DNA from: Candidatus Gastranaerophilales bacterium
GTDB taxonomy: Bacteria; Cyanobacteriota; Vampirovibrionia; Gastranaerophilales; Gastranaerophilaceae
DNA length: 35,750 bases
NCBI GenBank assembly: GCA_944325675.1
Contig: CALVAZ010000045.1
Location: forward strand, 1 to 35,750
Reading direction: 5' to 3'
Part shown: piece by piece, positions 1-35,750 of the stretch
Numbering within the stretch: the stretch's first letter is position 1
Layout of the letters: every line of letters begins with the position of its first letter
Notes under the pieces: model-generated
Told to the model about the DNA's origin: nothing
Databases searched by the model: none
What the model saw: only the letters and a program-made list of their open reading frames with translations
Position numbers and translations under genes: made by a program

Positions 1-314
1 ACGAATTGGAATATGAAGATAAAGAGCTCAAAAAAGTTGGCCTTGAGTTGATGTTTATGACTCCCGAAAAATGTGAAAAGGCCGAGGGGATTACCGCTGT
101 TGAATTGGCTAAACTTGTTGATTTGCCTGTCGAAACGGTTAAAAAAAAGTTAAATATTTTAAAGGATGCTCAAGTGGTACGTGTTAAGGGGATAAATCCG
201 AAGTATTGGAAGTTTGATGAGTATAATTTTCAAAGAATGGATGAACATGATGATATATTTAAACTGCTTTGCAGCTTTGATGATGTGGATTTTGACAGGT
301 ATTTTCAATACTAG
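1..314 (+). CDS. Winged-helix DNA-binding protein, 3' part only
   Basis: The reading frame is open from the left edge of the window (first full codon at 3), so this is the C-terminal ~103 residues of a longer gene; the TTG at 6 is probably not the true start. The segment ITAVELAKLVDLPVETVKKK looks like a helix-turn-helix (a helix, a turn at LVDLP, a recognition helix), followed by short strands (VVRVKGINPKYWKFDEYNF) that fit a winged-helix wing. The tail is acidic and aromatic. The family cannot be named from this fragment; a transcriptional regulator or a replication-initiation-like protein are both possible. It ends 35 bases before the next ORF on the same strand. Confidence 0.6.
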   Translation, partial: ELEYEDKELKKVGLELMFMTPEKCEKAEGITAVELAKLVDLPVETVKKKLNILKDAQVVRVKGINPKYWKFDEYNFQRMDEHDDIFKLLCSFDDVDFDRYFQY

Positions 315-349
315 CAAAAATATTTTTTACATTTTTTATTATTGCTGTT

Positions 350-2026
350 ATGCATATTAAAAGTATTTCCGCATTTACAGTTTACCCTAACTTTAGGTCA
401 AATTTTGTTCACAATTCTTTTATTGGTGCAAATTTGGCACAAGACGACGTCTTTGTTCAAGGTGCGGATTCCAAATCTGAGGTTGTTCTTTTTGATAAAA
501 GTAAGGAAATTAACGAGTGCTATGATAAAATAATTCGATCCATGAATTTGATTTCACCAGAAAATATAGAAAATATTGCAAAGTCTGTTCGTAAAAAACT
601 GAAAAATCAAGTATCAATGAATGATATTTATGAAGTTATGGAAATTTTGACTCAATTTTCGGATTACAAAAGTATCATCTCTTTGAAAGAAGCTCTTTTA
701 AGACACGACATAAACAGAATTTCTAACCTAACTGAAATGTATCAAAGCAAAAATTATTTTGAAGGTATTCCAATTACTTTGACAAATATTTTTCATTACC
801 TATTCTTAAAAAATTTTGGTTTTAAAACTGATTCCCCCGAAGAAATTAATAGTTCCAAAGTGAAAGGTTTAATTATTGATACTGAGCTTCTGGAATTACT
901 TGCTGAATATAAAGATTATTTGTCAAAAGATTTTTTTAACAAAAATATACAAGGTGAAAATGTTCGTCCTATATACATCAAAAACTTTGAAAACGGATAT
1001 AATTTTTTATCCAGAGATACAAGTCTTGAAGATAAGACATACGAAATAATAAAAAATGCATTAAAATTAGATAATGGAAAGGCTTTAAAAGATAATGTTG
1101 AACATATTTTAAATGAACCGCTTATCAGAAAAATGCATGAACTTGGTATCAAGCCTTTAGTTATAGAAAACAATATGATTGGCGGTATTGACAAATTGCA
1201 GTATCCGGAACGTATAGCTAAAAATCTCAATCCTCTGAATATTTCTCGAAAAGACTTTCAAGATTTTATTGATAATATATCTAAAAATAGTAAAGCAGAA
1301 CAGGGAATTTTACCCAAATATTACCTTGATTTTTTAAACAAAATGACCAATATTGTAACTCCTACGCAATATGCAAACTATTTAAAAATACTTTATAGTA
1401 AACTTGCTGATTATTTAAAAATGCAAGGAAAAAGTATGGATAATGTTTATTTTTTGATTCCATCGACATCTAAAAGTTTTGTTGTGGCAAATTATCAATT
1501 CCAAAAAGTAAACAATATACCGATGAAAAACAATATATATTTTAAGTATATTCCTGATTTGGTCAAATATGACGGTGCGATAAATAGATTACCCAATAAT
1601 TCTACACTGGTTTTACTCGATGATTGCGCAATTTCCGGAGCTTCAATGGTTAATGAAGTTTTTAATTACGACTATATAGCTAAAGCCTTTATGCTGAAAA
1701 ATAAAAATGTTGGTATGGTTTTTGCACCTATGGTTGCAACTCAAAATGCTATTAAAAGAATACGAAGTGCCATAAATAGAAATGGCAAATCAACTGTTGA
1801 TAGTATTATAACATCAAAAATTTTGCCTGAATGGAATGATTCAAGTCAGTCAATAAAACATCTGTATATGCACGTTGTTCCTGTTGATACCGGAGCACTT
1901 ACTTCGCTCGTATTTCCATATATGGGTCCGGATAATAATTGTTCAAAATTTGTTCCGTTTTATCAGAAATTTTTGCCATCACCAAACGCTCAAGAAATTA
2001 CTATTGATGAGTTTTGTTTTGAGTGA
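350..2026 (+). CDS. Large unknown protein with phosphoribosyltransferase-like motif
   Basis: A 558-residue protein that I do not recognise as a whole. Residues ~420-440 read STLVLLDDCAISGASM, matching the PRPP-binding loop of type I phosphoribosyltransferases (hydrophobic strand, two acidic residues, then T/S-G-x-T/S). A preceding segment (NVYFLIPSTSKSFVVANYQF) could be the strand and loop before it. The N-terminal ~350 residues are helical, Lys/Asn-rich and without a known motif; no signal peptide or membrane segment is seen. There is no Shine-Dalgarno before the ATG, but TATTAT at 337-342 lies 7 bases upstream, so the message may be leaderless. It converges on mnmE, whose stop is 2 bases beyond its own. 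PRTase activity is inference; the fold could equally serve as a nucleotide sensor. Confidence 0.75.
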   Translation: MHIKSISAFTVYPNFRSNFVHNSFIGANLAQDDVFVQGADSKSEVVLFDKSKEINECYDKIIRSMNLISPENIENIAKSVRKKLKNQVSMNDIYEVMEILTQFSDYKSIISLKEALLRHDINRISNLTEMYQSKNYFEGIPITLTNIFHYLFLKNFGFKTDSPEEINSSKVKGLIIDTELLELLAEYKDYLSKDFFNKNIQGENVRPIYIKNFENGYNFLSRDTSLEDKTYEIIKNALKLDNGKALKDNVEHILNEPLIRKMHELGIKPLVIENNMIGGIDKLQYPERIAKNLNPLNISRKDFQDFIDNISKNSKAEQGILPKYYLDFLNKMTNIVTPTQYANYLKILYSKLADYLKMQGKSMDNVYFLIPSTSKSFVVANYQFQKVNNIPMKNNIYFKYIPDLVKYDGAINRLPNNSTLVLLDDCAISGASMVNEVFNYDYIAKAFMLKNKNVGMVFAPMVATQNAIKRIRSAINRNGKSTVDSIITSKILPEWNDSSQSIKHLYMHVVPVDTGALTSLVFPYMGPDNNCSKFVPFYQKFLPSPNAQEITIDEFCFE

Positions 2027-2027
2027 T

Positions 2028-3365
2028 TTATTTTCCGATACAAAAATGATCAAAAATATTGTTTAATATGTCGTCTGTTATGACTTCACCTGTGATTTCA
2101 TCAAGAGAAAGCAGGGCGGATTTTAAATCAATGGATATTAAATCCTGCAGTTCATTTCTTTTTGCGGCTTCTAAGGCTTGTAGCAAGCTTTGCCGACATT
2201 TATTAAGGCAGTCTTGTTGACGTTTGTTTGTTATAAATTCAGTGTCTTCAAGCGAAAAATTGTGAACGATATCTTTGATTTTGTTTTTTAATTTGTCTAA
2301 ACCTTCTCCGGTTAATGTGGAAATGTATATTGAATTTTGGTCTTCATATTTATCGGTTAAATCGGATTTGTTTGCAACTACAAGGTGATTTTTTTCTTTG
2401 ATTAATTCATAAATTTTTCTGTCGTCATCTTCCATACCTGTTTTTGCATTATATAAAAATAATACCAAGTCAGCTTCGTCGGCTGATTGTTTTGAAAACT
2501 CAATTCCGATTTCTTCAACTTTTCCGACATCAGCAGAATTTCTTATCCCTGCCGTGTCAATTAAGGTAACCGCAACATCCATGTCAAGAGTTTCTTTTAA
2601 TATATCACGGGTTGTCCCAGCAATGTCCGTAACTATTGCCCTTTCTACATTTAAAAGTTTATTAAATAAAGATGATTTGCCGACGTTTGGTTTTCCGACT
2701 ATTGCAACTTTAATGCCCTGTCTTAGTATGTCGGAAGATTTTGCACTGGCTAAAATTCTATCTATTTCGGTTAAAGCTGCTTCAAATTCATTGACTAAAT
2801 AATCATATTCAGGTTCTTTGACATCTTCCGGAAAATCAATCCCTGCAATAATTCTTGACAAAACATTGAAAAGTCTGCCCTTTATTTCGTTTATCTTTTG
2901 GGCTAATACACCTGAAAGATTTTTTGCTGATTGGATTGCAAAATTTTGTGTCCTTGCATGTATCAAGTCGGCTACGGCTTCAGCTTGTGACAGGTCTAAT
3001 TTTTTGTTTAAAAATGCTCTTTTGGTAAATTCCCCGCGTTCTGCAATTCTTGCACCGTTTTTTAATACCAGATCTAAAATATTTCTTACAACATTTATGC
3101 CTCCGTGACATTGAATTTCTACAACATCTTCTCCGGTATAACTGTGCGGGTTTTTAAATCCGAGTACTATAACTTCATCAATCTTTGTTTGGGTATCTTT
3201 AATCCACCCGTGTGAAATTTTTCCGGCTTTTGGCAGCTTCCCGTCAAAGATTTTGCTTAAGATATTGAAGCTTTCACTGCCTGATATTCTTATAACGCCA
3301 ACACCACCTGTTCCTATAGGTGTTGCAATAGCGGCTATTGTCTCAAATTCCTGATTTATGTTCAT
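2028..3365 (-). CDS. mnmE: tRNA uridine-5-carboxymethylaminomethyl modification GTPase MnmE
   Basis: With MnmG this GTPase modifies the wobble uridine (U34) of certain tRNAs. Numbered from an upstream ATG at 3380, the N-terminal folate-binding domain (IAAIATPIGTGGVGVIRISG) is followed by a helical domain and an inserted G domain with G1 GKPNVGKSS (~229-237), GTTRD (~255-259), DTAG (~275-278) and NKSD. The C-terminus ends CIGK, carrying the conserved cysteine. Length is normal for the family. I prefer the ATG at 3365 (445 residues) because a perfect TATAAT at 3377-3372 ends exactly 6 bases before it, fitting a leaderless message; the ATG at 3380 would add five residues. It is divergent from the TPR gene at 3410, with overlapping promoters. 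No mnmG is in the window. Confidence 0.97.
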   Translation of the reverse strand: MNINQEFETIAAIATPIGTGGVGVIRISGSESFNILSKIFDGKLPKAGKISHGWIKDTQTKIDEVIVLGFKNPHSYTGEDVVEIQCHGGINVVRNILDLVLKNGARIAERGEFTKRAFLNKKLDLSQAEAVADLIHARTQNFAIQSAKNLSGVLAQKINEIKGRLFNVLSRIIAGIDFPEDVKEPEYDYLVNEFEAALTEIDRILASAKSSDILRQGIKVAIVGKPNVGKSSLFNKLLNVERAIVTDIAGTTRDILKETLDMDVAVTLIDTAGIRNSADVGKVEEIGIEFSKQSADEADLVLFLYNAKTGMEDDDRKIYELIKEKNHLVVANKSDLTDKYEDQNSIYISTLTGEGLDKLKNKIKDIVHNFSLEDTEFITNKRQQDCLNKCRQSLLQALEAAKRNELQDLISIDLKSALLSLDEITGEVITDDILNNIFDHFCIGK

Positions 3366-3371
3366 AATTGA

Positions 3372-3402
3372 ATTATACATTAAAACTTTTTTAATGTATA
3401 AT
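3372..3402. promoter_or_regulatory. Overlapping divergent promoters for mnmE and the TPR gene
   Basis: On the minus strand TATAAT at 3377-3372 lies 6 bases before the mnmE ATG at 3365, with a weak -35 (TATACA, 3400-3395) at 17-bp spacing. On the plus strand TATAAT at 3397-3402 lies 7 bases before the TPR ATG at 3410. The -10 of one gene overlaps the -35 of the other, so the two polymerases should exclude each other. Confidence 0.6.
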
Positions 3403-3409
3403 AAAAGTT

Positions 3410-5161
3410 ATGGAAGAAATAAATAACTTAATCGCGGATAATAAATTTGAAGAAGCAGAGGTTAAACTGCAAGAATTTTTACAAACAGAACCCAAAAATA
3501 TAGAGGCAATGAAACTTTTAGGGCTTTGTTACGTAAATTTGGAAAAATATAGAGAAGGAAAAAGTATATTTGAAACAGTAGTAAAATATTTGCCCCAAGA
3601 TGCATCCAGCTGGTTCTATCTCGCCAACTGTTACGATAATTTGGATGACCTGTTGCATGCAAAAACGGCGTACCTTGAGGTATTAAGACTAAGACCTGAA
3701 TATATCGAAGCATATAAAAATTTGTGTGTTGTATATGTTAAATCAAAAGAGGCAGAAAAAGCTATTGAATTAGGTAAAAAGGCACTGGAATTGGTTCAGG
3801 ATGACTATTCGATTTATTACATTGTAGGAACTGCGGGTATGTCAATAAAGAAATTTGATGAAAGTGTTTATTATCTTGAAAAAGCTCTTGAATTGAACCC
3901 AGGACATTCTCAAATTTACAACAACTTGGGCACATGCTATATAACAATAGGTGATCTTGATAAGGCTTATGAGAACTATTTAAAGGCAAGTGAAAGTGAC
4001 CCAGATAATTCTCTAACGTATTTTAACATTGCATCAATTCTGCAAATCCAAAATAAACATAAAGAGGCTTGTGAATATTTTAGGAAAGCTTATGATAAGG
4101 AGCCTTTGGATAATTATCTTGTTGCACTTGCACTTTCGGAGGTTAAGTCCGGTGATATTCAATCTGCAATCGAACATTACAAGCATTTGATTGTACAGTT
4201 TCCGGCAAAGCATAATTTTCAATATAATCTGGTTTGCTGTTATGAGCTTGTCGGGGAATACCAGCTTGCTGTTAATATATTAAAAAATCTAGTAATGATG
4301 AATCCGAAGTCTGTTACTATGGCTCACAAGCTCGCAAATTTATATCTGAAAATAAATCAGCCTTTATATGCAAAAGAAATATTTGAAAAAATACTAATTC
4401 AGGGTAATGTTTCATCTGAACTTTATTATGAATTTGCTCACGTTTGTATTATGGTTAACGATCTTGATAAAGCTGAAAAAATATTGAAAAAGGTTATAGA
4501 GCTTGAACCGGAGCATTCATTTGCTCATAAGGACTTGGGTGTTATTTATTTGTCTAAAAGACTTTTTGATTACGCAAAAGATGAGTTTGAAAATGCCTAT
4601 AAAATTAATCCAAAAAGTTTTTCTATTGCCTTTGAATATGCAAACTATCTGCATGCTACAAATGATTTTGAAAAAGCGGACAAAATGTATGAAAAGGCTT
4701 TGTCTATAGAACCGGAAAATCCAAATGCACTGGGGTTTTCTGCTTTGAATAAAATACAACTGCAAGATTTTGAAAAAGCTAAAGCCCAAATTGATTCCGC
4801 CCTGAAATTTGCAAATGATCAACCGTTTTTGTTGTTTATTGCAGGTAAAGTAAGATTTTTGCTTAAAGAATACGAGGATGCAAAACCGTATCTTATAAAG
4901 TCTTATGAATATGATAAAACAAGTGATTGTGAGAATCTTTTGGGCCTTTGTTATTATGAGCTTGAAAATTACTCACAGGCAAACACAATATTTAACAACT
5001 TATTAGAAAAAAATCCTATGAATGTTAATATTTTGCTTAACAGTGCAAGATGTTTTGCCAAGCTTGAAGATAATGATTCCGCGCTGAAACAACTTGAAAA
5101 AGCTGTAGAAATTTTCCCCGAATGCGAAGAAGCTCATGAACTTATAAGAGAACTATCTTAA
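3410..5161 (+). CDS. Cytoplasmic tetratricopeptide-repeat protein
   Basis: A 583-residue protein built almost wholly of ~34-residue TPR units, roughly sixteen from residue 3 to the end. The pattern W/L-x2-L-G/A-x2-Y-x8-A-x3-Y/F-x2-A-L-x4-P recurs throughout (for example YIEAYKNLCVVYVKSKEAEK and AHKDLGVIYLSKRLFDYAKD). There is no signal peptide, membrane segment or catalytic domain, so it is a likely cytoplasmic scaffold. The start is set by TATAAT 7 bases upstream; there is no Shine-Dalgarno, fitting a leaderless message. A hairpin terminator follows directly. The exact partner cannot be inferred; the second large TPR gene at 5674 is a separate, exported type. Confidence 0.9.
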   Translation: MEEINNLIADNKFEEAEVKLQEFLQTEPKNIEAMKLLGLCYVNLEKYREGKSIFETVVKYLPQDASSWFYLANCYDNLDDLLHAKTAYLEVLRLRPEYIEAYKNLCVVYVKSKEAEKAIELGKKALELVQDDYSIYYIVGTAGMSIKKFDESVYYLEKALELNPGHSQIYNNLGTCYITIGDLDKAYENYLKASESDPDNSLTYFNIASILQIQNKHKEACEYFRKAYDKEPLDNYLVALALSEVKSGDIQSAIEHYKHLIVQFPAKHNFQYNLVCCYELVGEYQLAVNILKNLVMMNPKSVTMAHKLANLYLKINQPLYAKEIFEKILIQGNVSSELYYEFAHVCIMVNDLDKAEKILKKVIELEPEHSFAHKDLGVIYLSKRLFDYAKDEFENAYKINPKSFSIAFEYANYLHATNDFEKADKMYEKALSIEPENPNALGFSALNKIQLQDFEKAKAQIDSALKFANDQPFLLFIAGKVRFLLKEYEDAKPYLIKSYEYDKTSDCENLLGLCYYELENYSQANTIFNNLLEKNPMNVNILLNSARCFAKLEDNDSALKQLEKAVEIFPECEEAHELIRELS

Positions 5162-5165
5162 CGCT

Positions 5166-5197
5166 AAAAAATCGACCTTCGATGACGGTCGATTTTA
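5166..5197. terminator. Bidirectional intrinsic terminator
   Basis: A 10-bp perfect inverted repeat (AAAATCGACC, 5168-5177, and GGTCGATTTT, 5187-5196) with a 9-base loop lies between the stops of the TPR gene (+) and the 52-residue small ORF (-). The A and T runs at either end allow it to act in both directions. Confidence 0.8.
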
Positions 5198-5223
5198 AAG
5201 AATCTTTTTGTATTTAGTTCTGG

Positions 5224-5382
5224 TTAAGCCAAACCTAACACTTTTTTGTACCATGAGAATGTCTCCAACTCCAAGCCGTTAAATGTTGTTTTTAAACATT
5301 GAGCCTTTAGGTAGTTTTCGAACTCGTCATTAAATTTGGATTTGACTTTTTTGTCTTCCGTTTTTGTTACGAGTGTTGTCAT
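5224..5382 (-). CDS. Small 52-residue hypothetical protein
   Basis: An ORF of 52 codons from ATG (5382-5380) to TAA (5226-5224). Support is strong for such a short gene: a GGAG Shine-Dalgarno in AAAAAGGAGTAGGATTCT just before the ATG, an extended -10 promoter (TGATATAAT, 5446-5438) about 55 bases upstream, and a hairpin terminator right after the stop. The product starts MTTLVTKTEDKK, has a central helix-like stretch (NDEFENYLKAQCLK) and ends FSWYKKVLGLA. It has no signal peptide or membrane segment. I do not recognise the family. Codon use is like its neighbours. Confidence 0.75.
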   Translation of the reverse strand: MTTLVTKTEDKKVKSKFNDEFENYLKAQCLKTTFNGLELETFSWYKKVLGLA

Positions 5383-5437
5383 AGAATCCTACTCCTTTTT
5401 CCTTTAAGCTATACATTTTATATATAACTCTGCGTAT

Positions 5438-5446
5438 ATTATATCA
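5438..5446 (-). promoter_or_regulatory. Extended -10 promoter for the 52-residue ORF
   Basis: On the minus strand TG-A-TATAAT forms an extended -10 element; no good -35 is seen. Transcription from about 5431 would give a ~50-base leader containing the GGAG site. The rest of 5447-5670 is AT-rich and I see no further gene in it. Confidence 0.6.
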
Positions 5447-5673
5447 TGTAAGCGTAAATTTTTCTAGTGGTATAAAAACCTATAAAATCAAAACTTGCGC
5501 TATAAACGGAATGTGAATGTAAATTTTTGTAAAGATTCGAGTTTTTGTTGTTTAATATCAAATTTAATAATTCTTTAGAATTAATCTTTAAGAAGTAATT
5601 TTAAAATAGGTTTTATCGCTTTACATGAAATGAATTTTTTGCTAAAATGTATATTAACTGAGGAGTAGGGAAA

Positions 5674-7701
5674 ATCAGAAAGCATCTTTTTATATCCACT
5701 ATATTATTAATGTCGCTCACGGGTTTACCATCTTGTGCTTATATGACGCCTGAGGTAAATGCTCTTTACCAGCAGGCATGTTCTGCAGAGTATCAGAATG
5801 ATTTGCCCGGTGCAATAGAAAAGCTGCAAAAAGCCATCTCTTTGTCTGCAAATGACAGTATGCTTTATACAAAACTTGCAGGTATATATTCAGAGATTGG
5901 TGAATATGAAAAGGCTTTAGAAGCTTATTCCAAGGTTATTGAATTAAAACCGAATGATGCGTTTGTTTATGTAAGTATCGGCAGTATTTACGAAACTTTG
6001 GGTAAGTATCAGGAAGCTCTTGCAGCTTATAATAAGGCAATTCAGATTTTCCCCGAATATAAATATAATTATTTGAATATTGCAAATGCTCAGTATAAAA
6101 TGCAGGATTACAAATCTGCTATTGCAAGTTATTCAAGATTTTTGGAAATTTATCCTCAACACTTTGAGGCCAGAGAGAATTTAGCATCCGCTTATTTGGT
6201 TCAAAATATGCCGGATAAAGCTGTTAAAGAATATACAGCTTTATACAACAAAAACTCCTCTGATTTTAAGGATTATGCAAATTATGGTATTGCACTTGTA
6301 AAAACCGGTGATTACAGTAAAGGTGCGGAAATACTTGAAAAGGCTGTTGAAGCTGATAACGACAATACCTCTACTCACGTAAGTTTGGCCATAGCATATC
6401 AAGAACTTGGCAACAACGATATGGCTTTAGAGCAATACGAAATTATTTTTAAACAACTACCAAATCTTCATTCCGTAAGGCTTGATTATGCTAATCTTTT
6501 AGCTGACATGAAAAAAAATCCGGAAGCTATAACTCAATATAAAATTTATGCACAAAATTACCCGAATGATGCAAGAGCATATAAAAATATGGCCATAGTA
6601 TACAAACGTATGAATGATAATGATTCTGCCATAACGAATTTTGAAAAGGCTCTTGCTTTAAAATCTGACGACACAGATGTAAAACGGGATTTGGCAGCAT
6701 GTTACCATGCTAAAAAGGATTATATTTCAGCACTCAAATATTATGATGAAGTGTTAAAGGTTAAGCCTGATGATGTTGAGGTGAAAACGAATAAAGCGTT
6801 TGCGCTTCATGCTTTGGAACAATATAATGAAGCGATTGCTTTATACCAAGAGGTCCTTGCAGTTAAGGATAATCCTACTGTAAAATCAAATTTGACTAAG
6901 GCAATTACATCTCAAGGGTTTGTATTTTTAGGGATGAAGGATTTTTCAAAGGCTTCAGAATATTTTCAAAAAGCTGTATCTCAAGATTCAGCAGACGATT
7001 ATGCTTATTATGGCTTGGCAAAGGCCTATCGTGGTTTGGATTTAAACGAAAAAGCCGCTGAAATGTACGAAAAAGCAATCGCCTTAAACCCTGAAAAAGA
7101 ATTGTACAGCAGTGAGTACGGTGAATTTATTTCAGCACTATACAGCCAACAGGATGTAGCATCTGTAAATTCTGAAGATGATTTGCCTGCGATATCTTTG
7201 AATGATAATGGGGATGTTCTTTCTCAAAAGAAAGATTTATCAAAAAGTAAGGATTTGATTCTTTTAGGTGATGAAAATTACAGGAAAAAAGATTTTGACA
7301 AAGCTGTGCAAAATTATCAACAGGCTCTAAACATCAATCCTAACGATGAAGTTACTTTGTTGAAAATAGGTAATATTTACGGGCTTAAAGGAGATAATAA
7401 AACGGCTGCCGAATTTTACAAGCGTTCAATTGTAGTGAAACCTGATTATACAGACGGATGGTTTAACTTGGGCTTGGCGTATGCAAATGAAAAAAATTAC
7501 GAAGAAGCTAAGAAATCCTTCAGCAAAGTATTGGAATTTAACAAAGAATATGCTTACGCGTATTATGCTTTGGCGATAGCTTATGAGACTGAAAACAATA
7601 AAGCTGAAGCGTTAAAATATTATAAGGCTTTCTTACAATATAATAAAGATGCAGATAATGTTTCTCAAGTTCAGGATAAGATAAGAAGTCTGGAAAAATG
7701 A
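5674..7701 (+). CDS. Exported TPR protein, probable lipoprotein, apparent ATC start
   Basis: A TPR protein of ~675 residues with about 17 repeats, two blocks joined by a Ser/Asp-rich linker (around residues 495-520). The first ATG (5710) has no Shine-Dalgarno and falls in the middle of a hydrophobic segment. Reading the same frame upstream gives IRKHLFISTILLMSLTGLPS followed by Cys, a complete signal peptide with basic n-region, hydrophobic core and a lipobox-like LPSC. AGGAG at 5661-5665 sits 8 bases before ATC at 5674; the frame closes at a TGA at 5659 and contains no ATG, GTG or TTG between. So translation probably starts at ATC, or a base is wrong in the assembly. It overlaps the next gene by 4 bases (ATGA). 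Role: a likely surface or periplasmic scaffold. Confidence 0.85.
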   Translation: MRKHLFISTILLMSLTGLPSCAYMTPEVNALYQQACSAEYQNDLPGAIEKLQKAISLSANDSMLYTKLAGIYSEIGEYEKALEAYSKVIELKPNDAFVYVSIGSIYETLGKYQEALAAYNKAIQIFPEYKYNYLNIANAQYKMQDYKSAIASYSRFLEIYPQHFEARENLASAYLVQNMPDKAVKEYTALYNKNSSDFKDYANYGIALVKTGDYSKGAEILEKAVEADNDNTSTHVSLAIAYQELGNNDMALEQYEIIFKQLPNLHSVRLDYANLLADMKKNPEAITQYKIYAQNYPNDARAYKNMAIVYKRMNDNDSAITNFEKALALKSDDTDVKRDLAACYHAKKDYISALKYYDEVLKVKPDDVEVKTNKAFALHALEQYNEAIALYQEVLAVKDNPTVKSNLTKAITSQGFVFLGMKDFSKASEYFQKAVSQDSADDYAYYGLAKAYRGLDLNEKAAEMYEKAIALNPEKELYSSEYGEFISALYSQQDVASVNSEDDLPAISLNDNGDVLSQKKDLSKSKDLILLGDENYRKKDFDKAVQNYQQALNINPNDEVTLLKIGNIYGLKGDNKTAAEFYKRSIVVKPDYTDGWFNLGLAYANEKNYEEAKKSFSKVLEFNKEYAYAYYALAIAYETENNKAEALKYYKAFLQYNKDADNVSQVQDKIRSLEK

Positions 7702-8111
7702 AGAAGTTAGTTCTTTGCTTAATTTCATTTTTTTTGTTGTTAACTGCTACTTGTGCTTGCTCTAAAGATAAAGCTGCAATACTTTTTAACCATGACAAAA
7801 TAACCGTTGACAATGTTATGAATTACAGTTTTAAATTCAAGCCTAATGAAAGAATTTATTACCTTGTTTTAATACCTAAAAAAATTAAAACTCGTTCTAT
7901 TGAAATCCAAGTAATTAAAAAAGATAATGACTATATGCGGCTCGGTTATAACTTGTATTGGAGTTATTCAGCGTATTTGAAAGATGATCAAATGTATTAT
8001 TATGATGATTATGTAGTTATATCTGAGCCGGGTGCGTATGTAATGAAAGTTTTTTCAAAGGATGAACCAACAAAAACGTTATGTATGTCACAGTTTTTTG
8101 TGGAAAAGTAA
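7698..8111 (+). CDS. Small exported protein, possibly a lipoprotein
   Basis: 137 residues with a clear signal peptide (MKKLVLCLISFFLLLTATCAC) and a lipobox-like end (TATC or TCAC), so it is either lipid-anchored or simply cleaved. The mature part is rich in aromatic and charged residues with alternating strands (RIYYLVLIPKKIKTRSIEIQ), suggesting a small beta-sandwich; I do not recognise a family. The ATG overlaps the stop of the TPR gene (ATGA), so the two are translationally coupled and probably act together in the envelope. A hairpin terminator follows. Confidence 0.8.
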   Translation: MKKLVLCLISFFLLLTATCACSKDKAAILFNHDKITVDNVMNYSFKFKPNERIYYLVLIPKKIKTRSIEIQVIKKDNDYMRLGYNLYWSYSAYLKDDQMYYYDDYVVISEPGAYVMKVFSKDEPTKTLCMSQFFVEK

Positions 8112-8129
8112 CGGATAATCCGCTGTAAA

Positions 8130-8166
8130 ATATATGCCGTTTGTTTTATAACAAAGCGGCATATAT
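8130..8166. terminator. Bidirectional terminator between the small exported protein gene and gyrA
   Basis: A long inverted repeat: ATATATGCCG (8130-8139) plus TTTGTT pairs with AACAAA and CGGCATATAT (8157-8166), one G (8156) bulged and a short loop around 8146-8149. It sits between the convergent stops at 8111 and 8192. Confidence 0.75.
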
Positions 8167-8191
8167 CAATCAAAAGTTTTTAATAAATTTG

Positions 8192-10741
8192 TTATTCAGT
8201 CTGATTGTTGTCTAACAAACTTGTTTGTTCAACTTCCTGTTCAGGTGCTGCCGGTGTTTCTGATTTTATTGTTACATCATCTTCATCAGGATTGATAATC
8301 TTATTAACTGATACAACAGAATCATTATCAACAAGATTTTGAGCTCTTACACCTGTTGCAGGACGTCCCTGTCTGGATATTGAACCTGCATTAATTCTTG
8401 TGACAATACCGTTTGATGTGACAAGCATTATATCATCACTGTCATTTACTATGGTCAGTGCGACAAGTCTTGATGAACTTGTTTTGAATTTTGTTGCAAT
8501 AAGACCGATACCACCTCTGTTTTGAGTTCTGAATTCGGATAATTTTGTACGTTTCCCAAATCCGTCAGAAGTTACAACGAGCAAATCCGCATCGTAGTCT
8601 TTCGGAACTATATCACAACCTACAATTTCATCACCTGTGCGTAATTTCATAGAAGTTACGCCGCGAGCACTTCTGCCTAAAGGTCTTAAATCTTGTATCG
8701 GGAATCTGATTGCCATACCGCAAGAGGTTCCGATGATTATTTCATCTTTTGCAGTTGCAAGTTTAACCCAATTCAAGTTGTCGCCTTCTTCTAGTCCGAT
8801 TGCTATAATACCGTTTCTTCTTATATTAGAGAAGTTATCCAGCTCAATTCGTTTTATATAGCCTTTTTTAGTCAGCATTATTAAATTAAGCTCGTGAGAG
8901 AAAGTGCTTACAGGTACAACTGCGGTAATTCTCTCATCTTGTTCGATAGGCAGAACATTTACGATAGGCAATCCTTTTGATTGGCGTCCGCCTTCAGGGA
9001 AGTCATAGACGTTCAAGCTATAAACAGTTCCTTTTGATGAGAAGAACAGAACTTTGTCATGCATCATTGCCGTGAAGAAGTGTTGAATGTCATCATCTTC
9101 TTTTGTTTTGATGCCTGATTTTCCGCGTGTTGCACGGTTTTGTCTTTCAAAAGTATCCAAAGAAATTCGTTTCAGATATCCTTGGTGAGTAATAAATACA
9201 GCCATAGGTGTGTTTGGAGTTAAATCTTCAATAGTTACTTCGCCTTGTTCAGGTAAAATTTGAGTTTTTCTGTCATCACCGTATTTTTCTTTGTCTTCCA
9301 AAAGTTCATTTTTTATGATATTTAGAACTTTTTGACGGCTTGCAAGAATATCTTCGTATTCGGCAATTTTCTTCAATAACTCATCGTATTCAGCTTTTAC
9401 TTTGTCTTGTTCAAGTCCTGTCAAACGTCTTAATTGCATTTCCAAAATAGCATTTGATTGATCTGCATCAAGACCGAATCTTGACATCAAAGCCGTTCTT
9501 GCATCGTCAATAGTTTTTGATTTCTTGATAATTTCAATAACTTCATCTATTGAACCCAAAGCTATAATTAAACCTGCCAAAATATGGGCTCTGATTTTAG
9601 CTTTTTTGAGGAAGAAAATAGTTCTTCTTGTTACAATTTCAACCCTGTGTTCAACAAATTCTTCCAAAACTTGTTTTAGATTCAATAAACGTGGCTGCTT
9701 TCCGCACAAGGCAAGCATATTTACACCGAAAGTCGTTGCAAGTTGAGTATATTTGAATAAATTATTTTTAACAACATCAGGTTTTGCATCACGTTTCAGT
9801 TCGATGACAATTCTCATACCTTCACGGTCAGATTCATCACGAATATCAGAAATACCGTTAATTCTTTGATCTTTGACAAGCTCTGCTATTTTTTCAATAA
9901 GCATTGATTTATTGACTTGATAAGGAATTTCTGTAATGACAATTGCAGTACGAGCCTGTCTTCCGCCGCCACCTGCAATTTCTTCAAATCCGGCAACAGC
10001 AGACATTTTAATAGAGCCTCTACCGGTTTCATAAGCCTGTTTAATATCATTCAAGCCAATAATAGTTGCTGCAGTCGGAAAATCTGGCCCTTTGATGTAT
10101 TCCATTAACCCATCGACGGTAATATCGGGGTTGTCAATTAATGCAACAGTTCCGTCAACTATTTCGCAAAGGTTATGAGGAGGAACGTTTGTTGCCATAC
10201 CTACTGCGATACCGGATACACCGTTTAATAAAAGCATAGGAAGCCTTACAGGCAAAACAGAAGGTTCTTGCAATGAACCGTCAAAGTTCGGTTCAAATTC
10301 AACCGTTTCACAATCAATATCAGCAAGCATTGATTGGGTAATTTTGTGCATACGAGCTTCTGTATAACGCATTGCAGCAGCGCCGTCACCGTCAACAGAA
10401 CCAAAGTTGCCGTGTCCGTCAACTGTCAGATATCTTGTAGAGAAATCTTGAGCCATACGAACAAGTGCTTCATATACGGCACTGTCACCATGCGGGTGAT
10501 ATTTACCGAGAACTTCACCGACTATACGTGCACACTTTTTAAAAGGTTTATCAGGTGTCATACCAAGTTCATTCATAGCGTATAAGATACGTCTGTGAAC
10601 AGGTTTTAGACCGTCACGTACATCAGGTAACGCACGACCAACGATTACACTCATTGCGTAATCTATATATGAACGCTTCATTTCTTCTCTTATATTAACA
10701 GGAACAATTTTCCCATCGTCAAAAATATTTTGCTGACTCAA
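8192..10741 (-). CDS. gyrA: DNA gyrase subunit A
   Basis: 849 residues. It is the DNA-breaking subunit of gyrase, which introduces negative supercoils with GyrB. The catalytic tyrosine is Y126 in [10 protein letters not shown]. The quinolone-resistance region reads [17 protein letters not shown], with Ser87 and Glu91 at the positions of E. coli Ser83 and Asp87, i.e. no common resistance change. The C-terminal beta-pinwheel runs from ~510 to 815, followed by an acidic tail. The usual GyrA box is replaced at 534-543 by [10 protein letters not shown], while a QNRGGIG motif, closer to a canonical QRRGGKG box, occurs at 740-746. The start is TTG at 10741 ([10 protein letters not shown]) with GGAG seven bases before it. 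Expressed alone, from an extended -10 at 10784-10776. The length, two subdomains and GyrA-type tail exclude ParC. Confidence 0.97.
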
Positions 10742-10775
10742 AGTTTTCTCCTTTTCTCCCCATTGCTATAGCAAA

Positions 10776-10784
10776 ATTATAGCA
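10776..10784 (-). promoter_or_regulatory. Extended -10 promoter of gyrA
   Basis: TG-C-TATAAT on the minus strand about 40 bases ahead of the TTG start; no convincing -35 at 17 bp. A small direct/inverted motif (TTGCTATAGCAA) lies between promoter and Shine-Dalgarno at ~10763-10774. Confidence 0.55.
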
Positions 10785-10892
10785 CAAAAACATTGTAAAG
10801 TCGCAATTTTAAAGTAATCTTTACATATTAAATACCAAGGTTATTAGTTCAACCAATCTCCCGAGTACAAGAGGATTATTGAATATAAATAA

Positions 10893-10955
10893 TTAGTCAC
10901 CAGGACAAACTGGTACCAAAGGCACGACAACATACTGAGTTTTGGTCAATATTTT
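10893..10955 (-). pseudogene. In-frame C-terminal echo of a lectin-like pseudopilin
   Basis: Directly after the TAG stop of the pseudopilin at 10956, and in the same frame, 20 further codons run to a TAA at 10895-10893. They encode KILTKTQYVVVPLVPVCPGD. The ending VPVCPGD-stop mirrors the real gene's ending QAVCLGD-stop, at the DNA level as well (GTTTGTCCTGGTGACTAA against GTTTGCCTAGGTGATTAG). It is most simply a leftover 3' end of a second pilin copy, brought next to the first by deletion or recombination, or an alternative C-terminus reachable by stop readthrough. Confidence 0.55.
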
Positions 10956-11972
10956 CTAATCACCTAGGCAAACCGCCTGTAGAAGGCTATTGCCGCGGAT
11001 GTAGTAGTTCCAACTCGTATAGGTAGAGATGAAGCAGCGGGTGGACGCGCCGTTGCTGCTATACTCCTCACCGGACCAAACGGAAAAGGATGAGCCTGTG
11101 AAGCCTAATTCCGCTGCCTTATCACGGTCAAGGGTTAAATTGAATACATTTTCTTTAGCACCTATGCCTGATGTGTTATAAACATAGTTTGCTATTTCTG
11201 CAACCTGTGCCATTGTCGGCATCTTACTGACACCGCCGCAGGCTTTTACAGCTCCGGCCCAGTAGTCATCATCATAATAACATCTTTTAATCCCAAGGCT
11301 ATCTTTTTCAGCTTCACATTCAGCCTTAGTAAGTGGAGTTGGGGTAAATGGTGCACCAAAACAAGACCCGCCAAGTTCAAATGCACAATTTCTACCTAAT
11401 TTTGAAACATTGATACTTCTCAAATCTTTACCTGAAGTGTTAGGAGTTTTAAAGCCATCTGTATCATAAAGCATGGCAAGACAAGAGGTTCCAGTAATTT
11501 GATTAGAATAAGGATTTTGTTTACAATCAGGATTGTAGGCAATAAGACCTGTTGTTCCATTTGCAAGTTGCACACCAATAATATCAGTATCCCAATCATC
11601 TTGTCCAAAGTTTTTAGCTGTTTTGATTTTGGTCATGTCAACTTCTTCGCTACTCCAGATAACTTTATCTTCAAAACAAGACATCAAATCATCATTTTGA
11701 CAAATTTTTGTAATTTTAAAATGATTAGACAACTCATTAACAAAATCAAGAGTATTAGAATAACCTGCAAGAGTTTGTTGAGTATTCATGGCTTTAAGAG
11801 ATTCTTCAAGTTTTCTCTCAAAAACAGTAGCAGCAGTATCCCAGGCCCGTTGTTTGTAGTTAGAAACAAGTGTCGGAATAGTCAAAGCCGCAACAACACC
11901 GATAATACCTAATGTAATTAATACCTCTGCCAAAGTAAAAGCAAGAAACTTTCTAAAACCACAATTCATCAT
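10956..11972 (-). CDS. Type IV-like pseudopilin with lectin-like C-terminus; candidate phase-variable and DGR-diversified protein
   Basis: 338 residues from the ATG at 11972. The N-terminus MMNCGFRKFLAFTLAEVLITL... is a class III signal: FTLAE with Glu at mature position 5, then the ~20-residue hydrophobic pilin helix (after IIGVVAALTIPTLVSNYKQ). The C-terminal half (AVKACGGVSKMPTMAQVAEI ... FSVWSGEEYSS ... AVCLGD) resembles the C-type-lectin / formylglycine-enzyme-like fold of DGR target proteins. The last ~41 codons are far richer in GC and NNC codons than the rest. Start: TATAAT ends 6 bases before the ATG and there is no Shine-Dalgarno, so the message is probably leaderless. The frame stays open upstream as far as a 9-base C tract (12048-12040) and would join a tiny SD-led ORF if the tract gained one base. 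An exposed, variable surface or pilus-associated binding protein is the likely role (inference). Confidence 0.9.
   Translation of the reverse strand: MMNCGFRKFLAFTLAEVLITLGIIGVVAALTIPTLVSNYKQRAWDTAATVFERKLEESLKAMNTQQTLAGYSNTLDFVNELSNHFKITKICQNDDLMSCFEDKVIWSSEEVDMTKIKTAKNFGQDDWDTDIIGVQLANGTTGLIAYNPDCKQNPYSNQITGTSCLAMLYDTDGFKTPNTSGKDLRSINVSKLGRNCAFELGGSCFGAPFTPTPLTKAECEAEKDSLGIKRCYYDDDYWAGAVKACGGVSKMPTMAQVAEIANYVYNTSGIGAKENVFNLTLDRDKAAELGFTGSSFSVWSGEEYSSNGASTRCFISTYTSWNYYIRGNSLLQAVCLGD
10959..11081 (-). repeat. Candidate diversity-generating variable region (VR)
   Basis: The 41 codons before the stop, from VWSGEEYSS to the end, contain 20 codons ending in C (AGC, AGC, AAC, GGC, TCC, ACC, CGC, TGC, TTC, ATC, ACC, AAC, TAC, TAC, ATC, CGC, GGC, AGC and others) in a genome whose codons normally end in A or T. 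Adenine-directed mutagenesis of AAC/AAT template codons yields just such NNC runs. The WSGEEY...AVC frame fits the C-lectin scaffold in which DGR variable residues sit. No template repeat or reverse transcriptase is in this window, so the machinery would act in trans or be lost. Confidence 0.5.
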
Positions 11973-11978
11973 ACCAGA

Positions 11979-12007
11979 ATTATATTGATGATTTACGAAT
12001 TTGTCAA
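11979..12007 (-). promoter_or_regulatory. Perfect sigma-70 promoter of the lectin-like pseudopilin (inner promoter)
   Basis: TTGACA at 12007-12002, a 17-bp spacer and TATAAT at 11984-11979, all consensus on the minus strand. The -10 ends 6 bases before the ATG at 11972, which puts the expected transcription start at the A of the start codon. The whole promoter also reads as open coding sequence in the pilin frame. Confidence 0.8.
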
Positions 12008-12019
12008 GCTGACTAAAAC

Positions 12020-12085
12020 CTAAGATCCGAGCTCGAATCGGGGGGGGGCGACTATCTGAACCGCTTTTGTAGTAATCGTTTTCAT
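12020..12085 (-). CDS. Tiny SD-led leader ORF carrying a C9 tract (out-of-frame 5' extension of the pseudopilin)
   Basis: A 21-codon ORF, ATG at 12085-12083 and TAG at 12022-12020, encoding MKTITTKAVQIVAPPRFELG plus Ser. It has a full GGAGG Shine-Dalgarno (12095-12091) five bases before the ATG and its own promoter. The nine C of 12048-12040 form its APP codons. The ATG is 113 bases upstream of the pilin ATG, so it is out of frame as assembled; with ten C (or seven) it would read through without a stop into the pilin, adding about 38 residues ahead of MMNCGF. It is therefore best seen as the true translation start of a phase-variable long form, or alternatively a leader peptide. Confidence 0.6.
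   Translation of the reverse strand: MKTITTKAVQIVAPPRFELGS
12040..12048. repeat. Homopolymer tract G9 (C9 in the coding sense)
   Basis: Nine G on the plus strand in the context ATC-G9-CGACT. Such a run is very unlikely by chance in an AT-rich genome, and the same context (ATC-G9-CAACT) occurs at 30688-30704 before another pseudopilin. It is a candidate slipped-strand mispairing site. Confidence 0.85.
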
Positions 12086-12103
12086 ATAATCCTCCTTTTT
12101 TTT

Positions 12104-12132
12104 ATTAAATATTATTTTCCATATTTTGTCAA
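12104..12132 (-). promoter_or_regulatory. Outer promoter for the SD-led leader ORF
   Basis: TTGACA at 12132-12127, 17-bp spacer, TTTAAT at 12109-12104 (minus strand). Transcription from about 12097 would cover the GGAGG site and ATG at 12085. Confidence 0.65.
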
Positions 12133-12160
12133 GTTATGAATTTTCAGGATTAATTTCAAA

Positions 12161-12184
12161 ATTAAAGCCCTCTATGTAGGGGGC
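12161..12184 (-). terminator. Terminator of rnpB
   Basis: GCCCTCT (12167-12173) pairs with AGGGGGC (12178-12184) around a 4-base loop, one mismatch in the minus-strand RNA. It is followed on the minus strand by a U-rich run (TTTAATTTT). It ends rnpB just before the outer promoter of the leader ORF. Confidence 0.6.
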
Positions 12185-12189
12185 CCTTA

Positions 12190-12536
12190 AAAAATAAAGC
12201 AGTTCATAAGCCGTGTTCTGTTTCTAGATAATCATCTGTCTGGGATTGCGGTTACCCGCAAACTCTAGCGATATTTCCGAAGTGGGCGGACAGCCTTTAT
12301 AACCTTCGATTTAATCTTGCATTCGACCGGGGGTTGCCTAGCTAATACCTCTCGATATTACTGGTGAAGCTCTTAACTCACCGTTGCACCATCGCCTGTG
12401 ATTATGAATCCATCGGCAGTCTACATTTCTGTGGTCCTATCCACCGACTCACATCGTCCGGACTTTCTCCGGCGGTCTGTCCTTGAATGCACGGACTTTC
12501 CTCACATTTCTGCGCGATTATCCGGCTGCTTTATAA
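12190..12536 (-). ncRNA. rnpB: RNase P RNA, bacterial type A
   Basis: The catalytic RNA that removes the 5' leader of tRNA precursors. On the minus strand the conserved GAGGAAAGTCC appears at 12503-12493 and the ACAGAAA element at about 12430. The 3' end reads CAGAACACGGCTTATGAACTG. A perfect 9-bp P1 helix joins the ends: ATAAAGCAG at 12534-12526 with CTGCTTTAT at 12202-12194. Total length of about 345 bases fits type A. It sits between pseudopilin genes, immediately downstream of the stop at 12555, and is driven by its own extended -10 inside the end of that gene. Ends are set by the P1 helix and are accurate to a few bases. Confidence 0.95.
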
Positions 12537-12541
12537 AATCT

Positions 12542-12550
12542 ATTATAGCA
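12542..12550 (-). promoter_or_regulatory. Extended -10 promoter of rnpB
   Basis: TG-C-TATAAT at 12550-12542 on the minus strand, with no clear -35. It places the transcript start close to 12535, at the 5' strand of the P1 helix, and directly abuts the end of the upstream pseudopilin gene. Confidence 0.65.
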
Positions 12551-12554
12551 CAAA

Positions 12555-13262
12555 TTAATCTGTTAGAGAGGAACTTACTTGTAGTGCTTCTCTAGCCCAA
12601 GATTGTTCTTCAGGAATTGTAATAGTTCCGTCGTTACTTATAGTCATAGAAAATCTATCAAAATTTTCGGTTCTGGATTTGCAAGCAGCATCCGCATCAG
12701 AATCTCCCTGCAAACAATTCGGCTTTTTGTCACCGTTTACATCAACTATGATAGAGTTAATTGTTTTGTTTGTTTCTACCTTGTAAGTTGTGATAAGCGT
12801 CCAATCAACTCCATCTGGAGTTGTATATACCCTACAATATTTTCGGTTACTTCCTGATCCTCCAGGAGTTACAGTGCTACCAGAATCACCTGAGCTAGGA
12901 CAGGTTTTACTTATTTCACCATCAATATTCATGTGCGCGGCAAATAAAGCTATAAATTTTGAGTATGAACCATTATTTTCATCGTTACCTGAACCGCCGT
13001 ATGTTTCTCCGCTGTATGTAACTTCTTCTAAATTATCAAAACCTTCATAAGCTACTCCCGATAAACTTACTGGTGAATATAAGTTGGGATTGTTTATCAT
13101 ATCGCTTACAATATTAGCGGTTGTATAATAAGACCGTTTCATCATTATTTTATTTTGGTTAGGAGTTGTTCTTAAAATTGCAGGTAATAAAGCTGCACAC
13201 AGTATTCCTAGTACCGTTAATGCTATCATCAATTCTGATAATGTAAATGCTGTTTTTTTCAT
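12555..13262 (-). CDS. Type IV-like pseudopilin (FTLSEL type), second of a tandem pair
   Basis: 235 residues. The N-terminus MKKTAFTLSELMIALTVLGI carries a very short basic leader, a processing site before FTLSE (Glu at +5) and the pilin transmembrane helix. The mature protein has DVNGDKKPNCLQGDSDADAA, a calcium-loop-like DxNGDxKP motif common in pseudopilins, and cysteines likely to pair (C-C around the GSGSNRKYC and KPNC segments). It ends SSSLTD. GGAGG lies just before the ATG. It starts 10 bases after the stop of the upstream paralogue at 13273 and shares the N-terminus, DVNGDKKPNC, RTENFD and SSxLTD with it, so the pair arose by duplication and is one operon. Minor pilin or secretion pseudopilin role. 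Confidence 0.9.
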   Translation of the reverse strand: MKKTAFTLSELMIALTVLGILCAALLPAILRTTPNQNKIMMKRSYYTTANIVSDMINNPNLYSPVSLSGVAYEGFDNLEEVTYSGETYGGSGNDENNGSYSKFIALFAAHMNIDGEISKTCPSSGDSGSTVTPGGSGSNRKYCRVYTTPDGVDWTLITTYKVETNKTINSIIVDVNGDKKPNCLQGDSDADAACKSRTENFDRFSMTISNDGTITIPEEQSWAREALQVSSSLTD

Positions 13263-13272
13263 ATTCCTCCAT

Positions 13273-13944
13273 TCAATCTGTTAGTGCAGAGCTTACGCTA
13301 ATTGCTTCCATAGCCCATGTATCAGCGGGATCTATTTTTATTTTGCCATCAGTATATAATAGTATTCTGAATTGATCAAAATTTTCAGTCCTATTTTTAC
13401 AGTTGTCATCTGTACTGCCTTGATAACAATTTGGCTTTTTGTCTCCATTTACATCGATACCAATAGTTATATTACTGGTGTAACTTCCTTTTGTGAATGT
13501 TTTTTTACTAAAAGCCCAAGTCATCTTGTCATCTGATTTGAGTAAATAGCAAGAGTTGTCAGATCCATTACAAGCAGTTAAACCTGTACGCGAGTAATTT
13601 GCATCTGTTTTCATAGTATCTTCCGATATGTAACGGTACCTTCCTGAATTTAACTTTTGAGAAAAAAGATAAGGTAATTTTGAATCAGTTTCTCCACAGT
13701 CAAACCCTATATAACCATTTTTACCATTATCAGGGCATAGATTATGCACAACGGGGTAATTACTTCCGTCATTAATTAGTTCGCTGACTATATCATTAAA
13801 AGCACTGTATGCTTTTTTCATCATCATCTTATTTTGATTTGGATTGTTTCGGTTAGCAGCAGGTAAAACTATCGCACACAGTATCCCTAAAACAACCAAA
13901 GCTATCATTAACTCGGATAATGTAAATGCGCTGACCTTTTTCAT
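13273..13944 (-). CDS. Type IV-like pseudopilin (FTLSEL type), first of a tandem pair
   Basis: 223 residues beginning MKKVSAFTLSELMIALVVLG, with the prepilin processing site before FTLSE and the hydrophobic helix. Cysteines (about seven) are spread through the globular part; the segment IDVNGDKKPNCYQGSTDDN matches the DVNGDKKPNC stretch of its downstream paralogue. It ends AISVSSALTD. GAAAGG precedes the ATG by about 8 bases. A promoter at 14005-13977 drives both genes. The prepilin peptidase and assembly ATPase are not in this window. Confidence 0.9.
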   Translation of the reverse strand: MKKVSAFTLSELMIALVVLGILCAIVLPAANRNNPNQNKMMMKKAYSAFNDIVSELINDGSNYPVVHNLCPDNGKNGYIGFDCGETDSKLPYLFSQKLNSGRYRYISEDTMKTDANYSRTGLTACNGSDNSCYLLKSDDKMTWAFSKKTFTKGSYTSNITIGIDVNGDKKPNCYQGSTDDNCKNRTENFDQFRILLYTDGKIKIDPADTWAMEAISVSSALTD

Positions 13945-13976
13945 ATGATGCCTTTCCTAAAACTATTTATGTTATC

Positions 13977-14005
13977 ATAATATCATATTTAATTGAGTTT
14001 TTCAA
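13977..14005 (-). promoter_or_regulatory. Promoter of the tandem pseudopilin operon, with overlapping hairpin
   Basis: TTGAAA (14005-14000), 17-bp spacer, TATTAT (13982-13977) on the minus strand. A perfect 8-bp inverted repeat (GAGTTTTT 13995-14002, AAAAACTC 14007-14014) covers the -35 and could be an operator or simply AT-rich structure. Confidence 0.65.
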
Positions 14006-14024
14006 TAAAAACTCTATAATTGTA

Positions 14025-14048
14025 TTATGTAAATAATTTTTTACATAA
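14025..14048. promoter_or_regulatory. Palindromic operator-like site
   Basis: TTATGTAAA (14025-14033) and its exact reverse complement TTTACATAA (14040-14048), separated by 6 bases. It lies between the divergent pseudopilin operon and the gene at 14126 and has the size of a dimeric repressor site; no regulator is known for it. Confidence 0.4.
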
Positions 14049-14125
14049 TAGCAAATTAATTTATTTAGTGGAGTTAAAATTACATCAGATTGTTTATAAT
14101 CTAATAAACACAAAGGGTATAAGGT

Positions 14126-14497
14126 ATGGTCGACAACAGGTCAGCAGGATTTTTTGGTATCGGTGGATCGTTTAACTTTAAAAGTGGCGATATATCGGGT
14201 ACCGCTGCCAGGACTCAAGATGACAAAATGGGGCAAGGCGGGGAGTATTTTGCTCAACAAAAACGTGAGGATGATGAACCTGAACAAGAAAATAAATATA
14301 TGGATCAAAGTGCTGTCTTACGTGCAACTTTGAATTCTCTTGCAATGATGAATGTTGCAAATGTTATTAATGCCAAGAAAAAAAAGATAACCCTAAAGGA
14401 TATACCTAAAGGGGATCTTGATGAAAAAATTAAAAAAATTGAGGAATCTTTAATAATTGATACTAATCAAGACACAGAGGATGAAGATTTTTATTAA
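14126..14497 (+). CDS. Hypothetical small acidic protein
   Basis: 123 residues. The N-terminal third is Gly/Ser/Phe-rich (AGFFGIGGSFNFKSGDISGT) and the middle is Gln/Glu-rich. A helix follows (DQSAVLRATLNSLAMMNVAN), then a Lys-rich patch and an acidic tail. No signal peptide or membrane segment; no family recognised. An AAAGGG site lies 9 bases before the ATG, and TATAAT at 14095-14100 may be its -10. Its TAA stop overlaps the TAA of the convergent gene at 14494 in the four bases TTAA. Confidence 0.7.
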   Translation: MVDNRSAGFFGIGGSFNFKSGDISGTAARTQDDKMGQGGEYFAQQKREDDEPEQENKYMDQSAVLRATLNSLAMMNVANVINAKKKKITLKDIPKGDLDEKIKKIEESLIIDTNQDTEDEDFY

Positions 14498-14997
14498 CCA
14501 AAAATGTTAATTTCTTCGGGTTTTTCTTCTTTTTTGTGTCCGTTAGCCAAAAGTTCACCGTGATAAAAAGGATTTGAACCTTTTTTGTCTTTTGCTGTGC
14601 TGAAACTAACAATAGAATTGAATTTTGGAGCTTCGGCAGCTTTTTGAACATCTGCGCCTTCATAAACTGAAAATGCAATTTTACCTTCGACGTTTTGTTG
14701 AACTTTTTGAGCTGCTTGTGAATTCAAAAATTTAATTGAATTCAATACATTTTGATTAAGTTGAATTTGCATGCCAGAGTTGTTCATTGCAACTTGACGT
14801 GCTGTTTGGTTATCCAATTTCCCTTGATATAAATCTAAACCTAAATCTGATGATTTGAAAATATTTCCTGCTGAAGTACCTTGAGCATTCATGGCTTTTG
14901 CTTGTGCTCTTTTAAGGATTTCGGCAGATACTTCTTTTAAAATAGAAGTATCAATGCCGGTTTTGAAATTTTGAGTGTAATTTACATTAAGACTCAT
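14494..14997 (-). CDS. Hypothetical protein (167 residues)
   Basis: Starts MSLNVNYTQNFKTGIDTSIL with an AAGGGA site 9 bases upstream. It is mostly helical and Gln/Asn/Ala-rich, with one stretch (GMQIQLNQNVLNSIKFLNSQ) that could form an amphipathic helix, and ends EKPEEINIFG. There is no signal peptide and no membrane helix. I do not recognise a family. The stop shares the four bases TTAA with the stop of the plus-strand gene at 14126, so the pair is convergent with no terminator between. Confidence 0.7.
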   Translation of the reverse strand: MSLNVNYTQNFKTGIDTSILKEVSAEILKRAQAKAMNAQGTSAGNIFKSSDLGLDLYQGKLDNQTARQVAMNNSGMQIQLNQNVLNSIKFLNSQAAQKVQQNVEGKIAFSVYEGADVQKAAEAPKFNSIVSFSTAKDKKGSNPFYHGELLANGHKKEEKPEEINIFG

Positions 14998-15167
14998 CAG
15001 TTTATCCCTTTTTTCCTTGTACTAATCTAATCGGTTTATTTGATGTTAAACTTTAATTTTTTAAATCAATTTTGTAACAATACTTAACATTACCCCAAAA
15101 TCATGGCAATTTTGCCTGTTTTACATGTGTTTATATATATAGAGTATATAAAAAGAGGTATATATTT

Positions 15168-15602
15168 ATGTCATATTGGTGCGGATATAACCCGGGTTTT
15201 TCTAATACAGTAACAGGAATTCAGGCAGGTCTTGCGGGATTAAATGGTATTGTTAATTACTTAGATGCCAAGAATAATGGTGCAAATACTCAACAGGCGG
15301 TCGCTTACGGTTTGGGTACAACAACTATGGGCGTTGGGAATGCACTTTTAGGAAATGCAATTGACCATACTACACACAGCTATTTGGGTACTACCATGAA
15401 TAGCGTTATGAATACTTTTACAGGCGGTAATCCTTTTATGACATCAATTGGTATGACAGGTGCTGCTTTAGCTACAACTCCTATGTTTATGACGCCAATA
15501 GTTCCTACCTTTGGGACTTTTGGTTACTATTCAGCTTGGTCGTCTCCATTTATGTTTGGGGCGCCGATGCCGATGTTTGGACATTTTTGTTGTCGCTGTT
15601 AA
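15168..15602 (+). CDS. Gly/Met-rich hydrophobic small protein
   Basis: 144 residues beginning MSYWCGYNPGFSNTVTGIQA. It is rich in Gly, Ala, Thr and Met, with glycine-zipper-like segments (GLAGLNGIV, GNALLGNAI) and a C-terminal Met/Pro/Phe-rich stretch ending HFCCRC. It may insert in or cling to membranes, but no clean signal peptide is visible. AGAGG precedes the ATG, in a TATA-rich leader. Its 3' end overlaps the end of the convergent solute-binding protein gene by 53 bases. No family recognised. Confidence 0.7.
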   Translation: MSYWCGYNPGFSNTVTGIQAGLAGLNGIVNYLDAKNNGANTQQAVAYGLGTTTMGVGNALLGNAIDHTTHSYLGTTMNSVMNTFTGGNPFMTSIGMTGAALATTPMFMTPIVPTFGTFGYYSAWSSPFMFGAPMPMFGHFCCRC

Positions 15603-16839
15603 GCAATTTCCAGTTTTTTGATACCCTTTTCAGTATGGAAAGGGTATCTTCTTTGTTAAGTAAAATTTCCTGTGTTGCAGAATTTATAAGGGTATTGATT
15701 TCTTTTTGATTTTGTTGAGATTTTAGTGCAGGTTTTACATTTTTTAGTTGTTTTGCACTTATAACTCTGGCCTTTGACATCAAGTCATCTTGTGAATATT
15801 TTGTATAGAAGGAATCTTTCAAAGTTTCATTATTTACGGCAATTATATTGGTTAATTTGGCAAGTTCTAATTGATTTTTGTTATTTGTTAGAAATAATGC
15901 GAATTTCAGGGCTTCTTTTTTGTTTTTGGCTCTTGATGGAATTACAAAATTCATCAAGGAGAAATCATATTGCCCCAAATCTCCTGTTAATTGCTGTGAA
16001 ACATCGGTATGAGAATAAGCTGTTGGAGCGTTTTCTTCTATCATATTCAGAAAATTAGCGCCGGCTTGAAACATTGCAATATTTTCAGACATGTATTTTT
16101 CAAGGGCTTCTCGGTGTGTTTGGGTTATGGTTTCTTTGGGTAAAAGATTTTTTGTATAAAGTTCTTTGAAAAATTCAAATACTTGGACTGATTTTTCCGA
16201 AGCGATTGTTTGTTCGGTGGATATTCCGTATTTATTCAAAATTCTTAGCATAGTATCATTTTCGGAAATATTTGGAAGCCAAATATATGCGTTTGTTTTA
16301 TTTTTCATTGCAGATGCAATTTGGCCCATTTGACTATATGTTTTGGGAACATCTACTTGTGCTTTTTCAAATAAATCTTTGTTATATATCGTTATTGCAG
16401 ATGTTGCGTACCAAGGAAGCGAATATATTTTGCCGTTATATTTTAATGATTCCATAATTTCCGGAACATATTGCTGAGTAAATTCAGGTGATATTTCTTC
16501 CAGTGCTCCTTTTTGAGCAAGTAGAGCCGAAAAGTCGGGATTTAAGTTTATAAGATCCGGCGGATTATCGCTCAAAACAGATGCCAGAGTGCGTTTTTCG
16601 CCCTCTGAAAACGGTACGTCTATCCAGTTTACCCTAATGTCAGGGTTTGCAGCTTCAAATTCATTAATTACATTTTTAATATATTCGGTAAAATCACTCA
16701 TTTGAAGCGTCCAAAAGGTAATTTCTACTTTTTGGGCGTTTGCATTGTTTTTCGTTTGATTTTTATTTCGATTATAAATAGACAAACCTGCAAAAAATGC
16801 TAAACACACTATACATAGGCCAATTAGAAATTTTTTCAT
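15550..16839 (-). CDS. Extracellular solute-binding protein, family 1 (sugar ABC type)
   Basis: 429 residues. An N-terminal hydrophobic segment (MKKFLIGLCIVCLAFFAGLS) is followed by the typical family-1 start KVEITFWTLQMSDFTEYIKN, then NVINEFEAANPDIRVNWIDV and PPDLINLNPDFSALLAQKGA. The order matches periplasmic binding proteins for sugars and oligosaccharides. There is no lipobox cysteine at the usual place, so it may stay anchored by the N-terminal helix. AAGGAG lies before the ATG. No permease or ATPase gene is adjacent; the nearest carbohydrate gene is the GH13 enzyme two genes away on the other strand. The last 53 bases overlap the convergent Gly/Met-rich gene. Confidence 0.9.
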   Translation of the reverse strand: MKKFLIGLCIVCLAFFAGLSIYNRNKNQTKNNANAQKVEITFWTLQMSDFTEYIKNVINEFEAANPDIRVNWIDVPFSEGEKRTLASVLSDNPPDLINLNPDFSALLAQKGALEEISPEFTQQYVPEIMESLKYNGKIYSLPWYATSAITIYNKDLFEKAQVDVPKTYSQMGQIASAMKNKTNAYIWLPNISENDTMLRILNKYGISTEQTIASEKSVQVFEFFKELYTKNLLPKETITQTHREALEKYMSENIAMFQAGANFLNMIEENAPTAYSHTDVSQQLTGDLGQYDFSLMNFVIPSRAKNKKEALKFALFLTNNKNQLELAKLTNIIAVNNETLKDSFYTKYSQDDLMSKARVISAKQLKNVKPALKSQQNQKEINTLINSATQEILLNKEDTLSILKRVSKNWKLLNSDNKNVQTSASAPQT

Positions 16840-16868
16840 TCGACAGATACTCCTTTTAATGTTACAAT
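16840..16868 (+). promoter_or_regulatory. Leaderless-type promoter of rarA
   Basis: TCGACA (16840-16845), 17-bp spacer, TACAAT (16863-16868) with an extended-10 TG one base before it. The -10 ends 6 bases before the ATG at 16875. The -35 overlaps the start of the divergent binding-protein gene. Confidence 0.65.
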
Positions 16869-16874
16869 TATACT

Positions 16875-18107
16875 ATGAATAATTTGTTTACGGAACTTGA
16901 AAACCAAAACAAACAAATACCTTTGGCAGAGATTCTTCGGCCAAAGACTTTAGACGATTTTTTGGGCCAAAGTAATGTGGTCTCAGCTAATAGTCCGATT
17001 CTGAATCTTTTGAAAACAAACAGGTTGTTTTCTTTGATTTTTTGGGGTACTCCCGGTTGTGGAAAAACTACTCTTGCAAGATTAATTGCGACTAAAACAA
17101 GTGCAAATTTTATAGAAATATCTGCCGTAACATCAGGGGTTAAAGATATAAAAGATGCTGTTGAAAGTGCAAAAGAGGCTCTAAGAGCCGGACAAAAAAC
17201 AATTCTCTTTATTGATGAAATTCACAGATATTCTAAAACTCAACAGGATGCACTGCTGCCTCATCTTGAAAACGGAACTTTTTTCCTCATAGGTTCAACT
17301 ACGGAAAATCCTTCTTTTCAGGTTATTCCGGCACTTCTGTCAAGAGTTCAGGTTATTAGGCTTAATTCCATTGATGATAAAAGCATGGAAGCAATTATTA
17401 AAAAAGGTTTTGCGTATTTGGCCCAAAATTACACTGCAATGGATTGTGAGTCCGGTGTTATTGATTTTATTGTTAATCTTGCAAGAGGAGATGCAAGATA
17501 TGCTTTAAATATTGTTGAGAATGCGTATTTTGCCAGTGATTTAAAAGATAACAGAAGAAATTTAACAGTTGCAATTATTGAAACCATTTGCCAAAAAAGA
17601 AATACCAGATATTCATCTCAAGAACATTATGATTGCGCTTCTGCTTTTCAAAAAAGTCTAAGGGGAAGTGATCCGGATGCGGCCGTTTATTATTTAGCAA
17701 AGATGATTGCAGCTGGTGAAGATCCAAGATTTATTGCAAGGCGTTTAATTGTTTGTGCTGCCGAAGATGTTGGGCTTGCGGATCCTATGGCACTAAATAT
17801 TGCAGTTAATGCCTATAAAGCCGTTGAATTATTGGGGCTGCCCGAAGGAAGAATTCCTCTTGCAGAAGCTGTGATTTACGTGGCTCGTGCTAAAAAATCC
17901 AATGAAGCTATATGTGCTATTGATGAGGCACTTTCGGATATTGATTCAGGAAAGGATTTTCCCCCGCCTATGCACCTTCGTGATGCACACTATAAAGATG
18001 CTAAAAATTACGGTTTTGGTACAGGTTATATTTATACACATGACGCACCCGAAGTTTATCAGCAGTTTTTGCCTGACGAGTTAAAAAACAAAAAGTATAC
18101 AAGATAG
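16875..18107 (+). CDS. rarA: Replication-associated recombination AAA+ ATPase RarA (MgsA)
   Basis: 410 residues. An AAA+ ATPase related to clamp-loader subunits that acts at stalled forks. It has PLAEILRPKTLDDFLGQ at the N-terminus, Walker A GTPGCGKT (58-65), Walker B LFIDEIHRYSK (~112-122), sensor-1 region GSTTENPSF, and the C-terminal helical domain with SLRGSDPDAAVYYLAKMIAA and RRLIVCAAEDVGLADP, all diagnostic of RarA/WRNIP1. Length is slightly below the usual 430-450. No Shine-Dalgarno; the -10 ends 6 bases before the ATG, so it is probably leaderless. Confidence 0.96.
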   Translation: MNNLFTELENQNKQIPLAEILRPKTLDDFLGQSNVVSANSPILNLLKTNRLFSLIFWGTPGCGKTTLARLIATKTSANFIEISAVTSGVKDIKDAVESAKEALRAGQKTILFIDEIHRYSKTQQDALLPHLENGTFFLIGSTTENPSFQVIPALLSRVQVIRLNSIDDKSMEAIIKKGFAYLAQNYTAMDCESGVIDFIVNLARGDARYALNIVENAYFASDLKDNRRNLTVAIIETICQKRNTRYSSQEHYDCASAFQKSLRGSDPDAAVYYLAKMIAAGEDPRFIARRLIVCAAEDVGLADPMALNIAVNAYKAVELLGLPEGRIPLAEAVIYVARAKKSNEAICAIDEALSDIDSGKDFPPPMHLRDAHYKDAKNYGFGTGYIYTHDAPEVYQQFLPDELKNKKYTR

Positions 18108-18158
18108 ATTTGCAAAAAATTCAATGCTTTGTTAATATGTATTCAGAAGGGGAATGTT

Positions 18159-19700
18159 ATGTTTAAAAGATTTTTAATTGGAGTTTTAGCTTTATATTTT
18201 TCTGTAAGTTCATCTTTTGCAGAAGATGTTTGGGTAAATGATTTGAGGTCATTATTTTTGGCTAATAATGCAATAATATATGAAATAAATTTAAGAACTT
18301 TTGGTGCTCAAGATATTAACAAAGATGGGATTATAGAGCCTGAAGAAGGCGAAGAAAGCGGTAATTTTTTAAATGCAATAAGCAGGCTTGATGAGTTAAA
18401 ATCATTGGGGATAAATACAATCCATGTTATGCCGATTATGGCTGTGGGAAAGACAAAAGCCCTGGGAACAGCAGGTTCTCTTTATGCACCTGTGAGTTTT
18501 AATGAATTGAACCCGCAGTTGAAAAGTGAGCGTACGGCGCTTTCGCTGGAAGAACAGGCAAGAAAATTTATTAATGAAGCTCATAAACGAAAAATTCGTG
18601 TAATTATTGATGTTCCGGCTTGCGGTTCTTATGATTTATACTTAAGACGTCCGGAATTATTTGTAAAAGATTCTTCAGGTCAGCCTGTGGTTCCTTCTGA
18701 TTGGACGGACGTGAGACTTTTGGATGCCGGAGAAGGCAACAATATTAATACCGGTGTATACAACTTATACAAATCATTTGTTGATTATGTGATGGATTTG
18801 GGTGCAGACGGAATTAGAGCTGATGTTGCGACGACAAAGCCTGCAAAATTCTGGGAAGAATTGATTAATTATTCAAGAAAAAAAGACCCTCAATTTATGT
18901 GGTTGGCTGAGGCTTCCGATTCTTGGACGGAACCTGCGGCTCCAAAAGCTGTTTTTACTCCGTATGATGAGCTTTTAAAAGCCGGTTTTGACGGATTTTA
19001 CGGCAGTTATTTTAATATGAAGGATTGGCGTACGGCATCTGAATTAATTAACCATGTTAAGTTTACTAATTCTTTGAAAACAAAATTTGAACAACCAAAA
19101 TCTGTAATCGGAAGTTTTTCCACTCATGATGAGTTGAGCCCTGTGCTTATAAATGGTGGTGCATACAGCAGTATGATTATGTGGTTAAATTCAACACTTC
19201 CCGTAAATTCTTACTTCGTCGACGGATTCCCTTCAGGGGATAATTATATATATCTGTGGGCTAACAAAAAAGCACGTAAAACATACACTGATGATGATTA
19301 TTATTTTGTCCACAGAGGAAAGCTAGATATATTTAATTTCTCTCGTCAGCCTGGCGGGAAGGATTTGAACTTAAAAAACGAATTTTCGGTAGCTAACAAC
19401 TTTAAAAAATTCATTGCGCCTATTTTAGCAAACGGTAAATTTATAATTTTAAAGCCTAATAATTCGGAAGTGTTTGCTTACGCTTTGTCATATAACAAAA
19501 CAACAATTTTGGTGTTTGGTAATATGAATTTTAGAGCATTTAATGAGGCTTCAATAAAGGTTCCTCACTTTGATGATTCAATGCTTACAATACCAATTCA
19601 GATGGAATCTACTCCTGTGGCTGAGAAGGATAAATTTAAAGTAAAGATGATGCCGGGCGAAATTCAGGTGTTAATAGTTGATGATTTTGAAATGAAATAA
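18159..19700 (+). CDS. Exported GH13 alpha-amylase-family protein with an EF-hand-like insert
   Basis: 513 residues from the ATG at 18159, chosen because GAAGGGG lies 7 bases upstream and the signal peptide MFKRFLIGVLALYFSVSSSFAED begins there (an upstream GTG-less start at 18129 would add ten residues). The (beta/alpha)8 barrel begins IIYEINLRTF. Catalytic residues are D222 in GADGIRADVA (nucleophile), E251 in MWLAEASDS (acid/base) and the H323-D324 pair in FSTHDE. Right after the first strand comes DINKDGIIEPEE (52-63), an exact EF-hand calcium loop. Conserved region I (normally ending in Asn-His) is IDVPACGSY and lacks both residues. Substrate is unclear: an alpha-glucan hydrolase or transglycosidase of the periplasm is likely. 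Confidence 0.9.
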   Translation: MFKRFLIGVLALYFSVSSSFAEDVWVNDLRSLFLANNAIIYEINLRTFGAQDINKDGIIEPEEGEESGNFLNAISRLDELKSLGINTIHVMPIMAVGKTKALGTAGSLYAPVSFNELNPQLKSERTALSLEEQARKFINEAHKRKIRVIIDVPACGSYDLYLRRPELFVKDSSGQPVVPSDWTDVRLLDAGEGNNINTGVYNLYKSFVDYVMDLGADGIRADVATTKPAKFWEELINYSRKKDPQFMWLAEASDSWTEPAAPKAVFTPYDELLKAGFDGFYGSYFNMKDWRTASELINHVKFTNSLKTKFEQPKSVIGSFSTHDELSPVLINGGAYSSMIMWLNSTLPVNSYFVDGFPSGDNYIYLWANKKARKTYTDDDYYFVHRGKLDIFNFSRQPGGKDLNLKNEFSVANNFKKFIAPILANGKFIILKPNNSEVFAYALSYNKTTILVFGNMNFRAFNEASIKVPHFDDSMLTIPIQMESTPVAEKDKFKVKMMPGEIQVLIVDDFEMK

Positions 19701-19715
19701 TAGTGCATTATTTCA
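19693..19715. terminator. AT-rich hairpin between convergent genes
   Basis: TGAAATAAT (19693-19701) and ATTATTTCA (19707-19715) form a perfect 9-bp stem with a 5-base loop and include the stop codon of the GH13 gene. There is no good U run after it on either strand, so termination is possible but not certain. Confidence 0.4.
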
Positions 19716-19726
19716 AGGTTATTTCT

Positions 19727-20863
19727 CTATTGAAGTTGAGTCTTAACAAACTCGCCTATAGAGTATGCTTCAATTGTACCAACTACTATTTCAAATTCAG
19801 GAAGAGCTTTTTCAAGTTCATCTTTCATATGCGCTAAAAGTCCGGGGATTATTATTTTACGTGTTTTTACTTTATTTATAAGGTCAAATTTCTTAAGAGT
19901 TTTTGCAACCATTTTGGCTGTAAACTTTTCCGCTGACCATGCGGTTAAAACACTCATTCCTCCGGCAGGGGTTACAATAAGATATGACGGAATGTTCAAA
20001 TCTTCCAATTCATTCGCCACAGCATAAAATGTAAGTGCAAAATTTGTTGTCATAAAAACTATTGAATTTTCATCAGGATTATTAAATTCATAGATTTTAG
20101 GTTCAACTTGGAGTGCCTTTTGAGGGTCTGTGAATATATTCTGTCTTAGTGTTATTAACGTAGAAAAAAGGCTTTCATCAAAATCTTCAAAAACGAGCAT
20201 GTTTGCGTATTTGCACAAATAGTAGCTTGCTTTTGCGCATAAAGCGAGTTTATCTTGTGTTGATTTGAAATATACATAAACAGGATCGGAATATTTCTCA
20301 TTTCTGTCAACAATTGCTTTTGTGCGTGTTTCGATGAGTTTTTCAGCTGTTTTTTTAAAATTCCCGTCAACGATTTTTTTTATTGAAAGTTTTGAGAAAT
20401 CTTTTTCGTCAATGTACACTATCTCATCGCATAAATTTTTAGCTTTATAGTTTTCTCCATTTTTGAGAATAACCAAATCAACTTTCAACTTTTCATTTGT
20501 ATTTTTTATTTCAAATTTTCTTATCCGGTTTAGTTTTTTTTCAAAATCGGGTGATTTGCAATCTAAAATTATGGCAAATACAGTTCTGTTTATAAATTTT
20601 TTTTCGTGCCTGTATAATACGTTTTCTCCGCCAATTTTTAGACCGTCAATTTTAATTGTTTTTTGTGGTGATTTCATTTTTTTCTGACAAAGTTTTTTGA
20701 GTTCGTCAGACATATATTTGCACCTGTCAAAATTAACCTGTTTTTGTGAAAGTTTTATTGCAAATGCCATACATGTCGGGCATCCGCATTCCTTACAATT
20801 GGTATGCTCCGATTTTTTTGACGCAGGCAGGTATTTAAAAATTTCAAGTCCTGATAGGTGCAT
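19727..20863 (-). CDS. AcsC-like corrinoid iron-sulfur protein large subunit, orphan
   Basis: 378 residues. The N-terminus carries a four-Cys cluster motif C23-x2-C26-x4-C31-x16-C48 (TNCKECGCPTCMAFAIKLSQ...RCKYM), as in the [4Fe-4S] domain of the gamma subunit of acetyl-CoA decarbonylase/synthase. The following KIGGENVLYRHEKKF is also AcsC-like. The C-terminal third (VFMTTNFALTFYAVANELED ... RKIIIPGLLAHMKDELEKAL) matches the cobalamin-binding domain. The middle is shorter than in classical AcsC (about 440-450 residues). It starts one base after the stop of the AcsD-like gene, in an operon led by ftsH. No CO dehydrogenase, acetyl-CoA synthase or AcsE methyltransferase is nearby. A methyl-carrying corrinoid protein outside the full Wood-Ljungdahl pathway is the likely role. 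Confidence 0.85.
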   Translation of the reverse strand: MHLSGLEIFKYLPASKKSEHTNCKECGCPTCMAFAIKLSQKQVNFDRCKYMSDELKKLCQKKMKSPQKTIKIDGLKIGGENVLYRHEKKFINRTVFAIILDCKSPDFEKKLNRIRKFEIKNTNEKLKVDLVILKNGENYKAKNLCDEIVYIDEKDFSKLSIKKIVDGNFKKTAEKLIETRTKAIVDRNEKYSDPVYVYFKSTQDKLALCAKASYYLCKYANMLVFEDFDESLFSTLITLRQNIFTDPQKALQVEPKIYEFNNPDENSIVFMTTNFALTFYAVANELEDLNIPSYLIVTPAGGMSVLTAWSAEKFTAKMVAKTLKKFDLINKVKTRKIIIPGLLAHMKDELEKALPEFEIVVGTIEAYSIGEFVKTQLQ

Positions 20864-20864
20864 A

Positions 20865-21635
20865 TTACCAAAGTCCTTTCATGATTTTTATATTATCAGG
20901 ATTATACATAACTATAATATCTGCACCTGCGGCTTTAACCGCTGAGGCAGAGGCGATTTCATACATTTGTGCACGAGTTTGCAGATTACCCCAGCTTTTT
21001 GAAAAATTATCCTGCAGTGCTTCTTTTGTTTTCAAACTTTCACGGCATACAAAACTTATTATCGGGGTGTTAAGGTATTCGTCATCTTCAAGTTTTATTT
21101 TTTCTATTATACTGTAACCATAGTCTAAGCCATAGCCAAGCCCACCGATATCTGTGTCTATTATTATATTTTTTAAAGGTAAGCCCATTTCGCAAGCAAG
21201 AATATTTAGTTCTTTGCAGGAATTTATATCTATTGGACTTTTTAAAATGAGCTTGTGATTACCTTTGATTACATGTGGTATGATTTCTCGATATGTGTTT
21301 TCGTTCGCGTATGAGATGATAGAACTTTTCTCTAATATTTCAATTAAGGATAATAACAATTTTACATTTAGAGTGTCATTGTCATTAATGCCATTAATCA
21401 TCAGAGGTTTTGTGATTTTTGGTAAAAGATTTTCCAAGATTTTTTCCGCTTTTGGAATTTGTTCTTCGTTATTTATGTTAAATTTTAAACTTAAAATATC
21501 ACAGGCAGAACTATTGGCTTTTTCCACAAGCGACATATAGTCACCGGTTTTGAAAAAGTCTTTCGCAATTTTGAAATTTTCCTCCGTATTAAAAACGGAA
21601 ACTTCAAGTGCGTAAAGAGTTTTATGACCTTTCAC
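20865..21635 (-). CDS. AcsD-like corrinoid iron-sulfur protein small subunit, orphan
   Basis: 256 residues from a GTG at 21635 ([14 protein letters not shown]), shorter than usual AcsD (about 310). It has the TIM-barrel pattern of the delta subunit: [66 protein letters not shown] and the closing [20 protein letters not shown]. The N-terminal extension of classical AcsD seems absent. The gene overlaps the 3' end of ftsH by 14 bases and is followed one base after its stop by the AcsC-like gene, so the pair is made together as a heterodimer. Function without the rest of the pathway is unknown. Confidence 0.85.
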
Positions 21636-23499
21636 TTTGTACTTTTTCCATTAATTCGACGAAACGTTTTTCGTCAATTGTTTCTTCATCCAGCAACGTT
21701 TTAGAAATATATTCAAGCATATCCCTATTATCTAAAAGTAATTTTTTAGCTATCTCATAGCGCTCATCTACAATCTTTTTCACTTCTTTGTCAATTTCAG
21801 CGGCAATTTCTTCCGAGAAATCTCTTGTATGTCCGAAATCACGTCCCATGAAAACATGCTCTTCACTCTTGCCGTATTGCAAATTACCCATTTTTTCGGA
21901 CATACCGTATGTTGTAACCATATTACGAGCTAAAGAGGTAACTTTTTCAAGGTCATTTGAGGCTCCTGTTGTGATTGAATCTTTACCATAAACTATTTCT
22001 TCTGCGACTCTACCGCCAAGTGTCATGGTTATCCTATCTAAAAGTTGTGATTTTTTCATTGTCAAATGGTCTTTTTCAGGCAATGTCATTGTTACTCCGA
22101 GAGCCATACCTCTTGGAATTATAGAAACTTTGTGCAAAGGATCCGTATTTTTTAAAAGTTTTGCTAAAAGTGCGTGACCAACCTCGTGGTATGCAGTATT
22201 TTCTTTTTCCTCATCAGAAATAATACGGCTTTTCTTTTCGGGTCCTGCCATAACCTTGTCGATAGCTTCTTCAAGGTTTTCCATTGTTATTTCTTTTTGA
22301 TCATGTCTTGCAGCAAGTAATGCAGCTTCATTCAGTAAGTTTTGTAAATCTGCCCCGGTAAAGCCCGGAGTTCTTTTTGCAAGAACTTTAAGTTCAACAT
22401 CGCTTGCTAAAGGTTTATTTTTTGCATGAACCTGTAAAATTTGTTCTCTTCCTAAAATGTCAGGACGGTTAATTACAATCTGCCTATCAAATCTTCCCGG
22501 TCTTAGTAATGCATTGTCAAGAATATCAGGTCTGTTAGTTGCAGCTATTACAATTATATTGACATTTTCATCAAACCCGTCCATTTCAACAAGCAACTGA
22601 TTTAATGTCTGTTCACGTTCATCATGTCCGCCGCCTAAGCCTGCACCGCGTTGGCGTCCTACTGCGTCAATTTCATCAATAAATATAATACAGGGTTGGT
22701 GTTTTTTGGCTTGTTCAAACAAATCTCTTACACGGCTTGCACCGACACCTACAAACATTTCAACAAAATCAGAACCGCTTATTGAGAAAAACGGAACTCC
22801 GGCTTCACCTGCTACAGCTTTTGCCATCAGTGTTTTACCGGTACCGGGAGCACCTACAAGTAAAACTCCTTTTGGAATTTTTGCGCCAAGTTTAATATAT
22901 TTTTCGCCATGTTTTAAGAAATCAACAATTTCTTCAAGCTCTTTCTTTTCTTCGTCAATCCCGGCTACATCTTTAAATGTTGTTTTGACTTTACTGTCCA
23001 GCAACATTTTTGCTTTACTTTTCCCAAAAGACATGGCCTGAGATCCGCCGGCTTGAATACTCTTTGCCATTACAATCAAAAATACTATAAATAAAAGCGG
23101 CAAAAGAAGTGAGCCTAAAATCCCTAACATTTGAGAGGATTCGGCAGGTTTTTTTACTTCAATTTCAACATCAGCTGCCTCAAGTTTTTTCATAAGATCA
23201 GGATCATTTGGTGTCAAAACTTTATATTGAACCTGAGGCACCTTCTTTTCTACCATCCCGAAAGGACTCTGCTCAGTAGTTGTTTTTTCTTCTCCTGGTT
23301 GTTCAACCGGAATAGCTATCAAATAGTCATCTGCTTTTTCAATTTTTTTGAATTCTTTATTCGCAAGTTTTTCAACAAAACTTGAATATGAAAGCTCACT
23401 TGTGCTTGTTACAGGCCCTGCCATAAACACAGACGATACAAACACTAAGACAACAATGGCTAATACTATATACATACCTGCAGATTGACTTTTATTCAT
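21622..23499 (-). CDS. ftsH: ATP-dependent zinc metalloprotease FtsH
   Basis: 625 residues. A membrane AAA+ protease for quality control of membrane and some soluble proteins. Two membrane helices (9-27 and about 124-146) flank an extracytoplasmic domain. Walker A is GAPGTGKT (216-223), Walker [16 protein letters not shown], and the second region of homology [20 protein letters not shown]. The zinc site is HEVGH (438-442) with the third ligand in the [25 protein letters not shown] segment. HEVGH rather than HEAGH is the form I associate with cyanobacterial and plastid FtsH. GAGAGG precedes the ATG; TATAAT near 23536-23541 on the minus strand is the probable -10. It heads an operon with the two corrinoid-protein genes. 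Confidence 0.97.
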
Positions 23500-23685
23500 T
23501 TAACTAACCTCTCAATAATAAAATCCTATCTTATTATATCTCAAAAATACAAAAAATGTATAGTATTAATTGCTAAAAAATATTGCTAAATGTTAAATAT
23601 AGTGCTAATTTAGTCAATTTTTCTTTAAAAAATGTTTTTATATATGTAAGCACGATTGTACTCATATTAAGTAAAAGGAGAATAA

Positions 23686-24276
23686 ATGTCAGTAAACGGC
23701 CCGTTCAGTATAGATCCGGATGATTTACCACGTATAAAAATAGCAAAGGCTAATGCTGAAAAGGCAAAGGCTGATAAAGCTAAGCAGGATTCTATCATGG
23801 CTGAAGCTCAGCGCAGACGCGATTTTCAGCTTGATTCGATGAAGCAAGAAAATGAAAAGTTGCGTTTATTGGCTCAGGTTCCTAAAGCTGATACTCAAGA
23901 GGTCAATGAAATCTGCGATTGGTTATACGATGCCATAGATGGTTTGGGTACTGATAATATTGGGTTTGAACGTGCATTACTAAAAATAGAAAAAAATAAC
24001 GTTATTGAAGTTATGAATAAGTGGGATTCTACCTATGGTAAACAATACGGTGAAACCTTTATTGAATCCTTTTTGAATGACGCGAACAGAAGACAAAGAA
24101 AAGTATACGGGACCAGAATAATAGATTGTATGCAGCAAAGAGCAAACGATTACGGTTTGAGTTTAAGTCCATATATCGACAATGCAAGAACTGAACTTAA
24201 TACAATCGGCAACAGTTATAAGATTAATGAAAATGTTGAAGAAATGCGAAGGATTTTATACGGAACGGATTACTAA
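23686..24276 (+). CDS. Annexin-repeat-like protein
   Basis: 196 residues. The N-terminal 65 residues form a charged Ala/Lys-rich coiled-coil-like helix (KANAEKAKADKAKQD). Residues ~74-135 match an annexin repeat: VNEICDWLYDAIDGLGTD, then a run of helices and YGKQYGETFIESFLND. The GLGTD at 86-90 corresponds to the annexin calcium loop and the YG-x3-Y/L to its fourth helix start. A second, weaker half (RRQRKVYGTRIIDCMQQRAN) follows. There is no signal peptide. AAAAGGAG lies just before the ATG. A bidirectional terminator follows. Membrane or calcium binding is inference from the family; the similarity is at motif level only. Confidence 0.8.
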   Translation: MSVNGPFSIDPDDLPRIKIAKANAEKAKADKAKQDSIMAEAQRRRDFQLDSMKQENEKLRLLAQVPKADTQEVNEICDWLYDAIDGLGTDNIGFERALLKIEKNNVIEVMNKWDSTYGKQYGETFIESFLNDANRRQRKVYGTRIIDCMQQRANDYGLSLSPYIDNARTELNTIGNSYKINENVEEMRRILYGTDY

Positions 24277-24308
24277 AAAAAATCGGATTTTTTAAATCCG
24301 ATTTTTTT
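24275..24308. terminator. Bidirectional terminator
   Basis: TCGGATTT (24283-24290) and AAATCCGA (24294-24301) with flanking A7 and T7 form a long stem with a 3-base loop. It closes both the annexin-like gene (+) and the exbD operon (-), and its T run includes the stop codon of the last exbD. Confidence 0.9.
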
Positions 24309-24699
24309 ATACTTCTGTTACCGAAATACTTGTTATACCTGAATTTCTTGCGCTATCCATTAATTTGACAACGGCACCGTGTGTTGCATCGCCGTCTGAT
24401 TCAATCATCATCCCGTCAGGATAATTCTTTGCAATTTGTTTTAGAGTACTTTCCAAATTGTCAGCTGTAACTTCTTCTCCCTCAATAAAATACCTGTCAT
24501 CAGCAGATACTGAAACTGAAAGAATTTTTGTTTCATCATTTTTTACTTGTTCCTGATCAACCATCTCCGGTACAGTCAAATTCAAACCCTGCTGATCAAG
24601 CAAAGGTGCTATGACCATCATTATAATTAACAGAACTAAGAAAATATCTGTCAACGGTGTTATATTTATTTCATTGAATGTATCACGATTTCTGGACAT
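24307..24699 (-). CDS. ExbD/TolR biopolymer transport protein, second copy
   Basis: 130 residues. A single membrane helix follows INITPLTDIFLVLLIIMMVI, with the conserved Asp18 that carries protons in ExbD/TolR proteins. The C-terminal periplasmic domain ends SVTEV. AGAGGG lies before the ATG. It is the last gene of the operon, 6 bases after another ExbD-like gene with the identical segment INITPLTDIFLVLLIIMMV; the periplasmic parts differ clearly. The two may form mixed dimers in one ExbB channel. Confidence 0.92.
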   Translation of the reverse strand: MSRNRDTFNEINITPLTDIFLVLLIIMMVIAPLLDQQGLNLTVPEMVDQEQVKNDETKILSVSVSADDRYFIEGEEVTADNLESTLKQIAKNYPDGMMIESDGDATHGAVVKLMDSARNSGITSISVTEV

Positions 24700-24705
24700 T
24701 TATTA

Positions 24706-25155
24706 TTACCCTCTGATTTCGTTGTCTTCCTTGAGCTCTTTTTGTTCTTTTTTTGATAAAGGTTCACCGGCAACGATTAATTTTTTATATTCTGCATCTT
24801 GTGCAGCATTCATTACTTTCATGATTTCCGAACTTTTCACTTGAGAATCTGCTTTTACAACCACTTCAGGTTTTTCAAGCATATCTCTTATCGCTAAAAG
24901 CTCATCAACCAATTGATCTGAAGTTATCTGTTTACCGTTGATAAACATCAAACCTTCTTTTGTAATAGCTACTTCGACTTTATTCTGTTCAATGGCAATT
25001 CCGCTATTTATTTCAGGTACTGAAATATTATTATCCATTGATTGGAATGTCGGTGCGACAACCATCATGATAATTAAAAGCACCAGAAAAATATCTGTCA
25101 GCGGTGTTATATTTATTTCTGTAAAAAGTTTACCTTTTTTAGAATTCATTGCCAT
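24706..25155 (-). CDS. ExbD/TolR biopolymer transport protein, first copy
   Basis: 149 residues. MAMNSKKGKLFTEINITPLT leads into the membrane helix, with the conserved Asp21. The periplasmic domain (NKVEVAITKEGLMFINGKQI ... VVVKADSQVKSSEIMKVMNA) is typical ExbD/TolR. A charged tail follows (SKKEQKELKEDNEIRG). AAGGA precedes the ATG; the gene lies 12 bases after exbB and 6 before the second exbD. Confidence 0.93.
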   Translation of the reverse strand: MAMNSKKGKLFTEINITPLTDIFLVLLIIMMVVAPTFQSMDNNISVPEINSGIAIEQNKVEVAITKEGLMFINGKQITSDQLVDELLAIRDMLEKPEVVVKADSQVKSSEIMKVMNAAQDAEYKKLIVAGEPLSKKEQKELKEDNEIRG

Positions 25156-25167
25156 CTTATTTAGTCC

Positions 25168-25815
25168 TTATATAGCGTTAGATGTAGGAGATGTAATTGT
25201 GGTTTCATCTTCTGAGTCAACAAAACTTAAGAAAAGTAATTTTATTAACTGAAAATCATCTTCGTAACGTTTAACAATTGATTGAAAAGAGTTATAGAAT
25301 ATAACCGCAACAATAGCAACCCCAAGACCGAAGGCAGTAGCAATCAATGCTGAACCGATACCCATAGCAACTGCTGCGGATTGGTTGCCTTGAACAGCCA
25401 AATCTTGGAATGTATACAGAATTCTTACAACTGTACCAAACAAACCTAAGAATGGCGCTACACCACCGATTGTACCAAGTATGGTCAAGTGGCTTTCAAG
25501 TTTTCTTGTAGCAAGCGCTGCTGCAATATCGAACGAACGGGAAAATCCGTTTCTTTGTTCTGAAAATATTCTCACAGCTTCTTCCGTAACTTCTCCGATT
25601 ACTCCGCCGCATTGAATTGCAAGATTTTGAGCACCTTGAAGATTGTCTTTTGCAAGTTCTTTTTGTAATTTAGGTATAAAAAGAACTACATCTCTTTTGT
25701 TTCTTTTGTAAAAAGAAAATCTGTTGATAACAACTGCAACAACCAATATTGAACATACCAAAATAGGCAGCAATACCGGCCAGTCAAGTTTGATTGAGTG
25801 TAATAATAATTCCAT
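25168..25815 (-). CDS. ExbB/TolQ/MotA-family proton channel protein
   Basis: 215 residues. It has an N-terminal membrane helix (LDWPVLLPILVCSILVVAVV), a cytoplasmic stretch (AAALATRKLESHLTILGTIG) and the two-helix MotA/TolQ/ExbB domain: GVAPFLGLFGTVVRILYTFQ and AVAMGIGSALIATAFGLGVA. With the two ExbD proteins it would form the proton-driven motor that powers the TonB-like protein encoded just upstream. GAGG precedes the ATG. The sequence does not decide between Exb and Tol function; no Pal, TolB or outer-membrane receptor is in the window. Confidence 0.94.
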   Translation of the reverse strand: MELLLHSIKLDWPVLLPILVCSILVVAVVINRFSFYKRNKRDVVLFIPKLQKELAKDNLQGAQNLAIQCGGVIGEVTEEAVRIFSEQRNGFSRSFDIAAALATRKLESHLTILGTIGGVAPFLGLFGTVVRILYTFQDLAVQGNQSAAVAMGIGSALIATAFGLGVAIVAVIFYNSFQSIVKRYEDDFQLIKLLFLSFVDSEDETTITSPTSNAI

Positions 25816-25845
25816 AGTTTTATCCTCTTTTTATGTACTTATTTT

Positions 25846-26991
25846 TTAGTTATATCCTGATGCTCCAAATACGTTATAGTCAAATGTAAATTGGATATCA
25901 ATACTTTGTCCTTTAAATTCCGCAGGCAAAGGTCTGAAAGGTGCGGTCAACTGAACTGCATTAATTGCGGCTTTGTCTGCACTTGGCAAGCCTGAAGATT
26001 TGAATACACTGCAAGAAAGCAATCTTCCGTCTTTTGCGATTTTAAATAAAAGAACAACACGTTTGCTTTCATTACCTTTAGGCGGATCCCAATTCATCTT
26101 TATTCTTCTTTGAAGATCTCTCATATAAGGTCCGAAATCAGGTTCTCTTATTGCATCAATACCTGGTCTGCCGCCACCGCCGCCTGGGTTTCCGATATTG
26201 CCTGTTCCTGTTCCGCCGCTTCCGCCTTGTGCAAGACGTGAGCCTGATGAAGAACTTCCGCCTGTCGGAGCCAGAGATGGTGCAGGCGCATAGCTTCCGC
26301 TGCTTCCACCTTTATTTGATGAACCTGAGCCGCTTATAGGACCTGTTGAATAGCTTCCTGATTTTGTTCCGCCTGCCGGTACAGGAACTTTAAATGCAGA
26401 TGAAGGCTTTTGGACTACCTTTGGTGTCATCGGCGGTTTCAAAGATGGACGTGCCGTTGGCGGCTGCGGTTTTGCCTGTTCAACAGCTTTTTGTTGTGCA
26501 GGTTGTGCAGCTGGTGCCGGTTTTTTAACAGGTTGTGCTGCCTTCGGTTGTTGTGCCGGTTTAGGTGTTTTTGCCGGTGTGCTTGCGGCAGGAGTTTGTG
26601 CAGGTCTTGCTTGCGATGGTGACGGAGAAGGCATTGATACCTTTTTCGTCGGGTCATTTACGCCGCCTGTCCTTGAATTCCTGTCAGCACGGTATGGTGT
26701 ATTTTTGTTTAAAGGAGTCTCCTCCCTATCTACCAATACAAATTCTATATCGTTAAGTTTTGGTTTCGGTCTTTCAAAAAGTGCAAAATGGATTCCGAAA
26801 AATGCCAGTATAACAAACACAAGCCAAGCTATAGCAAGAACAGACGGGTGCAGAATAGTTGAAATTACGATGGATTTTTTTAGTGTTAATTCATCTTTAT
26901 CTTCCCGCAAAACTGCCGGCGTTGTGTAGCTATTATCTTCGCTTGACTCTTCTTCAATTGTGTTATCTATATATTTCCCTAAGATAGACAT
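25846..26991 (-). CDS. TonB-family energy transducer
   Basis: 381 residues. A cytoplasmic N-terminus of ~40 residues precedes one membrane helix (SIVISTILHPSVLAIAWLVF) that keeps the TonB/TolA SxxxH motif as S44-T-I-L-H48. A long periplasmic spacer rich in Pro, Ala, Lys and Gln (about 115-200) follows, then a Gly/Ser-rich stretch (205-280). The C-terminal TonB domain starts at DFGPYMRDLQRRIKMNWDPP and includes VVLLFKIAKDGRLLSCSVFK and GLPSADKAAINAV. The operon with ExbB and two ExbD supports energy transfer to the outer membrane. AAGGGAAAA precedes the ATG. The spacer is longer than in E. coli TonB (239 residues in all). Confidence 0.93.
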   Translation of the reverse strand: MSILGKYIDNTIEEESSEDNSYTTPAVLREDKDELTLKKSIVISTILHPSVLAIAWLVFVILAFFGIHFALFERPKPKLNDIEFVLVDREETPLNKNTPYRADRNSRTGGVNDPTKKVSMPSPSPSQARPAQTPAASTPAKTPKPAQQPKAAQPVKKPAPAAQPAQQKAVEQAKPQPPTARPSLKPPMTPKVVQKPSSAFKVPVPAGGTKSGSYSTGPISGSGSSNKGGSSGSYAPAPSLAPTGGSSSSGSRLAQGGSGGTGTGNIGNPGGGGGRPGIDAIREPDFGPYMRDLQRRIKMNWDPPKGNESKRVVLLFKIAKDGRLLSCSVFKSSGLPSADKAAINAVQLTAPFRPLPAEFKGQSIDIQFTFDYNVFGASGYN

Positions 26992-27014
26992 TTTTCCCTT
27001 TTTATATGAACCTC

Positions 27015-27052
27015 GTAATAATTTTATTTTAAATCCAAAATAAAATTATTAC
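27015..27052. other. Perfect 16-bp inverted repeat between operon genes
   Basis: GTAATAATTTTATTTT (27015-27030) and its exact complement (27037-27052) flank a 6-base loop. It lies between the gene ending at 27061 and tonB. No U run follows, so it is more likely an mRNA-processing or stabilising hairpin, or an attenuator, than a full terminator. Confidence 0.6.
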
Positions 27053-27060
27053 CTAATTTA

Positions 27061-27807
27061 CTAATAATTAGTCTGATTTAAAGTAGGTGCTACCGTGATA
27101 GGTTGGGTAAGTACTAAATCTATTGTGGCATTTGCTGGAATCTCGACATCGTTTCCTTTATCCCAAATTGATTTTGCTAACCCGATACCTCCGCCTGCTG
27201 CGGTTGCAAGCGCTGTCCCTTTTCCGAGATCACCGCCTGATAATGCACTCACAACAACACCTGTAACTGCTCCGGCTCCTGCACCTATTGCAACATCTTT
27301 TGTGTATTCTTTTGTTACATCTACTTTAGTTCCTCCCACCAAAACGCCTGTGTTATCGTTGGTTTTGATAACGGCTGATATAGGTATTTGAATACCGTAT
27401 GGAGTTACTATTTGGGTAAATCTTACTAATAATTTACCATTCATACTTCCACGTTTTGCTTTGGAAACTTCAAGAACTGTACCGGTTACTGAACTTCCTG
27501 CCGGTGCAATGAGATTATTTCCGTAGTAAAAATCCGAACCTAGTGCAACAGTGACATTTTGCCCCAAGGTTAGATTATTTGAGCTTAAAGGTGTTGTCAC
27601 AACGGTTTTAAATTCCTGTCCTGCAGGAACCGATACAACACTTCCTTTAAGTGTGTTATTGTTAAAATTATAATTGTTTTGTTGATAATAGTTTGGTTGA
27701 TATAACGGTGCAGGAGTATTTTGGGTATAATTGAAATTTGCAGCTGCAAACGTTGTAGTACTTGTCAAAAGTATGGTTACAAGTAATATATTTAATTTTT
27801 TAGACAT
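27061..27807 (-). CDS. Exported glycine-zipper protein of the TonB operon
   Basis: 248 residues with a signal peptide (MSKKLNILLVTILLTSTTTF, cleaved near AAA). An Asn/Gln/Tyr-rich linker follows (YQPNYYQQNNYNFNNN), then a beta-rich domain (KGSVVSVPAGQEFKTVVTTP ... GSSVTGTVLEVSKAKRGSMN) and a glycine-zipper hairpin (AIGAGAGAVTGVVVSALSGG ... GGGIGLAKSIW). The PAG-x-EF and SSVTGTV motifs recall the beta-barrel domain of TrbI/VirB10-like proteins. It shares this plan with the upstream gene at 27858. AAGGGGAG precedes the ATG. The position before tonB suggests an envelope role, perhaps an outer-membrane-associated partner. Confidence 0.8.
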   Translation of the reverse strand: MSKKLNILLVTILLTSTTTFAAANFNYTQNTPAPLYQPNYYQQNNYNFNNNTLKGSVVSVPAGQEFKTVVTTPLSSNNLTLGQNVTVALGSDFYYGNNLIAPAGSSVTGTVLEVSKAKRGSMNGKLLVRFTQIVTPYGIQIPISAVIKTNDNTGVLVGGTKVDVTKEYTKDVAIGAGAGAVTGVVVSALSGGDLGKGTALATAAGGGIGLAKSIWDKGNDVEIPANATIDLVLTQPITVAPTLNQTNY

Positions 27808-27857
27808 AAATGCTCCCCTTTCTTTATTTCACATTATATTTTATTATTTGGAAGTTG

Positions 27858-28466
27858 TCAATTTGTTAATGTGTGTGTTATGTAGGCAGGTGATGTTAAA
27901 ATAATAAGGCCTTCTTCTCCTGCATTTACTTTTGTGTGTTCGCCCATTTTACGTTTTGCGCCTGGTCTTATTTGTAGTGTTGGACCGCGGTGTGACCAGA
28001 ATCTTCCCTGGAATTTTTGTTGAAAATGAGGAACTTTAACATATTCTGCCGGTGCCGTAAGCCCCCCGCCTATCAAGTTGTCGTTTGAAGTGTATATATA
28101 TCCTTTTATCGGAATTTCAAACGTATCGGAAAGAAGCAATTTTGTTACTTTAATTTTCATTGATGCATGTGTTCCTACAACTGGCTCGTTAATTTTTTCA
28201 ATATACCCATAAAATTCGGTACCTTTTGGAATTACATTTGTTTCATGAAGGTATAAATCATTTGTAGAAATGAATTTGACCTTATAGCCCTCGGGACAAT
28301 ATTCGGTTGAAATTTCTTGAGTATTTATAATTGGAATAAAGGTCCCTGCAGGGAGTTCTATTCCGTCATAATCTCTCATTGGAAGTTGAATGTTATCCAA
28401 CTCATCAGCAAAACAGTAATTGCTAAATCCAAATAACAAAATTAAAGTTAACAATATTTTTTTCAT
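27858..28466 (-). CDS. Exported unknown protein, first gene of the TonB operon
   Basis: 202 residues with a signal peptide (MKKILLTLILLFGFSNYCFA). The mature part is beta-rich: ELPAGTFIPIINTQEISTEY, NVIPKGTEFYGYIEKINEPV, SMKIKVTKLLLSDTFEIPIK. The alternating PAGT/PKGT turns resemble those of the downstream gene, so the two are probably distant paralogues. The C-terminus (PGAKRKMGEHTKVNAGEEGL) is basic. No Shine-Dalgarno: TATAAT ends 7 bases before the ATG, with TTGATA 16 bp further up. Function unknown. Confidence 0.8.
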   Translation of the reverse strand: MKKILLTLILLFGFSNYCFADELDNIQLPMRDYDGIELPAGTFIPIINTQEISTEYCPEGYKVKFISTNDLYLHETNVIPKGTEFYGYIEKINEPVVGTHASMKIKVTKLLLSDTFEIPIKGYIYTSNDNLIGGGLTAPAEYVKVPHFQQKFQGRFWSHRGPTLQIRPGAKRKMGEHTKVNAGEEGLIILTSPAYITHTLTN

Positions 28467-28473
28467 AATTGTT

Positions 28474-28501
28474 ATTATAACAGTTTTTCAGGAAATATCA
28501 A
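28474..28501 (-). promoter_or_regulatory. Leaderless-type promoter of the TonB operon
   Basis: TTGATA (28501-28496), 16-bp spacer, TATAAT (28479-28474) with an extended-10 TG. The -10 ends 7 bases before the ATG at 28466, so the operon message probably begins at or next to the start codon. Confidence 0.65.
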
Positions 28502-28629
28502 CATAACAAGATTCTTGCAGATGTAATAGCTTTATAATTGTTAAAAATGTAAATATTTTTTCAGCATACGCAATTTCATATAAAAAAAATACTTTATATA
28601 AATGTGTATAGTGTTAGGTGTGTCAAATT

Positions 28630-29184
28630 ATGGCAAATCCAGTTTCTTCATTAATATTTGCATATAGAAATGTTGGAAAAACCGAAAACGGTGAGATTGG
28701 CAGAGCGCCTGTTGCAGCTGCTCAGGGTATAAATGTGTGCGGAGAGGTTGCAAAATATAATAAAGCTATTGCAAAGGGCGCTGATGCTGCCGTGAGTGTT
28801 TTTGAAAATTTGGCACAAAAGAGTAAACCGGTTGATTACGCACTAAAGGGTGTTAAATGGGCAACAAAAAATGTAAATCCTTTGATTTGCGTATCAGGTG
28901 GTATAAAAGTTGCAATGGCAGAGGATAAGGCATCTGCTGCTATAACTGAGGTTGCTGCACTATCAGGAATGTTTGCAGGTGAAAGTGCTGCTAAAAAAGT
29001 TTTGCCAAGTTTAATAAAAAAGCTTCCTGTTGGAAACAAGGTTGGAATGATAATTAATGGTTTATTGTTTGTTGGCGCATCAATCGCTTCATATTGCGGT
29101 GGTGAATATTTAGGTAAAATTTTGGCAAAAGATGTTGAAGCAAGTTGGGATTTCAAGTCCCAAAAAATCAATCAAATGGCTTAA
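28630..29184 (+). CDS. Hypothetical Ala/Gly-rich protein
   Basis: 184 residues from the ATG at 28630 (MANPVSSLIFAYRNVGKTEN); a GTG at 28618 would add four residues. The chain alternates helices rich in Ala, Gly and Lys (AKYNKAIAKGADAAVSVFEN). A hydrophobic stretch near the C-terminus (VGMIINGLLFVGASIASYCG) could be one membrane helix. No signal peptide. I do not recognise a family. A weak AGG lies about 12 bases upstream, and TATAGT around 28608-28613 may be the -10. Confidence 0.7.
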   Translation: MANPVSSLIFAYRNVGKTENGEIGRAPVAAAQGINVCGEVAKYNKAIAKGADAAVSVFENLAQKSKPVDYALKGVKWATKNVNPLICVSGGIKVAMAEDKASAAITEVAALSGMFAGESAAKKVLPSLIKKLPVGNKVGMIINGLLFVGASIASYCGGEYLGKILAKDVEASWDFKSQKINQMA

Positions 29185-29203
29185 GTAAATTGTTTTTTCG
29201 ATA

Positions 29204-29212
29204 TGTTATAAT
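29204..29212 (+). promoter_or_regulatory. Extended -10, leaderless-type promoter of the SpoIID-domain gene
   Basis: TG-T-TATAAT ends 6 bases before the ATG at 29219; no good -35. Confidence 0.6.
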
Positions 29213-29218
29213 GCTTAT

Positions 29219-30091
29219 ATGAAAAAGATTGTTATAGCATTATTTTTAATTAATTTTTTATGTCAAAATCCTTGTTATGCTATAAAGATAGGGCTTCAGA
29301 CTGCTGTAAAAGAAATTGGTATTGGTGCAAGTACTGAGGCAGTAATTATTGATGCAAATACCAATCATAGCGTATGTTCTTTAGATGCTATGAAGGGTTA
29401 TGAAGTAAGGCCATACAGAAACAAACTTGCTATAAAGTACAACGGAAAGTATTATAAAATTGATAGCGATAATGTTGTTCTTAAGACGGAAAAAGAAGGT
29501 TTTGTAAGTGTAAAAAATAAGTGGTATCGCGGGAATTTAATGATACAAAACAAAGAAGGCAAAATTACCGTGATAAACGATGTCAATATTGAGGATTACA
29601 TCAAAGGTGTAGTTCCGTCAGAAATGCCTTCAGGTTGGGAAGCTGAGGCTTTGAAGGCTCAGGCAATAGCGGCAAGAAGTTTTGCACTTGCAAATCTTGG
29701 TAAGCGTGCTAAATTTGGATATGATTTAAATGACACCACAGAAGATCAGGTATATGGGGGTGCAACCGCCGAAACTTCAAAGACTAATCAAATTGTTGAA
29801 GATACAAAGGGGCTTGTTTTAATTTATGATTTAAAAATTATACCGGCATATTATTCTGCCTCTGCCGGCGGACAAACTATAAATGCTTCTGCAGCTTGGG
29901 GAAATGATTTGCCGTTCATAAGGTCGGTTCCTTCTTATGATGACAATGTAAAGAAAAACGGGCATGGTGTCGGTATGTCGCAGCATGGTGCCAATAATCT
30001 TGCAAAACAAGGCTATAACGCATATCAAATTTTACAATATTTTTACAAAAATGTTAAGTTTGCCCGTATAAACCCAGAGTACTATCATTAG
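29219..30091 (+). CDS. SpoIID/LytB-domain protein, probable peptidoglycan lytic enzyme
   Basis: 290 residues with a signal peptide (MKKIVIALFLINFLCQNPCYA). The SpoIID domain occupies most of the rest. INDVNIEDYIKGVVPSEMPS followed by GWEAEALKAQAIAARSFALA contains the catalytic-type glutamate (PSEMP). Further motifs are YYSASAGGQTINASAAWGND and the C-terminal GHGVGMSQHGANNLAKQGYN that closes SpoIID/LytB domains. Such enzymes cleave glycan strands lacking stem peptides; outside spore formers they are known in cyanobacteria and relatives. No sporulation genes are nearby, so cell-wall remodelling in division or growth is the better guess. Confidence 0.92.
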   Translation: MKKIVIALFLINFLCQNPCYAIKIGLQTAVKEIGIGASTEAVIIDANTNHSVCSLDAMKGYEVRPYRNKLAIKYNGKYYKIDSDNVVLKTEKEGFVSVKNKWYRGNLMIQNKEGKITVINDVNIEDYIKGVVPSEMPSGWEAEALKAQAIAARSFALANLGKRAKFGYDLNDTTEDQVYGGATAETSKTNQIVEDTKGLVLIYDLKIIPAYYSASAGGQTINASAAWGNDLPFIRSVPSYDDNVKKNGHGVGMSQHGANNLAKQGYNAYQILQYFYKNVKFARINPEYYH

Positions 30092-30187
30092 ACGTTTTTT
30101 ATCCTCAAAATAGCTTGTGTGGTTAGGTTTTAGTCATATATAACGGTGTATATCCACTGTATATTGCAAAAAAAAATAAAAAAGAGC

Positions 30188-30215
30188 TTGCCAAAACCAA
30201 AAAAAGTGTTATAAT
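30188..30215 (+). promoter_or_regulatory. Promoter of the HU gene
   Basis: TTGCCA (30188-30193), 16-bp spacer, TATAAT (30210-30215) with an extended-10 TG. It gives a leader of about 75 bases with AAGGAGG before the ATG at 30297. The remaining sequence from 30092 to 30187 holds nothing I can identify. Confidence 0.7.
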
Positions 30216-30296
30216 AAGTTTTGTCGATAGAAAAAAGCATGCGGAAAGAAAATGGTTTCTTGTTTACCGTAGGCAAAAGGAAGAAGGAGGTTCGTA

Positions 30297-30569
30297 ATGA
30301 ACAAAGAAGAATTAGTAAAAGAAGTATCAAAAAAAGCAAAAGTTTCTCAAAAAGCATCTGGTGATGTTATTGGTGCAACAATAGAAACAATTCAAAAAAC
30401 AGTTGCTAAAGGCAAAAAAGTAACATTAGTTGGCTTTGGTACTTTTGAACCACGTAAAAGAGCTGCTAGAACTGGTAGAAATCCACAAACTGGTGCAGTG
30501 TTGAAAATTGCTGCTAAAACAGTTCCTGCATTCTCAGCTGGTAAAAAATTCAAAGAACTTGTAAAATAG
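30297..30569 (+). CDS. hup: DNA-binding protein HU
   Basis: 90 residues, the usual size of HU. MNKEELVKEVSKKAKVSQKA is the N-terminal dimer helix pair. VTLVGFGTFEPRKRAARTGR is the family signature, and NPQTGAVLKIAAKTVPAFSA covers the end of the DNA-gripping arm. It compacts and bends DNA as a dimer. A strong AAGGAGG site, consensus-like promoter and GC-rich terminator fit high expression. One copy in this window. Confidence 0.96.
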   Translation: MNKEELVKEVSKKAKVSQKASGDVIGATIETIQKTVAKGKKVTLVGFGTFEPRKRAARTGRNPQTGAVLKIAAKTVPAFSAGKKFKELVK

Positions 30570-30588
30570 TTTCTTGAAAAATAGTATT

Positions 30589-30619
30589 CAAGCCGGTCAT
30601 TTATGACCGGCTTGTTTTG
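30589..30619 (+). terminator. Terminator of the HU gene
   Basis: An 11-bp perfect stem (CAAGCCGGTCA, 30589-30599, with TGACCGGCTTG, 30604-30614), 4-base loop, then TTTTG. Confidence 0.93.
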
Positions 30620-30648
30620 TTGCAAATTACTAAAAAATATGTTACAAT
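30620..30648 (+). promoter_or_regulatory. Outer promoter for the SD-led leader ORF of the second phase-variable pseudopilin
   Basis: TTGCAA (30620-30625), 17-bp spacer, TACAAT (30643-30648) with an extended-10 TG. Transcription from about 30655 covers GGAGG and the ATG at 30673. It begins directly at the end of the HU terminator. Confidence 0.7.
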
Positions 30649-30672
30649 TACCATAGCAAAGGAGGAAGGCAG

Positions 30673-30711
30673 ATGAAATTAGCAAACATCGGGGGGGGGC
30701 AACTCCTCTAA
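30673..30711 (+). CDS. Tiny SD-led leader ORF carrying a G9 tract (out-of-frame 5' extension of the pseudopilin)
   Basis: Twelve codons, MKLANIGGGQLL, ATG at 30673 and TAA at 30709-30711. AAAGGAGGAAGGCAG precedes the ATG, a full Shine-Dalgarno. The nine G (30691-30699) make its three Gly codons. The ATG is 92 bases before the pilin ATG at 30765, so it is out of frame by one; with ten G it would read GGG GCA ACT CCT onward with no stop into the pilin. The same layout occurs at 12085 on the minus strand. Confidence 0.6.
   Translation: MKLANIGGGQLL
30691..30699. repeat. Homopolymer tract G9
   Basis: Nine G in the context ATC-G9-CAACT, nearly the same 17 bases as at 12037-12053 (ATC-G9-CGACT). 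Candidate slipped-strand mispairing site ahead of a pseudopilin. Confidence 0.85.
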
Positions 30712-30729
30712 GTAGTTATAGTAAATATC

Positions 30730-30758
30730 TTGACACTATGGTCAACAAAAACTATAAT
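30730..30758 (+). promoter_or_regulatory. Perfect sigma-70 promoter of the second phase-variable pseudopilin (inner promoter)
   Basis: TTGACA (30730-30735), 17-bp spacer, TATAAT (30753-30758), all consensus. The -10 ends 6 bases before the ATG at 30765, giving a leaderless message. The layout is identical to that at 12007-11979 before the other tract-bearing pseudopilin. Confidence 0.8.
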
Positions 30759-30764
30759 TTATAT

Positions 30765-31550
30765 ATGCTGATTTATAGATTCAAAAAAGGATTTACTTTA
30801 GCGGAAGTTTTGATAACTCTAGGTATTGTTGGTGTGGTTGCGGCAATTACTATACCGACGATATCTAAGAATATACAAAATGCTGTATTAAAGAACCAAT
30901 TCAAGAAGTTTTACAGCACGTTTTCTCAGGCAGTATTCGGTATACAAACAATGAGTGGTAGACCTGTAAAATGTCATTATTGGACTACACAAGGTAATCC
31001 ATATACTAATAATTGTACGTTTACATGTGCTGTAAAAAATGAATTTGGTGTATGTATAAGTCAACTTATTTGTGCCGAAACAGGATTGCCGATTCCTTCT
31101 GACTATAATGGCCCTATGAGTGAATGTGAAAAATTTCAAGAAGAATTATTCATTAATACACTAAAAACAGTCAAAATATGCAAAGATCATGCATATGAAC
31201 AGGGTTGCTTACCAAAGGATTTCAGGGGCGCAGATATAGTCAATTCTGAAATAAACCCCGATGTGGAGTATGACCCAAATGGTAATTTTTCGGACAACAA
31301 TGTAAAAAATAATTATCCAGTTTCAGTTTTATCTGATGGAATATACATAATAGCTTATCCTCGTGAAATTCCTATTTATGCCGTTGATATAAATGGTTTC
31401 AAAGGCCCTAATAAGTGGGGTTATGATATATTCTCATTCATACTTAGGGGCAATTTGAATAGAGGAATTTCTGATATAATTGGTTCAAATTATGCGATAG
31501 AAGAAGGTGGTAAGACCTTTGAGCAAATGTACAATGAGAGTTTTAAATAG
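30765..31550 (+). CDS. Type IV-like pseudopilin (FTLAE type), candidate phase-variable
   Basis: 261 residues from the ATG at 30765 (MLIYRFKKGFTLAEVLITLG). The processing site is G before FTLAE, followed by the pilin helix (IVGVVAAITIPTISKNIQNA). The globular part has about nine cysteines. It ends with a pseudopilin core motif (YAVDINGFKGPNKWGYDIFS) and no lectin-like tail. An in-frame ATG at 30738 would add nine residues but lies inside the promoter spacer and has no Shine-Dalgarno. The frame is open from 30765 back through the promoter to the G9 tract. Convergent with rsmD, with an 8-base overlap of the 3' ends. Confidence 0.9.
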   Translation: MLIYRFKKGFTLAEVLITLGIVGVVAAITIPTISKNIQNAVLKNQFKKFYSTFSQAVFGIQTMSGRPVKCHYWTTQGNPYTNNCTFTCAVKNEFGVCISQLICAETGLPIPSDYNGPMSECEKFQEELFINTLKTVKICKDHAYEQGCLPKDFRGADIVNSEINPDVEYDPNGNFSDNNVKNNYPVSVLSDGIYIIAYPREIPIYAVDINGFKGPNKWGYDIFSFILRGNLNRGISDIIGSNYAIEEGGKTFEQMYNESFK

Positions 31551-32061
31551 TTGTAAGAAATGTTATGAATTTGTCGCCGTATTTTTTCTGTTTAAGCACT
31601 TTGTATCCGCAAAATTCGATTTCACCGACGTGTTCCAGAATTATAATATTTGAGGCAATGCTTTTTATTACATTTAAACTGTTTTCATATATCCCCGCAA
31701 AATATGGCGGATCAATATATATGACATCAAACTTTGATTCGAGTTTTGGGGCTATTTTCAAACTGTCACCTATATATAATTCAGGCGAATGTTCAAATTT
31801 TTTGAAATTATTTTTTATAACGCTTGCAGCTTTTAAATTTTTTTCTATGGCAATGGTTTTGCCAAAACCTCTTGATATAGCTTCCAAGCCCATAATGCCT
31901 GAGCCGGCATACATATCAAGAAAACTTTTCCCTTCAAAATTTATGATTGATTGTAAAGTGTTAAAAACACTCATTCTGACTTTTGATAATGTAGGACGAG
32001 TGATACTTTCATCGGGTGTATTAATCTTTTGTCCTTTATATTTGCCTGCAGTTATAATCAT
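31543..32061 (-). CDS. rsmD: 16S rRNA (guanine-966 N2)-methyltransferase RsmD
   Basis: 172 residues, slightly short for RsmD. MIITAGKYKGQKI followed by TRPTLSKVRMSVFNTL is the family-specific N-terminus. SFLDMYAGSGIMGLEAISRG is the SAM-binding loop, AIEKN the ribose-binding acidic strand, and DVIYIDPPYF the DPPY catalytic motif. It methylates G966 of 16S rRNA in the assembling small subunit. TAAAAT ends 7 bases before the ATG and there is no Shine-Dalgarno, so it may be leaderless; its promoter overlaps that of the divergent fixC. Confidence 0.94.
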   Translation of the reverse strand: MIITAGKYKGQKINTPDESITRPTLSKVRMSVFNTLQSIINFEGKSFLDMYAGSGIMGLEAISRGFGKTIAIEKNLKAASVIKNNFKKFEHSPELYIGDSLKIAPKLESKFDVIYIDPPYFAGIYENSLNVIKSIASNIIILEHVGEIEFCGYKVLKQKKYGDKFITFLTTI

Positions 32062-32070
32062 ATTAACTAT

Positions 32071-32099
32071 TTTACAACGAATAAAATTTATTGTATAAT
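32071..32099 (+). promoter_or_regulatory. Promoter of the fixCX operon
   Basis: TTTACA (32071-32076), 17-bp spacer, TATAAT (32094-32099), 24 bases ahead of the GTG at 32123. Confidence 0.7.
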
Positions 32100-32122
32100 C
32101 ATTAAATAAGGGGTAGGATAAA

Positions 32123-33433
32123 GTGAGTGAGCAAAATAATAAAATTGATGTAATTGTCGTTGGTGCAGGCCCTGCAGGGATATCTTGCGCTGTTACTATT
32201 GCTCGCGGAGGGAAAAAAGTCGTCCTAATTGAGCGTGGTTCTTTTGCCGGAAGTAAAAATGTTTTTGGCGGGGCTATTTATACACAACCAACAAAAGAAA
32301 TTTTCCCTGATTTTGAAGCATCTGCCCCTTTGGAACGCAAGAATGTTGATCATAAGTTCGCAATTTTAGGTGAAGATGACAGCACGGTAATTTCTTACAA
32401 AAACAAAACCGAAGCGGCAGGCAGCTACACTGTAATCAGAGGTAAATTTGACAGGTGGATGGCTGATGAAGCCAAAAAAGAGGGGGTTTATCTGGTTGAA
32501 AAAACCGTTGTTCGTGAACTTTTGACTGAAAATGGCAAGGTTGTCGGTGTAAAAACTGAGTTAGAAGATTATTATGCGGATATAGTTGTTTTAGCAGACG
32601 GTGTCAATTCACTTTTGGCAAAACAGATTGGTTTACGGGAAGAAATTCAGCCGAAAGATGTTGCATTAAGCGTAAAAGAAGTTATTAAGCTTGATAAAGA
32701 AAAAATCAATGACAGGTTTAATATCTCAGATGGTGAAGGCTGTATATATGAGATATTTGGCGGACCGATGTTAGGTATGCTTGGGCTTGCATTTATGTAT
32801 ACAAATTCAAATTCAATTACCATAGGGCTTGGTATAACTTTGAGTGAGCTGGTAGAAAGAGGAATTCGTCCGTATGATTTGTTGGAGCAGCTTAAATCAC
32901 ATCCGACAATTGCACCTTTGATAAAAGACGGTGAATTGCAGGAATATTCGGCACATTTGATACCCGAAGGCGGATATAATAAAATCCCGAAATTGTCCTC
33001 TGATGGGGTTATGATTGTTGGTGACGCTGCAATGCTTGTTAATAACTTGCACTGGGAAGGTACCAATCTTGCTATGATTAGTGGAAAATTGGCAGGTGAA
33101 GCTGCTGTTGATGCAATTAATTCAGGTGATTTTTCTGCAAAATCACTTCGTAAATATGAAGAAAAATTGAAAAATTCTTTCGTTATGAAAGATTTAATTA
33201 CTTACAAAGATTTGATGGATATTGCACACAAAAAAAGCGATGCGTTTTTGGATTATTATTTAAGAACAATTAATTCGTTTTTCAAAATGTTTACGTCAGT
33301 TGACAGTGTTCCGAAACGTCAAAAATACTACGATTTTGTGTCAAAATTCTTTAAAGAACGCAAAATTTTGAATATTTTAAGTGATTTTTGGCATGGTATA
33401 AAACTTGTATGGAGTATTTTAAAATGGTATTAG
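32123..33433 (+). CDS. fixC: FixC-like electron-transfer flavoprotein:quinone oxidoreductase
   Basis: 436 residues from a GTG at 32123 (SEQNNKIDVIVVGAGPAGIS), with AAGGGG and AGGA upstream. The N-terminal GAGPAG is the FAD-binding loop. ERGSFAGSKNVFGGAIYTQP and DGVNSLLAKQIGL are characteristic of FixC / ETF-QO. HLIPEGGYNKIPKLSSDGVM and GDAAMLVNNLHWEGTNLAMI complete the FAD site. It would pass electrons from an electron-transfer flavoprotein towards quinone, with the ferredoxin-like FixX encoded next. FixA and FixB are not in the window. The next gene begins inside its last codons (10-base overlap). Confidence 0.92.
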   Translation: MSEQNNKIDVIVVGAGPAGISCAVTIARGGKKVVLIERGSFAGSKNVFGGAIYTQPTKEIFPDFEASAPLERKNVDHKFAILGEDDSTVISYKNKTEAAGSYTVIRGKFDRWMADEAKKEGVYLVEKTVVRELLTENGKVVGVKTELEDYYADIVVLADGVNSLLAKQIGLREEIQPKDVALSVKEVIKLDKEKINDRFNISDGEGCIYEIFGGPMLGMLGLAFMYTNSNSITIGLGITLSELVERGIRPYDLLEQLKSHPTIAPLIKDGELQEYSAHLIPEGGYNKIPKLSSDGVMIVGDAAMLVNNLHWEGTNLAMISGKLAGEAAVDAINSGDFSAKSLRKYEEKLKNSFVMKDLITYKDLMDIAHKKSDAFLDYYLRTINSFFKMFTSVDSVPKRQKYYDFVSKFFKERKILNILSDFWHGIKLVWSILKWY

Positions 33434-33699
33434 AAGATAAATTATTTACAGTTAAATACTCACCAGACACTGTTTCACACTTGAATCCAGATAACGAGAT
33501 GTGTGGAATGTGTACAAGCAAGATTTGTACAAAAATATGTCCTGCAAATGTTTACGAGTGGGACGAAGCAAATCAAAAGTTAGTGGTAAATTTTGAAAAT
33601 TGCTTGGAATGTGGTGCATGCAGGGTTGCTTGTGAAAAAAAATGTATAAAGTGGGAATACCCAAAAGGCACAAAAGGAGTAACATTTAAATTAGGATAA
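33424..33699 (+). CDS. fixX: FixX-like ferredoxin
   Basis: 91 residues from the ATG at 33424 (MVLEDKLFTVKYSPDT); GGAG lies 9 bases before it, and an upstream ATG at 33388 has none. The protein has Cys motifs CGMCTSKICTKICP and CLECGACRVACEKKC, the arrangement of FixX ferredoxin-like proteins that pair with FixC. The 10-base overlap with fixC means coupled translation and likely a 1:1 complex. Confidence 0.92.
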   Translation: MVLEDKLFTVKYSPDTVSHLNPDNEMCGMCTSKICTKICPANVYEWDEANQKLVVNFENCLECGACRVACEKKCIKWEYPKGTKGVTFKLG

Positions 33700-33714
33700 A
33701 AAGGAGACGGGAAA

Positions 33715-34095
33715 ATGAAAGAAGAATACAGTAACCATCAAAGACGTTGGTATGACAAAGATCCTGTGTTATCACAGGCAGTAAGCACACTTGAGCATAG
33801 TGACGATCAGACTCAAATCAGAATTGCACTTAATTTGATTAAAATTATTATTGAGCACAATATTGAAGATGAAAAATTTGAAGCTGTCGAAGATATTATC
33901 AATGCCGTAGGCTCAGGTTTGGACGATAACAGAAAAGGCCGCTGGTATGATATTGATACGACGTTAAGAACAGCTATGAACATGTTACAAAACTGTCCTG
34001 AAGCAACTCAACACTTGATTGCAAAGGAAATGGCAAAAATGGTTGTTGATAAGATTAAAACAGATGAAACTGATGAAGATGACAGCGAAGAGTAA
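33715..34095 (+). CDS. Hypothetical protein with an internal repeat, in the fixCX operon
   Basis: 126 residues. Two copies of a ~40-residue unit are visible: RRWYDKDPVLSQAVSTLEHS followed by QIRIALNLIKIIIE (about 10-47), and GRWYDIDTTLRTAMNMLQNC followed by HLIAKEMAKMVVDKI (about 76-115). Shared residues are RWYDxD, an L-x2-A core and a basic-hydrophobic helix. The tail is acidic (TDETDEDDSEE). AAAAGGAG precedes the ATG, 15 bases after fixX. No known family; the operon suggests a link to the FixCX electron-transfer unit. Confidence 0.8.
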   Translation: MKEEYSNHQRRWYDKDPVLSQAVSTLEHSDDQTQIRIALNLIKIIIEHNIEDEKFEAVEDIINAVGSGLDDNRKGRWYDIDTTLRTAMNMLQNCPEATQHLIAKEMAKMVVDKIKTDETDEDDSEE

Positions 34096-34107
34096 GAGAA
34101 CTTACTT

Positions 34108-34806
34108 TTAAAATTTGAACGGATAATCATCAGGAATCTTCCATCCATTCATCTGGATTAGTTTTGTGCAGTAAAAAGCTATTGTGCTGTCTTTGTTGCA
34201 ACCGTAGGTGGAACTATAGCCATGTCCTGTATATAAATCTGATTTTTCACCGTTCCAGTTCCACGTATATGGTTCAACACCTTGTTTGTAGTGTCCTATG
34301 TACCCTACTTTCGTTGGTGCATACATAAATGCAAAGTTATCTACAGCATTACGGCATGTTTTGGTTTTACTAAATTTACATTTGTTGAAGGTTTCTGCTT
34401 CTGGATAAAACTCAATTAATCCTGCTGCAAATTGAACTGCACTTCCATTAGGCAAATATAGTGCTGTCTGCCCCTCATTTGTTTTGGTTATTTTTACCGT
34501 TTTAATGTACGGTGCAAGATATTTCATGAACCATTTATAGGAATTTAGTTCTCCATCTTCAGCTGTTCCATCCTTGAAAACATCCCATTGCATTTTGTCT
34601 CCGAAATCTGCTTCCGCAAGTTTTATACCTTGATTAAATGTGCTATAAAATACCTTTAATCGAGTTTCTGCAATGTATTTTCTATATTTTGATATCAAAG
34701 TTGGTATAGTTATGGCTGCTACAATACCTATAATACCGAGAGTTATAAGTATTTCTGCTAATGTAAAAGCTGTTTCTTTTTTATAATTATTGTAATACTT
34801 ACTCAA
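34108..34806 (-). CDS. Type IV-like pseudopilin (FTLAE type)
   Basis: 232 residues from a TTG at 34806 (SKYYNNYKKETAFTLAEILI), with AGGGGG 8 bases upstream. The processing site lies before FTLAE and is followed by the hydrophobic helix (TLGIIGIVAAITIPTLISKY). The globular part has five or six cysteines and ends GWKIPDDYPFKF. It has a perfect TTGACA-N17-TATAAT promoter (34879-34851) with a normal leader of about 38 bases, unlike the two tract-bearing paralogues. The run of five G before the start is a Shine-Dalgarno, not a long tract. Confidence 0.9.
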   Translation of the reverse strand: MSKYYNNYKKETAFTLAEILITLGIIGIVAAITIPTLISKYRKYIAETRLKVFYSTFNQGIKLAEADFGDKMQWDVFKDGTAEDGELNSYKWFMKYLAPYIKTVKITKTNEGQTALYLPNGSAVQFAAGLIEFYPEAETFNKCKFSKTKTCRNAVDNFAFMYAPTKVGYIGHYKQGVEPYTWNWNGEKSDLYTGHGYSSTYGCNKDSTIAFYCTKLIQMNGWKIPDDYPFKF

Positions 34807-34850
34807 TAAAACCCCCTTTTATAAGAACCTATATATTCTCATTAATAGAT

Positions 34851-34879
34851 ATTATAAGTTACCAGAATAAATATGTCAA
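34851..34879 (-). promoter_or_regulatory. Perfect sigma-70 promoter of the FTLAE pseudopilin at 34108
   Basis: TTGACA (34879-34874), 17-bp spacer, TATAAT (34856-34851) on the minus strand. It lies in the 93-base gap to the divergent XRE regulator, which could act on it. Confidence 0.75.
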
Positions 34880-34899
34880 TATAGTAAAATATAAGTAAT

Positions 34900-35121
34900 A
34901 TGTATAATAATGATATTGAACTTTTGAAACAATTAGGCAGAAATATTAAAGCTGAACGTGTACGAAAAGGCTACACGCAGGAGTCATTTGCTGAAAAAGC
35001 TTGTGTTTCACGTGAATACATAAGCCGCATTGAGCGTGGTCAGGAAAATATGTCTATATTAAAAATTCTAAAATTATCGCAAATACTTGAAATTGATATA
35101 AAAAATCTTTTAGCTTTTTAA
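34900..35121 (+). CDS. XRE-family HTH transcriptional regulator
   Basis: 73 residues. Nearly the whole protein is one Cro/C1-type helix-turn-helix: IKAERVRKGYTQESFAEKAC followed by VSREYISRIERGQENMSILK, the recognition helix, and the last helix ILKLSQILEIDIKNLLAF. There is no extra sensor domain. No Shine-Dalgarno is seen. It is divergent from the pseudopilin gene at 34108 and is the only such regulator in the window, so control of that pilin or of itself is plausible but unproven. Confidence 0.93.
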   Translation: MYNNDIELLKQLGRNIKAERVRKGYTQESFAEKACVSREYISRIERGQENMSILKILKLSQILEIDIKNLLAF

Positions 35122-35124
35122 TCT

Positions 35125-35691
35125 TTACAGCTCTACCGTTCTAAATACCATATAGTACCTGTGTGAACCCCAGTAAACAACTAAAGATAAGTAGTTGTTG
35201 TCCAGATCTGTTGCTTCCAAGTATGTTTGTGGTGCAGGTTTTCGTTTTGAACTTTTAAAATGTTTCCCTACAAAGTCCAAAAAGTTTATATGCACACGCT
35301 GTGACCAAGTCAATTGGGGTTTTGGCAAATTTTCATCGTAGAAAAATTCAGGTGTTATATCTCTATCATATACAGGAATTATGTATTTTACTTTTCCCTG
35401 TTCCTTGAAAAGCATATACCAATTGCCCTCATGTTCTCTCGGGGTCAAAAGATAATACCCGGGTTCTATTGTTATAGTTTTAAAAAACAAGGGACCCGTC
35501 AGCCTAAATAATGGGTACGGTGACCAGGCGCTGTCTTTCATATCATAGAATTCACCGGGGTCAATCCCGTGGACATATTTATGTGTCGGAACTGGTAAAT
35601 CCCTGTATATTTGTTCATAATCGACATCTTTAGCAAATGCTGAAAGTGCAATTACGGAAAAAAATAAGGTTATGAATATTTTTTTAATCAT
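35125..35691 (-). CDS. Exported unknown protein
   Basis: 188 residues with a signal peptide (MIKKIFITLFFSVIALSAFA). The mature part is rich in Tyr, Phe, Pro and Arg, with beta-type segments (PLFFKTITIEPGYYLLTPRE, NYLSLVVYWGSHRYYMVFRT). I do not recognise a family. TAAAAT ends 6 bases before the ATG, with TTGATT 16 bp further up, so the message may be leaderless. The first codons lie within a 15-bp inverted repeat that also covers the start codon. Confidence 0.75.
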   Translation of the reverse strand: MIKKIFITLFFSVIALSAFAKDVDYEQIYRDLPVPTHKYVHGIDPGEFYDMKDSAWSPYPLFRLTGPLFFKTITIEPGYYLLTPREHEGNWYMLFKEQGKVKYIIPVYDRDITPEFFYDENLPKPQLTWSQRVHINFLDFVGKHFKSSKRKPAPQTYLEATDLDNNYLSLVVYWGSHRYYMVFRTVEL

Positions 35692-35702
35692 AACCTTATT
35701 TT
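35661..35702. repeat. 15-bp perfect inverted repeat spanning the start codon of the gene at 35125
   Basis: AAAATAAGGTTATGA (35661-35675) and TCATAACCTTATTTT (35688-35702) with a 12-base loop. On the minus strand the hairpin begins in the -10 region, includes the ATG (35691-35689) and ends in codons 6-10 followed by a T run, like an intrinsic terminator placed over a start codon. Confidence 0.7.
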
Positions 35703-35725
35703 AATGCTGCTTTCTATAAAATCAA
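35698..35725 (-). promoter_or_regulatory. Leaderless-type promoter of the exported protein gene at 35125
   Basis: TTGATT (35725-35720), 16-bp spacer, TAAAAT (35703-35698), 6 bases before the ATG. The -10 lies in the outer part of the inverted repeat. Confidence 0.5.
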
Positions 35726-35750
35726 TCATTTAAAAAGTCGATAAAACCTT

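Follow-up and report, generated by a model that had tools for sequence, protein, structure and literature searches.

Most known cases of phase variation through runs of G or C come from pathogens, such as Neisseria, Haemophilus, Campylobacter, and Helicobacter. In Neisseria gonorrhoeae, slippage of a poly-G run frameshifts a pilus gene (pilC1/pilC2) between ON and OFF (PMC5320596). The loci described here resemble pilC1/pilC2 in a putative translational phase variation by slippage: a run of G or C, of seven or more bases in all but one locus, lies in the 5' coding sequence behind an SD-led start, its length determines whether the frame is open or stopped, and this length varies between close relatives (here between species only). 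They differ in that it is the pilins themselves that carry the run, at ca. 30 loci in one genome, whereas the gonococcal case concerns two genes and no consensus promoter with a second start has been reported within their tract-dependent segment. The lic2A gene of Haemophilus influenzae, as cited in PMC4235727, has several initiation codons and graded phase variation, and the present loci would likewise combine more than one start with graded rather than all-or-none expression. As far as lic2A is described in that citing source, its alternative starts lie upstream of the repeat and in different frames, whereas the second start of the present loci follows the tract and has its own promoter. In the poly-G promoters of Treponema pallidum tpr and tp0126 the run is found in or beside the promoter and acts on transcription (PMC7864442). 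A poly-G run of about nine near a promoter and a redefined start with a cleavable signal are common to both systems; unlike in Treponema, the run here is part of the coding sequence and precedes the inner -35 by 26-81 nt.

Regarding the products, type IV prepilins have class III leaders with a reported length of 6-26 aa (PMC4471445). The genes studied here encode such a signal peptide, with the G/A-FTLAE cleavage motif and a hydrophobic N-terminal helix, and the genome contains a prepilin peptidase (one Peptidase_A24 match, PF01478, at C75). Unlike known class III prepilins, they also encode an alternative long leader (37-69 aa, the short form having usually 9 aa) in which the tract and the promoter are located. 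In the open-access literature we found no paper linking Melainabacteria or Gastranaerophilales with pilin phase variation, nor any on an internal promoter in a phase-variable pilin, and a search for alternative starts in phase variation brought up nothing pertinent. We came across no description of the layout, a full promoter inside coding sequence that would be discarded after translation.

The window, i.e., the whole stretch of 35,750 nucleotides analysed, comes from a Candidatus Gastranaerophilales bacterium and contains two such loci on opposite strands (Table 1). On direct reading, both have the same order, namely SD, ATG, a run of nine (C9 in locus 1, G9 in locus 2), a short stretch (32 and 30 nt, respectively), TTGACA, N17, TATAAT, N6, and ATG. 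The coordinates, distances, and peptides given for both loci by the earlier note proved correct, and its placement of the promoter within sequence that an ON tract makes coding is borne out at the two loci and in the family. As assembled both are OFF, the leader stopping after 21 codons in locus 1 and after 12 in locus 2. With the tract simulated at 10 or 7 the frame is open into the pilin, giving ...LDKFVNHQYNSGMMNCGFRKFLA/FTLAEV and ...LDTMVNKNYNLYMLIYRFKKG/FTLAEV, respectively (the slash marks the predicted cleavage). Locus 1 was called a prepilin by its motif together with weak GspG/ComGE matches below the cut-off. Locus 2 has an extra in-frame ATG at 30738, within the promoter spacer, which a mechanical ORF caller takes as the start of the gene. 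Regarding the neighborhood, locus 1 has an RNase P class A RNA directly upstream (RF00010, 217.6 bits, window 12191-12533, minus strand), and locus 2 is preceded by an HU-type DNA-binding gene (30297-30569). A further prepilin region (window 34840-34879, minus strand) has TTGACA-N17-TATAAT with an ATG at N8 and a stop after seven codons, without a tract.

Table 1. Features of the two tract-bearing prepilin loci, with positions in the window (a slash within a peptide marks the predicted cleavage).
Feature	Position	Strand	Basis
Locus 1, promoter-like site TTGACA-N17-TTTAAT, preceding the leader ORF	12104..12132	-	1 mismatch to consensus
Locus 1, SD AAGGAGG for the long-form start	12091..12097	-	sequence
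Locus 1, long-form ATG	12085	-	sequence
Locus 1, leader ORF as assembled with C9, MKTITTKAVQIVAPPRFELGS then stop, OFF by one nucleotide	12020..12085	-	sequence
Locus 1, C9 tract (G9 on the + strand), proposed slippage switch	12040..12048	-	sequence
Locus 1, embedded promoter TTGACA-N17-TATAAT (TTGACA 12007-12002, TATAAT 11984-11979)	11979..12007	-	sequence; family-level DNA constraint
Locus 1, short prepilin ORF from inner ATG 11972 at N6 from -10, MMNCGFRKFLA/FTLAEVLITLGIIGVV..., 338 aa	10956..11972	-	translation
Locus 1, predicted cleavage	after Ala ending at 11940	-	class III signal-peptide rule (PMC4471445)
Locus 2, promoter-like site TTGCAA-N17-TACAAT, upstream	30620..30648	+	sequence; family statistic
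Locus 2, SD AAAGGAGG for the long-form start	30658..30665	+	sequence
Locus 2, leader ORF from ATG 30673 as assembled with G9, MKLANIGGGQLL then stop, OFF by one nucleotide	30673..30711	+	sequence
Locus 2, G9 tract, proposed slippage switch	30691..30699	+	sequence
Locus 2, embedded promoter TTGACA-N17-TATAAT (TTGACA 30730-30735, TATAAT 30753-30758)	30730..30758	+	sequence
Locus 2, short prepilin ORF from inner ATG 30765 (N6), MLIYRFKKG/FTLAEVLITLGIVGVV...	30765..31550	+	N_methyl PF07963 E 3.4e-6; TIGR02532
Locus 2, predicted cleavage	after Gly ending at 30791	+	

These two loci belong to a large set. Within the 1.47-Mb genome, the pattern TTGACA-N16..18-TATAAT-N4..8-ATG occurs 20 times, in about 16 cases at prepilin genes preceded by a G or C run, versus no matches in the same genome for a reversed control of the pattern, which indicates that the promoter-ATG arrangement is not due to chance. 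A profile of the leader and the pilin N-terminus gave 72 prepilin-like starts in this genome, ca. 30 of them with the leader module. The mature parts of 27 of these pilins have a median identity of 64% over the first 40 residues and only 20% over the rest, so that they represent a repertoire and not copies of one gene. The genome also contains a MutS-family gene, which could slow slippage. Searching by pattern and profile, we parsed 123 tract-bearing prepilin loci from 13 genomes (29 from the genome of the window), which are paralogs and do not provide independent counts. Among named records, Candidatus Gastranaerophilales MAGs are the nearest. Related genomes from the genus carry the module in similar numbers (e.g., 38 strong matches in G011 and 25 in G015); the exact pattern is present in 10 of the 16 genomes of the genus and in none of the 272 that represent the family's other genera, whereas one other genus (G021) has the module in a diverged form with a C tract. 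Many module loci (L024, L040, L217, L218, L226, and others) are located at contig ends; assemblies probably break at the repeated leader, and the real number of copies may be higher. Two prepilins, L281 (G009:C34) and L288 (G012:C13), have a tandem double FTLAE motif and a repeat-like upstream stretch.

The earlier note had proposed to look for conservation of the reading frame between tract and inner ATG. It is conserved: none of the 123 loci has a stop in the pilin frame between the tract and the inner start, versus at least one stop in 123 and 121 of the 123 loci in the other two frames. All 123 loci have an SD-like sequence (at least 4/6 matches to AGGAGG) ahead of the leader start, and a promoter-like site upstream of the leader (three mismatches at most) was found in 81% of 121 loci, compared to 23% in shuffles. 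Taken together, the open frame, the SD, and the upstream promoter-like site make it most likely that the leader is translated through the tract. Tract lengths, each taken from one consensus assembly per species, go from 6 (in one locus only) to 12, and as assembled 97 of the 123 loci are OFF by being one nucleotide short, 17 are ON, and nine are OFF by one nucleotide over. Among orthologs with near-identical flanks, G002:C3 has G12 and is ON while G009:C107 has G11 and is OFF; in another group (G002:C1, G008:C5, and G009:C61) the tracts are G11, AG10, and AG9A, of which the former two share a frame and the last is shorter by two bases. The paralogs L024 and L025, near-identical downstream, have G9 and G8. 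These differences, seen between species and paralogs and not within one population, match what slippage would predict. A different kind of variation was found in L190 and L191 (G015), which are identical from the tract through the pilin N-terminus and have quite different leaders upstream, a pattern that suggests recombination or gene conversion ending near the tract.

The promoter embedded in the leader appears to be maintained for its DNA sequence. Read in the ON frame, the hexamers split into codons as xTT-GAC-Axx (-35) and TAT-AAT (-10). In a set of 115 distinct sequences, GAC encodes the Asp under the -35 in 98 out of 102 cases, versus 19% GAC for Asp in the pilin bodies; this dominance holds in nearly every genome separately, although its p-value is overstated by paralogy. 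The codon before it is TTT, CTT, GTT, or ATT in 108 of the 115, i.e., the residue varies (L/F/I/V) and the TT is constant. An Asp three codons further on is encoded by GAT in 12 cases and GAC in eight, and third bases nearby within the spacer are close to background. A spacer of 17 is found in 113 of 114 loci, even though indels of three bases would leave the coding frame intact, and the -10 is TATAAT in 104 of 114. Apart from the hexamers and the tract, leaders from G005, G007, and G002 bear little resemblance to those of the window. On this codon and spacer evidence the inner promoter is constrained at the DNA level. The converse, that the hexamers are a by-product of a conserved peptide, was rejected, codon choice being far from background and the residue before Asp varying while the TT stays. 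Similarly, the Val-Asn shared by both leaders of the window had been taken by the earlier note as a hint of protein-level constraint; the hint is weak, and the residues that are conserved (L/F/I/V-D and Y-N) lie under the hexamers and follow the DNA constraint. Most of the loci L207-L225 (G011) have a -35 TTGACC and a TGC before TATAAT that resembles an extended -10, and it is possible that the latter compensates for the former.

The inner start is kept in 113 of the 123 loci. In 90 of them an ATG (or GTG/TTG) is found at N6 after the -10, 12 have an ATG and two (L194 and L290) a GTG at N9, and nine without that ATG carry an SD-led ATG ca. 25-33 bases after the -10. The main form has the layout of a leaderless sigma70-type gene: consensus -35 and -10, a spacer of 17, and a start about 6 nt after the -10 without an SD. 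One locus (L199 in G015) has lost the G run (GGAAGACAATTC...) and retained a perfect promoter and ATG, and three tract-less prepilins (L004, L204, and L230) have stop codons upstream and the same promoter with an ATG at N6. Outside the pilins, TTGACA-N17-TATAAT-N6-ATG is also found ahead of hisS in four species of the family (G000:C102, which is L276, L269, L270, and L271), and promoter-N6-ATG precedes a MarR-like gene as well (both genes named by sequence reading). Its occurrence at hisS, the MarR-like gene, and the tract-less pilins points to what is very probably a leaderless promoter of the lineage, used beyond pilins, and the hisS promoter could conveniently serve as a housekeeping control in studies of leaderless starts. 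A 2x2 test of tract and inner promoter as mutually covering routes was set aside as partly circular, since the loci had been found by these features.

Considering all the above, we find it rather probable that every one of these loci encodes a phase-variable type IV prepilin that can be expressed by two routes. In the tract-dependent one, the upstream promoter and the strong SD would start a leader ORF that runs through the G or C tract, whose slippage would either join the leader in frame to the pilin (ON, with a leader of 37-69 aa) or stop it early (OFF). In the tract-independent one, the consensus sigma70-type promoter within the leader coding sequence would start a leaderless mRNA at the ATG of the pilin, with some classes using the N9 or the SD-led ATG instead. 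The SD-led long and leaderless short prepilins that the earlier note had envisaged are both supported as possible products. It had also spoken of two pilin isoforms, which is valid for the precursors and not for the predicted mature pilin: prepilin peptidase would remove either leader at the same G/A-F bond, and one cleavage site in both precursors implies the same mature product, hence two expression routes and not two isoforms. Tract length would then change the amount of pilin, from basal to high, rather than turn it OFF and ON. Furthermore, the leader would be discarded, as such leaders are cut before the hydrophobic helix (PMC4471445), which leaves the codons upstream free to accommodate a promoter and a tract. 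From the sequences we infer activity of both promoters, translation of the short form, slippage within populations, and processing of both precursors.

Not all loci keep the second route. Ten lack the inner start, all of them with tracts, and in six of these ten the promoter has decayed, which shows that the tract-independent route is not obligatory. A decayed promoter is commoner in loci without inner start (Fisher p 0.0003, calculated over loci that are paralogs), as expected if promoter and inner start work together. The same ten loci, along with the tract-less pilins, in which the promoter stands in a non-coding context, would also fit plain ON/OFF translational phase variation, the promoter being a now irrelevant relic of an ancestral leaderless pilin gene that was given an SD-ATG-tract cassette. 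We regard this as unlikely, because ca. 90% of the loci, in many species, keep the promoter against the codon bias and with a spacer nearly always of 17, while the leader peptide around it diverges, and because a lost N6 ATG is usually replaced by an N9 or SD-led start.

A second alternative comes from the distribution of tract states. Among the 106 OFF loci, 97 are exactly one nucleotide short, and this excess persists in loci with another local phase, for which the length of the tract makes up (G10 in G005 and a C9/C10 pair in G021). Neutral slippage does not predict it. Selection may favor a default-low state from which a single insertion leads to high, or else the run may be a site of programmed -1 ribosomal frameshifting (or of transcriptional slippage), in which case one nucleotide short would be the working state and a fixed fraction of long prepilin would be made. 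Programmed frameshifting seems quite improbable to us: neither tract length nor frame is constant among orthologs and near-identical paralogs, 17 loci are in the ON state, runs of up to 12 exceed what a slippery heptamer needs, both OFF frames are equally frequent in a subclass of 11 loci with longer runs (five short, five over, and one ON), and there is no conserved stimulatory fold (mean z -0.25 over the 123 loci). The changes of frame between orthologs, both OFF frames in the longer-run subclass, and the lack of a conserved fold favor selection for a default-low state. RNA structure around the SD, tract, and stop was also considered as a switch or frameshift stimulator and discarded as not general, with z values of -2.33 for locus 2 and 0.31 for locus 1 besides the family mean. 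In several G-tract loci (window 30691-30710, plus strand, in locus 2, to which the -2.33 applies) the run, GCAA or GCGA, and CUCCU can pair as a hairpin, which is absent from the C-tract class and not general across the family.

Processing of the long form is not assured, its 37-69 aa being beyond the 6-26 aa reported for class III leaders (PMC4471445), and the long prepilin could be a distinct product, poorly processed or differently targeted, with the ON state altering pilus assembly and not amount. This is very improbable in our opinion, given that the cleavage motif is intact in every locus and that leader peptides diverge between classes except under the promoter, which suggests that the leader has no function of its own. 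The last suggestion of the earlier note, that tract length tunes the inner promoter by changing its distance to an upstream factor, as happens with meningococcal nadA, is the least credible of all, as the distance from tract to -35, nearly constant (30 nt) in the main class, varies among classes between 26 and 81 nt with promoter and frame relation unchanged, and the conserved SD, start, and open frame would be unneeded.

Returning to the two-route prepilin gene, its extension to the whole genus is more tentative, and we would give it somewhat less than an even chance: a pilin repertoire of up to ca. 30-40 loci per genome might be under a dual-coded disposable leader, carrying a phase-variable frame and a complete leaderless promoter, with a basal/high switch at each locus and combinatorial pilin mixtures in the cells. 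A discarded leader would offer an explanation for how a regulatory element can live in a coding stretch. Annotation is affected as well: automated gene prediction will place the start at the inner or at a spurious ATG and overlook the switch. The system makes it testable whether phase variation sets levels, basal or high, over a repertoire of ca. 30 pilins, and it would be a large and systematic case of phase variation in uncultured gut relatives of cyanobacteria, the Gastranaerophilales.

Follow-up and report, generated by a model that had tools for sequence, protein, structure and literature searches.

Can a short bacterial protein carry a true annexin repeat, and what would a single repeat of this kind do in the cell? 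The question is raised by an open reading frame in the window, i.e. the whole stretch of 35,750 nucleotides from a Candidatus Gastranaerophilales bacterium that was analysed here. Gastranaerophilales are a lineage of gut bacteria with kinship to cyanobacteria. The annexin repeat, of about 70 residues, is the unit by which animal and plant annexins bind calcium and membranes. An earlier note on this DNA had proposed that the product joins an annexin repeat, including its calcium loop, to a long charged coiled coil. Both motifs named there, IDGLGTD and YGKQYGETFIESFLND, are present in the window translation.

The gene and its genomic position

The open reading frame encodes a product of 196 aa, and its features are compiled in Table 1. 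A search of genome contigs with the single window protein recovered one relative only, its closest, which is located on a Gastranaerophilales contig and is 90% identical. Comparison of the gene with its nearest orthologue (L031) gave a dN of 0.054 and a dS of 1.74 (NG86; dS is near saturation), corresponding to a dN/dS of about 0.03, while dN was 0.03 for the annexin-like domain alone. Given these values, the window open reading frame is a real gene under purifying selection, which is strongest in the annexin-like domain. No signal peptide was seen by eye in the protein. A simple scan for a terminator 3' of the gene found none; a T-rich inverted repeat 3' of the stop codon was noted by eye only. 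Viral contigs scanned with three members of the annexin-like family gave no match.

Table 1. Features of the annexin-like gene, in window positions
Feature	Positions	Strand	Basis
Open reading frame: N-terminal charged helix, one annexin-like repeat, C-terminal helical tail	23686..24276	+	ORF call; dN/dS about 0.03 against L031
AAAAGGAG, likely ribosome-binding site, Shine-Dalgarno-like, just 5' of ATG	23673..23680	+	By eye
Residues 13-64, long charged helix, in two of eight positional orthologues	23722..23877	+	AF2 helix H13-64, pLDDT mostly 72-88; absent in L004-L006
Residues 70-155, annexin-like repeat (helices A-E by homology)	23893..24150	+	phmmer, alignments, profile comparisons
Residues 86-89, GLGT, putative type II calcium loop between helices A and B	23941..23952	+	Sequence and family alignment
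D132, putative acidic calcium cap, aligned with D of the canonical GDFS motif	24079..24081	+	Family alignments
Residues 156-196, C-terminal tail, two predicted helices, beyond the canonical repeat	24151..24273	+	AF2, low confidence

The gene is located between ftsH, which is divergent, and an exbD/exbB/tonB cluster (identified by Pfam), which is convergent. This placing was found in 8 of the 30 loci examined, namely in seven of the 16 genomes of the genus and in one genome of another genus. The remaining nine genomes of the genus lack the gene at the ftsH/exbD site, where ftsH follows; the gene is therefore considered as accessory and not as part of an operon. Given this absence and the orientation of the genes, the idea that it is transcribed as a unit with ftsH or exbD was rejected. 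As three genomes of the same genus (L106, L111 and L115) carry a different small gene (145-148 aa, on the exbD strand) between exbD and ftsH, the site represents a variable slot.

Elsewhere in the window (19727-21635), two adjacent genes of the CdhD family, one of them with an Fe-S motif, resemble the corrinoid iron-sulfur protein of the acetyl-CoA pathway. The acetyl-CoA synthase CdhC was found neither in the 59 relatives nor in the own genome of the window.

Evidence for a diverged annexin repeat

The Pfam annexin model PF00191, to which the earlier note had looked for confirmation, does not match the window protein alone, with no match up to an E-value of 10. A phmmer search of the PDB with the whole protein, on the other hand, returned annexins as the top nine entries (best 4mdu, E 1.2e-4), and residues 64-180 returned annexins as the top 11 (best E 3.4e-5). 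Two alignments with no rows in common were built from domains of the same order. A1 consists of 30 related domains, none of them over the annexin cut-off, and A2 of nine canonical repeats from proteins having at least one repeat over the PF00191 cut-off. Both were taken from a set of 41 domain rows, from which low-scoring rows (under 25 bits), duplicated loci and L049, a weak row, had already been removed; L042 and L038 were included in neither.

The A1 and A2 profiles aligned with each other at an E-value of 2e-12 over 78 columns (hhalign). Against solved structures, A1 found annexin VI at 1.8e-20; annexins took each of the best 45 places among the 60 chains listed, and the first non-annexin was a designed protein at 6.9e-5. 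The A2 profile matched annexin VI at 4.5e-82 and the window domain at 2.1e-8 (Z set to 1000). The profile of the eight positional orthologues was aligned with A2 at an E-value of 1.7e-9 (probability 96.3), as against 0.067 (probability 0.8) for the reversed A2 alignment used as a control. When the A1 members were scanned singly, 8/30 matched PF00191 at E<=1 (best 1e-4) and 3/30 matched PF18411 ('Annexin-like domain'). In the wider set of relatives, PF00191 was over its cut-off in five out of 59, one of which has four repeats.

A likeness arising by chance or convergence, in which a helical protein happens to surround a GLGTD loop and no homology is involved, would be in line with the failure of PF00191 on the single protein and with the poor structure models described below. 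However, two alignments sharing no rows would hardly match each other as they do, no other family appeared among the best 45 chains headed by annexin VI, and the reversed control was negative. Such a resemblance is strongly disfavoured and very improbable. The profile evidence (A1 against A2, annexin VI and the orthologue control) thus bears out the annexin assignment of the earlier note in the form of a diverged repeat, and the window domain almost certainly belongs to the annexin family.

As no second annexin repeat was found in residues 1-65 or 156-196, the protein contains one repeat only, and the core of four (or eight) repeats of classical eukaryotic annexins is absent from it. Classical annexin repeats display an arginine region motif; in the A1 family this region is replaced by the motif INKDNVIEVMxxWD. 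The most conserved columns of the family (A1 numbering) are G24, N41, W49 and G93, G24 being the loop glycine. Two other assignments were discarded: a Pfam match to YBL010C_LAA2 was below cut-off and was attributed to helix composition, and an EF-hand was rejected because DAIDGLGTDNIGFE, judged by eye, does not fit the DxDxDG loop with E at position 12 and no EF-hand Pfam match was obtained.

Predicted structure and the charged helix

AlphaFold predictions without alignment reached a mean pLDDT of 54.7 for the whole window protein and of 52.3 for residues 64-180, with values of about 40-70 for the annexin-like domain in both models. At this low confidence, the helices of the whole-protein model (70-85, 91-103, 106-111, 116-136 and 139-155) are compatible with helices A to E. 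A fold search with the 64-180 model yielded mostly globins at E-values above 0.7 and no annexin among the 50 rows listed; because of the low confidence of the model it was uninformative and was discarded.

The charged segment proposed as a long coiled coil by the earlier note is indeed predicted as a helix in the window protein, but it is not a conserved part of the family. The window protein and that of G015 have it, but the orthologues of G008, G010 and G012, which are 150-151 aa long, lack it. Among the N-termini of the eight positional proteins, two form the charged helix, three are a short stretch before the repeat and three are of another kind. A conserved coiled coil as the defining part of these proteins was therefore rejected.

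Putative calcium loop and acidic cap

The glycine and threonine of the calcium loop, as claimed by the earlier note, were recognised in G86-L-G-T89, which together with D132 corresponds by alignment to a putative type II loop plus acidic cap. D132 was placed by an ungapped alignment of FIESFLNDAN with LTRDIQGDFS, read by eye from A1 and A2. We take its position to be that of the acid completing the type II calcium site in annexins. In the sections of the literature consulted, this site is described in general terms (PMC3894181; PMC10882027).

In a first sample of 47 distinct domains, GxG[TS] was present in 34 and the cap acid in 44, all 34 loops being accompanied by the acid. A larger sample comprised 92 distinct domains; for it, 40 further places had been hand-picked from match lists and not taken at random. 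Here, 58/58 GxG[TS] loops had D or E at the cap. With the loci sorted into groups by hand, the short/C-terminal group showed the loop in 49/67 and the cap acid in 64/67 (49/49 intact loops with acid), and it kept the second glycine and T/S in 65/67. The long-protein group had the loop in 6/22 and the cap acid in 22/22, and the canonical group had both in 3/3. In the orthologues L007 and L008, the first loop glycine is changed to Cys and the cap acid is also lost.

Since the acid persists in long relatives with a lost loop, its conservation alone is no proof of calcium binding. Taken together, the pattern fits calcium binding in the group of the window protein and its loss in many long relatives. 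On balance, the window protein is slightly more likely than not to bind calcium.

Proposed function

The best explanation overall, to which we assign a probability of about one half, is that the gene encodes a cytosolic, calcium-responsive peripheral membrane-binding protein built around one diverged annexin repeat. Upon a rise in calcium, the A-B loop and the cap acid would bind an ion that links the protein to acidic phospholipids at the cytoplasmic surface of the membrane, in the manner of eukaryotic annexins. The helices of the tail, and in the lineage of the window the charged N-terminal helix, may contact partners or oligomerise the protein, which would give the avidity that a single repeat lacks. 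Calcium-dependent membrane binding itself is suggested as the role only tentatively; no paper on such binding by a single annexin repeat was found in the open-access literature.

The strongest competing explanation is that the repeat has turned into a helical scaffold or protein-interaction module that works without calcium, and in which the loop would be kept for structure. This is a serious possibility, though we consider it doubtful. It would account for the persistence of the domain in long LysM/EF-hand relatives with a mostly degraded loop, for the 18/67 short/C-terminal members that lost the strict GxG[TS] loop, and for the fact that the most conserved columns, except the loop glycine G24, are not calcium ligands. 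It is less easily reconciled with the near-constant second glycine, T/S and acid of the short/C-terminal group, in which every intact loop comes with its cap acid.

The short annexin-like proteins could also act as adaptors, chaperones or immunity-like proteins, and thereby as partners, for the large toxin-like proteins in which this order carries the same domain. The sharing of this domain with EF-hand/RHS/LysM proteins, one of which has a C-terminal zeta-toxin domain, and the adjoining 936-aa and 453-aa annexin-like genes of genome G101 would agree with such a partnership. At all eight places, however, the window gene lies between ftsH and exbD and no long protein of this type was recognised in the surrounding stretches, and in the own genome (86% complete) only a remote relative of the EF-hand N-terminus was found, without annexin-like match. 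A partner role is thus improbable. No toxin domain was detected by Pfam or NCBIfam in the window protein, for which calcium-responsive membrane binding is the preferred reading.

Comparison with known annexins

Bacterial annexins are already known: the survey of Kodavali et al. (2014) lists 34 of them in 17 species of four phyla, and the sections consulted include none from cyanobacteria or their relatives (PMC3894181). The same sections report a strongly conserved GxGTD, toxin fusions, and the possibility of overlooked divergent annexins (PMC3894181). As far as these sections describe them, the surveyed proteins, among them the single-domain annexin of Cytophaga hutchinsonii, share with the window family single or few repeats, GxGTD and fusions, including to toxins, as well as an acid at the D/E turn, which is less conserved (PMC3894181). 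The Gastranaerophilales repeat departs from that set: its helix C carries a motif of its own, PF00191 mostly fails to recognise it, and it occurs in the majority of the genomes sampled from a single order.

With eukaryotic annexins (PF00191; annexin IV, V, VI and VIII; 4mdu) the window protein shares, by alignment, the regions of helix A, the GxGTD loop and helix B, a putative helix C with YG at its end and an acid following putative helix D. It differs from them by one repeat instead of four or eight, a helix C-D linker longer by a few residues and the extra C-terminal helices. The canonical annexins of the same order (L035/L143 with four repeats, L032/L144, L033 and L034) align with A1 as stated above. 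Unlike the window domain, they are over the PF00191 cut-off, and L035, L032 and L033 have two to four repeats together with LxxDIxGDFS; in the tree they stand apart from the window domain, with weakly supported deep branches.

Single annexin domains were reported by Zhang et al. (2012), in the part of the study consulted, for PVC-delivered polymorphic toxins (PMC3482391), and PF00191 is listed among predicted effector domains in the corresponding part of an eCIS paper (PMC8213781). The long relatives resemble the toxins described in that part of the former study (PMC3482391) in that one annexin domain precedes a C-terminal domain that varies; they differ by EF-hand/RHS/LysM regions in place of the PVC metallopeptidase and by an often degraded calcium loop, and the window protein differs by the lack of a toxin domain. 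In the titles and abstract starts of the open-access literature, no paper on annexins in Gastranaerophilales, Melainabacteria or Vampirovibri- was found, and none on Gastranaerophilales toxin/LysM proteins in the open-access literature.

The domain family in Gastranaerophilales

Among 286 genomes of the order, 189 gave a match to the A1 profile (E<=1e-3), and only three of these 189 lie outside the family of the window. The remark of the earlier note that bacterial examples are few does not apply to this lineage. In a phylum-wide sample, 115/339 matched A1 at E<=1e-4, and among the matches listed all belong to the family of the window. What is new is a large, diverged, lineage-specific subfamily.

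Three settings of the domain were observed: short proteins, the C-terminus of proteins of about 400 aa, and long EF-hand/RHS/LysM proteins. In the tree, the window clade joins L009 and then the group of ~400-aa proteins (labels 100 and 98), with the reservation that deep branches are weakly supported and that re-rooting may have moved labels. Proteins of this ~400-aa type (L011, L012, L028, L002 and similar) start with a conserved N-terminus of the SNYGGQYQFNVMPS type, continue with a helical middle part and end in the annexin-like domain. They occur in many genomes of the family; those tested obtained no NCBIfam name over cut-off.

The long proteins (about 850-2300 aa; L136:5271-10715, L134, L135, L137, L138, L142, L168, L169, L171-L173 and L176-L178) combine EF-hand, RHS-like, LysM and annexin-like regions, although some of these regions were not detected in every protein, and their C-termini vary. 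L136 has a zeta-toxin end (1.9e-18), L134, L171, L172, L173 and L176 have FHA ends, and L135 and L178 gave a calpain-like match below cut-off. This family looks like polymorphic-toxin-like or giant surface proteins, and its members may be toxins.

It is possible, although we put it forward with reserve, that annexin repeats are no rare scattered borrowing, and that one bacterial order holds a large diverged family of them, which it employs in small membrane proteins responding to calcium and also as one module of giant surface or toxin-like proteins. As far as the consulted sections of the 2014 survey go, annexins were considered either to have arisen long ago in bacteria, where members would have diverged beyond recognition, or to have spread by gene transfer (PMC3894181). 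Should comparably diverged members exist unnoticed in other lineages, annexins would be a module of old standing in bacteria, one of the scenarios in those sections (PMC3894181). The consulted part of a 2024 review still leaves prokaryotic annexins as a class 'in abeyance' (PMC10882027). With dense diverged repeats and clear multi-repeat annexins in one lineage, the question of annexin origin becomes testable, and the single-repeat proteins are small enough for simple biochemistry.

Two further proteins of the order were noted. A 1060-aa protein from another family (L035/L143) ends in four annexin repeats, the eukaryotic number. L141:2337-4175 combines LysM, a diverged annexin-like domain and Amidase_3 in one protein, and its product is probably a cell-wall hydrolase with an annexin-like domain.
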